Part shown: positions 1 through 64,000 of the stretch, piece after piece
Numbering within the stretch: the first letter of the stretch is position 1
Layout of the letters: every line of letters starts with the position of its first letter
Origin: Synechococcus sp. CC9605
Lineage (GTDB): Bacteria > Cyanobacteriota > Cyanobacteriia > PCC-6307 > Cyanobiaceae
Assembly (NCBI RefSeq): GCF_000012625.1
Contig: NC_007516.1
Span: forward strand, 2,108,001 to 2,172,000
Direction: 5' to 3'
DNA length: 64,000 nt
The notes under the pieces: generated by a model
Told to the model about the DNA's origin: nothing
The model's database searches: none
What the model saw: only the letters and a program-made list of their open reading frames with translations
Translations under genes and position numbers: made by a program

Positions 1-1106
1 CAGTTCTGCAAGAACAGGAACAGGATCAGCACCACCAGGATCACTGCGTCCCGAAGGGAGTTGGTCACACCTTTGATCGACTGATTGATGAAGTCGGTGG
101 TGTCGTAAATCTTCTGGACCCCGAGGCCAACCGGCAGGGTTTGCTCGAACTCATTGAGCACTTCCTTGACGCCATTGGAGACCTCGATGGCATTGCTTCC
201 GGAGAGCTGGTAAATCGCGATGCCAACGGAAGGTGTGCCTTTGAGATCCATGGCATCAATGCCGTAGGTCTCACCGCCGAGCTCAACGCGGCCCACATCC
301 TTGAGCCGCACCAAGCCACCGGCATCAGTGGTTCTGAGAATGATGTTTTCGAACTCCTGGATGCTGGTAAGACGTCCCTGCAGCTGCACCGTGAAGGTGT
401 ATTCCTGACCTTCAGGGGCAGGGGCGCCGCCGATTTTGCCGGCAGGCACCAGACGGTTCTGACTTCGCAGCTGGTTGACCACATCGGTGGCCGTGAGGTT
501 GTTGGCGGTCAGCTTCTCGGGGTCCAGCCAAAGGCGGAAGGCGATCTTGCGGTTGCCGAAGTAGGTGACATCGCCGACGCCCTTCACCCGCTTGACGTTG
601 TCGGTGAGGTTTTTATCGAGGTAACCACTGATCGTCTCCACCGAGTATTCGGTCTTGGAGGGGTCTTCGTTGACGAAGTTGTAGACGAGCAGGATCGAGT
701 TGGAGGCCTTGTTCACCGTCACACCCGACTTGCGCACCTCCTCCGGAAGCTGAGGTTCTGCCAGGGAGACGCGGTTCTGCACATTCACCTGGTTGATGTT
801 GCCGTCGGTGCCACTGTCGAACGACACGGAGATCGAACTCACACCGTCCGACGAGCTGTTGGAGGTGATGAAGTCCATGTTCTCCACCCCGTTGATCTGC
901 TGCTCGAGCACGGAGGTCACCCCCTGCTCAACAGCAACCGCATCGGCACCCACATAGGTGGCCTGCACCTTCACCGTGGGAGGAGCAATATCAGGAAGGT
1001 TTTCGATCGGCAGGATCGGAATCGCGATCAAGCCGACGATCACGATCAGCAGACTGCAGACCGTGCTGAGAACAGGCCGGGTGATGAAATTGTTGGAAGC
1101 AGACAT
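1..1106 (-). CDS. RND-family efflux permease (HAE1/AcrB-like), N-terminal part, cut by window edge
   Basis: This is the inner-membrane, proton-driven pump subunit of a tripartite RND exporter. Reading the minus strand from ATG at 1106, about 368 residues are visible before the window ends. A first membrane helix (about residues 10-30) is followed by the RND signature PIENLPDIAPP. The porter domain comes next, with Q-N-Q-V-N-V-Q-N-R type repeats, and the second membrane helix begins at FLFLQN. Full-length relatives have about 1,030-1,050 residues, so roughly two thirds of the gene lies outside. The start lies 9 bases after the stop of the adaptor gene, so the two form an operon. Substrate is unknown. 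Confidence 0.93.
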   Translation of the reverse strand, partial: MSASNNFITRPVLSTVCSLLIVIVGLIAIPILPIENLPDIAPPTVKVQATYVGADAVAVEQGVTSVLEQQINGVENMDFITSNSSSDGVSSISVSFDSGTDGNINQVNVQNRVSLAEPQLPEEVRKSGVTVNKASNSILLVYNFVNEDPSKTEYSVETISGYLDKNLTDNVKRVKGVGDVTYFGNRKIAFRLWLDPEKLTANNLTATDVVNQLRSQNRLVPAGKIGGAPAPEGQEYTFTVQLQGRLTSIQEFENIILRTTDAGGLVRLKDVGRVELGGETYGIDAMDLKGTPSVGIAIYQLSGSNAIEVSNGVKEVLNEFEQTLPVGLGVQKIYDTTDFINQSIKGVTNSLRDAVILVVLILFLFLQN

Positions 1107-1115
1107 CGATCAAAC

Positions 1116-2189
1116 TCAGTTCGCCTTGGCGGGTTGCACCAGCACGGGCATGCCGTGTTTCAGGTTGAGCAGATTGGTTGTGGCAACCATCTGATTGGCA
1201 TCAAGGCCTTTGGTGATCGGATACAGCTGGTTCTCCAATTCGCCCACCGTGACCGGCGTCTGCAGGGCGAACTTGGCATCAGCAGGGAGTTTGCCGGCCT
1301 TGATTCCCTTCTCCAGCTTCTCGAGATCAGCCTTGCCAGGATTCTCTTTGAGTTCCGCAAAGCTGCCGACACGGAAGACGAAGCTCTGACCGGAGGTCTG
1401 GGTGACAGCGGCGAAAGGAACGGCCAATTGTTTCTCAGCCTTGATCTGCACCCGGGTGCGCAGACGCTGGCCATCCTTCAGTAGCCCATCAGTATTCGCG
1501 AAGACCGCCTTCACCAACAATCCCTGAGTCTGCTTGTTAACCCTTGGGTCAATCGAGCCGACTTCCCCGGTCGCCATCAACTCATCACTGCCCGGAGCGC
1601 TAAGCAACACTGGCTGCCCCAGAGCTAGACGCGTCGAGAACACCGCCGGCACCTCCACACGTGCTTCCAGTTCGTTGTTCTGCACGAGGCTGGTGAACAC
1701 CTGGCCTTGCTGAATCACGTCGCCCACCTTCACATTCACGTCAGCAACCGTGCCGGCGGATGGTGAAGTGAGATTGCTGTAGTCGAGCTCCGCCTGGGCT
1801 GAGATGTATTGGGTGCGATAGCGATCCAAGTCCTTCTGCGACGCAGCGCCCGTCTCAGCCAAGTAGGCGAAACGCTCATAGTTGGCCTTGGCGTTGTCGG
1901 CTTTGGCTTTCTTCTCGACTTGATCGAGCACCACCAACAGCTGACCTGGCGCAACTTCATCACCCTGGCGAATCTTCAGCTCCAGAATCCGTCCTCCCGA
2001 CTGGGCGGCGAGCTCGACAAGATTGCTGGCCTCCAACGTGCTAACGGTGTCAACACCTTCAGTGAATTCAGCCAACTGGGTGGAGACGGCCTGCACCTTC
2101 GGCGACGGCGGCTTCGGCGCTTCGCTCTTGCAGGAACTGACCGTGATCAGAGCCGCGAAAGTGATCAGAAGACGCTGCGGATGACGCAC
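1116..2189 (-). CDS. RND efflux periplasmic adaptor (membrane fusion protein, HlyD/AcrA family)
   Basis: This is a 357-residue adaptor linking the RND permease to an outer-membrane channel. The N-terminus is a lipoprotein-type signal, with a hydrophobic stretch ending in TVSSC, so the mature protein is probably anchored by a lipidated Cys at about residue 20. A lipoyl-like half motif (residues about 60-90, around GGRILELKIRQGDEV) and its return half (TVADVNVKVGDVI) flank a short coiled-coil hairpin. Beta-barrel and membrane-proximal domains follow. It is first in the operon, immediately upstream of the RND permease. A TolC-type partner exists in this window at 34.5-36.3 kb, but nothing ties it specifically to this pump. 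Confidence 0.92.
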   Translation of the reverse strand: MRHPQRLLITFAALITVSSCKSEAPKPPSPKVQAVSTQLAEFTEGVDTVSTLEASNLVELAAQSGGRILELKIRQGDEVAPGQLLVVLDQVEKKAKADNAKANYERFAYLAETGAASQKDLDRYRTQYISAQAELDYSNLTSPSAGTVADVNVKVGDVIQQGQVFTSLVQNNELEARVEVPAVFSTRLALGQPVLLSAPGSDELMATGEVGSIDPRVNKQTQGLLVKAVFANTDGLLKDGQRLRTRVQIKAEKQLAVPFAAVTQTSGQSFVFRVGSFAELKENPGKADLEKLEKGIKAGKLPADAKFALQTPVTVGELENQLYPITKGLDANQMVATTNLLNLKHGMPVLVQPAKAN

Positions 2190-2343
2190 GGCAAAATGTC
2201 TTTTGCCGGATTATGCAGAGTTCCTCAGAGCTTGTCCGGAAAGGTTTCGACGTCTCGAAACAGGCCTGCAAAAAGATTCGATTTGGACCAGCTCAAGCGC
2301 TGATTGAGAACGTCAGGGACACTGGGGCATCGCCGATTGTTCG

Positions 2344-4509
2344 TTGGGCCAGGACCTCTTCGCTTTTCACGGTGAGCAGCAACGGAGGCGGCTTGCTCCT
2401 TTGGCAGACCGCATGCGTCCGCGCACGCTGGAGGAATTTGAGGGCCAGAGCGGGATCCTGGCCGACGGACGGCTCCTACGCCGTGCCATCAAGGCTGATC
2501 GAGTCGGCAACCTGATCCTGCATGGCCCGCCCGGGGTCGGCAAAACCACCTTGGCGCGGATCATCGCCAACCACACCCGAGCTCATTTCAGCAGCCTCAA
2601 TGCCGTGCTGGCGGGCGTCAAAAACTTACGGACCGAGGTGGATGCTGCACGCCAACGTCTTGAACGGCATGGCCTGCGCACGATCCTATTCATCGACGAA
2701 GTGCACCGCTTCAACAGCGCCCAGCAGGATGCGCTGTTGCCATGGGTGGAGAACGGCACCGTCACCCTGATCGGCGCCACCACAGAAAACCCCTATTTCG
2801 AAGTCAACAAGGCGCTGGTCAGCCGCTCGCGGTTGTTTCGTTTACTGCCTCTGGAACCAGAGGATTTACAGCGGCTGCTGCAACGCGCCCTTGCAGACAA
2901 CGAGCGGGGCTACGGCGACCGTGCCATCGCCATCAGCAGCGATGCCGCCAACCACCTCGTTGATGTAGCGGGCGGCGACGCTCGCAGCCTGCTCAATGCC
3001 CTGGAACTGGCGGTGGAGAGTTCCGAACCCGATGGCGACGGTGTGATTCAGATCAACCTGGCCATCGCCGAGGAATCGATTCAGCAGCGAGCTGTGCTCT
3101 ACGACAAGCACGGCGATGCCCACTACGACACGATCAGCGCCTTCATCAAATCGCTGCGGGGCTCCGATTCCGATGCGGCGCTGTTCTGGCTGGCACGCAT
3201 GGTGGAAGCCGGTGAAAACCCCCGCTTCATTTTTCGGCGGATGTTGATCGCAGCGGGCGAAGACATCGGCCTGGCCGACCCGCAGGCCATCGTTGTAGTG
3301 GAAGCCTGTGCCGCGGCCTTCGAACGGGTAGGGCTGCCCGAGGGGCTTTATCCCTTGGCCCAAGCCGCGTTGTACCTGGCGAGCACAGAAAAGAGCAACA
3401 GCGTTCTGGGCTTCTTTGATGCCCTCAAAACCGTGCGCGATGCGCAGAAACAAGACGTGCCCGGGCATTTGCGCGATGCCAACCGGGATGGAGCCGCCTT
3501 CGGCGATGGCGTGGGCTACCGCTATCCCCATGCCTACGCCGAACACTGGGTAGAGCAGCAATACCTCCCCACAGCCCTGCAAGGCGAGGTGTTCTGGCAG
3601 CCCGGAGAACTCGGGTGGGAGGGGGAACGTCGCCAGCGGATGGCGGAACGCCGGGCAGCCCAACTCGCCGCGGCCGCTGAGCTGGCGGCCGACCAGCCTT
3701 TGCTGTTGAGCAGCGGACCCGAACGTCCTGGCGTGGACCGCTGGGTGCAGCGCCAATTGGGGCAGGAAGGAGAACGGCTGCAGCGCCTGCGCGAGCGGCT
3801 CTGGCGAGAGATCCCCTGGACCCGTCGAGATCGGGTGCTGCTGCTGGGGATGCGGTCGCTGATCTGGGCTCTCGATCCATTGAGGGCTGCCCCGGAGGGA
3901 GGCGTCACCATGCTCTGCGACAACGATGCCGACCGCAGCCGGCTGGAAGCGCAGATGGATTTGCTCGAGCCGGAGCATCGGCCCGACCTGTTGACCGGCA
4001 GCCTCGATGCTCTGCCACCGAGCCAAGCCTTCGACTGGATCGGAGGACGGCTCGCCGCTGCCGATCTGCAAGGTCAGAACTGGACGGCGCTGCTGAAAAC
4101 AATCAACCAACATGCCGAGCCGAAAACGGGCTTACGGCTGCTGATCAGCCGCGCCGAACTGGGGCCCGCCGGTGCATTGCTGCAAGACGACGATCCAACA
4201 GAACTGTTCAGCGATCTTGTGGCTCAAGAACAACAGTGGCTTGAGCGGCAGCAGCGGCCAGAAGAGTTATTGAAGAAGGCTGGCTGGCAGCTCCGTTGTG
4301 AGGAGTGGCTTGAACATCTCACTCTTCCAGGGGGCACGGAACTGGCTGAGCGATGGCTGGCCGAAGGGTCGCCCTACCGGCAGGCCATGGGGGAGATCAG
4401 CACGGAAGTGCTGACGCAGTTGCGCCAATCGTTGAACGGCCTGGGCGAAGGTGGTTTAAGGCTGCCAATGCGCCATCAGCTGATCCAAGGCGAGCGAGGC
4501 ACGCCATAA
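2344..4509 (+). CDS. rarA: RarA/MgsA-type replication-associated recombination AAA+ ATPase with fused C-terminal domain
   Basis: RarA acts at stalled replication forks. Walker A is GPPGVGKTT (about residues 60-68) and Walker B is [10 protein letters not shown]. Sensor and C-terminal tetramerisation regions follow to about residue 440, including the typical [15 protein letters not shown] and [10 protein letters not shown] blocks. Bacterial RarA is usually 420-450 residues. This protein is 721, with about 275 extra residues whose pattern ([40 protein letters not shown]) resembles a Rossmann or methyltransferase-like fold; that is inference. The chosen start is TTG at 2344. An internal ATG at about 2413 ([12 protein letters not shown]) would remove little of the domain. 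A 150-base gap separates it from the divergent efflux operon. Confidence 0.92.
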
Positions 4510-4531
4510 AAAACCCCGGCCAAAGCCGGGG
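4507..4531 (-). terminator. Rho-independent terminator of the DUF1400-like gene
   Basis: A stem CCCCGGC / GCCGGGG (4514-4520 with 4525-4531) and a four-base loop are preceded on the plus strand by a run of A. On the minus strand the hairpin is therefore followed by a T run. It starts about 25 bases after the stop of the minus-strand gene and also lies at the end of the convergent rarA. Confidence 0.85.
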
Positions 4532-4557
4532 CTGAAGGCAAAGGGCTCAGTGCCTGA

Positions 4558-5199
4558 TCACCAGAGGGGACGGGCAGGAGCGACGTAGGCGGGGCGAGCA
4601 GCGGGCTCGGGCAGCACGGAGTTGGCCTGAATGCAGGCAGGCAGGAACACGTACCAGGAGAGCAGCGAGGTGCACTGGGCGTCTCCTTCGCAATGATTGG
4701 GAGCACAGACGTTCTGGGTGCCGTCGTAAGTGCCGCAGATGTCAGCCAGACGGAAGTCCACGGGCAGCTCAGCCATGATGCCGGCGGAAGAGATTTCACC
4801 GTCGATGGAGTCGGCGATGATCGCGGACCGCAGAGCCACCACGGAAGTGGGCGTCATCGTCCAGTAGGGGAAGTAAGAACGGGTCTGATCCATAAGGAAC
4901 TTGACGCCGTCATTGGAGTACAGGAAGCGGGACACGCCGATGATGTCAACGGCATAGGTTTTGGTCATGCCTTCCTGAATTTCCTCGGCAGTCCAACCGG
5001 AGTTGCTGATGCCGGCATCCAGGGCACGGTCGTTGATTTCACCAGATTTAAAGAAAGCCTTGAAATCCTTGGATGTGGTGGTCCACACGGCGCCACCGGT
5101 GTTCCAGCGAACGGGACGCTTGGTGCCTGCTCCAGCGGGAACAGCCAGAGCAGCGAGGGAGGCGCCGGCCAGCAGGCCAACGGCGGGACGAGAAAACAC
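4558..5199 (-). CDS. Probable secreted DUF1400-like cyanobacterial protein
   Basis: The protein is about 213 residues from a GTG at 5199. The N-terminus is a signal peptide-like stretch (SRPAVGLLAGASLAALAVPAGA). The body (FKSGEINDRA, WTAEEIQEGMTKTYAVD, VSRFLYSNDGVKFL, ALRSAIIADSIDGEIS) matches my recollection of the DUF1400 module found in front of cyanobacterial alpha/beta hydrolases. Here no hydrolase domain follows. The C-terminal third carries five cysteines that could form disulfides in the periplasm. Longer starts exist at 5259 and 5319, but they add a poorly signal-like, AT-rich segment. Function is unknown. Confidence 0.7.
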   Translation of the reverse strand: MFSRPAVGLLAGASLAALAVPAGAGTKRPVRWNTGGAVWTTTSKDFKAFFKSGEINDRALDAGISNSGWTAEEIQEGMTKTYAVDIIGVSRFLYSNDGVKFLMDQTRSYFPYWTMTPTSVVALRSAIIADSIDGEISSAGIMAELPVDFRLADICGTYDGTQNVCAPNHCEGDAQCTSLLSWYVFLPACIQANSVLPEPAARPAYVAPARPLW

Positions 5200-5579
5200 G
5201 AGACGAGCAAAGGGCGCATCAATAAAAAAATTAGCCCCCTCAATCAGAAATGCCGACATCACCAAATTGCTTAAGAATCGGGAAACATTGAGAGAACTAC
5301 TACCGAGCAAAAGAGACATGTAAGTCTCGGCAATTCAGCTCGATCTGGACCTTCTCGAAAACAAGAAGTCAGAGAATATTACCCGAACCAGGCCATCTAG
5401 AAAACATCGATGGGCTGAAAATATTTCGCCGGGGAGATCTACCTGAAACCCAACACTGGGGATCAGTTTTTTCCTAAAGAGGACTCAAAAGTGGAACGCT
5501 GTGATCACTTCAAAGAGATGCGTTGCCAACCATCCGGACAATGCCCTGCCTCGGCCTGGCCGATTCCCTCCCGATACCC
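5200..5579. other. Intergenic region without a convincing gene
   Basis: This stretch is AT-rich next to the DUF1400-like start and probably carries its promoter. A small inverted repeat (GAGAC 5313-5317 with GTCTC 5324-5328) competes with an outer pairing CCGAG/CTCGG, which could be structured 5' UTR. Open frames on the plus strand at 5501-5761 do not look coding. Confidence 0.5.
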
Positions 5580-5741
5580 TCAGCAGTGATGAATCCGCAG
5601 CCGACCACCGGAGCGCGCCACCTCTGCCGTATAGGCCTCCGTGCCGTGATGGGGCTCAAGCCACAAACGAGTCTGAACAGCGTCGCGATCCACCGTCGCC
5701 AGCAACTGCGGTCCTGCAGACAGGCCCAGATCCTGGAGCAA
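5580..5741 (-). CDS. Possible 53-residue small protein, coupled to the upstream small membrane protein
   Basis: A minus-strand frame starts with TTG at 5741, two bases after the stop of the preceding small gene, and runs to TGA at 5580. The translation (for example QLLATVDRDAVQTRLWL and HHGTEAYTAEVARSGG) has a balanced composition like real protein. I recognise no family. No clear ribosome-binding site is visible, so translation would rely on coupling. It might instead be the tail of the upstream gene, separated by a stop and frameshift. Confidence 0.35.
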   Translation of the reverse strand: MLQDLGLSAGPQLLATVDRDAVQTRLWLEPHHGTEAYTAEVARSGGRLRIHHC

Positions 5742-5743
5742 GC

Positions 5744-6001
5744 CTAAAATTCACCCCATAAGTGGCGCGTCATCTGGGTAAAGGTGAATTCCTTCAGCAG
5801 GGCTTCGGCTTCGCTGCGTTGATGCAGGGTGATTTCGCGCTGCATCAGCAGCCGACTGAGATTCGCCTGCGACGACTGAGAAACAGCGTGATCCAACGAG
5901 AAACCATGACGCGGCGCAACAAGTGCGCTCAACCCCATGGCCAAAAGGCCCAGAGCCGCCAGGGAGCGCGCGATTTGCTCGACCTGGATCCGCGACGCCA
6001 T
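5744..6001 (-). CDS. Small protein with one N-terminal membrane helix, unknown function
   Basis: An 85-residue protein starts at ATG 6001. A helix (about residues 8-28, RSLAALGLLAMGLSALVAP) is followed by a polar, probably helical segment rich in Q, S and E (SQANLSRLLMQREITLHQRSEAEALLKEF). The frame opens 13 codons further upstream with another start, but that extension is Cys-rich and unlike a protein start. It is divergent from prxQ/bcp with about 90 bases between. No family is recognised. Confidence 0.55.
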   Translation of the reverse strand: MASRIQVEQIARSLAALGLLAMGLSALVAPRHGFSLDHAVSQSSQANLSRLLMQREITLHQRSEAEALLKEFTFTQMTRHLWGEF

Positions 6002-6093
6002 GGCCCAACAGCTGCAGGTTGATTGCAACGTAGGCAGCACGAACAGTCTTGTCCTGAGGGCCGTACGCTGCCGCCACTGATCGAGCCCTTTCC

Positions 6094-6561
6094 GTGAGCC
6101 TGCAAATCGGCGACGCCGCCCCCGACTTCACCCTTCCCGACCAAAACGGTGATTCCATCAGCCTCGCGTCACTGCGCGGGAAGAAGGTTCTTCTGTACTT
6201 CTATCCCAAAGACGACACCCCAGGCTGCACCAAAGAAGCCTGCAACTTCCGCGACCGCTGGGAGCAACTGAAAGCCAACAACATCACCGTTCTGGGCATC
6301 AGCAAGGACGGAGCCACCTCCCACAACAAATTCATCAATAAGCACGAGCTGCCCTTCACCCTGCTCACCGATGAGGAGCCCTGTGCCGTCGCCAGCCTCT
6401 ACGAAAGCTATGGGCTGAAGAAGTTCATGGGGCGCGAATATATGGGAATGATGCGCCACACCTTCCTGATTGATGAAGAGGGAAAACTGGAGCGGATTTA
6501 TCTCAAGGTGAAAGCTGCCACCATGGCCGACACACTGATCAGCGATCTCGGCCTGAGCTGA
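6094..6561 (+). CDS. bcp: Thioredoxin-dependent peroxiredoxin, PrxQ/Bcp family
   Basis: The enzyme reduces H2O2 and alkyl hydroperoxides with electrons from thioredoxin. The 155-residue length is standard. The peroxidatic Cys45 and resolving Cys50 lie in DDTPGCTKEAC, the PrxQ spacing of four residues. The N-terminal APDFTLPDQNG and the later MRHTFLIDEEG blocks are also typical. The start is GTG at 6094. The 3' end overlaps the convergent coaX by 23 bases. Confidence 0.95.
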   Translation: MSLQIGDAAPDFTLPDQNGDSISLASLRGKKVLLYFYPKDDTPGCTKEACNFRDRWEQLKANNITVLGISKDGATSHNKFINKHELPFTLLTDEEPCAVASLYESYGLKKFMGREYMGMMRHTFLIDEEGKLERIYLKVKAATMADTLISDLGLS

Positions 6562-7264
6562 GCCCAGCACCCAGGCTCAGCAATGCTTGCAACTGAAGAT
6601 CACCCTCCAGCTGCAACAACTTCGTTGCACCGGTCCAATGTTGCTTCAACAGGTCAGCGTCACCACCGCAGATCCACAACAAGCCTTGGGCGTGCTGCTG
6701 AGCCGCTGCAATGGAGGCCAACATTGCCTCCAGCACACCGCGCTGCATGGCAGCCACGGTCTGTTGTGGAAACACCTCCTGCAGAGCGTCGTTGCTGGGC
6801 ACCTCCGGGGTTGAAGGCAAGCCGAGGGTTCCCTCGGCCATGGCCTGGAGTTGGAGCCGATAGCCCGGGATCAGCTGACCACCTCCAAAACAACCGTCCG
6901 CCGTCACCCGGGTGAGGCTCAACACGGTGCCGGCATCCACGAGCAGTAACCCCCTGGAACAGTCGAGCTGTTGCTCCTGACTGCAGCGCCAGGCCATCCA
7001 AGCCCCGAGAGCTCGGTCCACACCCAACCAAGGAGGAGCCTTTGGCAAGGGCACATCCTCAAGGCGAATGCGCAGATCCTGGTGGGCCATGAGCGACTCG
7101 GGCACCGGAGCCACCGCCGCCCAGATCGGAGGGTCGTTCCCGATGCGACCAGGTTCAGGAGGCCCGTGATCGACACGTACATCGTTGTCTTGACGCTGGG
7201 CCCAATGCCAACGGCTGTTGCCAATCAGCAGAGCGCGACCGCCGCCCCGTTCAGACCCCGTCAC
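6539..7264 (-). CDS. coaX: Type III pantothenate kinase
   Basis: It phosphorylates pantothenate in the first step of coenzyme A synthesis. Visible features are an N-terminal phosphate-binding variant (LLIGNSRWHW), the DAGTVLSLTRV motif corresponding to the conserved D-A-G-T, GGGQLIPGYRLQ, and a C-terminal ICGGDADLL. The length of 241 residues fits the family, with the divergence usual for cyanobacterial members. The start is GTG at 7264, directly after the cysH stop, so the two are probably co-transcribed. Confidence 0.88.
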   Translation of the reverse strand: MTGSERGGGRALLIGNSRWHWAQRQDNDVRVDHGPPEPGRIGNDPPIWAAVAPVPESLMAHQDLRIRLEDVPLPKAPPWLGVDRALGAWMAWRCSQEQQLDCSRGLLLVDAGTVLSLTRVTADGCFGGGQLIPGYRLQLQAMAEGTLGLPSTPEVPSNDALQEVFPQQTVAAMQRGVLEAMLASIAAAQQHAQGLLWICGGDADLLKQHWTGATKLLQLEGDLQLQALLSLGAGLSSGRDR

Positions 7265-8053
7265 TCAGATGCCATCGCCCATCAGCCCTTCGTTGGCCTC
7301 CTGGGGCACATGAATTCCACACTCCTGCTTCAACCCGCCGAAGCGGGTGTCGCGGCCACTCAGATCTCCCACGTCCGGGCCACTGGAATGCCAGTCGCCA
7401 ACGGTGGAATAGCCCTGCTCGAACAATGGGTGCTGGGGGAGGTTGTTCGATTGCATGTAGTAATAAACGTCTCGCTGCGTCCACTCGAGCAAGGGGCGCA
7501 GGGACCAACGCTCCCGAATCGGATCCAAGGCGGTCATCGAGCGGCGGTGATCGGTCTGCCCTCGACGCACGCCGCTGGCCCAACAGCGCGTCTCTAGATC
7601 GTTGAGCGCACGCTCTAGGGGTTCAACCTTGCGAATCCGGTGATAGGTCTCGAGGTCTTCGACGCGACCGGACTCCCAGAGCCGCCCGTGCAGGGCCTCC
7701 ATCCGAGCCGGGGACATCTCGCTCTGACTCACCACCAGACGAATCCTGAGTTGCTGGGTGAGTTGAGCGGCGTAGGTGTAGGTATCAGGAGGCAAATAAC
7801 CGGTATCGATCCAGATCACTGGCACCGCATCACCCCCGGGGAGGGTGCTCAACATGTGCAAAAGCACAGCCGATTGGATCCCAAAACTTGTGGTGAGAGC
7901 AAAGTTCTCCCCGAACTGCTCCAATCCCCAGGCCAAACGCTGCTGCGGCTCCATCGACTCCAGCAGCTTGCGCCCTTCGAGCAACTCGTTTTGCACCGCC
8001 ATGGACACCATGGCCTCAGGAGCCTCCTTCATCACGCCATCTTCCCCTGTCAT
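7265..8053 (-). CDS. cysH: Phosphoadenylyl-sulfate (PAPS) reductase
   Basis: It reduces PAPS to sulfite in sulfate assimilation. Visible are the nucleotide-binding TTSFGIQSAVLLH, VIWIDTGYLP, RKVEPL, and the C-terminal catalytic motif KQECGIH. The position preceding RKVEPL reads Y-H-R-I. Iron-sulfur APS reductases have a Cys pair there, so this enzyme should be the cluster-free PAPS type. ATG codons at 8053, 8032, 8011 and 8002 are all possible; an AAGGAGG lies shortly before 8011. It is divergent from NDH-2 with under 100 bases between. Confidence 0.92.
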   Translation of the reverse strand: MTGEDGVMKEAPEAMVSMAVQNELLEGRKLLESMEPQQRLAWGLEQFGENFALTTSFGIQSAVLLHMLSTLPGGDAVPVIWIDTGYLPPDTYTYAAQLTQQLRIRLVVSQSEMSPARMEALHGRLWESGRVEDLETYHRIRKVEPLERALNDLETRCWASGVRRGQTDHRRSMTALDPIRERWSLRPLLEWTQRDVYYYMQSNNLPQHPLFEQGYSTVGDWHSSGPDVGDLSGRDTRFGGLKQECGIHVPQEANEGLMGDGI

Positions 8054-8099
8054 GGGACCGGGTGTGGTTCCTATCGTTTGTGTACCAGCAGATCCCTTC

Positions 8100-9245
8100 A
8101 TGCGTTCACCCTCGTCCCCAACGGATGCCGTGGTGATCGTTGGCGGTGGATTCGGTGGACTGTTCACGGCACTTGCTCTTCAGCGACGACAGCCCAACTG
8201 CCCCATCGTTCTGATCGAACCGCGGGATCGCTTTCTGTTTCAACCGCTGCTGTACGAACTGCTCAGCGATGAACTTCAAGGCTGGGAAGTAGCCCCCCGC
8301 TACGACCAACTGCTGAACAACGGCATCTGCTGGATCCAAGACAGCGTTGTTGGTGTCGACCTAACCAGCCAGACCATCGAATTGGCCTCCGGAGACCGCT
8401 TGGGGTGGTCACAACTGGTGCTGGCAACGGGCTCGAAAGGCAATGATTTCGGCATTCCAGGCGTCAAGGAGCACAGCTCCGGCTTCCGTGACCTCAGCGA
8501 TGTGAGCCGCCTCAAGCAATGGCTGAACAACCTGCACCAGCAACGGGGTGAAGCGGCCGGACTGATTATTGTTGGCGCGGGACCCACCGGCGTGGAGCTG
8601 GCCTGCAAGCTGACGGATCTGATCGACGGTGCTGCCAGCGTTCGACTGGTGGAGATGGGCGATGAAATCCTTCCCGGCAGCACAGCCTTCAATCGTGAGC
8701 GGGCCCAGGCCGCGCTGGAACGCAAAGGGGTGGTGGTCCAACTCAACACCAGCGTGAGCGAAGTGAAATCCAGCACCGCGGTTCTTGCCGATGGTGCTGT
8801 TCTGCCTCACGCAGGTTTGGTCTGGACCGCAGGAAGCAGCCCCTCCATCCCCCCCATCTCACCCACACCTGTACTGGAACGGGGGCGTCTGGCCATTGAC
8901 GATGACCTGCGCCTGGTGAGCAGCGCCAACACATTCGCCCTCGGGGATCTCTCAGCCCGGCCTGGTAGCCCTTGGCCCGCTAGCGCCCAGGTGGCGATGC
9001 AACAGGGCGATGCCACTGCCGCAGCCATCGCGACGTTGCGCATGGACCAAGAACCACAACCCTTTGAATTCGAGGACCGAGGCGAAATGCTCAGCCTCGG
9101 TGTCGGTGACGCCACCCTCACGGGCATGGGGCTCACCTTGGCTGGCCCCTTGGCCTTCCAGTTGCGACGAGCCACCTACCTCACCCGTCTGCCAGGGCTC
9201 TCCCTGGGTCTGCGCTCGGCAGGCGCCTGGTTGCTGAACCGTTGA
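8100..9245 (+). CDS. Type II NAD(P)H dehydrogenase (NDH-2)
   Basis: A 381-residue flavoprotein that passes electrons from NAD(P)H to quinone without proton pumping. Two Rossmann motifs are clear: VVIVGGGFGGLFTAL (FAD) near the N-terminus and LIIVGAGPTGVELAC (NAD(P)H) near residue 155. The FAD-contact block TFALGDLSARPG follows. The last residues contain a hydrophobic, possibly membrane-associated stretch. In cyanobacteria such enzymes are thought to sense or adjust plastoquinone redox state. The stop codon overlaps the hflX start. Confidence 0.9.
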   Translation: MRSPSSPTDAVVIVGGGFGGLFTALALQRRQPNCPIVLIEPRDRFLFQPLLYELLSDELQGWEVAPRYDQLLNNGICWIQDSVVGVDLTSQTIELASGDRLGWSQLVLATGSKGNDFGIPGVKEHSSGFRDLSDVSRLKQWLNNLHQQRGEAAGLIIVGAGPTGVELACKLTDLIDGAASVRLVEMGDEILPGSTAFNRERAQAALERKGVVVQLNTSVSEVKSSTAVLADGAVLPHAGLVWTAGSSPSIPPISPTPVLERGRLAIDDDLRLVSSANTFALGDLSARPGSPWPASAQVAMQQGDATAAAIATLRMDQEPQPFEFEDRGEMLSLGVGDATLTGMGLTLAGPLAFQLRRATYLTRLPGLSLGLRSAGAWLLNR

Positions 9246-10918
9246 AGCAATCCCACCTCGGCGGGCGTTGCCGTGGTCTGCGCCCAAGCCAGCAACGGCA
9301 ACTGGAGCGATTAAGCCATCGCCGCCATCCTGAAGACTGCGGCGCCGATCTGCTGAGCCTCGAACGCTTGGCAGACCTGGTGCTTGATCTGGAGATGCCA
9401 CTGCATCTGGTGCTGGACGGCCGTGGTCTCTGCCGCCTGCTCTGGCTGGGGCCTCTCACCGGCAGCGATTCGCTGCTGCAGCATCTGCCGGCAACCCCGC
9501 GACGGAGCAGCGGGGGATGGCGACTGATCAGCTGCCCTTTCGCTCGCAAAGGGCTGCCCCACGATCCCCGCGACGCTGTGGTCGCCCTCGACATCGCTCC
9601 TCGACACTGGCTGCGCTTTGCACCGTGCCCAGCCGCCGATGGAGCTCGCCCTGCCGAGCTCCTGATCCCGGACCCGTCGCAAGCCGATGGCTGGAGGCCG
9701 TTTGAACAGGGCGACCTTCGGAACCTTTGTCTCCTCACGCCAGACGAACCCCAACCGCAGAACAGCAGCGCTGCGGCCGGAGACGAGCGGGTGCTTCTGC
9801 TCACGCTGATCAGTGGCGATGAACGGCGCGACCAGCGGGATCTGGCTGAGCTAGAAGGCCTGGTGCGCAGTGCCGGTGCCGAACCGGTGGCCCGGACCAG
9901 CCAGCGCCGGGGCCAAACCAATCCCCAGACGATCTGGGGCTCCGGGAAACTTCAGGAAGCGGCCCTCGAGATCCGCCGCTGCCAGGCCTCCCTCGTCATT
10001 ACCGACCGGGAGCTCACCCCCGTACAGGCCCGCAATCTGGAGCGGCTGCTCAGCTGCCCGGTCTCCGACCGCAGTGAGTTGATCCTCGACATCTTTGCCC
10101 AGCGGGCCGGCAGTGCGGCAGGGCGGCTTCAGGTGGAACTGGCTCAACTGCGCTATCGGTTGCCGCGCCTGCTGGGACGGGGCAGCAGCCTGTCGCGTCA
10201 GGGCGGCGGCATCGGCACGCGCGGCCCAGGAGAAACCCAGCTGGAAAAAGACCGAAGGGCCATCAGCCGACGCATCGAACGACTGCTTCGCGATCAACGC
10301 CAACTTCAATCCCACCGCAGCCGCTTACGGGATCAACGGCGTGGTCTGCCGCGGGTGGCGCTTGTGGGCTACACGAATGCAGGAAAATCAAGCCTGCTCA
10401 ATGCCTTGTGCGGCAAACGGGCCAGTGACCGCGTGCTGGCGGAGAACAAGTTGTTCGCCACCCTGGACCCCACCACCCGCAAACTCGACCTGCCCTGCCC
10501 TGGGACACGCCCTCAACGTCTGCTGCTCACCGACACGGTGGGGTTCATCCGCGATCTTCCCGCCCCACTGGTGGAAGCCTTCCGCGCGACGCTGGAGGAA
10601 GCACTGGACGCCGATGTGCTGCTGCTGGTGGTGGACCTTGCTGACCCCGACTGGGAAGGCCACTTGGACACGGTGCATCGCCTGCTTGATGACCTTGGCA
10701 GCACCGCCCTGCGCCGGGTGATCGCCAATCAGATCGACCGCTGTGAGGCGACTGCGATCGAGACGATTCACCAGCGGGATCCCGATGCCCTGTTTCTCTC
10801 GGCCGTGCGGGGGGATGGGCTACAGGGCCTACAGCAGTGGTTGCGCGAGCAATTTTTTGATCCCGGGGCAGAATCGCCGCAATTGACGACCGGCGACTCG
10901 CCGCCATGGCCGAGCTGA
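9242..10918 (+). CDS. hflX: GTPase HflX (ribosome-splitting factor)
   Basis: A 558-residue HflX with a long N-terminal domain. The HflX-specific glycine-rich segment GPGETQLEKDRR is present. The G domain shows G1 GYTNAGKSSL, G3 DTVGFI, and NQIDRC as G4. HflX binds 50S subunits and splits or rescues stalled ribosomes. The start is TTG at 9242, overlapping the NDH-2 stop as TTGA, which suggests translational coupling. The 3' end overlaps the SLC13 gene by 13 bases. The N-terminal about 170 residues are longer than in E. coli HflX. Confidence 0.94.
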   Translation: MKQSHLGGRCRGLRPSQQRQLERLSHRRHPEDCGADLLSLERLADLVLDLEMPLHLVLDGRGLCRLLWLGPLTGSDSLLQHLPATPRRSSGGWRLISCPFARKGLPHDPRDAVVALDIAPRHWLRFAPCPAADGARPAELLIPDPSQADGWRPFEQGDLRNLCLLTPDEPQPQNSSAAAGDERVLLLTLISGDERRDQRDLAELEGLVRSAGAEPVARTSQRRGQTNPQTIWGSGKLQEAALEIRRCQASLVITDRELTPVQARNLERLLSCPVSDRSELILDIFAQRAGSAAGRLQVELAQLRYRLPRLLGRGSSLSRQGGGIGTRGPGETQLEKDRRAISRRIERLLRDQRQLQSHRSRLRDQRRGLPRVALVGYTNAGKSSLLNALCGKRASDRVLAENKLFATLDPTTRKLDLPCPGTRPQRLLLTDTVGFIRDLPAPLVEAFRATLEEALDADVLLLVVDLADPDWEGHLDTVHRLLDDLGSTALRRVIANQIDRCEATAIETIHQRDPDALFLSAVRGDGLQGLQQWLREQFFDPGAESPQLTTGDSPPWPS

Positions 10919-12723
10919 GCAGCGCTCTTCAGAACCCTCAGGCGTTGATCACCCTGGCCGTCTTGGGTCTGGCGGTGGTGCTGTTAATCACCGGAGTGAT
11001 TGCCCCGGAGCTCACCGGGTTGCTCAGCCTGAGCCTTCTGATCGCCACCGGGGTGCTCAATCCCCAGGAGGCCCTGGCGGGGTTCGGCAGTCCTGCACTG
11101 ATCACCCTTCTGGGCCTGTTTCCGGTCTCCGCAGCCCTGTTCAAAAGCGGTGCCCTGGATCGCCTGAGGGCCCTGATCGCCTCGGAGCGGATCCGTTCCT
11201 CGCGCCGTCTGATCGCGCTGATGGCCTTCGTGATCGCACCGGTATCGGGAGTTGTACCCAACACGCCCGTGGTGGCATCACTGCTTCCCGTGGTGGAGGG
11301 CTGGTGCCAACGGCGCGGCATCTCACCATCCCGGGTGCTGCTGCCGTTGTCGTTTTCAACGGTTTTGGGGGGCACCCTCACCCTGCTGGGCAGCTCGGTG
11401 AATCTGTTGGTGAGCGACATCAGCGAACAACTGGGCTATGGCTCCCTCGATCTGTTCAGCTTCACCCTGATCAGCCTGCCAGTCTGGCTGGCCGGCGCCC
11501 TTTACCTGGTGATGGCTCCGAAAGTGCTGCTGCCGGACCGTGGTGCCACGACGGATGATCTGGGCAACACTAATAAAACGAGCAGTTACTGCACAGAAGT
11601 GCGCATCCCCCCAGACTCGGAGCTGGTGGGCCGCTCACTGCTGAACAGTCGGCTGCAGCGCCGTTTCGACGTGGACGTGCTGGAGCTGCAACGCGGTGGG
11701 GAGAGGTTGCTGCCCCCCCTGGCAGACCGACGTCTTGAAGCGGGCGATCGTCTGCTGCTGCGGGTCACCCGCCCGGATCTGCTGCGTCTCCAGCAGGATC
11801 ACACGGTTCAGCTCACCACCCAGGGCCAGAACGCCGGATTCAGTCTGAACACCGAAGAAGCCAGCGGTCAGAAAACCGTGGAAGTGTTGCTGCCGGCTGG
11901 TTCCACGCTGGCCGGCGCCAGCTTGCGGGAATTGCGGTTCCGGCAACGCCACAACGCCACGGTGCTCGCCCTTCGCCGCGGCCAGGAAACCGTTCAGGAA
12001 CGCCTTGGCCAGGTGATCCTGCGAGAGGGAGATGTGCTGCTGCTGCAGGCACCGATCGACTCCATCCGCGGCCTTCAGGCCAGCAATGACCTGTTGGTGC
12101 TGGATCGACTGGAGGATGACCTCCCGACCGTGCGGCGCAAGCCCGTGGCCGTCAGCATCGCCCTGGCCATGCTGCTGCTGCCGAGTCTCACCCCCATCCC
12201 CCTTGTGGCCGCAGTGCTGTTGGCCATGGTGAGCGTGGTGGCCACCGGCTGCCTTCGCCTTGGTGAACTGCAGCGCTCGATTCGGCTGGACGTGATCCTG
12301 CTGCTGGGATCCCTCACCAGTTTCAGCGTCGCCATGCAGAGCACGGGCCTGGCCGATGCCCTCGCCCTGGTGCTCCAGCAGGGGCTGGCTGGCTGGCCGA
12401 GCTATGCCGCGTTAATAGTTGTCTTCATCGGCACCACGCTGTTGACCCAAGTGATGAGCAATGCCGCCTCAGTCGCCCTGCTGGCGCCTGTGGCTGTGCA
12501 ACTGGCTCCGTCCCTGCAGTTATCTCCCACCGCCTTGCTAATCACAGTGCTGTTCGGTGCCAGTCAGTCTTTTCTCACCCCAGTGGGATATCAGACAAAC
12601 CTGATGGTGTTCGGCCCAGGCCGTTACCGATTTCTGGATGTCACCCGCTACGGACTCGGCCTGACGGTGATCATGACCGTTCTGGTGCCGGCCTTGATCC
12701 TCTGGCATTACGGCGGATCCTGA
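10906..12723 (+). CDS. SLC13/DASS-type permease with two internal RCK_C (TrkA-C) domains
   Basis: A 605-residue membrane transporter. About five N-terminal helices (starting ALITLAVLGLAVVLLI) and a C-terminal helix bundle flank two soluble RCK_C modules at roughly residues 225-285 and 320-385. Each module has the repeated pattern GRSL/GASL and GDRLLLR/GDVLLLQ. This architecture is known from sulfate/sodium symporter-like permeases such as the algal SAC1/SLT group. The ion carried cannot be told from sequence. It leads directly into ktrB and ktrA, so a role in Na+-linked transport or ion homeostasis is likely. ATG at 10906 lies inside the hflX end. Confidence 0.88.
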   Translation: MAELSSALQNPQALITLAVLGLAVVLLITGVIAPELTGLLSLSLLIATGVLNPQEALAGFGSPALITLLGLFPVSAALFKSGALDRLRALIASERIRSSRRLIALMAFVIAPVSGVVPNTPVVASLLPVVEGWCQRRGISPSRVLLPLSFSTVLGGTLTLLGSSVNLLVSDISEQLGYGSLDLFSFTLISLPVWLAGALYLVMAPKVLLPDRGATTDDLGNTNKTSSYCTEVRIPPDSELVGRSLLNSRLQRRFDVDVLELQRGGERLLPPLADRRLEAGDRLLLRVTRPDLLRLQQDHTVQLTTQGQNAGFSLNTEEASGQKTVEVLLPAGSTLAGASLRELRFRQRHNATVLALRRGQETVQERLGQVILREGDVLLLQAPIDSIRGLQASNDLLVLDRLEDDLPTVRRKPVAVSIALAMLLLPSLTPIPLVAAVLLAMVSVVATGCLRLGELQRSIRLDVILLLGSLTSFSVAMQSTGLADALALVLQQGLAGWPSYAALIVVFIGTTLLTQVMSNAASVALLAPVAVQLAPSLQLSPTALLITVLFGASQSFLTPVGYQTNLMVFGPGRYRFLDVTRYGLGLTVIMTVLVPALILWHYGGS

Positions 12724-12752
12724 ACAACACTGGTCAGATCTCGCGCGCGCCT

Positions 12753-14168
12753 GTGCCGATCGGAAGGGCCATCGAACGGAGCCAGGGCTGGCATCGTCGG
12801 CTCACGGTTCCCCAGTTCACTGTGGTGACCGGCTTGCTGGTGGTGCTGATCGGCACGCTGCTGCTGGCCACTCCGCTCTGCTCCTCAAGCAGCGTTGGGC
12901 TTTGGGAAGCGTTGTTCACCGCCACATCCGCCATCACGGTGACGGGCCTGTCGATCATCGACATCGGCACCGATCTCACGACCTTCGGCCAAGCGTTGCT
13001 GGCCTTGATGATCCTGGCGGGGGGCCTTGGCTTGATGGCCATCACCACGTTTCTCCAGGGCTTCGTGGTGCAGGGGACAGCCTTGCGACGCCGGCTGGAC
13101 CGGGGGCAGGCCCTGGATGAATTCGGCGTGGGAGGCGTCGGGCGCACGTTTCGTGGCATTGCCCTGACGGCGACGCTGGTGATCCTGGTGGGGGCTGTGA
13201 TCCTGTATCACTTCGGCTTCGATGACATCCCCAACCACGGAGAACGCCTCTGGGCGGCGGTGTTCCACAGCATCTCGGCTTACAACAACGCGGGGTTCGG
13301 GCTCTGGAGCGACAGCCTCGAGCGCTACCGCAGCAACGGCGTTGTGAATGCCGTGGTGATGCTGCTGATCGTGACCGGCGGCCTGGGGTGGCGGGTAACC
13401 AGCGATCTGAGCACGCAGCTGCTGCCCAGGCGGCGAAACCGCCGCCGTCTGAGCCTCCATTCACGGCTGGTGCTGCGCACCAATATGCTCTTGATCGCCT
13501 TCGGAGCTGGGGGACTGGTCCTGACGGAATGGTTGAACCAGGGCGAGATCTTCGCAGGCATGCCGTGGTCCGAGCGCTGGCTCACGGCCTTGTTCGAATC
13601 AGTGACAGCACGCACCGCCGGCTTCAGCACCGTGCCGCTCTCGCTCGACACCGTCACCGAATCCAGCCTGCTGTTGCTGATGGTGCTGATGTTCATCGGT
13701 GCCAGCCCTGGCGGCACCGGTGGTGGAATCAAAACCACCACAGTGGCCGCCTTGATGGCGGCCACCCGCTCCACCCTGCGGGGGCGGGAGGTGGTCGTGA
13801 TCCGCAACAGAACCATCAACGACAAGGTGGTGCTGCGGGCCGTTGGCATCACGGTGGGCTCCCTTCTGTTCGTGATGGCCATGGCAATGCTGATCAGCAT
13901 CGCCAGCAATTTGAACGGCAAGGATTCGTTCACCTTCATGGAAATGCTGTTCACCTGCATTTCCGCCTTCGCCACGGTGGGCCTGGATCTGGGGGTGACC
14001 GTTGAACTTCCCCGCTTCGGTCAGGCTGTGCTGATGGTGGGGATGTTTGTGGGACGGCTGGGGATCCTGCTGCTGCTGAGTGCGATCTGGGAAGCGATGA
14101 CCCAGGAACAAATTCAGATGAATCGCCAGAATCGAATCGGATATCCCAGCGAGGATCTGTATGTCTGA
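12753..14168 (+). CDS. ktrB: Ktr-type potassium uptake channel subunit KtrB (TrkH family)
   Basis: The membrane subunit of Na+-dependent K+ uptake. The protein of 471 residues contains four pore repeats with selectivity-filter glycines: TSAITVTGLS, ISAYNNAGFG, VTARTAGFST and ISAFATVGLD. The GASPGGTGGGIKTTT segment after the third repeat is the intramembrane gate loop of KtrB. The start is GTG at 12753. It lies 30 bases after the SLC13 gene and 24 bases before ktrA. Confidence 0.95.
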   Translation: MPIGRAIERSQGWHRRLTVPQFTVVTGLLVVLIGTLLLATPLCSSSSVGLWEALFTATSAITVTGLSIIDIGTDLTTFGQALLALMILAGGLGLMAITTFLQGFVVQGTALRRRLDRGQALDEFGVGGVGRTFRGIALTATLVILVGAVILYHFGFDDIPNHGERLWAAVFHSISAYNNAGFGLWSDSLERYRSNGVVNAVVMLLIVTGGLGWRVTSDLSTQLLPRRRNRRRLSLHSRLVLRTNMLLIAFGAGGLVLTEWLNQGEIFAGMPWSERWLTALFESVTARTAGFSTVPLSLDTVTESSLLLLMVLMFIGASPGGTGGGIKTTTVAALMAATRSTLRGREVVVIRNRTINDKVVLRAVGITVGSLLFVMAMAMLISIASNLNGKDSFTFMEMLFTCISAFATVGLDLGVTVELPRFGQAVLMVGMFVGRLGILLLLSAIWEAMTQEQIQMNRQNRIGYPSEDLYV

Positions 14169-14192
14169 GCGCGATCAGCGGGGGAGGCAGCG

Positions 14193-14897
14193 ATGAAGGA
14201 GTGGTGGCAGTGGAGCCCAGCGCAGGGCAGCGAGAGACTCGGCTTCGCGATCATCGGCGTGGGCCGTTTCGGCATCGCCGTTTGTCGGGAACTGCTCCAG
14301 AACGGAGCGGATGTGCTGGCCGTGGACCGCTCAGAGCGAGCAGTGGATGAACTGCGTCAGGTAGAGCCCAGCGTGGAGGCCCGCGTCGTGGACTGCACCG
14401 ACGAAGAGGCCCTGCGGGAAGCCGGCGTGCTCGACATGGGCACCGTGGTAGTGGCGATCAGTGAACCGATCGAGGCCAGCATCACCGCCACCTTGATCGC
14501 CAAAGACAGCGAGGGCAGCCGCGTGCGCCAGGTGATCGCGAGGGCAACAAGCGATCTGCACGAAAAAATGCTGAAGCGGGTGGGGGCCGACCGGGTGATC
14601 TTTCCCTCGCGCATGCAGGGGGAGCGTCTGGGGCTGGAGCTGGTGCGCCCCAACCTGATGGAACGGCTGGCCCTGGATGAACAGCACTGCATCGAGGAGA
14701 TCAAGGTTCCAGAACCGTTTGTGGGCCGCTCGCTCAGGGATCTGAATCTGCGCAAGAACTTCAGGGTGAACGTGCTGGCGGCAGGACCGCAAAGCAGCCT
14801 GATGGTGAACCCACCGGCATCCCACGTGCTGGAGGAGGGGCACCTGCTTGTGGTGATGGGACTGGTGGACGACCTGCAGCGGCTACCCAGAAACTGA
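14193..14897 (+). CDS. ktrA: Ktr potassium uptake regulatory subunit KtrA (RCK protein)
   Basis: A cytoplasmic RCK subunit that gates KtrB in response to nucleotides. The Rossmann motif IIGVGRFGIAV (residues about 20-30) is followed by Asp45 at the end of strand 2 (VLAVDRSE), the usual adenosine-ribose contact. The C-terminal RCK_C domain (IEEIKVPEPFVGRSLRDLNLR to HLLVVMG) completes a 234-residue protein of normal length. It is encoded directly after ktrB, with anmK following 4 bases later. Confidence 0.95.
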   Translation: MKEWWQWSPAQGSERLGFAIIGVGRFGIAVCRELLQNGADVLAVDRSERAVDELRQVEPSVEARVVDCTDEEALREAGVLDMGTVVVAISEPIEASITATLIAKDSEGSRVRQVIARATSDLHEKMLKRVGADRVIFPSRMQGERLGLELVRPNLMERLALDEQHCIEEIKVPEPFVGRSLRDLNLRKNFRVNVLAAGPQSSLMVNPPASHVLEEGHLLVVMGLVDDLQRLPRN

Positions 14898-14901
14898 GCC
14901 G

Positions 14902-16041
14902 ATGCACTGCCTCGGGCTGATGAGCGGAACCAGTGCTGACGGTGTTGATGCAGTGCTGGCGCGCTTCGACGGCCCACCCCAGCGTCCTCAGTGGTCCCTG
15001 CTACGCCACCACCATCAGTCCTATCCGCTCGAACTGCAGCGGCAGGTGGTGGCAGCCGGCCAGGGCGCTCCGATGCCGGCTGCCCTCTGGCTGGAGCTGG
15101 CCGAAGCCATCACAGAGGCGCAAGCCGAGGCGGCCCTGGCCTGCGACCCCGATGCCAAAGCTGAGCTGATCGGCTGCCATGGCCAGACCGTCTGGCACCG
15201 CCCCCCGGCCGACGAGGCACGAGGGGCCAGCTGGCAGATGCTGCTGGCCCCCCTGCTGGCCCATCGGCTGCAAAGGCCCGTGGTGCATGACTTCCGCGCC
15301 GCTGATCTGGCGCTTGGTGGGCAGGGAGCACCGCTCGTGCCCCGGGCTGATGCAGCGCTACTGGGGAGCACGCAGGGCTGGCGGGCACTGTTGAACCTGG
15401 GCGGCATTGCCAACCTCACCCTGATCCCCCCCTGCAGTGGAAACGACCGCCATGCCGCGGTCTTGGGCTGGGACTGCGGACCCGCCAACAGCCTGATCGA
15501 CCTGGGCATGCGCCAGTTCACCAATGGCGCCCAAAGCTTCGACCAGGGTGGGGCGATGGCAGCGCAGGGCCATGCGGATGAGCTCTGGATCCAGCGCTGG
15601 CTCGAGGAGGAGTACTTCCAGCTGGCACCTCCAAAATCCACGGGACGGGAGTGTTTCGGACAGGCCGACCTCAACCGACGCCTGAAACAACTGGGTGGAG
15701 CCTCAGCGGCAGATGCCATCGCCACGTTGACGGCCTTTTCCGCGGCTGTGGTTGCCCAGGATCTGGAGCACCTGCGCCAGAGCGTTGGCATCGCACCGAT
15801 CGAACTGATCACAGCCGGGGGCGGCAGCCAAAACCCGGTGTTGATCGATGAGCTGCGGCGACGCTGCCGAGGCGCGCAGCTCGATGCAAGCAGCAGTCTG
15901 GGGGTGCCGACGGAAGCCCGAGAAGCCCTGGTCTTCGCGTTGCTGGCCTGGTGGCAGGAGAGGGGGCATCCCGGCAATGTCCCTGCTGTCACCGGAGCCA
16001 GCAGGGAAGCCGTGCTCGGGGTGCGGGTGAATCCGGCCTAA
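14902..16041 (+). CDS. anmK: Anhydro-N-acetylmuramic acid kinase
   Basis: It cleaves the 1,6-anhydro ring of anhMurNAc and phosphorylates it to MurNAc-6-P in cell-wall recycling. Hallmarks are LGLMSGTSADGVDAVLA at the N-terminus, GCHGQTVWH, the LNLGGIANLT block, and GWDCGPANSLID. The length is 379 residues. It closes the hflX-SLC13-ktrBA run, and its last 4 bases overlap the convergent small regulator gene. The GH3 enzyme at 54.6 kb would supply its substrate. Confidence 0.96.
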   Translation: MHCLGLMSGTSADGVDAVLARFDGPPQRPQWSLLRHHHQSYPLELQRQVVAAGQGAPMPAALWLELAEAITEAQAEAALACDPDAKAELIGCHGQTVWHRPPADEARGASWQMLLAPLLAHRLQRPVVHDFRAADLALGGQGAPLVPRADAALLGSTQGWRALLNLGGIANLTLIPPCSGNDRHAAVLGWDCGPANSLIDLGMRQFTNGAQSFDQGGAMAAQGHADELWIQRWLEEEYFQLAPPKSTGRECFGQADLNRRLKQLGGASAADAIATLTAFSAAVVAQDLEHLRQSVGIAPIELITAGGGSQNPVLIDELRRRCRGAQLDASSSLGVPTEAREALVFALLAWWQERGHPGNVPAVTGASREAVLGVRVNPA

Positions 16042-16331
16042 CCGGGCCTGTGCAAGCGCAAGCGCCGGGGAGCGCCCCTCAGACGGCGTGGCTGCTGTGA
16101 TTCCAGGGCGGACCGCAGGCGCTCTTCACGGGTCGGGGCCGGTGCGGACGCCTCCAACTCCTGCTCATGGCGTTGCACGCCTTGCTGGATCAACACCCGC
16201 GCCATGTTGCTCACCGTGCGGGATTCCAGCTCCGCCATCGCCGTGAGACGCGCGCAGAGATCTTCAGGCAGAACCACCTGAATTCTCGGGGACTTGGGCT
16301 TCCCGCTGGATGAGGTCTGACGGGTGGGCAC
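16038..16331 (-). CDS. Candidate ribbon-helix-helix (CopG-like) DNA-binding small protein
   Basis: About 97 residues from GTG at 16331. The core PRIQVVLPEDLCARL-x-x-MAELESRTVSNMARVLIQQG has the strand-helix-helix rhythm of a CopG/Arc-type RHH repressor. The C-terminus is an Arg-rich tail. A TTG at 16385 would extend the frame, but those bases also read as a promoter-like TTGACC, so I prefer the inner start. It is divergent from the 99-residue gene at 16437, so the shared region 16332-16436 is a plausible operator. Assignment is by pattern only. Confidence 0.6.
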   Translation of the reverse strand: MPTRQTSSSGKPKSPRIQVVLPEDLCARLTAMAELESRTVSNMARVLIQQGVQRHEQELEASAPAPTREERLRSALESQQPRRLRGAPRRLRLHRPG

Positions 16332-16436
16332 GACCGGATCCCCAGGGAGGGGCTCTGCTACTAAAAAGTGTACAGAGATGGTCAAGGGTAGTATCCATGA
16401 CTATGGTGGGGGCATTGGTCCTCCTCGGAGTACCCC

Positions 16437-16736
16437 ATGACCCAAGCCACACCACGCCCTCGTCGAGGCCCAGCCGGCTCCCGCGCTCGGTCCCGACGCC
16501 CCCGCCGCAGTGCTGAAAACAGCGATGTGCTGGTGTCAGCGGTGATCAGCACCTATCTGCTGACCCACCTGCACCACGTGTTGCAACGGGCCGAATACGG
16601 CGCCTCCCAGGAAGGGCGCAGCACCCAGGCCGCCAACTACGCCCAACTGCGCAAGGTGCTGTGCATGGATGCCCGCAGCATGAAGGACGCCTCGGCCCTG
16701 GGGCAGCACGATGACGGCATCGAACAAGCCGCCTGA
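16437..16736 (+). CDS. Basic 99-residue protein of unknown function
   Basis: ATG at 16437 is preceded by a good ribosome-binding site (CTCGGAG at 16424-16430). A strongly basic, Pro/Arg-rich N-terminal tail (about 27 residues) precedes a helical region (DVLVSAVISTYLLTHLHHVLQRA) and a polar C-terminus. A TAGTAT at 16389-16394 could be a -10 element. I do not recognise a family; the basic tail suggests nucleic-acid or membrane-surface contact. Confidence 0.65.
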   Translation: MTQATPRPRRGPAGSRARSRRPRRSAENSDVLVSAVISTYLLTHLHHVLQRAEYGASQEGRSTQAANYAQLRKVLCMDARSMKDASALGQHDDGIEQAA

Positions 16737-16783
16737 CAAGAGCTTCGGCCCTGAATAGCGTTCGACCAGTAGACCAGATCGCG

Positions 16784-17014
16784 ATGACTTCGAACGCCGC
16801 ATCGCTGTACGCCCGAATCAGCAGCAATCCGGAGCAAACCCAGGCCCTGTTCCGTCAGGCGCTGCAGGATCCCAGCGGCGCCATGGCCAGCATCTGCAGC
16901 CTGGGCGACCAGATGGGGCTACCCGTCACAACCCAGGAGGTGCGCGAGCATCTGGCCAGCCTCGACGACGACGACAGCAAGCGCTGGATGGTCAAGGCGA
17001 GAGGCGGTCTTTGA
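16784..17014 (+). CDS. Nif11-like small protein
   Basis: A 76-residue protein whose pattern (SLYARISSNPEQTQALFRQAL, DPSGAMASICSLGDQMGLPVT, EVREHLASL) fits the Nif11 domain, a helical fold known from nitrogen-fixation gene neighbourhoods and from leader peptides of cyanobacterial RiPP precursors. It ends in ARGGL, so a GG-type motif sits at the very C-terminus with one residue after it. There is no separate core peptide. No modification enzyme or peptidase-ABC transporter is found nearby. Role unknown; the 3' end overlaps the opposing 58-residue gene. Confidence 0.65.
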   Translation: MTSNAASLYARISSNPEQTQALFRQALQDPSGAMASICSLGDQMGLPVTTQEVREHLASLDDDDSKRWMVKARGGL

Positions 17015-17168
17015 ACTCGGAAGGGCCGGACGTCAGAAACGCCTGGGGCTCAGTTCGCTGACGGCGTTCGTAGCCGCCGCCTCCGGCCCAACTGAAGAAG
17101 AGCAGATAACTCACAATCGCCAAACCTGCGGCCACCACAAGAGCGGCCAGCTGCTCAAGTTTCAGCAA
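16992..17168 (-). CDS. 58-residue single-helix membrane protein, unknown function
   Basis: TTG at 17168 has GGAGG eight bases upstream, which decides this start over the longer open frame. One membrane helix (LEQLAALVVAAGLAIVSYLLFFSWAGG) is followed by a basic/polar tail with a short conserved-looking end (AFLTSGPSEFKDRLSP). It overlaps the Nif11-like gene tail-to-tail by 23 bases and is divergent from the ABC-F gene. Confidence 0.65.
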   Translation of the reverse strand: MLKLEQLAALVVAAGLAIVSYLLFFSWAGGGGYERRQRTEPQAFLTSGPSEFKDRLSP

Positions 17169-17238
17169 GGCGACCAGCCTCCGGGAACCCTCACCAGTTT
17201 GCCGACAGGGATGATGGGGGGCATCACGCCTTCCGCCG

Positions 17239-18963
17239 GTGCTGCGACTCGAAAACGTCAGCAAGATCTACCCCACAGGAGAAGTGCTCCGCGCCGTGAC
17301 CTGGGAGGTAAAACCCGGAGACAGAATCGGCCTGGTGGGGGTGAACGGCGCCGGCAAGTCCACCCAGATGCGTCTGATCGCCGGACACGAAGAGCCCACA
17401 AGCGGCCAGGTGGTTCGGCAGGGGGAGCCCCGCATTGCCTACCTCCAGCAGGAATTCGACGTGGACCTGGAGCGCACGGTGCGCCAGGAACTGTTTCAAG
17501 CCTTCGGCGAAGCGGCCGAGGTGATGAACCAGCAGAAGCAGGTGGAAGAGGCGATGTGCTCCGAACGGGCAGCGGAGGACCCCGATCATCTGGACGAGCT
17601 GATCCAACAACTTGGAAAGCTGCAAAGCCGTTTCGAAGCGCTGCATGGCTACGAGCTCGATGCCCGCATCGACAAGCTCCTGCCCACGATCGGCTTCACC
17701 CCAGAGAGCGCTGAGCTGCAGGTGAAGGACTATTCCGGGGGCTGGCAGATGCGGATCGCCCTGGGGAAAATCCTGCTGCAGGAACCGGATCTGTTGTTGC
17801 TGGACGAACCCACCAACCATCTGGATGTCGAGACCATCCAGTGGCTGGAGAACTACCTGCTGGAGCAGAGCGCAGCCCTTGTGGTGATCAGCCACGACCG
17901 CACCTTCCTCGACCGGGTCTGCAATCAGATCGTCTCCACCGAACGGGGGGTGTCCCGCAGCTACCTCGGCAACTACACCGCCTACCTGGAGCAGAAGCAA
18001 CTGGAGCGGGAGGCCACACAGTCGGCCTTCGAACGACAGCAGAAGGAAATCGCCACGCAACAGGCCTACATCGATCGCTTCCGCGCCAGTGCCACCCGCA
18101 GCACCCAGGCCAAAAGCCGTGAGAAGCAGCTGGACAAGGTGGAACGGGTGGAGGCACCGATCGAATCCGTGGCCGGGCCGAGTTTTCAGTTCCCGCCTGC
18201 CCCGCGCTCCGGAGCCCAGGTTGCCCTGATCGACAACCTCACCCACAGCTATGGGGACAAAATTCTGTTCCTGGGGGCTGAGCTGGAGGTGGAGCGGGGC
18301 GACCGCATTGCCTTCGTCGGCCCCAATGGTGCGGGCAAGTCCACTCTGCTGCGGCTGGTGATGGGGGTTGAAACCCCCGATGAAGGCAGTGCCCGGCTCG
18401 GGGAGCACAACGTGATTGCGGGGTACTTCGAACAGAACCAGGCCGAAGCCCTGGATCTGTCCAAGACCGTGATCGACACGATGTACGAAGCGGTTCCCGA
18501 CTGGACCCAGACCCAGGTTCGTTCGCTTCTGGGCAGTTTCTGCTTCAGCAACGACACGGTGTTCAAGGAAGTCGGGAAGCTCAGTGGGGGAGAAAAGGCC
18601 CGCCTGGCCCTGGCCCTGATGCTGCTCACCCCCTGCAATCTGCTGGTTTTGGATGAGCCCACCAACCACCTCGACATCCCCGCCAAGCAGATACTCGAGG
18701 ACGCCTTGATGGCCTACGAGGGAGCCGCGCTGCTGGTCTCCCACGACCGCTATTTCATCTCCCGCGTGGCCAACCGCATCGTGGAACTGCGGGACGGCGA
18801 ATTGGTGATATATCGCGGGGATTACAACTACTACCTCGAGAAAAAAGAGGAGGAAAGGACAGCCGCCAAAGAGAAAGAACTGGCTGCAGAACGGGAGGCC
18901 AAGCGGAAGGCCAACAAGGAGAAGCAGAAGGCACGGGACGCCCGCCGTAAAAAGGCGGCCTGA
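17239..18963 (+). CDS. ABC-F family ATPase (Uup/EttA-like)
   Basis: A 574-residue soluble protein with two ABC domains and no membrane segments. First Walker A: GVNGAGKSTQ; signature DYSGGWQMR; Walker B LLLLDEPTNHLD. Second Walker A: GPNGAGKSTLL; signature LSGGEKARLALA; Walker B LLVLDEPTNHLD. A charged linker near residues 240-310 and a highly basic, coiled C-terminal tail (about residues 530-574) resemble Uup-type members. These act on ribosomes or on DNA branch structures. The start is GTG at 17239. Confidence 0.93.
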   Translation: MLRLENVSKIYPTGEVLRAVTWEVKPGDRIGLVGVNGAGKSTQMRLIAGHEEPTSGQVVRQGEPRIAYLQQEFDVDLERTVRQELFQAFGEAAEVMNQQKQVEEAMCSERAAEDPDHLDELIQQLGKLQSRFEALHGYELDARIDKLLPTIGFTPESAELQVKDYSGGWQMRIALGKILLQEPDLLLLDEPTNHLDVETIQWLENYLLEQSAALVVISHDRTFLDRVCNQIVSTERGVSRSYLGNYTAYLEQKQLEREATQSAFERQQKEIATQQAYIDRFRASATRSTQAKSREKQLDKVERVEAPIESVAGPSFQFPPAPRSGAQVALIDNLTHSYGDKILFLGAELEVERGDRIAFVGPNGAGKSTLLRLVMGVETPDEGSARLGEHNVIAGYFEQNQAEALDLSKTVIDTMYEAVPDWTQTQVRSLLGSFCFSNDTVFKEVGKLSGGEKARLALALMLLTPCNLLVLDEPTNHLDIPAKQILEDALMAYEGAALLVSHDRYFISRVANRIVELRDGELVIYRGDYNYYLEKKEEERTAAKEKELAAEREAKRKANKEKQKARDARRKKAA

Positions 18964-19078
18964 CTGGGATCAGAAGGCCGCACAAAGAAAACTTCACACA
19001 GGTTTAGGCAGGAAGACTCATTTCTCTTTACCTCCAGATTTCATCTGCATAAGCTGACAAAACTGACCCACAGCCCCG

Positions 19079-19267
19079 ATGAGCATGGTTCCCGGCCCCG
19101 GCAGCAGCGAACCCGTTGGCGGTTCAACAGCCCCCGGTCCGGCACCCCATGAGCAGACCTGGGACGCCGTGGAAACCTATTTCCAGTGCATCACCACCTG
19201 CTCACTAGACGATGGCGACTGCATCACCCAATGCGTTGAACAACTAAGGGACGCCGACGACGCCTGA
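19079..19267 (+). CDS. 62-residue protein with twin CX3C motif
   Basis: After a flexible Pro/Gly-rich N-terminus, the helical part carries Cys37, Cys41, Cys48 and Cys52 in the arrangement C-X3-C-X6-C-X3-C (YFQCITTC, GDCITQC). Such spacing places each cysteine pair one helical turn apart, suited to two disulfides in a helical hairpin or to metal binding. No signal peptide is visible, so the protein is probably cytosolic. It converges on the protease gene with 10 bases between stops. I do not know the family. Confidence 0.72.
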   Translation: MSMVPGPGSSEPVGGSTAPGPAPHEQTWDAVETYFQCITTCSLDDGDCITQCVEQLRDADDA

Positions 19268-19277
19268 GCCCGCAGCA

Positions 19278-20471
19278 TCAGCCAGAAGTCAAAGCCGAAA
19301 GATCGACTGGCTTGACGTCAATGGTGACCAGCTCCTGACCACGCTTCACCTCAAGCGCAACCGTGGCACCGACGCCGCGACGTTCAATGGCACTGACCAC
19401 CGCAGCGGGGTCAGCGACAGCCTCGCCATCAAATCGCGTGATCACATCATCAATTTTGAGCCCGGCGCGGTCCGCCGGCCCTCCAGGCTGGACCGCACGA
19501 ATCACCGCACCTGGCGGCACCGGGGATGTGGGGGTGGGCCGAGGGACCGGCGACAAACGGATGCCGATCACCGGATGACGGGCCTTGCCGCTGGCCACCA
19601 GCTGCTGGGCGATGGCGCGGGCCCGATTGATCGGGATGGCAAAACCCAGACCTGCCCCAGGCCCTGATCGCACCAGGGTGTTGATGCCGATCACCTCACC
19701 GTCGGCATTGAGCAGTGGCCCGCCCGAGTTACCGGGATTGATCGCCGCGTCGGTCTGAATCAGATCAAGACGTTTGCCCGAAATGCCCAACTGAGCAACG
19801 TTGCGGTTGAGGTTGCTGATGATTCCCAGAGTCACCGTGCTCTCCAGGCCAAAGGGATTGCCCACGGCAATCGCCCAGTCGCCCACGCTGAGCCGGTCGG
19901 AATCCCCCAGATCCGCGACAGGCCAGGGCCCGGGGCCCTTCAGGCGCACCACCGCGAGATCGGTGAGGCTGTCTTTGCCCACCACTCGGGCGGGCACCCT
20001 CCTGCCATCGGAGAGGTCCACGGTGAGTTGATCAGCCCCCTCCACCACATGGGCATTGGTGAGCAACAGGCCCTTGGCATCGAAGATCACTCCACTGCCT
20101 TGGCCGCGCTGCACCCTGGGGCGCGGGGCTGTGGAGCGGGGGATGCCAAAGAACTGGCGAAACAAAGGGTCCTGCATCAGGGCCGGCGGCACACCAGCAA
20201 CACTGGACTGATTGACGGTCCTGGCCGTCTCCAAGCTGACCACTGCCGGACCACTGCGCTTGACAGCGGCTGCAACGAATGAGTCCCGACGGATTGCCGG
20301 GCGGGCCTCGGCCTGCTCGAGGCCAATGATCAAGGGAAGCGACGACACGCCGGCCACCAGCAATCCCCCCGCCACAGCAGAGGCGACAAGCGAGCGGGAC
20401 GGAGAGTTGACCACAGTTTCAGGGCGATCGGCTGCCTCGACGCTACGCAGAGCAGATCCAAAAACAGCCAC
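19278..20471 (-). CDS. HtrA/DegP-type serine protease with one PDZ domain
   Basis: A periplasmic or thylakoid-lumen-side quality-control protease. Counting from GTG at 20471 (397 residues), an N-terminal hydrophobic segment at about 29-50 is a signal or anchor. The catalytic triad is His141 (TNAHVVEG), Asp171 (LTDLAVVRL) and Ser249 (NPGNSGGPL). A single PDZ domain follows (about 295-385). Cyanobacteria typically have HtrA, HhoA and HhoB paralogues; I cannot say which this is. The open frame extends far upstream to 21569, but that part lies opposite two other genes and is not protease. Confidence 0.92.
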   Translation of the reverse strand: MAVFGSALRSVEAADRPETVVNSPSRSLVASAVAGGLLVAGVSSLPLIIGLEQAEARPAIRRDSFVAAAVKRSGPAVVSLETARTVNQSSVAGVPPALMQDPLFRQFFGIPRSTAPRPRVQRGQGSGVIFDAKGLLLTNAHVVEGADQLTVDLSDGRRVPARVVGKDSLTDLAVVRLKGPGPWPVADLGDSDRLSVGDWAIAVGNPFGLESTVTLGIISNLNRNVAQLGISGKRLDLIQTDAAINPGNSGGPLLNADGEVIGINTLVRSGPGAGLGFAIPINRARAIAQQLVASGKARHPVIGIRLSPVPRPTPTSPVPPGAVIRAVQPGGPADRAGLKIDDVITRFDGEAVADPAAVVSAIERRGVGATVALEVKRGQELVTIDVKPVDLSALTSG

Positions 20472-20552
20472 GTTCCATGTCAAAGCTGTGACCACATGCG
20501 ACCGGGGTCCCGATAGCGTGAGGATGCAGACATTCAGCTGGGTCGGAAGGTC

Positions 20553-20825
20553 ATGCTCGGTTCGCTGTTTCCCCTCATTTACGGAGCGCTGTTCGTGGCC
20601 CTGTTGTGGCAGGCCTTCCGCGTGATGAGCAAAGGGTTCCGCGCTGCCAGTGGTCCAATCAACAGCGCGCCCAGCAACGCTCCGAACGACCGCACCGGCC
20701 AAGTCACCGTCCACCCGGAACTGCTGGACAGCGAGGGACGCATCACGGAAGAAGCCCTGCTGACGGTGCGCTTTGGCGGTGACGATGACGATGCCTCGGC
20801 GGCCGCTGGACCCGGCACTGAATAA
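20553..20825 (+). CDS. Small membrane-anchored cyanobacterial protein (DUF2973-like)
   Basis: 90 residues. One N-terminal helix (SLFPLIYGALFVALLWQAF) is followed by a soluble tail with VTVHPELLDSEGRITEEALLTVRFGG and an acidic end. The pattern resembles DUF2973, a cyanobacterial family of unknown function; this is a recollection, not a search. It is divergent from the protease gene and 33 bases ahead of the next gene, probably one transcript. Confidence 0.7.
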   Translation: MLGSLFPLIYGALFVALLWQAFRVMSKGFRAASGPINSAPSNAPNDRTGQVTVHPELLDSEGRITEEALLTVRFGGDDDDASAAAGPGTE

Positions 20826-20858
20826 ATTGGGGGCTTGGAGTCGACAAGGGTCGCCTGA

Positions 20859-21242
20859 GTGGATCAGAGAACACGCATCGTTGCCGCGGTCATCAAGGGC
20901 CTCAAGCTGCCTCCCCGGTTCCGGCTTCGGCTGATGAAACAAGACCCAGTTCGCCTGGAACTGAGCCTGACTCCGGCCTACGGCAAGGACCCCATCACCG
21001 TGGGACTTGTGGAATCTCTTGATCTGGTAGCCCGTCGTGACCGGGAAGGCCGGATCCCCCGTGACCTTCAGGGCACCTGGGACTGGACCGTCCGCCACGG
21101 CCAGGTGAGCACCGGAGGCTGGAACCCCTATCTCAAGGAAGCACTGCAGACCATGTTTGAGACCGGTCTGCCGGCCATCGTGTTTGAGGAGCTCACTGGA
21201 GAGGAGTACCACCCCGTAGATGGGACCCGCCACGTGCGCTGA
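20859..21242 (+). CDS. Conserved hypothetical 127-residue protein
   Basis: GTG start at 20859. A soluble, balanced composition with the blocks IKGLKLPPRFRLRL, PITVGLVESLDLVARRDREGR, GTWDWTVRHGQV and ALQTMFETGLPAIVFEEL. No membrane helix, cysteine cluster or known motif is visible. The coding character is strong and it is probably conserved among cyanobacteria, but I cannot assign a function. It follows the DUF2973-like gene closely. Confidence 0.75.
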   Translation: MDQRTRIVAAVIKGLKLPPRFRLRLMKQDPVRLELSLTPAYGKDPITVGLVESLDLVARRDREGRIPRDLQGTWDWTVRHGQVSTGGWNPYLKEALQTMFETGLPAIVFEELTGEEYHPVDGTRHVR

Positions 21243-21341
21243 TCCAGCAGGGCGGGTTGTGTAAAGGCGTGCGAATGAATGCAGCGACGCGAGAGACAAG
21301 GGGGCTAGACCGGAATCAATCCGGCCTTTAAGAAAGTCTTC

Positions 21342-21446
21342 ATGGCCTCCCTTGTTGTTTCGATCGGCCCGCTTGTGCGGCTGTTGGCGGCCGTTGGCGC
21401 CATCAGCAGCCTGGTGCTTTTCGGCCTGATGAATCTCATCCCGTGA
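21342..21446 (+). CDS. Possible 34-residue single-helix membrane protein
   Basis: ATG at 21342 to TGA at 21446, with AAGAAAG just upstream as a weak ribosome-binding site. Nearly the whole product is one hydrophobic helix (PLVRLLAAVGAISSLVLFGLMNL). The size and shape recall the tiny subunits of photosynthetic and NDH complexes, but it matches none that I remember (PetN, PetM, PsbM, PsbX, PsbY, PsaM, NdhP). A small inverted repeat CCGGA/TCCGG sits at 21310-21324 upstream. Confidence 0.45.
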   Translation: MASLVVSIGPLVRLLAAVGAISSLVLFGLMNLIP

Positions 21447-21465
21447 ATCGAGCGGCAACACCGCT

Positions 21466-23970
21466 TTGAGCCAGTTCCCGATAGACGCCCTGTTGGAGCA
21501 GATCTGTTCTGCGGTCCGCCCAGGGCAAACGGTTCTGCTCCAGGCACCGCCCGGGGCAGGAAAAACCACACGGGTCCCCCTGGCACTGATCGGGGCGCTA
21601 TCGGAAGGTCAGGGCATTTTTGACGAGCGTCAGAAAATCTGGATGATCGAACCGCGGCGGCTGGCCACCAAAGCTGCCGCCGCCCGCCTTGCTGCAAGCC
21701 TTGGAGAAGACATCGGTGCGCGCATCGGTTATGCGGTGCGCGGGGAACAGAAGCGATCCGGCCGCACCCAGGTGGAGGTGATCACCGACGGGCTCTTCCT
21801 GCGGCGCTTGCAGAGCGACCCCTCGCTGGCTGGGGTGGGGTGCGTGATCTTCGATGAATTTCATGAGCGGGGGCGCGATGCGGACCTATCCCTCGCCTTG
21901 CTGCGCGAGGCGAGGCCTCTACTGAATTCAGATCTCGCCGTGGTCTTGATGTCGGCCACGCTGGATCTGTCCGACCTAAGGGAACGGCTGCCCAAAGCGA
22001 CGGTGCTGGAAAGCCCGGGCCGCTGTTACCAGGTGGACACCCACCACCAATCACCACGGCCGGACGAACCCCTGCCGAAGCAGGTTTTACGGGCCATCGA
22101 GCAACACGCACTCGACCAACCGCAGGGCAGCGGTGTTCTGGTCTTTCTGCCGGGGCTGGCGGAGATTGAACGCTGCAGGCAGACCCTGACGGCCGCCCCT
22201 TCCCTGCAGAACTGGAAGATTCAGGCGCTGCACGGTCAACTGCCCTTACAGCAGCAGAGTTCAGCCCTGCAGCGCTGCGACCCAAACCAAGACGGCAGCA
22301 TCATCCTTGCCAGCGCCATTGCCGAGAGCTCCCTGACGATCGATGGGGTGCGCCTGGTGATTGACAGCGGCCTCAGCCGTCAACTGCGTTACGACCCCAA
22401 CACCCGCATGGAGACCCTGGAGACCACCGTCTCCAGCCTGGCCAGTGCAGAGCAGCGCCGGGGCAGGGCAGGACGGCAGTGCCCGGGCCGCTGCATCCGC
22501 CTCTGGTCACCGGCAGAGCAACAGCGACGGCCACCCTTTCACCCCCCTGAACTGTTGCTGGCCGATCCACAGCCCGTGTTGATAGAACTGGCCCAGTGGG
22601 GGGCTGGGCTGGGGGAAGAGCTGCCGTGGCTGGACCCTCCTCCCGCAGCAGCCATGCAAGAGGGACAGCACGGCCTGCAACAGCTCGGCCTGCTGGAGCA
22701 CGACGGCCGCATCAGCGAACGGGGACGACTGATCGGCGGCCTCGGCGTTCACCCTCGTCTCGGCATGCTGCTGCTGGAGGCCCATAAACAGGGCGCCCCC
22801 CAGCTGGGGTGTGATCTGGCAGCCATCCTCAGTGAACGGGATCCCTTTGATCGCCGCCAGATCGGCAGCGATCTCGAGGCCCGGCTCAACAGCATTCAGC
22901 GCCATCCTTACCTGCGAACGCTCAGCAAGCAACTTCGCCGCCAACTGAAGCGACTGGGTGCCTCACCCCAAGAGCGAAACGATTCCGTCAATGCCGGCGA
23001 GCTGATCCTGGCGGCCTTTCCGGAATGGCTGGCGCAACAGCGTCCAGGCCAGATCGGTCGCTATCAGCTGCGTCAAGGCCGCGGAGCCACCCTGCTGCCC
23101 TGGGATCCACTCCAGGGCAGTCCAGCCCTGGCCGTCGCCAGGGTCGACATGGGCGGCCGGGACACGCAGATCCAGATGGCCGTGGCCCTGAGCCAGGGCA
23201 CCCTGGAGAGCATCGCTGAGCGAGATGGCCACTGGCATGACGAGGCCAGCTGGGATCCCGAACGCGAGCGGGTCCGTGCCGAACGCCAGCTCAAACTGGG
23301 GGCATTGGTGGTGCGCCGAACGCCACAACCTTCCCCAGCCGCAGGGCTGTGCCGCACTCTCCTGATCGAGCAGCTGAAGAAGAATGCCAGCCTTGATGCC
23401 CTGCCCTGGACGGAAAACAGCCATCAGCTACGCCAACGGCTGGCATGGATGCACCAACAGGTGGGCGTCCCCTGGCCTGGTCGCGATTTGACAACCCTGC
23501 TGGAGCAGGCTGACACCTGGCTTGGTCCAAGCCTGGAGGGCTGCCTGGGCTGGAGTGACATCAGCGCGACAGCCTTGAAAGAAGCACTCTGGGGCGATCT
23601 GGACTGGAGCTTCAGGCAACAGCTGGATAACCTGCTGCCGCGCCGCATCCCGATCCCCTCCGGCCGGCAAGCCGCGCTGCATTACACCGCCGACGAGGTG
23701 ATCCTCGCCGTGAAACTGCAGGAGATGTTCGGATCTGACGACGGCCCCCACGTGCTGAATGGCCGTATTCCCGTCACGCTGGAACTGCTCTCACCAGCCG
23801 GACGGCCCCTGCAGCGCACCCGTGATCTGAAAGGCTTCTGGCAAGGCAGCTACCAGGAGGTGCGCCGGGAGATGCGAGGGCGCTACCCCAAACACCCCTG
23901 GCCCGAGGATCCCCGCCAGGCGCTGCCGACGGCCCGGACCAAACGCAGATCGGACGGGCGACAACCTTGA
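21466..23970 (+). CDS. hrpB: ATP-dependent helicase HrpB (DEAH/RHA family)
   Basis: An 834-residue DExH helicase. Motif I is APPGAGKTTRVP, motif II DEFHERG, motif III LMSATLD and motif VI QRRGRAGR. The winged-helix/ratchet region and HrpB-specific C-terminus (NGRIPVTLELLSPAGRPLQRTRDL, MRGRYPKHPWPEDP) complete it. In E. coli the length is 809. HrpB is presumed to act on RNA, but its substrate is unsettled. The start is TTG at 21466, 20 bases after the small membrane-protein frame. Confidence 0.95.
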   Translation: MSQFPIDALLEQICSAVRPGQTVLLQAPPGAGKTTRVPLALIGALSEGQGIFDERQKIWMIEPRRLATKAAAARLAASLGEDIGARIGYAVRGEQKRSGRTQVEVITDGLFLRRLQSDPSLAGVGCVIFDEFHERGRDADLSLALLREARPLLNSDLAVVLMSATLDLSDLRERLPKATVLESPGRCYQVDTHHQSPRPDEPLPKQVLRAIEQHALDQPQGSGVLVFLPGLAEIERCRQTLTAAPSLQNWKIQALHGQLPLQQQSSALQRCDPNQDGSIILASAIAESSLTIDGVRLVIDSGLSRQLRYDPNTRMETLETTVSSLASAEQRRGRAGRQCPGRCIRLWSPAEQQRRPPFHPPELLLADPQPVLIELAQWGAGLGEELPWLDPPPAAAMQEGQHGLQQLGLLEHDGRISERGRLIGGLGVHPRLGMLLLEAHKQGAPQLGCDLAAILSERDPFDRRQIGSDLEARLNSIQRHPYLRTLSKQLRRQLKRLGASPQERNDSVNAGELILAAFPEWLAQQRPGQIGRYQLRQGRGATLLPWDPLQGSPALAVARVDMGGRDTQIQMAVALSQGTLESIAERDGHWHDEASWDPERERVRAERQLKLGALVVRRTPQPSPAAGLCRTLLIEQLKKNASLDALPWTENSHQLRQRLAWMHQQVGVPWPGRDLTTLLEQADTWLGPSLEGCLGWSDISATALKEALWGDLDWSFRQQLDNLLPRRIPIPSGRQAALHYTADEVILAVKLQEMFGSDDGPHVLNGRIPVTLELLSPAGRPLQRTRDLKGFWQGSYQEVRREMRGRYPKHPWPEDPRQALPTARTKRRSDGRQP

Positions 23971-24063
23971 AACACGGGCAAAAGACCAATTGGGTAGCCA
24001 TTAGCACATGCAACAAAACTCCAACCTTTGTTACATTGATGCACATCCAACTTGTTCACACCA

Positions 24064-24204
24064 ATGTCCGACAACGCACGCTTCGGCTTCGTCAACTTCG
24101 CTGAAACCTGGAACGGTCGTCTGGCCATGCTGGGCATCGTGATCGGCCTCGGCACCGAGCTCCTGACCGGCCAAGGCATCCTGTCCCAGATCGGCCTCGG
24201 CTGA
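24064..24204 (+). CDS. hli: High-light-inducible protein (Hlip/Scp), one-helix LHC-like
   Basis: 46 residues. The chlorophyll-binding helix contains E14-x-x-N17-x-R19 followed by LAMLG (AETWNGRLAMLG), the standard Hlip motif, and ends with a short conserved tail (GQGILSQIGLG). Hlips bind chlorophyll and carotenoid and protect photosystem II assembly intermediates and free chlorophyll under light stress. A TACATT at 24032-24037 could be the -10 element. It has its own terminator, so it is monocistronic. Confidence 0.95.
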   Translation: MSDNARFGFVNFAETWNGRLAMLGIVIGLGTELLTGQGILSQIGLG

Positions 24205-24227
24205 TTCTCGCTCCAAGGATTCACAGA

Positions 24228-24254
24228 ACCCCTCGGCTCGCCGGGGGGTTTTTT
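24228..24254 (+). terminator. Terminator of the hli gene
   Basis: The stem CCCCTCGG / CCGGGGGG with a short CTCG loop, followed by a run of six T, begins about 25 bases after the hli stop. Confidence 0.85.
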
Positions 24255-24279
24255 GTTGTCTCTCCACAGGCCACCGCTG

Positions 24280-24492
24280 ATGCAGCACAGTGGGGGGATT
24301 CCACCGAGGCAGTCATTGGCACCGCTTTACGTTCAGAACAGACGTGATGGATCAAGGCTGCTCAGCAGCGCCTTGGTGATCTGCACGGTTGGTGCCACCC
24401 AGATCCATCAACACTGGGGCGTTCTGCTGACCAGCATCTCGGCGATTGTCTGCATCTACTGGGGTTACGCCTACAGCCGTCTTGAGCGCTGA
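24280..24492 (+). CDS. Small membrane protein of unknown function
   Basis: 70 residues from ATG 24280. The second half holds two weak hydrophobic stretches (LLSSALVICTVGAT and GVLLTSISAIVCIYWGYAYSRLER). The end overlaps the probable xseA start by 11 bases, as expected for a coupled pair. No ribosome-binding site stands out, and the N-terminus looks less protein-like, so the true start could be further in. Confidence 0.5.
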   Translation: MQHSGGIPPRQSLAPLYVQNRRDGSRLLSSALVICTVGATQIHQHWGVLLTSISAIVCIYWGYAYSRLER

Positions 24493-25645
24493 TCGTCTCC
24501 CGAGCTATTCCGTTGCTGAGCTAAACACAGCCATCGGAAGCCTGCTGGAACGCGGCTTTGCGCCGCGTTTTTTACTAGAGGCCACGGTCTCAAGGCCTCA
24601 ACTCAAAAAGGGCCACCTCTGGCTCACCCTCACGGACGGCTCCGCCAGCATTTCCGGTGTGGTGTGGGCTTCGAAACTGGCCCAATTGAGCTATCAACCC
24701 AAGGACGGTGACGGCGTCACCGTGGTGGGCAAGCTCAATTTCTGGGCAGCGCGGGCCAGCCTCACTGTTCAGGCGCTGGACATCCGCCCCAGCCTCAGCA
24801 CAGTGCTCCGCGACTTTGAACGGGTGCGGCAAGTGCTGGAACAAGAAGGGGTGATCGACCCCAGCCGTTTGAGGCCGCTTCCAAGCCAACCCGCCTCCAT
24901 CGCGGTGCTCACCAGCGTGCCCAGTTCCGCCCTAGCCGACATGCTGCGCACCGCGGCAGAACGCTGGCCCCTAACGCAACTGATTGTGGTGCCAATTCCA
25001 GTGCAGGGCTCCGTGGCACCGACGATCATCAACACCCTGGAAGCCATAGCCGAGCGCACGGCCGAGCTGGGACTTCAAGCTTTGGTGCTCGCCCGCGGCG
25101 GTGGCAGCCGGGAAGATCTCGCGGTGTTCGACAACGAGGCGCTTTGCCGCCTCCTGGCGAACTACCCCATACCGGTGGTGACGGGCCTGGGCCATGAGGA
25201 TGATCTCACCGTCGCCGATCTGGTGGCAGACCATCGCGCAGCCACGCCCACAGCGGCGATCGTGGCCTTGCTGCCCGACCGCGAGGCGGAACGCCAGGGA
25301 CTTACGCAACGGCAGAGCCGATTGAAAGACACGCTGCTGGGGAGAATCCTTCGCGAGCGTCAGCGCCTCCAAGATCGGGCCGTTGCACTTCAGCAACAGT
25401 CTCCAAGGGAGAAGATCATGCGCAAACGCCAGGAACTGATCCAAAAACATCAGTTGCTCAAGGCGCTTTCACCGGAACGCTGGCTGAAACGCGGCTTGGC
25501 CCTGATCAGCAACAAAGCCGGCGATCCCATTCCAGGCCTGGAATCGGTCAAGATCGGTGACCAGCTCAACATTCGGATGAGCGACGGAAGCCTTGAGGCC
25601 CGGGTCGATCAGATCCAGCCCAGTGCACCCAACACCACCTCCTGA
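24482..25645 (+). CDS. xseA: Exodeoxyribonuclease VII large subunit
   Basis: It degrades single-stranded DNA together with XseB. The protein has an N-terminal OB fold (SVAELNTAIGSLLERGFAPRFLLEATVS, VVWASKLAQL) and the catalytic core with ALVLARGGGSREDLAVFD and VVTGLGHEDDLTVADLVADHRAATPT. The long coiled-coil region (about 270-330) ends in a shortened C-terminal OB-like piece. TTG at 24482 fits the family start; an alternative TTG lies at 24446. About 387 residues is slightly short for the family. Confidence 0.94.
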   Translation: MSADRLPSYSVAELNTAIGSLLERGFAPRFLLEATVSRPQLKKGHLWLTLTDGSASISGVVWASKLAQLSYQPKDGDGVTVVGKLNFWAARASLTVQALDIRPSLSTVLRDFERVRQVLEQEGVIDPSRLRPLPSQPASIAVLTSVPSSALADMLRTAAERWPLTQLIVVPIPVQGSVAPTIINTLEAIAERTAELGLQALVLARGGGSREDLAVFDNEALCRLLANYPIPVVTGLGHEDDLTVADLVADHRAATPTAAIVALLPDREAERQGLTQRQSRLKDTLLGRILRERQRLQDRAVALQQQSPREKIMRKRQELIQKHQLLKALSPERWLKRGLALISNKAGDPIPGLESVKIGDQLNIRMSDGSLEARVDQIQPSAPNTTS

Positions 25646-25914
25646 TGAGCAAGCGTCAAGTCCATCAAGAACACCGTGACCGCATTGAGGCGTGGCGCAA
25701 GGATGCCGAAGGCCTGAGCTACGAAGAAGCCATGCAGGCTCTTGATCTGCTGCTTGCTGAGCTGCAAAGCGACAGCGTTCCCTTGGCAGACTTGCAGCAA
25801 AAAGTGCTCCACGGCGAGGTTTATCTGAGCCGTTGCCAGACCCTGCTCGACAGCGTCGAACAGTCGATTGTCGAACTCGATCCCACAACCCTCAAAGCTG
25901 CGAACAATGCGTAA
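25645..25914 (+). CDS. xseB: Exodeoxyribonuclease VII small subunit
   Basis: 89 residues. The signature LSYEEAMQALDLLLAELQSDSVPLADLQQKVLHGEVYLSRCQTLLD is the helical XseB fold that wraps the XseA coiled coil; I quote only its order here: EEAMQALD, then LQSDSVPL, then GEVYLSRC. The ATG overlaps the xseA stop by one base (TGATG), so the two subunits are translationally coupled. Confidence 0.95.
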   Translation: MSKRQVHQEHRDRIEAWRKDAEGLSYEEAMQALDLLLAELQSDSVPLADLQQKVLHGEVYLSRCQTLLDSVEQSIVELDPTTLKAANNA

Positions 25915-26260
25915 AGCACTGCCTTGGATCTATCTGCTTCTGGCCGTGTTGGGAGCGATCCTGCCCTGGAAGGCCAACCTGGAATTCATCGCCGAGGGGG
26001 GTGGACAGGCTTTCGATCTGGCGCGGTTCATCGCTGATGCCAACAGCACAGCTGCCTCACGCTCCTTGAGCGCTGACCTGCTGGTGGGGGCCAGTGCCGT
26101 CACCCTGTGGATCTGCGTGGAAGGACCACGCAAGAAGATCAAAGGCTGGTGGCTGGCCATCCCCTTGAGCTTCGGCGTGGCGTTTGCCTGCGCTGCTCCG
26201 TTTTTCTTGTTCCTGCGAGAACGGCAGCTCCAGGCTCAGGAATCGGAGTCCACGTCCTGA
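25907..26260 (+). CDS. DUF2834-like integral membrane protein
   Basis: 117 residues with three hydrophobic segments: WIYLLLAVLGAILPW, DLLVGASAVTLWICVEG and WWLAIPLSFGVAFACAAPFFLFLRER. The E-G-x-R-K motif between helices two and three and the closing PFFLFLRER agree with the DUF2834 family of unknown function. ATG at 25907 overlaps the xseB end by 8 bases. Its last 25 bases overlap the opposing gene. Confidence 0.8.
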   Translation: MRKALPWIYLLLAVLGAILPWKANLEFIAEGGGQAFDLARFIADANSTAASRSLSADLLVGASAVTLWICVEGPRKKIKGWWLAIPLSFGVAFACAAPFFLFLRERQLQAQESESTS

Positions 26261-26592
26261 GCGACCACGTCAATGGTGACGTCACTGGCGGGCGTGGACG
26301 GGGTTGCGGCACTGGTGGACTGAGCTCCTTCACTGGCATAGGGCGTGCCGCAGACAGCACAGACTGCAGCCCCCTTGAAGCCGGTGGCACCGCATGCAGT
26401 ACAGCTGATCATCCTGGACTGCAAAAGCTTCCAAGCAATCCAGCCAAGCCCCGAGAGGATCAAAGGAAGCGCCAAAAGAGCCAGCAGCACACCACCAGCG
26501 AGATCAAGCAAGAAACGACCGGCAGCGGTTGGCACCAGCAGAAGCAGAACAACCGCAATCCACAACACTGCTGGTGGTCGATTCATTGGCAT
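26236..26592 (-). CDS. Membrane protein with C-terminal zinc-ribbon-like motif
   Basis: 118 residues. Two helices (VLWIAVVLLLLVPTAAG and LAGGVLLALLALPLILSGLGW) are followed by a cytoplasmic C-x2-C...C-x2-C ribbon (MISCTACGATGF, AVCAVCGTPY), spaced for one zinc. An Ala/Ser/Thr-rich acidic tail ends the protein. No family name is recognised. It lies just downstream of the YihY gene on the same strand, so the two may share a transcript. Confidence 0.7.
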   Translation of the reverse strand: MPMNRPPAVLWIAVVLLLLVPTAAGRFLLDLAGGVLLALLALPLILSGLGWIAWKLLQSRMISCTACGATGFKGAAVCAVCGTPYASEGAQSTSAATPSTPASDVTIDVVAQDVDSDS

Positions 26593-26639
26593 CAACGGAG
26601 AAGGTCCGTCGAATCAGCTTCGCAGAGTTGAATCCAAGT

Positions 26640-27584
26640 TCAAGGGATCAGGTTGTTCGGTTCCCCGAGCCGTGGCTTTGCAAGACGAACTGAAGCCAAT
26701 TCAACACTCAAGCACTGGCCAAAATAAAGAATCACACCTACCAACCAAACCCAAAGCGTCAACACCAAAACGCCACCAATCACGCCATAGGCCTGATAAC
26801 GATTACCCAAGGAAACAATACTCAAACTGAGAATTTTATTGAGAAAAGCGAGGCCAAATCCAATCAACAATGCTCCAGGAATAAGAGGAATCGCAGGAAC
26901 ACGGCGGCTTGGCAATACCACCTGAAGGAGCCAGGCCATCAGGGACAAGATCAATGCGGGAACAAGAATTCGCCCGAGAGGAAGAATGGGACTCGAGCGC
27001 ACAAACCCCGTCAGGCCCGGAATAAATCCATTTAAAACGCCAAGAATGTCTTCTGGAAGCTGCCCAACACTGAGCACCAACTGTTGAAAAATAATCAAAA
27101 CAGATATGGCAAATACGGTCAGGAAAGCCTCAACACGCGTTCTACAAAACTGCCCAACCTGTTGCCACCAAGACAAGCCGGCTGATGGCTCAGGAAGAAT
27201 CTCAGACCACAATCGATCAGCTCCACGTTGGAGCGTTAAATAAGCATTACTGGCTGTGAGAAGTAAAACAACAACACCGAGGACTCCCGCTCCAAAGCCT
27301 TGATCCACTAACCCACGCAAGGTGGAATCCACCAGGCTGGTTACGGACGGCGGCAAAACCTGCGTCACCGAAGCCAACACATTATCCACACTGTCCGTCT
27401 TGCCAAACACCCTTGCTGCAACAGACAACGCAATCAAAAGCAGCGGGAAAAACGACTGAAGAACGAAATAAGCAAAAGCAGCACTCAGATCAACACACTC
27501 AGCGTTATTCCAACGCTGACAGGCCTGCCAAATTTGCCCACTCAAGCGTTGAACAAGTGAACGTCTCGGCACAGATGGGCGCAA
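26640..27584 (-). CDS. YihY/BrkB-family inner-membrane protein
   Basis: 314 residues, about six helices. The N-terminal block CVDLSAAFAYFVLQSFFPLLLIALS, read in part as AAFAYFVLQSFFPLLL, and the GVLGVVVLLLTASNAYLTLQRGADRLW region are typical of the family once misnamed ribonuclease BN. The C-terminal YQAYGVIGGVLVLTLWVW helix is also typical. Transport activity is assumed but substrates are unproven. The start is TTG at 27584 or GTG a few codons later. Codon usage here is more AT-rich than in neighbouring genes. Confidence 0.88.
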   Translation of the reverse strand: MRPSVPRRSLVQRLSGQIWQACQRWNNAECVDLSAAFAYFVLQSFFPLLLIALSVAARVFGKTDSVDNVLASVTQVLPPSVTSLVDSTLRGLVDQGFGAGVLGVVVLLLTASNAYLTLQRGADRLWSEILPEPSAGLSWWQQVGQFCRTRVEAFLTVFAISVLIIFQQLVLSVGQLPEDILGVLNGFIPGLTGFVRSSPILPLGRILVPALILSLMAWLLQVVLPSRRVPAIPLIPGALLIGFGLAFLNKILSLSIVSLGNRYQAYGVIGGVLVLTLWVWLVGVILYFGQCLSVELASVRLAKPRLGEPNNLIP

Positions 27585-27606
27585 AAGACTACCAAAACCT
27601 TACAAC

Positions 27607-27638
27607 AAAAAAGCCACCTCAAGATGAGGTGGCTTTTT
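27607..27638 (-). terminator. Terminator of the rRNA operon (symmetrical)
   Basis: Stem GCCACCTC (27613-27620) with GAGGTGGC (27626-27633), loop AAGAT, flanked by A6 and T5. It is palindromic, so it would work on both strands. On the minus strand it ends the rrn transcript after 5S and insulates the YihY gene. Confidence 0.9.
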
Positions 27639-27702
27639 CGTGGATGGTGATGGTGATTGCTTCTGCAATCAGCACATCATCAACCTATTTGGAGAATGTT
27701 TT

Positions 27703-27820
27703 ACCTGGCATCGAGCTATTTTCTCAGGGGGCTACCCCCCAAATATCGTCGCCGCTGATGCGTTTCACAACCGAGTTCGGGATGGATCGGAGTGGGACCA
27801 CACCGCCATGGACACCAGGA
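27703..27820 (-). rRNA. rrf: 5S ribosomal RNA
   Basis: The minus strand starts TCCTGGTGTCC and contains the conserved CCATCCCGAACTCGGTTGTGAAAC. It ends with CTCGATGCCAGGTA, complementary to its 5' end. The length is about 118. It is last in the rRNA operon. Confidence 0.95.
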
Positions 27821-27842
27821 TAGATAAACATTCTCAAGGGGT

Positions 27843-27863
27843 GAACCCTGAGAACTGCATAGG
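27843..27863 (-). other. 3' arm of probable pre-23S processing stem
   Basis: In the 23S-5S spacer the RNA reads CCTATGCAGTTCTCAGGGTTC. This is complementary, with one mismatch and one G-U pair, to the ITS segment at 31018-31038. Pairing would bring the two ends of 23S together as an RNase III-type stem. Inference from complementarity. Confidence 0.6.
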
Positions 27864-27931
27864 ATCTGCAGCGAATACTGCGCGTCTGAATCAAACAAAG
27901 AAATGAGTCTTCAAGCAAGAACCAAAATGTT

Positions 27932-30797
<2,866 letters not shown>

Positions 30798-31231
30798 AAT
30801 TAACCTCTTAAACGCTTACCGCCGTTGAAAGCAGATTCTCAAGTTTTTATTGCTAAAAACAAGATCAAACTCTGATTCGCTCGACACGAATCAAAGAACG
30901 TTTAAGAGTCTCGGCTCTTGCTCAAAAGAATTTTCATTGTTCTAGATCTAATCTCCCTTTCAGAAGATCAAATTCAAAACAATGCATCTGTAAGATGCTT
31001 TGTTTTTCCAGACTTCACCTATGCAGTTGTCAAGGTTCTGCTAGAACTTCAAATCAAATCATCAATTGCTTGTTAATTTGATTTGAGCCCAGCATCTTAT
31101 CAACCAAATTAAAGGCTTAAACCTAAAACTTGGAATGACAGGAAGCTGGGTTCATCCAGCGGACACATCTAAATCACACTCCAATCGAGCTCAACTCCAA
31201 AAAATTGGAGATGGGAATCAAGTTCGGTCAG
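30798..31231 (-). other. 16S-23S internal transcribed spacer, part between tRNA-Ala and 23S
   Basis: About 430 AT-rich bases without coding potential. It contains the cyanobacterial ITS element GAACCTTGACAACTGCATAGG (see 31018-31038). A short segment TCTTGCT at 30916-30922 is complementary to AGCAAGA at 27914-27920 just past the 23S 3' end and may extend the processing stem. Confidence 0.8.
31018..31038 (-). other. 5' arm of probable pre-23S processing stem / boxA-like ITS element
   Basis: On the minus strand this reads GAACCTTGACAACTGCATAGG, a sequence conserved in cyanobacterial ITS regions and usually described as boxA-like. It pairs with the 23S-5S spacer arm at 27843-27863. Confidence 0.6.
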
Positions 31232-31304
31232 TGGAGGTTAGGAGACTCGAACTCCTGACATCCTGCTTGCAAAGCAGGCGCTCTACCAACTGAGCTAAAC
31301 CCCC
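31232..31304 (-). tRNA. tRNA-Ala (TGC)
   Basis: A 73-base cloverleaf on the minus strand: acceptor GGGGGTT with AACCTCC, D arm AGCTCAGTTGGTAGAGC, anticodon loop TTTGCAA, and T arm with GTTCGAGTC. CCA is not encoded. It is the second tRNA in the ITS. Confidence 0.97.
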
Positions 31305-31313
31305 AACACCGAA

Positions 31314-31387
<74 letters not shown>

Positions 31388-31421
31388 AGGAGTCTCATCC
31401 CTTTTGGGGTGTGACCTAGAC

Positions 31422-31437
31422 AAAGTTTAGGAACTGA
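31422..31437 (-). other. 3' arm of pre-16S processing stem
   Basis: A 16-base segment of the ITS (RNA: TCAGTTCCTAAACTTT) that is perfectly complementary to the leader arm at 33400-33415, on the other side of 16S. Confidence 0.7.
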
Positions 31438-31571
31438 AAATCTCCATCAAGCAATCAACAATGCTGCTGATCCTTAACTTCAAAGCTGAGGTACCGATCG
31501 ACCTAAGGTGACAGGATTTCGGCCTAAGAATAAAAGCACTCAGGCATCAAAATCATTGTGTTGTCTCCCTG

Positions 31572-33058
<1,487 letters not shown>

Positions 33059-33663
33059 GATCATTTCCTCTAAGACGTTTTCACGTCCTCAAAATGATTT
33101 GCGTCACCCATTACTCAGATCATTCTGGCAACAGTTGAGGCCTCCTTTCGCTGACACAAAAGGGTTCTTAAGAGTGCATCTCTAGATTTCTCTGTCAATG
33201 ACTTTCCGGGATCTCAGATCCGGTTGTTGCTCCACAATTCGCACACCGGCAACAAGAGAGCTCGTGAAAACACTCTCGTTGCAGCGAATTGCTTCTTCGC
33301 AACGAAATTTTTTGACGGGACCTCACACCTTCATCGCTCTTTCATTCGGCTCCTCACCTCACCTCTCGGTTCGGCTCAGAACCAAACGCGATGAAAGCGT
33401 CAGTTCCTAAACTTTTCAATTGTCCAGGTGCGACCAAACTTCTCTTCACTCCCTTTCAGGAGATCGGTTGGTTGGTCATCGCGGCCTCTCGCGACCGCTT
33501 GAAGAACTTACAACACCGTGGGATCGCTCCCTCTTGGTCTCGTAAGCCGCCTCAGACACATCAAGACTTTCGCCTCAAGCGCTTCGGCTTGCACAGCAGC
33601 CTCTCGGCTCCCGCGCAAGACAAAACCATAACACCACACCTCCCAACGCGCAATGGTGATGCT
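33059..33663 (-). other. rRNA operon leader and promoter region
   Basis: About 600 bases with no credible gene. It should hold the rrn promoter and the leader. I could not pick a confident -35/-10 pair. The leader arm of the pre-16S stem is at 33400-33415, about 340 bases before 16S. Open frames here on both strands have poor protein character. Confidence 0.7.
33400..33415 (-). other. 5' arm of pre-16S processing stem
   Basis: On the minus strand this reads AAAGTTTAGGAACTGA. Its exact reverse complement lies in the ITS at 31422-31437. The two flank 16S and would form the RNase III substrate stem. Confidence 0.7.
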
Positions 33664-34464
33664 TCAGCGCCGAACCAGTGCCTCTCCCCAGGGAAGAAAA
33701 CGGGCCAAATGTGCCCATGAACCGGCCGCCAACATCGGGAATCCACGATCAGCGACGTCTTCTCCGGGAGAGAGCTGTGCAGGATCCGCATCCAACCAAC
33801 GAATCGGACAACCCAGTTCATCGAGCACCAACCAAGCCGCCGCCAAATCCCAGATCTTGGGCGTGGCCTCCAGTGAAGCGATGGTCTGCCCCATCGCAAC
33901 GCTCACCAAATTGAGGCTGGCGACGCCAAGCAGACGAATCTTCCCAGGAAAACGCTGATCCGGTTTGCGCTGCAGCACGCGAATCGAACGGCTGCAGAGC
34001 GAAACGCAAGCACTGGTGGCCAGGGCTCGAGTCTCCGAAGTGAGGGGCTGATTGTTTCGAGTTGCTCCGCGGCCCCGCAAAGCGACAAAGCGTTGGTTCA
34101 GTGCTGGCACATCCAGGAAAACCTCGCTGGGACGGCCATCGACAAAACGGGCCACGGAAATCGCCCAATAGGGAATGCCCGCTGCGAAGTTGGTAGTCCC
34201 ATCGAGGGGATCCACGACCCAGTAGGCCCGCGTGTTCGGAACCTTTTTCGATCCTTCCTCACTGAGAACACCTTCACCTGGAGCGATGCTGGCCAGTCCC
34301 TCCACCAGAGCGGCATCACTCCAGCGATCGCAGTCTGTGATCAACGAACCATCCGCCTTCACATCTGAGCCGATCTGGCCAAAGTCTTGAAGCTGTCGAG
34401 CACGAATGCGATCCAACAACTGATGAATGGAGCCCAGTTGATCTTCACTGAGCACCGACTTCAC
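33664..34464 (-). CDS. Inositol monophosphatase family protein
   Basis: A Mg2+-dependent phosphatase of about 266 residues. Metal-site motifs are SEEG (Glu), WVVDPLDGTTNFA, and the C-terminal WDLAAAWLVLDELG. Members hydrolyse inositol-1-phosphate, histidinol phosphate or related sugars; the substrate cannot be read off here. The preferred start is GTG at 34464, overlapping the tolC stop as GTGA. The longer frame to 34533 would run into tolC. It is the last gene before the rRNA leader on this strand. Confidence 0.9.
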   Translation of the reverse strand: MKSVLSEDQLGSIHQLLDRIRARQLQDFGQIGSDVKADGSLITDCDRWSDAALVEGLASIAPGEGVLSEEGSKKVPNTRAYWVVDPLDGTTNFAAGIPYWAISVARFVDGRPSEVFLDVPALNQRFVALRGRGATRNNQPLTSETRALATSACVSLCSRSIRVLQRKPDQRFPGKIRLLGVASLNLVSVAMGQTIASLEATPKIWDLAAAWLVLDELGCPIRWLDADPAQLSPGEDVADRGFPMLAAGSWAHLARFLPWGEALVRR

Positions 34465-36254
34465 CACAGAGGTTGAACAGGACTGTCCTGATTTTGGTTC
34501 ATCGATGAACCTGCGGTAGCCACCGATGGGCAAGCGGTCTTAAGCGGCGTGGGCTCAATCGGAATAAACGGTTGTTCAAGTTCCTGGTTGGTGGCCGGCA
34601 GTGAAACCGCATTACAGGACACAAGAGCATCCAATCCTGTTCGACGTCTCAGCTGCGCCAGGCTCGTGTTGTAGGCCTTGATGGCACCCGTATAGCGAAG
34701 CTCGGCGTTGGTGAGATCGCGCTGGTTATCGACCACTTCCCGTTGGGTGCTAACGCCGGCCTGAACCCGCAGTTGTGACAAGCGCAGGGATTCCCGCGAT
34801 GAGAGGACTTCGCTCGATGTGGTGTCGATGTTCTGGATAGCTGTTCGCAGATCAAAAAAGCTTTGCTCAACCTCAAGCCGGATCTGATCACGGGTTCTCG
34901 CGAAATTGAACCGGCTCTCTTCAGAGGCCTGCTTGGAACGCCGGTATTCGGCCCTGGCGCGACCACCATCAAACAACCGCCAATTCGCCGTCAACGCCAT
35001 GCTGTTCTGAATGCCATAGGTGAAGTCGCCCATATCAATGTCGCTCGACGTCTGCCCGGTTTGGCCTTGGGTACGGGAGGTCGTGGTGGAATTCACGAAA
35101 CTGAGCACAGGCTGAACAGCAGCTAAAGACGCATTCGCCTGGCTGTGGTTGATCGATATATCGAGGATCAGTTGATCGAGCTCCTCGCGATAGTTGTAAG
35201 CCGCAACGATGCTTTCTTGAAGTGATGGGGTCCACAAGCCCAAAGGTCGCGCAGGCGTTGCCGCCGTGGGAGTGACGTCCTGGGGGAGGTCGAGTACGAC
35301 AGCGAGGTTGCGACGCGACACTGATTGTTGACCGAGATTGGTCGTCAGCAGATTGCGGTCACGGGCCAGTTGAGTCTCAGCCTCCAAAACTTCCAACTTG
35401 GTATTAACCCCCGCGTTGAAGCGAGCCCGTGCATCACGGAGGCTGACCAGTGACGCTTTGACAGAAGCCTGACCAATACGCACACCTTCATCTGCTTCCT
35501 GCAAATCGAAATAGGCCGTCGAGGTCTCCAAACGAAGATCACGTAAGGCAATCAGGTAAGACTCTCGCGCCCTTTCAAATTGATCACGAGCTGCGGCGAT
35601 CTGAGGAACCCGTGCGGGATTAATCAAATCCCAACTCACCTTCAAGCCGACGTTGAGACGCCATTCGCGGCCGTAACGTTCTTTGTACCCATCCCGAGTC
35701 TCGGGCCTGAGGATCTCTTCACCAGTAGTGGGGTCGATCTGGCCTGTGGGTTTCTGAACGACCCGATCAGGAACGAAATCTGGATTTCGGTAGGAGTACG
35801 ACTTGAAGTATTCGGGAAGTCCACTGGCCGATAGGTCGACGGTGGGATACCAAGCAGCAATGGCTGCACGGAGCGCAGACTTGGCCTGATCAACCTGGCT
35901 GGCTGAAGCCTTGAGTTGGGGGCTGTTGAACTCGGCCAGCTGAATGGCTTCTTCCAGGGTGACCGGGCGCAGTTCACGGATGCGCACCTGAGACGGCGAA
36001 TCTGGAAGGGCAAGGCTGGGGGGGGCAGCCAGCGGTTCGAGGGATGCAGGCAAAGCATCCACTGCTGGAGCTAAGACCGAGGAATCGGCCTTGGGCCGTG
36101 CTCCCTTCAAGTCGATCGCGTCCGGAAGCGTGGATTGGTCCAACGAGGCCGACTCAACCTGAGGAGCGTCTTGACCAAGAGCAGGTGAGATACCGGAGGA
36201 AACAACGCCCGCTACGAGACAAATACTCGCGGTGATCCGGCGCACAGCAATCAA
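34461..36254 (-). CDS. tolC: TolC-family outer-membrane efflux channel
   Basis: 597 residues. A signal peptide (residues about 1-27, ending SPALGQ) and a Pro-rich linker of about 100 residues precede two structural repeats of the outer membrane factor fold. These are seen in repeated long helical blocks such as LRDARARFNAGVNTKLEVLEAE and LRLSQLRVQAGVSTQREVVDNQ, the classic duplicated T-x-x-x-V-x-x-A/N pattern. The start is TTG at 36254 or GTG at 36245. It would serve type I secretion and RND/ABC efflux. It is translationally coupled to the IMPase gene. Confidence 0.92.
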   Translation of the reverse strand: MIAVRRITASICLVAGVVSSGISPALGQDAPQVESASLDQSTLPDAIDLKGARPKADSSVLAPAVDALPASLEPLAAPPSLALPDSPSQVRIRELRPVTLEEAIQLAEFNSPQLKASASQVDQAKSALRAAIAAWYPTVDLSASGLPEYFKSYSYRNPDFVPDRVVQKPTGQIDPTTGEEILRPETRDGYKERYGREWRLNVGLKVSWDLINPARVPQIAAARDQFERARESYLIALRDLRLETSTAYFDLQEADEGVRIGQASVKASLVSLRDARARFNAGVNTKLEVLEAETQLARDRNLLTTNLGQQSVSRRNLAVVLDLPQDVTPTAATPARPLGLWTPSLQESIVAAYNYREELDQLILDISINHSQANASLAAVQPVLSFVNSTTTSRTQGQTGQTSSDIDMGDFTYGIQNSMALTANWRLFDGGRARAEYRRSKQASEESRFNFARTRDQIRLEVEQSFFDLRTAIQNIDTTSSEVLSSRESLRLSQLRVQAGVSTQREVVDNQRDLTNAELRYTGAIKAYNTSLAQLRRRTGLDALVSCNAVSLPATNQELEQPFIPIEPTPLKTACPSVATAGSSMNQNQDSPVQPLW

Positions 36255-36269
36255 AAACTTTCAGGGAGC

Positions 36270-37667
36270 TTAGGGACTTTTTCCTACGGCACCCAAAACC
36301 GAGTCCACGACGTCAGCCGCCCCATGCACGATCTGAATGGGGACCGGCAGCTGCACGGCCAAGTCGTCCAGGGTCATGTCGTCCAGGAAGACGGGCTCCC
36401 CCTGCCGCAACATCACCGATGGCAGCAGCAGCTCATCGCCTAGCTCTTGGCCCTGCAAGCCACTGAGCAGATCCTGTCCCGTCAGCAGTCCTGTCACCAC
36501 TTGCTCCTGCCCCCAATAGGGACTCGGCAACCCGATTAGGTGAAACTCAACGCCATCAACAGCATTGAGCCGTTCAGCCACGGGCTGCAACGCCTGGACC
36601 ACGATCTGACCAACCACCCAGCTGCAACGCCGGGGCTCAGGGACCGCAGTCGGCAAATCCTCAGTCGCTGCATCCAAGGATTCAAGGAAGGCACGGATGC
36701 TGCCCACGCCGTTTTCCTGTTGCGGGAGATCCTCGTAGTTATCCCGGGGCGGCAAGGGCAATCCCGCTACCAGATACCACTCATCGGAGAGCCAGGCAAA
36801 ACGGGTGCCCAAAACCTCCTGAAAGTGCTGCTGCATGGGTTCCACCTGAGCAATCACCCTGCGGGCGCAGTCCGGATCCACAGGAACCAATCCGTCATCC
36901 GCCGGCCTGAAGCGGGTAAGCCCCACCGGCACCACCGCCGCAGACAGCACCGCCGGCCAGGGGCCAGCCGCGAAGGAGGCGAGGTCGTTCAGTGTTCTCT
37001 CTAGAGCAGCACCGTCATTCAGCCCCGGACAAACCACCACCTGGGCATGGATCTGCAGATCACGCTGGTCAAACCAGGCGAGTTGGTCCATCACCTGAGC
37101 AGCACGCGGATTCACTAGCAGTCGTGAACGCAGGTCGGGATCCGTGGCGTGCACCGAGACAAATAACGGCGATAAACGCTGGTCCTCAATCCGCTGCCAG
37201 TCGGACTCGCCCAGGTTGGTGAGCGTCAGATAGGAGCCATAGAGAAAACTCAGCCGGTAATCGTCGTCTTTGAGGTAAAGGCTGTCGCGCCGCCCCGGGG
37301 GCTGCTGATCAATGAAACAGAACGGACAGTTGTTGTTGCACTGGCGCAAGCCATCGAATAGGGCCTCAGTGAAGGCCAGCCCAAGGCCGTCATCGGCATC
37401 CTTTTCCAACTCCACCCGATGCAGCGCACCCTTGGCATCACGCACCTCGAGGCAGAGCTCCTCCTCAACGCAGAGGTAGCGGTAATCGATCAGATCGCGC
37501 GGGCGAATTCCATTGATGCTGAGCAACTGATCGCCCGGCTCAAAACCCAGCTCCTCCCCGATCGAGCCGGGCTCCACAGACGCCACCACCGCGGGCTGCG
37601 GTTGCCGACCACTGCTGCTTGGATCGAGGGCTGCCACGGCAACCCCGACGGATGGCTCATTCCACAC
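36270..37667 (-). CDS. TIGR03279-type radical SAM protein (DUF512) with N-terminal PDZ-like domain
   Basis: 465 residues. The N-terminal PDZ-like part (VVASVEPGSIGEELGFEPGDQLLSINGI) precedes the cluster motif CNNNCPFCFIDQ, a C-x3-C-x2-C. After the radical SAM barrel comes a DUF512 C-terminal region (DNYEDLPQQENGVGSIRAFL). The family is found in cyanobacteria and clostridia and has no established function. It lies between tolC and uppP on the same strand with very short gaps. Confidence 0.9.
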   Translation of the reverse strand: MWNEPSVGVAVAALDPSSSGRQPQPAVVASVEPGSIGEELGFEPGDQLLSINGIRPRDLIDYRYLCVEEELCLEVRDAKGALHRVELEKDADDGLGLAFTEALFDGLRQCNNNCPFCFIDQQPPGRRDSLYLKDDDYRLSFLYGSYLTLTNLGESDWQRIEDQRLSPLFVSVHATDPDLRSRLLVNPRAAQVMDQLAWFDQRDLQIHAQVVVCPGLNDGAALERTLNDLASFAAGPWPAVLSAAVVPVGLTRFRPADDGLVPVDPDCARRVIAQVEPMQQHFQEVLGTRFAWLSDEWYLVAGLPLPPRDNYEDLPQQENGVGSIRAFLESLDAATEDLPTAVPEPRRCSWVVGQIVVQALQPVAERLNAVDGVEFHLIGLPSPYWGQEQVVTGLLTGQDLLSGLQGQELGDELLLPSVMLRQGEPVFLDDMTLDDLAVQLPVPIQIVHGAADVVDSVLGAVGKSP

Positions 37668-37686
37668 AAGCCGGCTTCATCTGAAC

Positions 37687-38550
37687 TCAGTGTGAGCCGT
37701 AGACGCCCCACCAGACCAGTAAAAGCAGCCCGAACACCAGCCGGTAGGCGACAAAAAGCCAGGTGCTGTTGCGCTGCAAGAACTTCAGCAACCAATCGAT
37801 TGCCAGCCACGACACCACTGCAGCCGAACCAATGCCCACCAGCAACGGCAGAGGACCGTTGCCAGGGCTGGCGGCTAAAGCATCCTTGAGCTCCACCAGA
37901 CCCGCGATGGTGATACCGGGAATGCCCAAAAGAAAGGAAAAGCGGGCTGCATCAGCACGCTGCCAACCGTCGAACAGGGCCGCCGTAAGGGTGCTGCCGG
38001 AACGCGACACCCCCGGGAGCAAGGCAAGTGCTTGGGCCAGGCCCACCAGAAGGCCATCACGGCCTAAAACCACATCAAGCTGCTTACTTCGAGCACCGAC
38101 CTGTTCGGCCAGGGCCAGCAACAGCGCCATCACAATCGAAACGATGGCAATCGACGGAATACTGCGCAGGGGTGACTGTTCGTAGCCCTGGGACCAGGCG
38201 AATTTGATCCCCAAACCGATGACCAAGATCGGCAGGGTGCCCACCACCATGGCGAACCCGAGACGCGCCTCAGGTTCACGCCACTGGCCGTAGCGAAAGG
38301 CGCGGCTGACACCCCGCAGCACCTGGCTGAGATCAGTGCGGAAGTAGGCGATGACAGCAGCGATGCTGCCCAGCTGAATGGCGGCTGTCACGGAAACACC
38401 CGGATCGCCCCAACCCAAGAGCTCGGGAACCACCTTCAAATGGGCGGTGCTGCTGATCGGCAGGAATTCAGTGAGTCCTTGGACCACTCCAAGCACCAGA
38501 TCACGCCAGCAGGCCTCAACCAGGTTGAGGGATGCAGAGGGGTCCGCCAT
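37687..38550 (-). CDS. uppP: Undecaprenyl-diphosphatase (BacA/UppP)
   Basis: It recycles the C55 lipid carrier for cell-wall and polysaccharide synthesis, and gives bacitracin resistance when overproduced. The 287-residue multi-helix protein shows the two catalytic motifs GLTEFLPISSTAHL near the N-terminus and PGVSRSGSTLT in the middle. ATG at 38550 is taken over the immediately preceding TTG. Its start region is close to the opposite-strand DUF3120 gene. Confidence 0.96.
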   Translation of the reverse strand: MADPSASLNLVEACWRDLVLGVVQGLTEFLPISSTAHLKVVPELLGWGDPGVSVTAAIQLGSIAAVIAYFRTDLSQVLRGVSRAFRYGQWREPEARLGFAMVVGTLPILVIGLGIKFAWSQGYEQSPLRSIPSIAIVSIVMALLLALAEQVGARSKQLDVVLGRDGLLVGLAQALALLPGVSRSGSTLTAALFDGWQRADAARFSFLLGIPGITIAGLVELKDALAASPGNGPLPLLVGIGSAAVVSWLAIDWLLKFLQRNSTWLFVAYRLVFGLLLLVWWGVYGSH

Positions 38551-38660
38551 CAACGAGTGAGTGTCGCTTCGACGGTATCCCCGGCGGGCGATGCGGGCAT
38601 GTCGGCCGCGTCACTTGGAGATGTCTTCTAAGGTTCCGTGACTTTCTTCACAAAGGACAT

Positions 38661-39371
38661 TTGATCGGCGGCACCTGGCAAACCTCAGCCCCCGCTCGGT
38701 CGTGGTCCTTTCCCGTGGCCCGCATCGCAGCAGCCATGGTGGTGCTGCCGGTATTCCTGCAGGCGCCCTGGGTGCGCCTGAATCCGTTCTCGGCCACCCT
38801 GTTCACAGGCGTTCTGATTGCAGCCGGCCTGGTGATGCATCGGAGCCGCTCCCAGACGGCTTCCGACCTGGGTTCCCTGCTCGTGGGTTTCAGCGGCAGC
38901 TGGCTCGCGGGGTGCATTTTCTGGGGTTGGCTGCGGGCCCATCCCGTTCTGCACCTGCCAGTGGAAGCCTTTGCTCTGCCTGTGGCCTTGGGTGGTCTGC
39001 AGGGGCGCTGGCACCTGGCGGCAACGTTTTATTTGTCCTCCCTGGTGGGAACAGCTTGCACAGATCTGGCCATGGCGGCCACCGGTGTGATGCAGTTCTG
39101 GCCCGCAGTGGTGACGGCCTCCCTCGATCAAGCGCCACTGCTACTGCATAAAGCAGGGACGCATCTGCTCCAGCCCCTGCCTCTGATCACCCTGGTGATC
39201 TCAGCAGTCCTTGTGCTGTCGGCTGGGCGGCGCCTGAACAGGAACAACAGCGGTTTCACTGGTGATGCTGGATCCATGGCCGCTGCCGTTTTGATCACAA
39301 CTCTTTGGGTTGATGGCTTGTTCCTGCTCACGGCCTTGCTGCAGCCGGGGCTCAGCGGCCTGATCGAGTGA
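38661..39371 (+). CDS. DUF3120-like membrane protein
   Basis: About 236 residues with six or seven hydrophobic segments (for example ARIAAAMVVLPVFLQAPWVRL, GVLIAAGLVM, WLAGCIFWGWLRAHPVLHLPVEA, LPLITLVISAVLVLS). The WLRAHPVLHLPVEAFALP and FYLSSLVGTACTDLAMA blocks match what I recall of cyanobacterial DUF3120. The start is uncertain: TTG at 38661 has AAAGGA just before it, and GTG at 38715 is an alternative. The frame opens at 38532 but that part is not membrane-like. Function is unknown. Confidence 0.8.
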   Translation: MIGGTWQTSAPARSWSFPVARIAAAMVVLPVFLQAPWVRLNPFSATLFTGVLIAAGLVMHRSRSQTASDLGSLLVGFSGSWLAGCIFWGWLRAHPVLHLPVEAFALPVALGGLQGRWHLAATFYLSSLVGTACTDLAMAATGVMQFWPAVVTASLDQAPLLLHKAGTHLLQPLPLITLVISAVLVLSAGRRLNRNNSGFTGDAGSMAAAVLITTLWVDGLFLLTALLQPGLSGLIE

Positions 39372-39483
39372 AACGAACTGCAAAAGCTGCCCCGATTCAG
39401 GGGCTTCAAGGGCTCAACGACTTGTAGTCTTCCGGAGCCGGCACTGCCGGTCGACCCGTTCTGACCCCTGATCGAGAGTTGAG

Positions 39484-39891
39484 ATGAAGCGGCTTCTGAG
39501 CTGGCTGACCGGCGCATTGGTGATGGCGAGCCTGATGGCAGGCCTCGTGATGCCGAGCAGCGTCTACGCCGACGACGACCTTCGCAACAAGTATTCCGGT
39601 AATGAGATCCGCAACATCGCGGACGACAAAATTGCCGCACGGGACGGCAAGGTTGATTTGAACAACTCCTCCGTGCGTCGTTTCCAGCAATTCCCCGGGA
39701 TGTACCCGACCATGGCTGGCAAGATCGTTCTGGGTGGCCCCTACGACAGCGTTGATGACGTGCTGTCTCTTGACCTCACCGAGCGTCAGCAGGAGCTGTT
39801 CGCGAAGTACCGCGACAACTTCACCGTCACCCCTCCCTCCATCGCTCTCAACGAAGGCGATGACCGCATCAATGACGGCCAATACCGTTAA
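39484..39891 (+). CDS. psbU: Photosystem II extrinsic 12 kDa protein PsbU
   Basis: 135 residues. A signal peptide ends at about VYA-DDD (residue 30), sending it to the thylakoid lumen. The mature part has a helix-hairpin-helix fold with KVDLNNSSVRRFQQFPGMYPTMAGKI (read in part: VDLNNSSVRRF, FPGMYPT) and GPYDSVDDVL. PsbU stabilises the oxygen-evolving complex. It has its own terminator and a good AGAGTTGAG ribosome-binding region, so it is probably monocistronic. Confidence 0.98.
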   Translation: MKRLLSWLTGALVMASLMAGLVMPSSVYADDDLRNKYSGNEIRNIADDKIAARDGKVDLNNSSVRRFQQFPGMYPTMAGKIVLGGPYDSVDDVLSLDLTERQQELFAKYRDNFTVTPPSIALNEGDDRINDGQYR

Positions 39892-39924
39892 GCCTTAAGC
39901 CCGTCACAATGTTGTGACTGCTTG

Positions 39925-39951
39925 AACCGCCGGACCACCGGCGGTTTTTTT
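39925..39951 (+). terminator. Terminator of psbU
   Basis: Stem AACCGCCGG (39925-39933) with CCGGCGGTT (39938-39946), loop ACCA, followed by a T run. It lies 34 bases after the psbU stop and ends just before nadB. Confidence 0.92.
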
Positions 39952-39960
39952 GTCCCTGTG

Positions 39961-41619
39961 ATGGCCCAGCCCCGCTGCTCTGACCCCATCCCCTCAGGTC
40001 CTTGGGACGTGGTGGTGATCGGTGCCGGAGCCGCTGGCTTGATGACCTGCCTTGATCTGCCTGCGGAGCTCAAGGTGTTGCTGCTCAATCGCAACACAGG
40101 GCGACGTTCCTCCAGCCGCTGGGCCCAGGGGGGCATCGCCGCGGTGACCCGCAATGAGGACAGCGCCGAAAGCCATGCGGAGGACACCGTTCTGGCTGGA
40201 GCAGGCCTTTGCGATGGTGATGCAGTGCGGCTGTTGGTGCAGGAGGCGCCGCATTGCGTGGAGCGCCTGGGGCAGCTGGGGATGGCCTTCGACCGGGATC
40301 AGGACGGTCTGGCCACCACCCTGGAAGCAGCCCACAGTCACAGACGAGTGCTGCATGTGCAGGACCGCACGGGGCGAGCCCTGGTGGATGTGCTGCGGGA
40401 TCGTGTAGAGCAACGGCCGGGGTTACTGCATCGCCGCGGCGTTCGCGTGACGCAGCTGCTGGTGCGCGATGGGCGCTGTTGCGGCGTGCAGGTGCTGGAT
40501 GGGGCTCATCTTCACGGCATCGAAGCCCGCGCAGTGGTGCTGGCCAGCGGAGGGGGGGGGCATCTGTTTGCCAACACCACCAATCCAGCCCAGGCCTGCG
40601 GCGAAGGCATCGCCCTCGCCTGGCAGGCGGGTGCAGCCGTGGAAGATCTGGAATTTGTTCAGTTCCATCCAACTGCCATCCGCCTGGATGACGCCCCCTG
40701 CTTTCTGATCTCCGAAGCCGTTCGTGGCGAAGGCGGGGTGCTGATGGATTCCCTGGGGGGCAGCCCTGTGGCCCACCTGCCCCAACGCGACCTCTCACCG
40801 CGAGACCAGGTGAGCCGTGCCTTGATGCAGGCCATGCAGCGGCAGCAGGTGAAACAGATGTGGCTCGACTTCGCCGCCATCCCGCGCGACCAGGCGGAGC
40901 AACGCTTCCCAACGATCCTGGACCGCTGCGACGAACTCGGACTGAATCCATTGGAACGGCCAATCCCCGTGGCACCAGCCGCCCATTACTGGATGGGAGG
41001 GGTGGCCACGGACCTGCAGGCCGCCACCACGCTGCCCGGGCTCCATGCCGTAGGGGAAGTGGCCTGCACAGGCCTGCATGGCGCGAACCGACTGGCCAGC
41101 AACTCCCTGATGGAATGCCTGGTGTTCGCCCATCGCCTCAAAGAGATCGAGCTCGGCCCTGTCCCAACGGCCCTCGGCAGCAGCACGACACAAACGCTTG
41201 CCTTGGGCCTCAACGGCAGCAGCAGTTCGCAGTTGATCGACGCCATCGAGCAGCTGCGGCAACTCTGCTGGCAACGGGCGGGGGTGGAACGATCCGCCGC
41301 TGGACTGCGCCAGGCCCTCGGCAACGTGAAAGCCCACGAACAACAGCTGGAGCAGCAGGCGCTGCTCCAGGCCCTGCTACGGGACGACCCCTGTTCTCCC
41401 AGGCTGTTGGCGGAAAGCAGCCGACGTGATCTGAACCTGTTGCTAGATCTCCACCACAGATTGCTGACCAGCCGTCTGATGCTGGAGGCCTGCCTGTTTC
41501 GGGGAGAAAGCCGGGGAGGCCACTACCGCAGCGATGCTCCTGCACCGCTGCCGCAATGGAGACAGCATTCCCGGCAACAACGGCAGCGGGGCATCGTCAC
41601 CCGCGCCGTCCGGGACTGA
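39961..41619 (+). CDS. nadB: L-aspartate oxidase
   Basis: The FAD enzyme that makes iminoaspartate for NAD synthesis. FAD motif DVVVIGAGAAGLMTCLDL is at the N-terminus; SSRWAQGGIAAV, HDRTGR-type HVQDRTGRAL, GGGGHLFANTTNP, EFVQFHPTA, SEAVRGEGG and AHYWMGGVATD follow in family order. Its length of 552 is normal. ATG at 39961 is chosen because the upstream extension would contain the psbU terminator. Confidence 0.96.
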   Translation: MAQPRCSDPIPSGPWDVVVIGAGAAGLMTCLDLPAELKVLLLNRNTGRRSSSRWAQGGIAAVTRNEDSAESHAEDTVLAGAGLCDGDAVRLLVQEAPHCVERLGQLGMAFDRDQDGLATTLEAAHSHRRVLHVQDRTGRALVDVLRDRVEQRPGLLHRRGVRVTQLLVRDGRCCGVQVLDGAHLHGIEARAVVLASGGGGHLFANTTNPAQACGEGIALAWQAGAAVEDLEFVQFHPTAIRLDDAPCFLISEAVRGEGGVLMDSLGGSPVAHLPQRDLSPRDQVSRALMQAMQRQQVKQMWLDFAAIPRDQAEQRFPTILDRCDELGLNPLERPIPVAPAAHYWMGGVATDLQAATTLPGLHAVGEVACTGLHGANRLASNSLMECLVFAHRLKEIELGPVPTALGSSTTQTLALGLNGSSSSQLIDAIEQLRQLCWQRAGVERSAAGLRQALGNVKAHEQQLEQQALLQALLRDDPCSPRLLAESSRRDLNLLLDLHHRLLTSRLMLEACLFRGESRGGHYRSDAPAPLPQWRQHSRQQRQRGIVTRAVRD

Positions 41620-41632
41620 GGGCATCACGAAT

Positions 41633-42562
41633 TCAGAAGTCGGTGTCGCCCTTGTAGCCGCTGAGTTCCGCAAGGGTGTCGAGCCCTTTCACCCCGGAAT
41701 CGATGCTGCCGTTGATCTCCCAACTGGGGAAACCCTCCAATCCCTTGCTGCGGCACAGGTCGGCCTGGTTGTTCTCACCATCCGGCGCACACTCCACCAC
41801 CTTCAACTGATCCGAGGCCTGCTTGCCAAACAGCTCCTTCTGTTCGTGGCAGTGGGGGCACCAATAGGCGGAGTACATCACGGCGCTGCTGCTGGTGAGG
41901 TGCTCAGCCAAGGCGATCGAAGCTGGTGTGCTCTCGGTGGTGACAAGCGGTGCGACGCCGGATCCACTAGCCACGGCCTCGGGCCGATTCGGATCCACCA
42001 CGGACGCCCAGATCAAGCCCCCCAACAGCACCGCCAAGGCCAGAAGACCGCCGCGAAACGCGAGCTGCCCCAAGTCGTCCCAACCACCACCAACGATGGA
42101 GAGAACCAACAAGGCCAAAGAGAGCCCAGCGGAGAGGACGCAGAAGAAACAGAAGGCCTGAATCTTGAGCAGCATCACCCCCAGCAGCACGCCGCTGAAA
42201 ACGGCCATACCGAGGGACACGGCGAACAGACCCCACCAGGTGCGGCGGGACATGTCGCTCTTGTTTTCCTGCAAGCCCGGCAACAAGGGCAGCAGCGCCA
42301 TCAGCAGCACAGCGCCGTAGGCCAGCACACCGACCAACGACAGCGGGATCCCGGCGAAGACCGTCCCCCAGGCGCTGTTGAGCACCTTGTCGCAACCATC
42401 GGCCCCCATTGGGCAGGTGAGGTTGCCAAGCAAACCCCAGCGCTTCAGGGTGATCGAACCGGTGTCGATCAGGCCTGCAGTGGCCAGCACGGCCATGGCG
42501 ATGCGGGCCCATTTCGCCCCGGAATCCTGGCGGCGACGGCTAACGAGACGGGTGGTGCCCAT
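41633..42562 (-). CDS. VKOR-thioredoxin fusion (disulfide-forming oxidoreductase)
   Basis: 309 residues. Four or five helices form the vitamin K epoxide reductase domain, with loop cysteines Cys50 and Cys57 and the quinone-reactive CxxC Cys138/Cys141 (FCFFC). A soluble thioredoxin-like domain follows with Cys235-P-H-Cys238. The arrangement is that of cyanobacterial VKOR and plant LTO1, which oxidise lumenal or periplasmic proteins and pass electrons to quinone. It converges on nadB with 13 bases between. Confidence 0.95.
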   Translation of the reverse strand: MGTTRLVSRRRQDSGAKWARIAMAVLATAGLIDTGSITLKRWGLLGNLTCPMGADGCDKVLNSAWGTVFAGIPLSLVGVLAYGAVLLMALLPLLPGLQENKSDMSRRTWWGLFAVSLGMAVFSGVLLGVMLLKIQAFCFFCVLSAGLSLALLVLSIVGGGWDDLGQLAFRGGLLALAVLLGGLIWASVVDPNRPEAVASGSGVAPLVTTESTPASIALAEHLTSSSAVMYSAYWCPHCHEQKELFGKQASDQLKVVECAPDGENNQADLCRSKGLEGFPSWEINGSIDSGVKGLDTLAELSGYKGDTDF

Positions 42563-42647
42563 CCTTGATCTTCAAGTGAACGGATTCTGTCAGTTCCGGC
42601 GTGATCAGGCCGCTTCGTAGGCTGATCTTTGGCCTGCCGGCGACGTG

Positions 42648-44024
42648 ATGACAAGCACCCCGACGAAACCGACGGTCGCCTTCGCCCACCTGGGCTGCGA
42701 GAAGAACCGGGTGGACACCGAACACATGGTGGGGCTGCTGGCAGAAGCCGGCTACGGCGTCAGCACCGATGAGAGCGATGCCGCCGTGGTGGTGGTGAAC
42801 ACCTGCAGCTTCATCCAGGACGCCCGCGAAGAATCGGTGCGCACCCTGGTGGAACTGGCGGAACAGGGCAAGGAATTAATCATCGCGGGATGCCTGGCCC
42901 AGCATTTCCAGGAGGAGTTGCTGGAGTCGATCCCTGAGGCCAAAGCCATCGTGGGAACCGGCGACTACCAGCACATTGTTGATGTGCTGCAACGGGTGGA
43001 AGTGGGGGAGCGGGTGAACCGCGTCAGCGCCGTGCCCACCTTTGTGGGCGACGAACACCTGCCCCGCCAGCGCACCACCGACCAGGCGGTGGCCTTCCTC
43101 AAAGTGGCCGAAGGCTGCGACTACCGCTGCGCCTTCTGCATCATTCCGAAGCTGCGGGGGGATCAGCGCAGCAGACCGATCGAATCAATCGTGGCCGAAG
43201 CCCATCAACTGGCAGCGCAGGGGGTGCAGGAGCTGATCCTTATCAGCCAGATCACCACCAACTACGGCCTCGACCTCTACGGCAAACCGAAACTGGCTGA
43301 GCTGCTGCGGGCCCTGGGGGACGTGGAGATTCCCTGGATCCGGGTGCATTACGCCTATCCCACTGGGCTGACGCCGGATGTGCTGGCGGCATACCGGGAG
43401 GTGCCCAATGTGGTGCCCTATCTGGATCTGCCGTTGCAGCACAGCCATCCGGAGATGCTGAGGGCGATGAACCGCCCCTGGCAGGCGGATGTGAACGACC
43501 GCCTGCTGGATCAGATCCGCGAGCAACTCCCCGATGCGGTGCTGCGCACCACGCTGATCGTGGGTTTCCCCGGTGAAACCGAGGAGCACTTTCAACACCT
43601 GATGGGCTTCCTCGAGCGTCAGCGCTTCGATCACGTAGGGGTGTTCACCTTCTCGCCGGAGGACGGCACGGCAGCAGCCGACCTGCCTGATCGTGTTGAC
43701 CCTGAGGTGGCGCAGGCCCGAAAAGATGCCCTGATGGCATTGCAGCAGCCCATTTCGGCAGAACGGAACAGCCGCTGGGTGGGGCGCACCGTCGACGTGT
43801 TGATCGAACAGCACAACCCCCAGACCGGCGAGATGATCGGACGCTGCGCCCGCTTTGCCCCTGAAGTGGATGGTGAAGTGCGGGTGCAACCCGGCGCCGA
43901 GGGGCAGCAGGCCGCACCGGGCAGCCTGGTGCCGGTGGAGATCACCGGGGCTGACATCTATGACCTGAATGGACAGATGGTGGGAGCCCGAGCGATGGTT
44001 GCCGCGATCAGAGCGGATGCTTGA
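42648..44024 (+). CDS. rimO: Ribosomal protein S12 methylthiotransferase RimO
   Basis: Adds a methylthio group to the conserved Asp of S12. N-terminal MTTase domain with three cluster cysteines ([25 protein letters not shown]), a radical SAM motif CDYRCAFC, and a C-terminal TRAM domain ([16 protein letters not shown] to the end). About 458 residues. An ATG at 42648 follows a GTG at 42645. The final TGA overlaps the TTG start of the first MFS gene. A broken copy of its 3' end reappears at 45.25 kb. Confidence 0.97.
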
Positions 44025-45250
44025 ACCTTCATTTGCTGTCGCGAAAGCGGCAGCGTCAGCTCTTCCTACTGACGTCCGGCATCAGCACAGCTGGATCCTT
44101 CGCCGGCATCACCGCCAAGGGCTGGATTCTTCTGGATGGCATGGGTGGGCCACTGGTATTGGCCTTGAACTTCGCGGCACTTTCCCTGCCGAGCCTGCTG
44201 GTGAGCGGAGTCGCCGGGGTTCGCACCGACAGGCTGGGATGCGAGCGGATGCTGATCCAAGCGCAATGGGGGTTATTGGCGGCGGCAATGCTGGGCGCGC
44301 TGGCGATCCCTCTGCTCGATGGTCAAGCCCAGGTACTGATGTTGCTCGTCAGCACCTTGCTCATGGGCGTTGCGGGCTCCTTCGAATCCACGGCCCGCAA
44401 CAAGTACTGCGCCCTAATCATTGATAAACCCGACCAATTGGTGACCTACCTCACCAGCTTTTCGGTCGTGTTCAACGTCGGCAAGTTGGTGGGTCCTCCG
44501 ATCGGTGGCTGGCTTGTCGCTCTCAAGGGTCCGTCCTGGGCCCTAGGAATTGACGCAGCCAGCTACCTGCTGCCGATTGCGACGGTTCTGTTTCTGTTAC
44601 ATCCCGATCGGTACCGGGAACAACGCAGTAACGATGGAGAACAGGGGAGCTTGCTGACGGCCTGGCGGCAAAGCGGATCCACCCTGCGAGGAGTGCTGAG
44701 CCTGACAGCCGTGTTGTGTCTGGTGGGCTTTTTCCACCCGGGGCTGGCTCCGTTGATGGCCGAAGCGATTCTTGGATCGGATCCCCGTGACCTCGGGATC
44801 TTCACCAGCGTGCTGGCGGCGGGGAGCATAAGCGGTGGTCTGGTGTTGCAACGCAACAGCGCACGCTTTTGTCGTTCGCCTTTTCTGACGATTGGCGGGT
44901 TCGGACTGATCACAGCGATCGCCCAACTCGGCATGGCGGCATCAACGGACGTGTCCGTGAGCCTGGCGATGGCCTTTTTGATCGGTGCAGGGACAGCAGG
45001 CTTACTCAGCAGTTGCAACCTGATAACCCAAGTGGGTGCCCCACAGGTCATCCGAGGACGAATGGGTGGACTGAGTCAGATCGCCTTCCTCGGCGGTGGT
45101 GGCCTCAGCGGTCTACTTGCAGCAATGTTGGTTCTCGCAACCAACCTGACAACGACCTATGCCCTGACAGGCGGAGTCGGTGTGGTGCTGGCTGTGCTGT
45201 GGATCTGGAAACGAGGTCGGCAGAGGCTTGAGCCGATCAGATCAACATGA
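44021..45250 (+). CDS. MFS transporter, tandem copy 1
   Basis: 409 residues, about 12 hydrophobic segments. It shows family features such as [17 protein letters not shown] after helix 2 (the usual MFS loop), [19 protein letters not shown] and [14 protein letters not shown]. It resembles the EntS-like exporter branch; the substrate is unknown. TTG at 44021 overlaps the rimO stop (TTGA). It is a close paralogue of the gene at 45352: the two align without large gaps over their whole length. Confidence 0.88.
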
Positions 45251-45355
45251 TGACCTTCTGCCGCCTGGAGAGCACCGAGGGCTGACTTTTACGACCTCAG
45301 CGGGCGGATTGTTGTTGCCCGCGCCATGGTGGCTGCAGCGAGACGCCAGGGTTGA
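45251..45355 (+). pseudogene. Remnant of the rimO 3' end (frameshifted duplicate)
   Basis: These bases align with the last roughly 100 bases of rimO. With one extra base around 45277-45280 removed, the region reads LEST-GADFYDLSGRIVVARAMVAAARRQG-stop, against rim[30 protein letters not shown]-stop. The final TGA (45353-45355) overlaps the TTG start of the next MFS gene exactly as in the intact copy. It is a fossil of the duplication that produced the two MFS genes. In its present state it encodes nothing. Confidence 0.85.
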
Positions 45356-46575
45356 CCCTTCTCAAACTGCGGCCTGAGCGACAACGGCAGCTTTTTCTGA
45401 TCGCATCCGGTGTGAGCACAGCCGGGTCGTTTGCCGGCATCACCGCCAAGGGCTGGATTCTGATGAAAGGAGGCGTGGATCCCTTCGTGCTGGCGTTGAA
45501 CTTCGCCGCTCTTTCACTGCCCACACTGCTGGTGAGTGGTCCAGCGGGAGTGCGCACCGATCGCGTGGGCTGTGAACGGGTTCTGGTTCAAGCGCAATGG
45601 GCACTGCTGGCCGCCTCTGGCCTGGGGGCCCTGGCGATTCCCCTGCTGGAGGGCACGGCTCAGGTGCTGCTACTGCTCTGCAGCACCCTTTTGGTGGGCA
45701 TCGCCGGAACCTATGAGATAACGGCCCGCAACAAATACTGCTCGATCCTGGTGGAGGAACCCGAAAAGCTGGCGGGCTATCTCACCAGCTTTTCGGTGGT
45801 GTTCAACATGGGCAAGCTGGTGGGCCCTCCGATCGGTGGCTGGCTGCTGGCGGCCACTGGCCCGGCCTGGGCCCTGGGCATTGATGCGGCCAGCTATCTG
45901 CTTCCCATTAGCAGTGTGATGTTGCTGCTCAGCCCAAATCGGGACCGGGAAGTGCGCAGCAGCGGCGGCGAAGACGCCAGCCTGCGCAACGCCTGGCGCC
46001 ACTGCGGCAGCACCCTGCAGGGGGTGCTCAGCTTCACCGGGGTTCTCTGTCTGATCGGGTTCTATCACCCGGGGCTGGCCCCATTGATCGCCTTCGATCA
46101 GCTGGGGCCGAAGCCCACGGATCTGGGTCTGTTCACCAGCGTGCTGGCAGGCGGCAGCATCGTGGGCGGCCTTGTGCTGCAACGCAACAGCCAGCGTTTC
46201 TGCCGGCGTCCTTTCCTAACCCTGGGAGGCTTTGGCTTGATCACCGCCGTGGCCCAGCTGGGAATGGCCTGCACAACAGGACCTGGCTTCAGCCTGGCGA
46301 TGGCCTTTCTCATCGGAGCCGGCACAGCTGGACTCCTGAGCAGCTGCAACTTGATCAGTCAGATCGGGGCACCGCAAGTGATGCGCGGTCGGATGGCCGG
46401 CCTTAGCCAGATCGCTTTTCTGGGCGGAGGCGGGCTCAGTGGGTTGATTGTGGCGTTGCTGGTGATGATCACTAACCTTTCCACGGCTTTCGTACTCACC
46501 GGGGGCCTCAGCGCTGCTGTGGCTGTGCTTTGGATTCGAAAGCGAGGCGCAAGGATATTGGAACCGCTCAGATGA
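45352..46575 (+). CDS. MFS transporter, tandem copy 2
   Basis: 407 residues, the same architecture as copy 1 with blocks identical or nearly so ([57 protein letters not shown]). Its TTG start keeps the overlap with the stop of the rimO remnant. Differences concentrate in loops and in the middle hydrophilic region (about residues 190-220). Both copies are intact, so both are probably used, perhaps with different substrates. The 3' end overlaps petL on the other strand. Confidence 0.88.
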   Translation: MTLLKLRPERQRQLFLIASGVSTAGSFAGITAKGWILMKGGVDPFVLALNFAALSLPTLLVSGPAGVRTDRVGCERVLVQAQWALLAASGLGALAIPLLEGTAQVLLLLCSTLLVGIAGTYEITARNKYCSILVEEPEKLAGYLTSFSVVFNMGKLVGPPIGGWLLAATGPAWALGIDAASYLLPISSVMLLLSPNRDREVRSSGGEDASLRNAWRHCGSTLQGVLSFTGVLCLIGFYHPGLAPLIAFDQLGPKPTDLGLFTSVLAGGSIVGGLVLQRNSQRFCRRPFLTLGGFGLITAVAQLGMACTTGPGFSLAMAFLIGAGTAGLLSSCNLISQIGAPQVMRGRMAGLSQIAFLGGGGLSGLIVALLVMITNLSTAFVLTGGLSAAVAVLWIRKRGARILEPLR

Positions 46576-46660
46576 GCTTGATTCCCTTCAGCAGCTTGGT
46601 GAGCACAAAAGCCGTCACCAGACCTGAACCAACCAGGCCGAGATAGATGCCGACGCCCAT
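46568..46660 (-). CDS. petL: Cytochrome b6-f complex subunit PetL
   Basis: A 30-residue single-helix protein from ATG 46660 to TGA at 46568. The product starts MGVGIYLGLVGSGLVTAF and ends in KGIKLI, a size and C-terminus typical of PetL, which sits at the periphery of the b6f dimer. It overlaps the end of the MFS gene by 8 bases on the opposite strand. A GGAGG-type site is not obvious upstream. The identity is judged from length, helix and ending. Confidence 0.8.
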   Translation of the reverse strand: MGVGIYLGLVGSGLVTAFVLTKLLKGIKLI

Positions 46661-46804
46661 GTTCAAGTACGGAGGTGACCACCATTAGATCACCCACTGG
46701 CCTGGGTTCAGGCCATTGCGCTTAGGGTTTGTGAACAGCTGATACCGATTGAGAGGTATCTCCAGCCGGGCCGACCGGACGTCCATCCACCAACGCCCGA
46801 CGCC

Positions 46805-48379
46805 ATGCGCACTCTTTTCGTATACCCCGAATTCCCGAAGACCTTCTGGAGTTACGAAAAGATTCTCGAGCTTGTGAATCGCAAAGTGCTGCTGCCTCCC
46901 CTAGGGATGGTCACCGTGGCAGCACTTCTCCCCCAGGAATGGGAGATGAAGCTGGTGGACCGGAACGTTAGGGAGGTGACGGAGGAGGAGTGGGATTGGG
47001 CTGAGCTGGTGATCATTTCGGGAATGATCGTCCAGAAGGACGACATGGCCGTGCAGATCGGCAAGGCCAAACAGCGCGGGCTGCCGGTGGCGATTGGCGG
47101 CCCCTTCGCCAGTTCCACACCGGATGCACCAGAACTGGATCTGGCGGATTTCAAGATCCTCGATGAGGGGGAAATCACCCTGCCGATGTTCCTGGATGCC
47201 CTGGAACGGGGAGAGGCCAGTGGCCGTTTCAGCGCCGAGGGAGACAAGCCAGATGTCACCGCCACCCCGATTCCACGCTTCGATCTTCTGCAACTCGAGG
47301 CCTACGACTCGATGAGCGTGCAGTTCTCGCGGGGCTGCCCCTTCAACTGCGAGTTCTGCGACATCATCGTTCTCTATGGCCGCAAGCCCCGCACCAAAAC
47401 CCCCGAGCAGCTGGTGGCTGAGCTGCAATACCTCTACGACCTGGGCTGGCGGCGCTCAATCTTCCTGGTGGACGACAACTTCATCGGCAACAAACGCAAC
47501 GCCAAGTTGCTGCTGCCGCAGATCCGCACCTGGCAGGAAGAGCGGGGTTACCCCTTCAGCTTCGCTACCGAAGCCTCTGTGGACCTGGCCGACGACGACG
47601 AGATGATGCGGATGATGCACGACGCCCGTTTCGAAAGCGTCTTTCTGGGCATCGAAACCCCGGACGAAGCCAGCCTGGAAACGGCTCGCAAGGTGCAGAA
47701 CACGCGCAACCCACTGGATGCCGCGGTGGACCGGATCACCGCCAACGGAATCCGCGTGATGGCGGGTTTCATCATCGGTTTCGACGGCGAGAAGGATGGT
47801 GCAGGCCACCGCATCGTGGACTTTGTGACCCGCACAGGCATCCCCGCCGCGATGATGGGCATGTTGCAAGCGCTGCCCAAGACAGCCCTCTGGGCACGGC
47901 TGGAGCGGGAAGGGCGCCTGATCCAAGGGGAAGATGCCGCCAAGGGCGTGAACCAAACCAACCTGCTGAACTTCAAACCCACCCGACCGATCCGCGACAT
48001 TGCCAACGAGTACGTGGACGCGTTCTGCGCGCTCTACGAACCCAACGCCTACATGGACCGGGTTTACAGCTATTACCTGAAGATGGGGGCTCCCCGCTGG
48101 AAAGCCGCGGCCAAACTGCCCAGCCTGGTGGACCTCAAGGCCCTGAGCATTGTGGTTTGGCGGCAGGGCATCAAGCGCAACACCCGCACCCGTTTCTGGG
48201 GCTATCTGTTCGGTATGGCACGAAAAAACCCCGCCCTGCTGGAACAGTTCCTCTCGGTGCTGGCCCACAACGAGCACTTCCTCGAGTACCGCTCGATCGT
48301 TCAGCGTGAAATCCGCGAACAACTTGAAGCTCTACCGCCTGAAGAACCCACGGCAGCCAAAGAACTGCAGCCTGCCTAA
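46805..48379 (+). CDS. B12-binding radical SAM protein (DUF4070 type)
   Basis: 524 residues. N-terminal cobalamin-binding-like domain (LFVYPEFPKTFWSYEK, VAIGGPFAS), radical SAM motif CPFNCEFCDIIVLYGR (C-x3-C-x2-C), and a C-terminal DUF4070 region (RPIRDIANEYVDAFCALYEPNAYMDRVYSYYLKMG, read in part). The B12 domain lacks a clear D-x-H-x-x-G, so cobalamin may be bound base-on or not at all. Relatives act in hopanoid or pigment chemistry, but the reaction here is unknown. The upstream 140 bases include a small hairpin (GGCCTG/CAGGCC, 46699-46714). Confidence 0.92.
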   Translation: MRTLFVYPEFPKTFWSYEKILELVNRKVLLPPLGMVTVAALLPQEWEMKLVDRNVREVTEEEWDWAELVIISGMIVQKDDMAVQIGKAKQRGLPVAIGGPFASSTPDAPELDLADFKILDEGEITLPMFLDALERGEASGRFSAEGDKPDVTATPIPRFDLLQLEAYDSMSVQFSRGCPFNCEFCDIIVLYGRKPRTKTPEQLVAELQYLYDLGWRRSIFLVDDNFIGNKRNAKLLLPQIRTWQEERGYPFSFATEASVDLADDDEMMRMMHDARFESVFLGIETPDEASLETARKVQNTRNPLDAAVDRITANGIRVMAGFIIGFDGEKDGAGHRIVDFVTRTGIPAAMMGMLQALPKTALWARLEREGRLIQGEDAAKGVNQTNLLNFKPTRPIRDIANEYVDAFCALYEPNAYMDRVYSYYLKMGAPRWKAAAKLPSLVDLKALSIVVWRQGIKRNTRTRFWGYLFGMARKNPALLEQFLSVLAHNEHFLEYRSIVQREIREQLEALPPEEPTAAKELQPA

Positions 48380-48382
48380 GTC

Positions 48383-48790
48383 TCAGTCCTGCACGTAGGT
48401 TGAGCCGTTACGCAGGCACTGCTCAGCCTTCTGCAGCTCCCGCCCCAGATACAGGGCATGATCGAGGCAACTGACCGGGTGTGGGGCATCCCCTTCAGTG
48501 AGCTGAATGCCCAACTGTTTTGCTGTGCTGCCTCGATAGACGGCTGAAGGGCGACGAGGAGCATTGCCCCCGTCGCAGCGCAACACCTCACCGGTTTCGG
48601 AATCTCGAGCCAACCCTTTGTCATCAATGGTGTTGCCGTAGTGCTCAAGCACCAGTTCGGCGGCATCACGATCCAGCTTGATCAGGAAATAGCCACTGGG
48701 GTCCAGAGCGATGAACCGCTGGGACAGGCGCTGATCAAGAGCATCCATCGCCGCAGCGGTAGATGCCGGTGCTTCTGGAGTGGTGGTCAT
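48383..48790 (-). CDS. DUF4346-like cyanobacterial protein
   Basis: 135 residues, soluble. The order of blocks LDPSGYFLIKLDRDAAELVLEHYGN (in part), GLARDSETGEVLRCDG, SAVYRGSTAKQLG and SCLDHALYLGRELQKAE agrees with DUF4346. The region is usually a stand-alone protein in cyanobacteria and is related to a domain next to tetrahydromethanopterin-type proteins elsewhere; function is unproven. Its stop lies 3 bases from that of the radical SAM gene. The start is 9 bases after the acyltransferase stop, so they are one operon. Confidence 0.85.
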   Translation of the reverse strand: MTTTPEAPASTAAAMDALDQRLSQRFIALDPSGYFLIKLDRDAAELVLEHYGNTIDDKGLARDSETGEVLRCDGGNAPRRPSAVYRGSTAKQLGIQLTEGDAPHPVSCLDHALYLGRELQKAEQCLRNGSTYVQD

Positions 48791-48799
48791 GCCTTCAAC

Positions 48800-49975
48800 C
48801 TACAAAGCCAAGGCCGGAGGTTCCGCTTTGAAGGGCAGCTCCGCATTGATCGCCTCGATCTCCTCCAGCATTAAGCCATTCACCTTGGGCAACCAGGTGC
48901 GGATTAGTTGATCCATCTGGGGCTGGTACCAGCGGTGCAGGCTGGCGTGGGGACGGGCCACAAAACCTCGGCGGCGTTTGTGGCTACCACCGGCTCCAGG
49001 GTCAAAACAGACGATGCCATTGGCCAGAGCCCATTCGATCGGAGCGTAGTAACAGACTTCGAAGTGAAGACAATCAACCTCCTCGTGGCTGCCCCAGTAG
49101 CGGCCCCAGAGCTGACGGCCGTCCTGCACGCACATCGACATCGCCACCGGATCGCGCGGGTCACCGCGGTGGGCAGAAAAGAGCACCAGCTGGTCGCGGT
49201 GCAGCCGTGCCAAGGCTTTAAAAAAGCCCTCCTCCAGGTACTTGCTGCCCCACGGTCCCCAGCGAGCACAGTGCTGCTCGTAGAAACGATGCATGGTCTG
49301 CAACAGCTCCAGGTCCAGCTGGTCGCCGCTGAGGGGTGTCACGGTGATCCCGGCTTTGGCCACGGCCTTGCGTTCACGCTTGATGTTGCGGCGCTGGTTG
49401 GCATTGAAGCCCTTGAGGTAATCCTCAAACGTCTGGTCGTCACCGCGGCTCCACAGGCTTTGCTGGTTCAGCCAGGCGGCACAACCGGCGGCCTCCGCCA
49501 GAGGTCGCCACTGCGGATCTACGTAGAGGAAATTGCAGCTGAGGATGCCGTTCTGTTCGCAGAAGCGATCGATCGCCCGCAGCAACTCCCTGGTGAGCAG
49601 AGCCTCATCCTCTCCAGATCGCACATGGAAGCGGTAGCCCAGCACGGGACTGACCGGACTCATGCCCAAAAGCTTGGGGTAGTAGCGCAGCCCCAGATCC
49701 GCCGCCAGACGGACAAAGGTCTGGTCGAACACGAACTCGCCATAGCTGTGGCCCTTCAGGAACAGCGGAGCCACCGCAATCAGAGTGTCTTCACGCCAGA
49801 GGGCCAGATGCAGGGGCTGCCAGCCCTGCTCGGGAATGATGCTGCCTGAGCTTTCCAAAGCCTCCAGCCAGCTCCAGCGGTAAAAAGGGATCGTATCGAC
49901 TCCCACCAGGCTGTTCCACTGCTGCTCTGGGATCTCGTTGATGGAGCGATGCCAGCGGGCCGTGAGTGACGTCAT
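48800..49975 (-). CDS. GNAT-superfamily acyltransferase of the COG3146/DUF482 group
   Basis: 391 residues. Blocks such as PFYRWSWLEALESSGS, GEFVFDQTFVRLAADLGLRYYPKLLGMSPVSP (in part), FNANQRRNIKRERKAV and the C-terminal VDCLHFEVCYYAPIEWAL and FDPGAGGSHKRRRGF are characteristic. The family is annotated as peptidoglycan-like or amino-acyl transferase by analogy to FemABX; no substrate is proven. The start is ATG at 49975. Confidence 0.9.
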   Translation of the reverse strand: MTSLTARWHRSINEIPEQQWNSLVGVDTIPFYRWSWLEALESSGSIIPEQGWQPLHLALWREDTLIAVAPLFLKGHSYGEFVFDQTFVRLAADLGLRYYPKLLGMSPVSPVLGYRFHVRSGEDEALLTRELLRAIDRFCEQNGILSCNFLYVDPQWRPLAEAAGCAAWLNQQSLWSRGDDQTFEDYLKGFNANQRRNIKRERKAVAKAGITVTPLSGDQLDLELLQTMHRFYEQHCARWGPWGSKYLEEGFFKALARLHRDQLVLFSAHRGDPRDPVAMSMCVQDGRQLWGRYWGSHEEVDCLHFEVCYYAPIEWALANGIVCFDPGAGGSHKRRRGFVARPHASLHRWYQPQMDQLIRTWLPKVNGLMLEEIEAINAELPFKAEPPALAL

Positions 49976-50008
49976 TGCGACGGTGTCTTTGGCCTTATTG
50001 AGATGACC

Positions 50009-50701
50009 TTAACCAGGTCGGATCCGTTGGTAGCGAACAAGCAACTCCCCATCCCCGAGATCCTCAGCGCCATCGGACTGCCAGGCACCCGGTTGCGCCA
50101 AGACAGCGGGCAACGGCACATCGGTGCAAGGCAACCAACTGAAGCAGCCTCCCAGGAGCTGGGGCACCAAAGTGAGCTGAAGCGCATCGACGCAATCGGC
50201 TTGCAACAGATCGGCGCTGAGCCTGGCGCCACCCAGCAGCACCAGACGCTGAATCCCAGCCGCTCCAAGTACCTCGAGCCGCTCCGGCCAGGTTGGGGCC
50301 AAAGGGAACCAACGATCAAAGCCTTGATCCACAGGGTCAGGAGCCAGCAGCCATCGCTGGAGCGGCTGATCAAAGAAACGCCAGGTGCTCGAGAATTCGG
50401 GGGACCGGCTGACCACCACAGCGGCCGGCTGCTCGGTTCGCCCCTCGCTTCGGCGTTGCTCCAGCAGCTGAGGGTTGCGGATCAAGCAAGTACATTGATG
50501 GGCCCGAAGGGTTCCGGCACCGATCAGGCAGGCATCCCCCCAGGCAAGGGCATGCTCCAGGGCACGACGGTCACCTTCACCCCCCAGCTGGGCAGCACCG
50601 CCTTCTGGCGGGGCCAAGCGTCCATCGAGGCTGATGGCCAACACCAGCCGAACGAAGGGGCGCGTAGGAGTGGGGCGCAAAGATGTAGGGCATTGGGGCA
50701 T
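50009..50701 (-). CDS. RibD C-terminal-domain (dihydrofolate-reductase-like) reductase
   Basis: About 230 residues. Starts with VRLVLAISLDGRLAPPEGG, the strand-loop of the RibD reductase/DHFR fold. It continues with DACLIGAGTLRAH and VLLGGARLSADLL. No deaminase domain is present, so it would be a stand-alone NADPH reductase for riboflavin synthesis or a related pterin reaction. ATG at 50701 follows TTG at 50704. It lies 12 bases after the PTPS gene, in the same operon, which suggests pteridine chemistry. Confidence 0.88.
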   Translation of the reverse strand: MPQCPTSLRPTPTRPFVRLVLAISLDGRLAPPEGGAAQLGGEGDRRALEHALAWGDACLIGAGTLRAHQCTCLIRNPQLLEQRRSEGRTEQPAAVVVSRSPEFSSTWRFFDQPLQRWLLAPDPVDQGFDRWFPLAPTWPERLEVLGAAGIQRLVLLGGARLSADLLQADCVDALQLTLVPQLLGGCFSWLPCTDVPLPAVLAQPGAWQSDGAEDLGDGELLVRYQRIRPG

Positions 50702-50712
50702 CAAGCCGTCGA

Positions 50713-51633
50713 TCAGACGGCAGCCACGGCATCAAGAGCTGCCGGAGACATCTCCAACTGAGGTGCTTCGGCGTAAACCTCGGCCGCATTGTTCGGGCTC
50801 TCTTGCAGCCGCACCTTGTGCAAGCTGGCGCCGATGGCCTTGATCGGGCTGGAGAGACGATCAGCGATGTGCAGAGCGATGTTCTCGGCCGTGGGCACGC
50901 ACTCCTCGAAGAAGGGCACATCCTTGTTGAGGAAGGTGTGGTCGAAAGGCTCGACCACCAGATCATCCACGAGGCGCTGCAGCGCGGAGAGGTCGCAGAC
51001 CATGCCGGTGCGGGGATCGATCTCACCGCGCACGGTCACGTCCACCAGATAGTTGTGGCCATGGCCGTGGGGACGGGCGCACTTGCCGTAGATAGCTTCG
51101 TTCTCCTCCTGGCTGAGCTCCGGGCGGGCCAGTCGGTGAGCGGCGGCGAAGTGAGTGCGGATGGTGAGGAAGGCGTCCATGGGATGTCCGAGATAGTCGG
51201 CCCAAAGGCCCGGTTGTTCGTAGAGGCGCAGCGCCGTGATCGGCAGATCAGGGCTAAGCCGTTGCCAGATCACCCGCACCAGGGCCTCGGTGGTGGGGAG
51301 GCAACCGGTAGGAGTGGAGACGTCAAATTCCGGCCAGGCCTCATTGAGGAAGCGGAAATCAAGCTGCCCCGTCACCTCGTTGCGGATGGCGTGCTTCACC
51401 TCCGAGAGGTTGAGCACCATGCCATCGGCATCCAGACCACCAGCCATGGACACGATCAGCTCGTAGTTGTGGCCATGGCCAGGAGCCAACGCGCAGGGCC
51501 CGAAACGGGCGGCATTGTCATCGGCGGACAGCTCGGGCAACCAATAGCGATGGCTGGCACTGAAACAGGCCCTCCTGGTGATGACACAACCACGACCCTG
51601 GCCGTGCCGTGCTGGTGACTTCGTTTCAGTCAT
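50713..51633 (-). CDS. Tandem 6-pyruvoyl/6-carboxy-tetrahydropterin synthase (two PTPS/QueD domains)
   Basis: 306 residues made of two PTPS folds. Domain 2 (about 155-300) has the full set: zinc His166, His191 and His193, catalytic Cys185 ([14 protein letters not shown]), and the Asp231-His232 pair (FDHTFLN). Domain 1 (about 15-150) keeps zinc His28, His53 and His55 and Cys47. However, the D-H pair is D92-F93 (LDFRFLN), so the catalytic histidine is missing. Domain 2 probably does the reaction, either the QueD step of queuosine or a tetrahydropterin step. ATG at 51633 is preferred. Confidence 0.92.
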
Positions 51634-51684
51634 GTGACGTTCCGGCCGCAAGGCATCCTAATGAGTTACAGCGGTTTCCGAGTC

Positions 51685-52260
51685 ATGGCGGATTCCACCC
51701 CAACCCTTAAGAAACGCCTCAGCGGGCGCAGCCTGTATTTGGTGGGAATGATGGGCAGCGGCAAGACGAGCACGGGCCGCCCCCTGGCCGAACGCCTGGG
51801 CTACGGCTTTGTGGATGCCGATGCCGTGATCGAACAGGCGGCGGGCTGCAGCATCCCGGAGATCTTTGAGCGGGATGGCGATGCAGGCTTCCGCAGCCTG
51901 GAAAGCCAGGTGCTTAGTGCGATCAGCCAGCGCCATTCCCTTGTGGTGGCCACCGGAGGAGGTGTGGTGACCCAGCCTGAAAACTGGGGATTGCTGCACA
52001 GCGGCATCGTGATCTGGCTCGATGTGGTTCCCGATCAGTTGCTGCAGCGGCTGAACGCCGACAGCACCGTGCGTCCGCTGCTGCAGACCACTGATCCAGA
52101 AGCGTCTCTCAACGCGCTGTTGAACGAGCGCCGTCCCCTCTACAGCGAAGCCGACCTCACGGTGGTGATCAACGACGAAACTCCAGAGGCTGTCGCTGAC
52201 GGGATCCTGCAACTGCTGCCGAGCCTGCTGCAGGATCCGACCCAACGCCGAACCGACTGA
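51685..52260 (+). CDS. aroK: Shikimate kinase
   Basis: It phosphorylates shikimate in the aromatic amino-acid pathway. P-loop [15 protein letters not shown] (about residues 23-37), then [23 protein letters not shown] with the shikimate-contacting Asp and Arg, ATGGGVV, and the lid region STVRPLL. 191 residues. ATG at 51685 gives the family-like start; an upstream ATG at 51661 is possible. The gene is divergent from the PTPS gene. Confidence 0.95.
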
Positions 52261-52262
52261 TC

Positions 52263-52526
52263 TCAAGCGGTGGGCGGCTCCAAACGCACCGCAAACCACT
52301 GCAAAGTCACCCCGGGGCTGATCTCCAGATCACAGGCCGTATCGATCAACCGCTGCGCTGCTGATTCCACATCAGGTTGATCCGCAAGATCAGCCGGCAA
52401 CTGATCAAGGCTGCGCAACCAACCGCTCAGCCATGTCAACGTGTCTGCAGCGCTGAGCAGCTGCTCCGGCTTGCCGGGCTCCAGCACCACATAGTCATCA
52501 AGGGCACGGATCAGGGGATCAGACAT
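52263..52526 (-). CDS. Conserved hypothetical 87-residue protein
   Basis: ATG at 52526 begins MSDPLIRALDDYVVLEPGKPEQLLS. The rest is a helical, acidic small protein (TLTWLSGWLRSLDQLPADLADQ, VESAAQRLIDTACDLEI) without cysteines or membrane segments. No family is recognised. Its start codon shares two bases with the start of the divergent DUF6816-like gene, and its stop lies 3 bases from the aroK stop. Confidence 0.75.
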   Translation of the reverse strand: MSDPLIRALDDYVVLEPGKPEQLLSAADTLTWLSGWLRSLDQLPADLADQPDVESAAQRLIDTACDLEISPGVTLQWFAVRLEPPTA

Positions 52527-53202
52527 GGAACGGCGGTTGTGGATGCTGCTGATCGGCTTCACCATCCTGCTCAGCGGCGGCCCCGCCTGGGCCCAGGCAG
52601 GTCTTGAGCAGAGATTGAACAGTTGGCCCGACTGGAGCCTGCCGGCACCGTTGCCGCGGCCGTCAAATCGGAACGACCTGATCTATCCCGACTGGTTTGC
52701 CGGACTCTGGCAGGTGGAAAGCGTTGATCTCGATGCCCCCGACGATCCACCCCTGCTGCATCAAGCACGGTTTCAAGCCGACCGGCGCGGTCGGCTGATC
52801 GGCGACCGCAGCTTCAACGCCACGGCCATCGGCCGTGCCCTCCTTGGCGAGCAGCTGCTGGGAGTGGAAGAGGACCCCGACTCCGCCAACCGCCAGATCG
52901 CTCGGCTCAAAGGCGACCTTTATCTCGAAACAACGGTGACGGGCCGCCGCCAGGAAAGCCCAAACGCCAACACCTTCCTGGCCGATGAATTGGTGCTGCA
53001 GATCCTGCATGCCCCCGGCCCGCCGCGGCTGAGCCGGATCGAAACACTGAGCCGCTACGAGCGCTGCGGCGAAGCCATCTGCGCCGAGCAATGGCAAGGA
53101 CGCTATGCCTCACCTGGCGAGAGCCTGCGGGATCAGGCCATCGCTCTGCATCACTACCAATTGCGCTTCACACCTCTTCCAGGGTCCGCTCCATCAATTT
53201 GA
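52525..53202 (+). CDS. DUF6816-like secreted/periplasmic protein
   Basis: 225 residues with a signal peptide (RRLWMLLIGFTILLSGGPAWA, cleavage after about residue 23). The mature part contains LIYPDWFAGLWQVESVDLDAP, QARFQADRRGRLIGDRSFNATAIGRALLG (read in part) and the two cysteines of YERCGEAICAEQWQGRY. The composition fits a lumenal or periplasmic beta-rich protein. I recall the family as DUF6816, with no known role. The last 35 bases overlap the convergent GST gene. Confidence 0.78.
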   Translation: MERRLWMLLIGFTILLSGGPAWAQAGLEQRLNSWPDWSLPAPLPRPSNRNDLIYPDWFAGLWQVESVDLDAPDDPPLLHQARFQADRRGRLIGDRSFNATAIGRALLGEQLLGVEEDPDSANRQIARLKGDLYLETTVTGRRQESPNANTFLADELVLQILHAPGPPRLSRIETLSRYERCGEAICAEQWQGRYASPGESLRDQAIALHHYQLRFTPLPGSAPSI

Positions 53203-53908
53203 GTTCGATCTGGTCGCGCCACTGGAACAGCGGCTGGAGCTTGGGGTGGTCGCTCAGCCCAGGCACCCCTTTGCCAGCCAGGGGCGAACCTGCTGAGGAG
53301 GGGAAGCGAAGCAGTGACAACTGAGCAGCAACGGCGATATCGGCCAGGGTCATGCTGTCGCCCACCAACCAGGGACTGGCCTGCACTGATGTGGCGAGCT
53401 GCTCCAGGCTGGCCAGCAGCTCAGTGCGCTCCTTCTGGTTGACCAGTTCGGTGATGTTGCTGACCCAACCGCCGGGGATCACACCCATGACCGAACGCAC
53501 GGGGTCCGGTAGATCGTCGGGGAGCAGGGCAACCCGCAGCTCAGGATCCAGCGCGGCGGCCTGCACCAAGGAGGAACGGCCAGCCATCGCGAGGGTGGTG
53601 TCGGCCCAGTCCTCCAACAGATACACCTGGGCTGCCTGACGTGGGTCGTTAGGAATTAGGGCGGGATCGGGCTCCCGCTGAACCAGGTGCAAAGCAATGG
53701 CGGTGGAGTCGGCAATCACCTGATCCCCATCCACAAGCACGGGAACTTGGCGTTGGCCGGACAGGCGGAACACGGCCACCTGGCCGACGCCAGGGGTCAC
53801 CTCCACGGTGCGGAAACTCAGTCCCTTGGCCTGTAACACCATCCGCACCTTGAGACAAAACGCGGAATGGCGGAATTGATGCAGCTCCAACATGTCCAAA
53901 ACAGCCAT
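53168..53908 (-). CDS. Glutathione S-transferase family protein
   Basis: 246 residues, or 241 from the second ATG at 53893. The N-terminal thioredoxin-like domain (LELHQFRHSAFCLKVRMVLQAKGL in part; QVPVLVDGDQVIADSTAIALHL) carries the glutathione-contacting VPV and D/E-S-x-A pattern. The C-terminal helical domain shows WLVGDSMTLADIAVAAQLSLL. The first-strand cysteine in SAFCLKV may replace the catalytic Ser/Tyr, as in omega- and beta-type GSTs. Substrate is unknown. Confidence 0.9.
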   Translation of the reverse strand: MAVLDMLELHQFRHSAFCLKVRMVLQAKGLSFRTVEVTPGVGQVAVFRLSGQRQVPVLVDGDQVIADSTAIALHLVQREPDPALIPNDPRQAAQVYLLEDWADTTLAMAGRSSLVQAAALDPELRVALLPDDLPDPVRSVMGVIPGGWVSNITELVNQKERTELLASLEQLATSVQASPWLVGDSMTLADIAVAAQLSLLRFPSSAGSPLAGKGVPGLSDHPKLQPLFQWRDQIELKLMERTLEEV

Positions 53909-53952
53909 GGGCCCGGCAGAGTAGCCAGCAGATTTGCGAGCGCGCCAGAACC

Positions 53953-54159
53953 ATGCGGGAGTTTTTCCTCAACGTCTCCCGTTACCCCCGCTACCTTGTG
54001 GCCTTCACCCTCGGGGTGATGAACTCCGTCGCCGAACCCCTGGCCGCACGGCGCAGCAATCCTGTCACGGCCGTGGCCATGATCGGCGCCTTGATTAGCG
54101 GTGGAATCAGCCTCACCTTGGTGCTGCGTGCCATGGTGAATTCAGCACCGATGGCGTGA
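53953..54159 (+). CDS. ycf33: Ycf33/DUF751 small membrane protein
   Basis: 68 residues. The start [22 protein letters not shown] and the second helix [26 protein letters not shown], quoted in part, fit Ycf33 (DUF751), which is conserved in cyanobacteria and some algal plastids. Two membrane helices are predicted. Its stop overlaps the rbfA start by one base (TGATG). A link to cyclic electron flow has been suggested for this family, but I treat the function as open. Confidence 0.9.
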
Positions 54160-54581
54160 TGGCACAGGGGCGTCGAGTGGAGCGGGTGGCCGCCCTAATC
54201 CGCAAAGAAGTCAGCGAACTGATGATCAACGGCATCCGGGACGAACGGGTGCACCACGGCATGGTGAGCATCACCGAAGTGGAAGTGTCCGGCGATCTGC
54301 AGCACTGCAAGATATTCGTGAGCGTGTTTGGGGAAGCTCAGGAGCGCGACCAGGTGCTCGAGGGACTTCAAGCTGCCAGCGGCTTCCTGCGGGGAGAACT
54401 GGGGCGACGGCTGCAAATGAGGCGCGCCCCCGAAGTGGTGTTCCAACTGGATCGGGGGCTGGAGCGCGGCACCTCCGTGCTGGGCTTGCTGAATCGCCTC
54501 GAAGACGAACGTCAGCAGCGGGGCGACATTCCACCGGGGAGTGATCAACAGCCAGGCAGTGATGAACAGCCGACCGGCTGA
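54159..54581 (+). CDS. rbfA: Ribosome-binding factor A
   Basis: A cold-shock and 30S maturation factor with a KH-type fold. 140 residues: [73 protein letters not shown], read in part. The C-terminal tail ([11 protein letters not shown]) is Gln/Gly-rich. ATG at 54159 overlaps ycf33, and the 3' end overlaps the GH3 start by 20 bases, suggesting a three-gene operon. Confidence 0.94.
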
Positions 54582-56178
54582 CAGTCCAGGGGCAGACAGC
54601 CTGCGGCGCCGAGTAGCGGAACTGCTGGTGCTTCGGGCCAGTGGTCATCTGAACGACCAGCAGCGTCGCTACCCCCAGTGGGAGCTTCCGAACCGCGAAC
54701 TGCAACGTTTGCTGCAGGAAGGAGTTGGCGGCGTGATCCTGTTGGGGGGCAGCGCCTTGGAACTCCAGCAACGCACCCAGCAACTGCAGGGCTGGAGTGA
54801 GCATCGGTTGCTGTTCTGCGCCGACGTGGAAGAGGGCGTAGGTCAGCGCTTCGAGGGGGCCAGCTGGCTGGTGCCGCCCTTAGCCCTTGGGCGTCTCCAC
54901 CAGCAGGAGCCCAAGCTGGCCTTGAATTTGAGTGAGCGCTATGGCCGCTGCACCGGCGAACAGGCCCGCCGCTGCGGGCTGAACTGGGTGCTGGGGCCGG
55001 TGTGCGACGTCAACAACAACCCCGCCAACCCGGTGATCAATATGCGGGCCTGGGGCGAAGATCCCAAGAGTGCCAGCGCCCTGGCCGTTGCCTTCCAGCG
55101 GGGGTTGAAGCAAGCGGGTGTTCTCGGATGCGCCAAGCACTTTCCCGGCCACGGCGACACCGCCAGCGACTCCCATCTGGACCTACCGGTGCTGCCCCAT
55201 AGCCGCGAACGGCTGGAGCAAATCGAACTGCCGCCCTTTCGGGCCGCCATTGCCGCTGGTGTGGACAGCGTGATGACGGCTCACCTGGTGCTGCCAGAGC
55301 TGGACCCGCAGCAGCCCGCCACCCTCTCCAAAGCCGTGCTCACCGATCTGCTGAGGCAGGAGATGGGGTTCACGGGACTGGTGGTGACCGATGCCCTGGT
55401 GATGGAAGCGATCAGCGCACGGCACGGCGCAGCCGAAGCAGCTGTACTGGCCTTTGAAGCAGGGGCCGACCTGATCCTGATGCCAGCGGATGCCGATGCC
55501 GCTATCGATGGTCTCTGCAAAAGCTTCAGCAGCGGACGGCTGCCCCTCGAGCGGTTGGAGCAGAGCCATCAACGCCGGGCCCATGCACTGGCATCGATCC
55601 CCACCAGCACAACTTCAGGTCCGATCGTCACCGCAGCCGAACAAAGCCTTGAGGCTGAGCTGGTGCGCCACAGCATCACGATCGGCGATGCAGCGGTTCG
55701 CCCGCAAGCAGGAATCAACCTGGTGCGCGTGGATGCCCTGGTGCCTAGCGCAGCCGCCCTCAGCGGCTGGTCACCGGCCCTGCGCATCCCTGAAGCCCAT
55801 GGGTTCCGCTCGCTCGTGCTGCACGGCGAGGGCCTGTCGCCCTGGAGCGACCAACCGAAGGCGCCCCTGGCATTGGACCGCCTTGGCGACGGAGCGGTGC
55901 TGCTGCAGCTGTTCCTGCGGGGCAACCCCTTCCGGGCCGGGCGGGATGCCCAGGAACCCTGGGCCGCAGCGATCCAACAACTGATCGCCCTCAACCGGCT
56001 GGCCGGGGTCGTGGTCTATGGCAGCCCTTACATGTGGGACACCCTGCAGCTGCTGCTGCCAAGCAACTGCCCTGCCGCCTATTCCGCCGGCCAGATGCAG
56101 GAAGCCCAACGCCAGGTGCTCAACGCTCTATGTCCCACCGCAACGCCGACGGGCAACAGCGGTGCATTCACCGACTGA
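54562..56178 (+). CDS. Glycoside hydrolase family 3 N-acetylhexosaminidase (NagZ-like)
   Basis: 538 residues. The GH3 signature [14 protein letters not shown] (catalytic His/Asp dyad of NagZ-type enzymes), [16 protein letters not shown] (nucleophile Asp) and [12 protein letters not shown] are present. It would release GlcNAc from GlcNAc-anhMurNAc in cell-wall recycling, feeding AnmK. The C-terminal about 200 residues are a separate beta-sandwich-like region without known function, larger than in E. coli NagZ (341 residues). ATG at 54562 is preferred. Confidence 0.9.
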
Positions 56179-56243
56179 CCACCGCCAACCAACCGCACTG
56201 GCCAACCGCATCTAATCTCGCGCCAACTTCTAGCCGGCCGGTC

Positions 56244-57446
56244 ATGCTCAGCCTCTCGATGATCGTGCGCGATGAAGAAGCGCGTCTCGGGGAATGTCTG
56301 GCCTCCGTGCAGGGCTTTGCTGACGAGATGGTGGTGGTGGACACCGGCTCCACCGACGCCACGGTGGCCATTGCCGAGGCGGCTGGAGCCCGGGTTGAAC
56401 AGATCAGCTGGCCGGGGGACTTCGCTCCAGCCCGCAACCAGGCCCTGGAGTTTCTCAACGGTGACTGGGTGCTGGTGCTGGACGCGGACGAGCAGCTTCG
56501 TGCTGAGGCCATCCCTGCACTCAAGGCCCTGATGGCCCAGCCCGATGTGCTGGTGATCAACCTGCTGCGCTACGAGGTGGGGGCTGCCATGGCGCCCTAT
56601 TCCAGCGTCAGTCGTCTGTTCCGACGCCACCCCTCGATCCGATGGAGCCGGCCATACCACTCAATGATCGACGACAGCATTCGCGCCTTGCTGGAAACGG
56701 AACCCCAATGGCGCATCGCCGATTGCAGTGAGCCAGCGATCCTCCACGACGGCTACCGACCGGAGCTGCTGGCGGGCAGCGATAAGGCCGATCGGCTGCG
56801 ACAAGCCATGGAAGCTGATCTGCAGGAGCGGCCCGGTGATCCCTACGCCAGCGCCAAGCTGGGGGGTCTGCTGATCAGCGAAGGCAAGACCGACCAAGCC
56901 ATCCCCCTGCTGCAGAGCGGCCTCAAGCAGTGCGGTAAGGCCGATGCCGAACGTTATGAGCTGCTGCTGCACCTGGGCTTGGCCCTCGCCCCCAGTGATC
57001 CCGTCCAGGCAGTGAGCTGCTATCGGCAAGCCCTGGAGATTCCCCTGGACACACGGGTCAGTCTTGGAGCCCGCCTCAACCTGGCGGCTCGACTGATGGA
57101 ACAGGGCAACCTAGAGGAAGCGATTAGCCTCACCCAAACCGCCGCCCAGCGTGCACCGGAAGTGGCCCTCGCCTGGTACAACCTTGGGCTGATGCAACGG
57201 CGGCGCGGCGATCTCGCTGCGGCCCTGGAGGCCTACGGGCGCGCACTCGCCTTGGATCCCAACAACGCTGAGTGCCATCAGAACAATGCTGTGGCCCAGC
57301 TTTTGGGCGGCAACATCGACGCCGCTCGCAGCAGCTTCATCCGCGCCATCAAGCTGCTTCAGGCGCAGGGCAGCACCAAAGCGGCTGAGCAGCTGCGCGA
57401 GAGGGTGCAGGGGGTGGTGAAGCTGGACGGGGAGGCTGTCGCTTGA
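56244..57446 (+). CDS. Family 2 glycosyltransferase fused to TPR repeats
   Basis: 400 residues. The N-terminal GT-A domain shows SLSMIVRDEEARLGECLASV, VVVDTGSTDATV, and the DADEQL nucleotide-metal site. The C-terminal half has three or more tetratricopeptide repeats (DPYASAKLGGLLISEGKTDQAIPLLQ and LAWYNLGLMQRRRGDLAAALEAYGRALALDPNNAE, in part). It resembles the SunS/TPR glycosyltransferases that modify peptides, or polysaccharide enzymes; acceptor is unknown. ATG at 56244 is chosen because the longer frame reads out of the GH3 gene. Confidence 0.9.
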   Translation: MLSLSMIVRDEEARLGECLASVQGFADEMVVVDTGSTDATVAIAEAAGARVEQISWPGDFAPARNQALEFLNGDWVLVLDADEQLRAEAIPALKALMAQPDVLVINLLRYEVGAAMAPYSSVSRLFRRHPSIRWSRPYHSMIDDSIRALLETEPQWRIADCSEPAILHDGYRPELLAGSDKADRLRQAMEADLQERPGDPYASAKLGGLLISEGKTDQAIPLLQSGLKQCGKADAERYELLLHLGLALAPSDPVQAVSCYRQALEIPLDTRVSLGARLNLAARLMEQGNLEEAISLTQTAAQRAPEVALAWYNLGLMQRRRGDLAAALEAYGRALALDPNNAECHQNNAVAQLLGGNIDAARSSFIRAIKLLQAQGSTKAAEQLRERVQGVVKLDGEAVA

Positions 57447-58240
57447 GCCATCCCTTGCAGGGCCGAACGGTGGTCGTCACCCGCGCGGCCGACCAGCAGG
57501 GGGCCGCTCGCCAGCTGCTGGAGCAGCAGGGGGCAACAGTGCTAGACCTTCCTGCCCTGGTGATCGGACCACCCGACCACTGGGGGCCTCTGGATGACGC
57601 CCTCGAAGACTTGGACAGCTTTCACTGGCTGGTGTTCTCCAGCGCCAATGGCGTTCAGGCCGTGGAACAGCGGCTGCAGCGCCTCGGCCGTTGCCTGGCC
57701 CGACGCCCCGCCAGCCTCAAGATTGCGGCGGTGGGCCGCAAAACGGCGCAGATGCTGGACGATCTGGGGGCGAGCGCTGATTTCGTGCCACCCAGCTTCG
57801 TGGCCGACAGCTTGATCGATCACTTCCCGGTGTCGGGCTGGGGTCTCAAGATGCTTTTGCCACGGGTTCAGAGCGGTGGTCGCACCCTGCTGGCGGACGC
57901 CTTCGGTGAAGCAGGAGTGAGGGTGGTGGAGGTGGCGGCCTATGAGTCCTGCTGCCCCGTCGCAATGCCGGAGCCAACAGCGACCGCCCTGGACGAGGGC
58001 AAGGTCGATGCCATTGCCTTCAGCAGCGGCAAGACCGCTCAGCACACCGCGAAGCTGCTGGAACAACGCTTCGGTGCCGGCTGGGCCGAACGGTTGGAGG
58101 GGGTGAAGGTGGTTTCGATAGGCCCCCAGACCAGCCGCAGCTGCCGCCAATGCTTCGGTCGGGTGGATGCTGAGGCCGACCCCCACGATCTCGAAGGATT
58201 AGCCGATGCCTGCGCTCAAGCCATGCAGAAGGGATCATGA
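57443..58240 (+). CDS. hemD: Uroporphyrinogen-III synthase
   Basis: It closes hydroxymethylbilane to uroporphyrinogen III for haem, chlorophyll and B12. The poorly conserved family is recognised from GRTVVVTRAADQQGA at the start, WLVFSSANGVQAVEQRL, and IAFSSGKTAQHTAKLLEQRF, with the characteristic C-terminal VVSIGPQTSRSC. 265 residues. TTG at 57443 overlaps the previous stop (TTGA). The 3' end overlaps the convergent lipoprotein-like gene. Confidence 0.9.
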   Translation: MSHPLQGRTVVVTRAADQQGAARQLLEQQGATVLDLPALVIGPPDHWGPLDDALEDLDSFHWLVFSSANGVQAVEQRLQRLGRCLARRPASLKIAAVGRKTAQMLDDLGASADFVPPSFVADSLIDHFPVSGWGLKMLLPRVQSGGRTLLADAFGEAGVRVVEVAAYESCCPVAMPEPTATALDEGKVDAIAFSSGKTAQHTAKLLEQRFGAGWAERLEGVKVVSIGPQTSRSCRQCFGRVDAEADPHDLEGLADACAQAMQKGS

Positions 58241-58716
58241 GGCTCATCGTTCAGCGCCAGGCGAATGCAGCCGCGCTCCACATCGATGCTGAGCACCGAC
58301 CATCCGGTCGGCAGCAGCACAGGAGCATCCTCTGCGCAGCGGCCATCGGACCCCACACAGACCACACCGCTACCGCTGGCGGTGGTCAGCATGGCTCGTT
58401 TCTGATCTCCCACCAGCAGAACGCCAGTCAGGGTGAGACCAGTGGTGGGGTCTTGAACATCCGCAGCCTCCACACCAACAAGAGGCCCAAAGGGATCCAC
58501 CCGTCCGCCTGGGGCAGCCTGCTGCACATCCTCAGCCGAAGGCAGAGGGGTGAGACCAATCGGTGGTATCACCGGCGCTGACGTTTCCGGCAGTGGCTCA
58601 GGTTTCACTGGAACCGGTGGCAGCGCCGTGGCTGTTGGCGTTTCACCACCACAGCCCCCCGCGACCATCAACAGGTCGACGAAGGCAAGCAAGCGCTCAG
58701 CCGCCTGCTTCCACAA
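58216..58716 (-). CDS. Putative secreted or lipoprotein, unknown function
   Basis: About 166 residues from TTG at 58716. A short hydrophobic segment ends in LMVAGGCGG, a weak lipobox. A Pro/Thr-rich linker precedes a globular part with DPTTGLTLTGVLLVGDQKRAML and four cysteines (VVCVGSDGRCAEDA, ERGCIRL, PFCMA). The frame opens upstream inside the SRPBCC gene, so the start is uncertain. No family is recognised. The 3' end overlaps hemD. Confidence 0.6.
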   Translation of the reverse strand: MWKQAAERLLAFVDLLMVAGGCGGETPTATALPPVPVKPEPLPETSAPVIPPIGLTPLPSAEDVQQAAPGGRVDPFGPLVGVEAADVQDPTTGLTLTGVLLVGDQKRAMLTTASGSGVVCVGSDGRCAEDAPVLLPTGWSVLSIDVERGCIRLALNDEPHDPFCMA

Positions 58717-59134
58717 GGTCACAGAAACGGTCAAGGTTCGCCTGGAGCTCCTTGGTCACGATGCCCCCCAGGATGCTGGGTTCCATGAGCGGTGCCAAGA
58801 CTCTCGGCAATTCATAGGTCACGCTCAACTTGACCACAGTGCGGTCGGAGGCTTCGGGGTAGAAGCGCACAGCACCCTTGGTGGGCAGGCCACCCACCGA
58901 TTCCCAGTGCAGTTGTTGAGCTTCGACCCGCTGGGTGATCCGGGCCTTCCAACTGAAGCGGAAGCCCTGGGCCGCCAGGGTCCAATCGGTGAGATCGGGG
59001 TCTTCGAGGGGCGTAACCGACTCAATCCAGCGCATCCATCGAGGCATCGCTTCGAGATCACTCCAGACCTCCCAGACCTTGGAGGCCGGGGCCTGCACCT
59101 CAGAGGTGACCGTGTGTTCGAGCCAGCGTCCCAT
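58697..59134 (-). CDS. SRPBCC (polyketide cyclase/START-like) family protein
   Basis: 145 residues. TVTSEVQAPASKVWEVWSDLEAMPRWMRWIESV, quoted in part, is the typical first strand and helix of the START/Bet v 1 fold. A hydrophobic-ligand cavity is likely. ATG at 59134 overlaps the stop of the desaturase gene (ATGA), so the two are coupled. A role in carotenoid binding or presentation is plausible from position only. Confidence 0.88.
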   Translation of the reverse strand: MGRWLEHTVTSEVQAPASKVWEVWSDLEAMPRWMRWIESVTPLEDPDLTDWTLAAQGFRFSWKARITQRVEAQQLHWESVGGLPTKGAVRFYPEASDRTVVKLSVTYELPRVLAPLMEPSILGGIVTKELQANLDRFCDLVEAGG

Positions 59135-60600
59135 CAGGCCACCGCCGCGTTTGTGGCTAGTTTCACCGGCTGATCGAGGATCGCCGCCGCCGCCAGATGA
59201 CCGCTCATCGTGGCTCCCTCCATCGAATCGATGTAGTCCTGACGGGTGTAGCTGCCGGCCAAGAAGAAATTGCGGATCGGCGTGCGCTGCTCCGGGCGGT
59301 AGGGCTCCATGCCCGGGGCTTCCCGGTACAACGACTGAGCCAGTTTCACCACGTTGCTCCAGGTGAGCTTGAGGTTGCGAGCCGAGGGGAACAGCTCGCG
59401 CACCTGACGATCGGTGTGGGCCACGATCTCGTCCACCGACTTGGGAATCCAGGGATCACCAGGGGTGAGCACGCATTGGAGCAGGGAGCCCTCTCCCTCC
59501 TTGCGGTAGTCCTCCGGGCTGGCCAGGGCCAAATCGGCAAAACAGCTGAAATCGGCATCAGCCGTGTACAGCAGGTTGTTGAGCCCCGTGGGTGCTGCCA
59601 CATCCCGGCGCCGGTCTTCCTGGGCATCACCCAGTTCGGTTACCCAGCCGTCGTAGCGGAGCTGAACGGTGGCCACGGGTACGGCCTCCAGCTGATGAAT
59701 CGCCTCGAACTGGGGGTACCGGTTCCAGGCCTCGGGCAGCAGCTTCTGAATCCCGGGAACATCACAGGCGGCCAGGTAGGCGTCAGCCTCAACGCGGATG
59801 TCTCCATCAGGAGTCCCCAGCTGCAGGCCTGTGATCTCAGGTGATTCACCCTCGCTGTAGTCCACCTGCTTCACCCGATGACGCAGGTGCAACTTGCCTC
59901 CACGCTGCTGGATGTAGTCGAGGATCGGACCCGTGAGCCAGCGATGGGGCGATCCCTTCAGCAGATTGAGCTTGGAGGCTTCCGTCTTGGCCGCAAACAT
60001 CATGAAGATGGTGAGCATGCAGCGGGCGGAGATGGCCTCGCAATCGATGAAGCCCAGGGCGTAGGCAATGGGGTTCCACATCCGCCGGATGCTTTCGGGG
60101 CTACCGCCATGGCTGACGAACCAATCCTGGAAACTGACGGAGTCGAGGGCTCGGATGGTGCGCATCGCCCCCTCGTAATCCACCAGACCGCGCACGATCG
60201 GGCTGGTGCCCAGGGCAAGGGCATTGCGCAGCTTGTCGATCCAGCTGAGCTGCGGTGTGGTGAAAAACGCCTTGAGGCCGTTGAAGGGTGCACCAATGGG
60301 GAAGCGGAAATCCAGCTCCCGCAGATCGCCCCCCTTGTTCACGAACAGGTGCGTGTGCTGCTTGGGCAGAAGATTCTCGAACGCTCCCACCTTGCGCATC
60401 AAGGCGAAGAGGTTGGCGTAATTAAAAAAGAAGACGTGCAACCCCATCTCGATGTGGTTACCGCCCTCATCCACCCAGCTACCCACCTTGCCGCCCATAA
60501 AAGGACGGGCTTCGTAGAGATTCACCTCATGGCCCGCATCCACGAGGTCCACTGCAGCGGAGAGGCCGGCGAGGCCGGAACCAACGATCGCGACCCGCAC
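59134..60600 (-). CDS. zds: Zeta-carotene desaturase
   Basis: Also called crtQ. A 488-residue FAD enzyme making lycopene from zeta-carotene. FAD motif [17 protein letters not shown] then [14 protein letters not shown] at the N-terminus; [20 protein letters not shown] and [23 protein letters not shown] are family-specific; the C-terminal [19 protein letters not shown] binds FAD. The start is ATG at 60600. It is divergent from an IscA-type gene over a 70-base intergenic region with an inverted repeat. Confidence 0.97.
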
Positions 60601-60621
60601 AAGATCTGGTCAACTAAGGCG

Positions 60622-60647
60622 ACTCTATGTATGAGCGTTCATAGAGT
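60622..60647. promoter_or_regulatory. Inverted repeat between divergent zds and IscA-type gene
   Basis: ACTCTATG (60622-60629) and CATAGAGT (60640-60647) are exact inverted copies separated by ten bases, within the 70-base divergent promoter region. Such symmetry suits a dimeric regulator binding both promoters. The half-site does not match the SufR consensus. No protein is identified. Confidence 0.45.
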
Positions 60648-60670
60648 GAGAGCACGAGCCTGCGTCAATC

Positions 60671-61063
60671 ATGACTTCCACCCCCGATACCGCGCCGGCC
60701 CATACCGCCAAAGACGGCAAGGGCATCCTGATCACTGAACCGGCGATGCAGCAGCTGGCGAAGCTGTGTGGCGAACAGGGCGAGAACCAGGTGCTGCGTG
60801 TCGGGGTGCGGTCCGGGGGCTGCAGCGGCATGAGCTACACAATGGATTTCGTGCCCGCCTCCGACACCCTCGACGACGACGAGACCTACGAGTACGCGGC
60901 GGCTGATGGACAGAGCTTCCGGGTGATCTGTGATCCGAAAAGCCTTCTCTACATCTACGGAATGCAGCTGGACTTCAGCACTGCCCTGATCGGCGGTGGC
61001 TTCAACTTCACCAACCCCAATGCCAGCCAGACCTGCGGCTGCGGCAGTTCCTTCGCCGTGTGA
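60671..61063 (+). CDS. Iron-sulfur cluster carrier, A-type (IscA/SufA/ErpA/HesB family)
   Basis: 130 residues. The three conserved cysteines are Cys51 (RSGGCSGMSY), Cys122 and Cys124 (QTCGCGSSF). The N-terminal 15-residue extension is probably disordered. A-type proteins deliver Fe-S clusters to target enzymes; cyanobacteria keep several, and this one cannot be typed further. It shares a promoter region with zds. Confidence 0.95.
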   Translation: MTSTPDTAPAHTAKDGKGILITEPAMQQLAKLCGEQGENQVLRVGVRSGGCSGMSYTMDFVPASDTLDDDETYEYAAADGQSFRVICDPKSLLYIYGMQLDFSTALIGGGFNFTNPNASQTCGCGSSFAV

Positions 61064-61109
61064 GCAAAGCCACGTGGGAATCTGAGTAGAGACCACTGCC
61101 CTCTCCCTG

Positions 61110-61532
61110 TTGATAGAGACTTCCCAGGACAGCCTGTTTGAGCAGGCCATGGCCCGATATCAGGCTGGCGCCGCAGCCGAAGAGGTGCTGCCTGATTTCG
61201 CCCGCTTAGTTGAAGCCGCTCCTCGCCAATCAGCGGGCTGGACCTGCCTAGCCTGGCTGCAGCTGCTTTGCGACCAACCGGAGGAGGCGCTGCGGTCGGC
61301 ACGTTTCGCTGTGAGACTCAACGGCCAGGACCCCCAGGCCAGAATCAACCTCAGCCTTGCTTTGCTGGAGACCCAATCCAAGGGCGTGCGCGACCACATC
61401 CAGGTGGTGCAGCAGGTGATGACTCTGGCCCCAGAGGTGTCCAGCGAACTGAAGGCCTCGATCACCGACGGACTCGAGCGCAAACCCGGCTGGAAGGCCC
61501 TTGAAAAAGTGAAAGCCTGGCTTGAGCTCTAA
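61110..61532 (+). CDS. TPR-type small soluble protein
   Basis: 140 residues from TTG 61110. Helical repeats LFEQAMARYQAGAAAEEVLPDFARLVEAAP, then GWTCLAWLQLLCDQPEEALRSARFAVRLNGQDPQARINLSLALLE, quoted only in part, follow the TPR spacing (W/L/G/A/P positions). A third helical pair ends the protein. It is an adaptor-type fold without catalytic residues. It follows the IscA-type gene by 46 bases, so an operon is possible. Confidence 0.82.
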   Translation: MIETSQDSLFEQAMARYQAGAAAEEVLPDFARLVEAAPRQSAGWTCLAWLQLLCDQPEEALRSARFAVRLNGQDPQARINLSLALLETQSKGVRDHIQVVQQVMTLAPEVSSELKASITDGLERKPGWKALEKVKAWLEL

Positions 61533-61568
61533 TCACAACGGACGCTCCGCCTGCCTGAAAGCCCCTGC

Positions 61569-61736
61569 ATGACAGCCACCTGGACCATCACCCGTCTGCC
61601 GTCCCAGGTTCGCGTGCGGCCTCCAGCGGATCGTTCGGAACAATTTCGGCGGGAACGCCCGGCCAGCGAAGCACGACGGTTGCAACTGGCCAGGCGCGCC
61701 AACGGCATTCCGGAGCCGAGCACCTGGATGTGGTGA
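61569..61736 (+). CDS. Possible 55-residue basic protein
   Basis: ATG 61569 to TGA 61736. The product is Arg-rich (VRVRPPADRSEQFRRERPAS, then EARRLQLARRANGI) and ends ...STWMW. Third-base choice resembles neighbouring genes, and it fills the gap between two plus-strand genes. No ribosome-binding site is convincing and no family is recognised. Confidence 0.45.
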   Translation: MTATWTITRLPSQVRVRPPADRSEQFRRERPASEARRLQLARRANGIPEPSTWMW

Positions 61737-61750
61737 GGGGTACACCGGCG

Positions 61751-62920
61751 ATGGCACGCATCCTGCTGCTGAGCAATGGCCACGGTGAAGACCTCTCCGG
61801 CGCCTTACTCGCCCAGGAGCTTCAGCGACAGGGGCACAAAGTGCAGGCGCTCCCGCTAGCGGGCCTTGGCAGCGCTTATCAAAAAGCCGGCGTGCCACTG
61901 CTGGGACGCAGCCACGAATTCAGCACCGGGGGCATTGGCTACACCAGCCTTCGCGGCCGCCTTACCGAGATCGCCCAAGGGCAAATGCTGTATCTGCTGC
62001 GTCGCCTGATCCGTTTGATGCGGCACCGGCGTCGCTTTGATCTGATCCTGGTGGTGGGCGATGTGATCCCTGTGATCGCGGCATGGCTCAGCCAACGCCC
62101 TGTGGCGACCTATCTGGTGGCCTACTCCAGCCACTACGAAGGGACGCTGCGGCTGCCCTGGCCCTGCGCCGCTCTGTTGAAAAGCCAGCGGTTCAAAGCG
62201 GTGTACAGCCGCGATCAACGCACCGCCAAGGACCTCAGCGGGCAACTGCAACGGCCGGTGAGCTTCCTGGGCAATCCATTCATGGATTCGGTGCTCACAG
62301 CAGCCGCCCCGCCGCCCAGCAGCATGCCACGCGTCGGTCTGCTGCCCGGCAGCCGCCGACCGGAATTGGAACAGAACCTGCAGCTCTTGCTGCGGCTGAT
62401 CGAGCTGCTGCCGAGCACAGTGCGCTGCAACATGGATCTGGCCCTGGTGCCCAGCCTGGATGACAACAGCTTGCGGCAGCTCAGCGAACGATGCGGCTGG
62501 CACTTGGAGAACGGCGTGCTGGAACGTGAGGGAGCCCGGGCGATCAACGTTCGCCGCGGGGCCTTCCGTGCCGTGCTGCAGCACAGCGATCTGGTGATCG
62601 GCATGGCAGGTACCGCCATCGAACAGGCCGTTGGCCTGGCCAAACCGGTGCTGCAGGTGCCGGGCCAAGGGCCTCAATTCACAGCAGCATTCGCTGAAGC
62701 CCAACGGCGCCTGCTCGGGCCCACGGTGTTCTGCGCCGACGGAGAAAGTGGCAGCCGTGAGGCTTTGGAGAGAACAGCGGAGCTGGCCATGGCTCTGCTT
62801 GAGCGTGCGCGACGGGATCCTGGCTTGCAGCGGCAATGCCGAGAAGAAGCCAAATGGCGCCTCGGAGAAGCGGGCGGTGGCCTGAGAATGGCGACAGCGA
62901 TCGATGCCCTGCTGCCATGA
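61751..62920 (+). CDS. LpxB-like glycosyltransferase of cyanobacterial type (TIGR03492)
   Basis: 389 residues. ILLLSNGHGEDLSGALLAQELQRQGH at the start, TYLVAYSSHYEG, GLLPGSRRPELEQNLQLLLRLIELLP (read in part) and the C-terminal SDLVIGMAGTAIEQAVGLAKPVLQVPGQGPQF resemble lipid-A disaccharide synthase (GT-B fold). The family is conserved in cyanobacteria, where the substrate is undefined. ATG 61751 is chosen. Its stop overlaps the next start (ATGA). Confidence 0.9.
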   Translation: MARILLLSNGHGEDLSGALLAQELQRQGHKVQALPLAGLGSAYQKAGVPLLGRSHEFSTGGIGYTSLRGRLTEIAQGQMLYLLRRLIRLMRHRRRFDLILVVGDVIPVIAAWLSQRPVATYLVAYSSHYEGTLRLPWPCAALLKSQRFKAVYSRDQRTAKDLSGQLQRPVSFLGNPFMDSVLTAAAPPPSSMPRVGLLPGSRRPELEQNLQLLLRLIELLPSTVRCNMDLALVPSLDDNSLRQLSERCGWHLENGVLEREGARAINVRRGAFRAVLQHSDLVIGMAGTAIEQAVGLAKPVLQVPGQGPQFTAAFAEAQRRLLGPTVFCADGESGSREALERTAELAMALLERARRDPGLQRQCREEAKWRLGEAGGGLRMATAIDALLP

Positions 62921-63189
62921 GTGCCCCTTTAGAACCGGCCTGGAAGCGCTGGCTCGACCGGCTGCTGATGGTGAATGTGCTGCTGGTGTTTGTCGGCGCT
63001 GGGGTCTTCGCCGTTGCCGTGGTGCGTCAGGGCCAAGGCAATAACTGGCTGATGGACCGGGTTCAAGTGCTGTGGCAACCCCTGTTCGCCCCAGCCATCA
63101 GCCTGCTAATAATGGCGGCCCTGGTGAGCGGCATCTTCAGCTGGTGGCAGCGGCGAGTGCTGAAGCCAGATCGGGGTAGCGGAAGCTGA
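62917..63189 (+). CDS. Small two-helix membrane protein
   Basis: 90 residues. Helices WLDRLLMVNVLLVFVGAGVFAVAVV and LFAPAISLLIMAALVSGIFSWWQRRV flank a short loop with Gly/Gln/Asn. It starts within the stop of the LpxB-like gene (ATGA), so they are coupled. Its last 53 bases overlap the opposing epimerase gene. Function is unknown. Confidence 0.85.
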   Translation: MSAPLEPAWKRWLDRLLMVNVLLVFVGAGVFAVAVVRQGQGNNWLMDRVQVLWQPLFAPAISLLIMAALVSGIFSWWQRRVLKPDRGSGS

Positions 63190-64000
63190 AGTTCAAGCCT
63201 TCAAGCCGTTCCGACGCAACCTGCTGGCCCTCCAACACCACCTTGGCGCCGTCCCCCAGAAGCACCTGAAGCACTGGAGCTGGCACCGGCAACAAACTCG
63301 GACGGCCCAGGCTGCGCCCCAGCTGCTTGGAGAAGGCCGTCATCGAGACGGGCTCGGGAGCCACGGCATTGATCACGCCACTCCAGCTCTCGTCCGTGAG
63401 GGATTGGAGGATCAGGGCGCAGAGGTCGCTGCGGTGGATCCAACTCATCCACTGCCGGCCACTGCCGATTGGACCGCCAAACCCTGTGCGGAACACCGGA
63501 AGCATTTTTCCGAGTGCGCCGCCGTCGGCCGCCAGCACGATGCCGATCCGCAGGGTGACCTGCCGTACCGCAGACGGCACCGCCTCAGCCGCCGCTTCCC
63601 AGCGCTCACACAAGCTCGCAAGGAAGTCGTCGCCTGGGTTGCTTGATTCGAGAAAACGCTTGTCCAGGCTGGATCCATAGAAACCAATTGCCGAGGCATT
63701 CACCAGCACTTTTGGTGGTGTTGCACAGGCCTTGATCGCTTTCACCAAATGAGAGGTCGTTTCCAGCCGGCTGGTTTCAAGCAGCTGCCGATGGGTCGGG
63801 GTCCAACGTTTCTCGGCAATCGGTTCCCCCGCCAGATTGACCACCGCATCGGCCTGATTGAGGGCATCCAACAGCCCGGCGTCGGCCCAGGTGCTGCTGC
63901 TGGCAGGGTCGAACTGCATCCAGGTCAGTCGCCCATCTGCCCGTTCAGCGTCGTAGCCGCGGGCCAACCGGCGGCTGACCACCGTGAGCTGAAGCCCGGC
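63137..64000 (-). CDS. TIGR01777-type NAD(P)-dependent epimerase (YfcH/SulA-like), N-terminus cut by window edge
   Basis: 287 residues are visible. They begin at the end of the first Rossmann unit (AGLQLTVVSRRLARG). ADAVVNLAGEPIAEKRWTP, ASAIGFYG, YxxxS/T region variants and the C-terminal VLLGDGAKVVLEGQQVASERL are hallmarks of the TIGR01777 SDR family. The family is often mislabelled as a cell-division inhibitor. Only about 15-20 N-terminal residues with the nucleotide-binding glycines are missing. Confidence 0.92.
   Translation of the reverse strand, partial: AGLQLTVVSRRLARGYDAERADGRLTWMQFDPASSSTWADAGLLDALNQADAVVNLAGEPIAEKRWTPTHRQLLETSRLETTSHLVKAIKACATPPKVLVNASAIGFYGSSLDKRFLESSNPGDDFLASLCERWEAAAEAVPSAVRQVTLRIGIVLAADGGALGKMLPVFRTGFGGPIGSGRQWMSWIHRSDLCALILQSLTDESWSGVINAVAPEPVSMTAFSKQLGRSLGRPSLLPVPAPVLQVLLGDGAKVVLEGQQVASERLEGLNFSFRYPDLASALAAATS

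Follow-up and report, generated by a model that had tools for sequence, protein, structure and literature searches.

An apparent tandem duplication of a transporter gene behind rimO in Synechococcus sp. CC9605 is very probably a foreign insertion that displaced the rimO end

Two similar MFS transporter genes that stand one after the other behind rimO in Synechococcus sp. CC9605 look like the result of a segmental tandem duplication. Our analysis indicates that this apparent duplication is very probably an insertion of foreign DNA, made up of a rimO tail, the upstream transporter gene (MFS1) and a scrap of the 3' end of petL. We favor this explanation because MFS1 and the present end of rimO are of a foreign type, while a relic of rimO found between the transporters and the downstream transporter gene (MFS2) are of the native type. 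The locus lies in a window of 64,000 nucleotides, the whole stretch of DNA that was analysed; below, G000 is the present genome and G003 a relative that also carries two copies.

rimO, the gene of the S12 methylthiotransferase RimO (TIGR01125, 572 bits), occupies 42645-44024 on the forward strand, and its stop is overlapped by the TTG start of MFS1 (44021..45250, forward). MFS2 follows on the same strand at 45352..46575. Both transporters match MFS_1/MFS_3 of Pfam, with no NCBIfam model at cut-off for either, and they have 296 identical residues (409 aa in MFS1, 407 aa in MFS2). Convergent with MFS2 on the reverse strand is petL (46568..46660, 30 aa), recognized by NF008824 (33.4 bits, cut-off 25) and by reading the peptide by eye, the Pfam search giving no model at cut-off; it marks the original rimO-MFS-petL order. 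A mechanical repeat search returned an ungapped direct repeat of 300 nt (43948-44247 and 45279-45578; 69%, spacing 1331), and the rimO tail at 43925-44007 aligns with 45254-45341 with a score of 36.5, while 1000 dinucleotide shuffles of the spacer reached 22.5 at most. A sequence-only reading of this DNA had already seen the end of rimO before MFS2, and the alignment is real; its extent, however, is about 75-90 bases and not the whole spacer, because the bases from 45247 to ~45275 are closer to the antisense 3' end of petL, which lies downstream of MFS in relatives, than to rimO. Similarity to rimO in the spacer starts at ~45266-45279. The same reading was right that one extra base breaks the rimO frame of the spacer in G000 (CACCGAGGGC versus CACCGGGGC in rimO) and that the TTGA start/stop overlap is kept before MFS2; the G003 relic lacks the extra base of CACCGAGGGC, and its frame is open. 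It also took the rimO 3' end plus MFS for the duplicated unit. The repeat unit stands, but local duplication appears to be wrong and the direction reversed: the supposed second, derived copy, MFS2 with its relic, would be the native pair, and MFS1 with the present rimO 3' end the newcomers.

The origin of the two transporters can be read from the MFS protein tree (37 rows; G030 was left out as its MFS is partial). Both MFS2 genes fall within clade A (99/99), and the rimO bodies of G000 and G003 also go with clade A in the rimO-body tree. The MFS1 pair branches separately, outside (98/93) all 27 remaining same-genus rows, which are 25 single copies and the two MFS2 genes. Copies made by tandem gene duplication should be mutually closest, or nearly so; a tree constrained to join MFS1 and MFS2 is worse by 66 log-likelihood units and is rejected (AU p = 1.6e-7). 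The loss is 53 units with MFS1 constrained to clade A (p 2.2e-5) and 8 units with MFS1 grouped with clade B (p 0.03 against); both clades were named for these tests after the tree had been seen. It should be noted that the MFS1 branch is long (0.34) and that this could pull MFS1 outward in the tree. MFS1 and MFS2 are separated by a near-saturated synonymous divergence (1.69 in G000, 1.50 in G003), and MFS2 stands at 0.36-0.60 from ten clade A genomes; by this measure MFS1 comes closest to G032 (1.10) and G027 (1.11) of clade B, and its best same-genus match is 77%. To judge from these sequences, MFS2 is the native copy and MFS1 a foreign (xenologous) one. The dN/dS ratios between G000 and G003 (0.125 for MFS1 and 0.139 for MFS2) indicate that both genes evolve under constraint.

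A similar comparison was made along rimO with nine clade A and eight clade B genomes, which give 67 informative sites, the groups being named after the loci had been read (G026, with a partial rimO, was excluded from site counts and consensus and included in the 26-genome identity comparison). The rimO body (42645..43938, forward), identified by TIGR01125, is mainly of native type. At the 44 sites of 42645-43800, G000 has 33 native and 8 foreign states and G003 33 and 11, with some mixed signal within the body (5 native to 5 foreign at 43301-43600 in G003); at the 10 sites of 43801-43960 both genomes alike have 8 native, 1 foreign and 1 that is neither. Beyond 43960 the 13 sites are 1 native, 9 foreign and 3 neither, again in both (Fisher p 0.001 for 8:1 versus 1:9, 'neither' sites omitted). 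The relics before MFS2 are 12 native, 0 foreign and 1 neither in both genomes, a typing that is short, like that of the working tail, at 13 informative sites. In the final 69 bases, identity to the clade A consensus is 64/69 for the G000 relic and 61/69 for the G003 relic, 64-69 for the nine clade A genomes themselves, and 46/69 (G000) and 47/69 (G003) for the working rimO ends. Among the 26 genomes, the relics are closest to clade A (57-64 of 69, ten genomes), and the working ends to seven of the eight clade B genomes (52-57 of 69, versus 44-49 for the ten clade A genomes); the exception is G017 of clade B, which at 45 and 47 of 69 is no nearer to them than clade A. As a group, clade B comes from the MFS tree (92/91), and its members are scattered in the rimO-body tree; in the latter, whose bootstrap had not settled, G018 stands beside clade A (87/87). 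Site types and identities together argue that the working end (43973..44024, forward), which supplies a new RimO C-terminus and stop, is foreign, and that the relic (45279..45355, forward) is the old end displaced downstream.

Both limits of the foreign DNA can be narrowed. On the left, the last native-type site is 43938 and the first foreign-type site 43973, with no informative site between, and the breakpoint is placed in this interval of rimO (43938..43973, forward). On the right, a DNA search with 45180-45360 gave two kinds of blocks in relatives: rimO-end blocks start at query base 87 (45266) or later, and blocks of MFS end plus petL end all stop at query base 96 (45275; G017, G006, G024, G015 and G028). 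The two kinds overlap at query bases 87-96 (45266-45275), and the junction of foreign petL end and native rimO is set at 45266..45279, where three letters, CAC, may have served as microhomology. In the stretch from 45247, petL ends align with 16 (G000) and 17 (G003) and clade A rimO ends with 9 and 5; because petL ends align better, the foreign unit is taken to include, behind rimO end and MFS1, a petL 3'-end scrap (45247..45275, reverse). The petL-end consensus matches there at 23/32 without gaps, a moderate figure; elsewhere on either strand of the window, the MFS2-petL junction excluded, one chance site (1300) scores as well and none better. The consensus comes from 20 downstream sequences, among them G021 and G007, whose low scores are due to wrong anchoring. 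A query with the whole junction matches end to end only in G000 and G003 among 34 same-genus genomes. Occurrence of the same spacer in genomes with one MFS gene, named beforehand as a result that would speak against duplication, holds in part: the 3' portion of the spacer is what close relatives with one MFS gene have as their normal rimO end, and the whole junction is not found in them.

These observations can be explained by the following course of events. In the ancestor of G000 and G003 the genes would have stood as rimO-MFS2-petL. A rimO 3' end, MFS1 and ~25 bases of the petL end, coming from a different marine Synechococcus lineage, would then have entered the rimO end by recombination. 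The left side would be a homologous exchange in the conserved stretch 43938-43973, leaving RimO whole but with a foreign C-terminus; on the right, a short match would have joined the incoming DNA to the native end of rimO. That native end would thus be stranded between the MFS genes as a relic, together with the original start region of MFS2. One end within homologous sequence (43938-43973) and the other in non-homologous sequence (petL end against rimO, 45266-45279) is the arrangement by which homology-facilitated illegitimate recombination is defined in the cited passage of PMC3240628. We infer this mechanism or, equally, a circular intermediate; linear one-step, circle and two-event routes predict the same sequence. 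The reported rarity of such recombination counts against foreign insertion, illegitimate joining being given as orders of magnitude rarer than homologous exchange for other bacteria in the part of PMC5361080 that we cite. No donor was found in same-genus genomes or viral contigs, and MFS1 falls outside clade B (p 0.03), the very group that the foreign rimO end resembles most. A phage carrier was considered and rejected, with no MFS1 relative in viral contigs and one 24% match in phage records.

Over 24446-63982 of the window, most values of synonymous divergence between G000 and G003 are larger to the left of ~44 kb (0.085-0.347) than to its right (0.043-0.155); some of the frames compared are overlapping antisense ones. 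The step near 44 kb may be a second recombination boundary near the insertion. As these values vary from 0.04 to 0.35 along the window, dating by them was abandoned and no date is given.

Two full MFS copies occur only in G000 and G003 among the 34 same-genus genomes (G000 included, several incomplete), an MFS match being present in 28 and absent in 6; rimO lies directly before MFS in all 26 other same-genus loci that were read. G029 and G008, 99% and 98% complete, have no match, and for this reason the gene seems dispensable. G018 has, besides its own locus, a distant 29% match elsewhere. Among 400 family genomes, an even draw from a larger group, 188 have a match and none besides G000 and G003 has two copies. 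More than one match was seen in 12 of the 188, G000 and G003 included. For the second MFS1 matches of the ten others the copy count rests on a new search with MFS2, which left five with a single match and five with partial pieces; these are adjoining or slightly overlapping parts of the query, with one nested piece in G156, and we read them as one broken or split gene. In G127, a weak match, the search with MFS2 gave none. The broken or split genes belong to other genera of the family (L143, L144, L145, L146 and L147), which suggests decay in some lineages or assembly faults. A literature search found no paper that joins Synechococcus, rimO, major facilitator and tandem.

Local tandem duplication of the rimO 3' end plus MFS followed by fast change of MFS1, as the sequence-only reading proposed, would produce the tandem-repeat layout, and unequal exchange would give just such a joint of petL end and rimO. 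It is nevertheless highly improbable: besides the AU rejection of an MFS1+MFS2 clade (1.6e-7), the copies are separated by a near-saturated synonymous divergence of 1.69, ~2.8-4.7 times that between MFS2 and clade A (0.36-0.60). Relaxed selection on the protein is no explanation for MFS1, since it is synonymous divergence that is raised, and the foreign type extends beyond MFS1 to the working rimO end. Harder to set apart is a local duplication after which ordinary homologous recombination replaced the upstream copy and the rimO end with foreign DNA. The final pattern would be the same, and the greater frequency of homologous exchange over illegitimate joining (in the cited part of PMC5361080) speaks for it; still, we consider it quite unlikely, as it needs two events instead of one, and no case of two similar copies, its intermediate state, is seen in the 28 same-genus genomes with a match, some of them incomplete.

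The position of MFS1 just outside the genus set would also fit an old duplication, basal to the genus, after which every other sampled lineage lost MFS1. We find this barely credible, given the many separate losses it demands with no other two-copy genome among 400 of the family, 188 of them with a match. The relic, in addition, is identical to the working rimO end of clade A at 64 and 61 of 69 bases, whereas an old dead copy would have diverged from clade A; by this near-identity it was a working rimO end until recently. Foreign insertion thus remains by far our preferred explanation.

The layout resembles several described systems, as far as the cited parts of the papers present them. In the 'C-terminal displacement' of Rhs genes (Jackson et al. 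2009, PMC2935791) a foreign 3' end is placed on a conserved body, and the old 3' end is shifted downstream as a dissociated tip, sometimes frameshifted; native rimO body, foreign 3' end and old 3' end downstream repeat this here. Rhs systems, however, carry variable C-terminal tips in arrays, whereas in rimO the last residues of a housekeeping enzyme were apparently swapped once, probably as by-catch of the gain of a transporter gene. Arrays of T6SS orphan immunity genes, for which homology-facilitated illegitimate recombination was proposed as origin (Kirchberger et al. 2017, PMC5361080), likewise have a homologous anchor upstream and a non-homologous joint downstream, with the native gene kept and shifted downstream. 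Unlike there, the kept gene at the rimO locus is homologous to the incoming one, and the relic stems from the coding part of the anchor gene. The topology is also shared with T6SS effector displacement (PMC2935791, PMC5361080). The rimO locus is thus a well-resolved further example of an already known displacement topology, here in a housekeeping gene.

The displacement bears on translation of MFS2, which has no rimO gene upstream and retains only the last rimO codons. In 99 distinct junctions of the family the rimO-MFS overlap is TTGA in 81, GTGA in 12 and CTGA in 3, with no in-frame overlap in 3, including both two-copy loci, where MFS2 was taken as the downstream gene. TTGA or GTGA is thus kept in 93/99, as expected of a coupled pair. 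In L077, L079, L086 and L134 rimO and MFS do not overlap as TTGA/GTGA, by true loss or misplaced alignment. Such conservation is like that of pairs with termination-reinitiation at an overlapping stop and start (Huber et al. 2019, PMC6728339, in the part cited), where a Shine-Dalgarno motif is given for only ~40% of overlapping pairs in cyanobacteria; unlike in those pairs, the upstream gene of MFS2 is cut off to its last codons, and coupling is putative. A nine-codon frame inherited from rimO (MVAAARRQG, 45326..45355, forward) ends on the TTG start of MFS2, and its ATG-to-TTGA spacing is identical in 30/30 rows. The frame that starts on the MFS1 stop (ATGA) has 35 codons and is open to MFS2 in G003; in G000 the extra base closes it after 12 codons (45247..45285, forward), and the nine-codon frame remains. 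A simple consensus scan, which covers some promoter types only, found no promoter or terminator between the MFS genes at 44900-45480. MFS2 is plausibly translated from the start region that it kept, with ribosomes reinitiating once they have finished MFS1 or the nine-codon frame. That the relic is kept as a coupling cassette, with ribosomes passing from the MFS1 ATGA through the relic frame to the MFS2 TTGA, seems unlikely; if true, a defunct fragment of an enzyme gene would now serve as a relay in translation. Constraint on the relic was also considered and set aside: relics of G000 and G003 differ at 5/32 of the first and 1/37 of the last bases, all six differences lying at or before 45315, with a Fisher p of 0.089 for a split chosen post hoc.

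The locus shows how similar neighbouring genes in a single genome may be misread as duplicates, and how the direction of the event can be told from what is left of a displaced gene end. It also offers a natural test of translational coupling, in which the native MFS2 has lost the upstream gene with which MFS overlaps in nearly every relative examined, and yet evolves under constraint.
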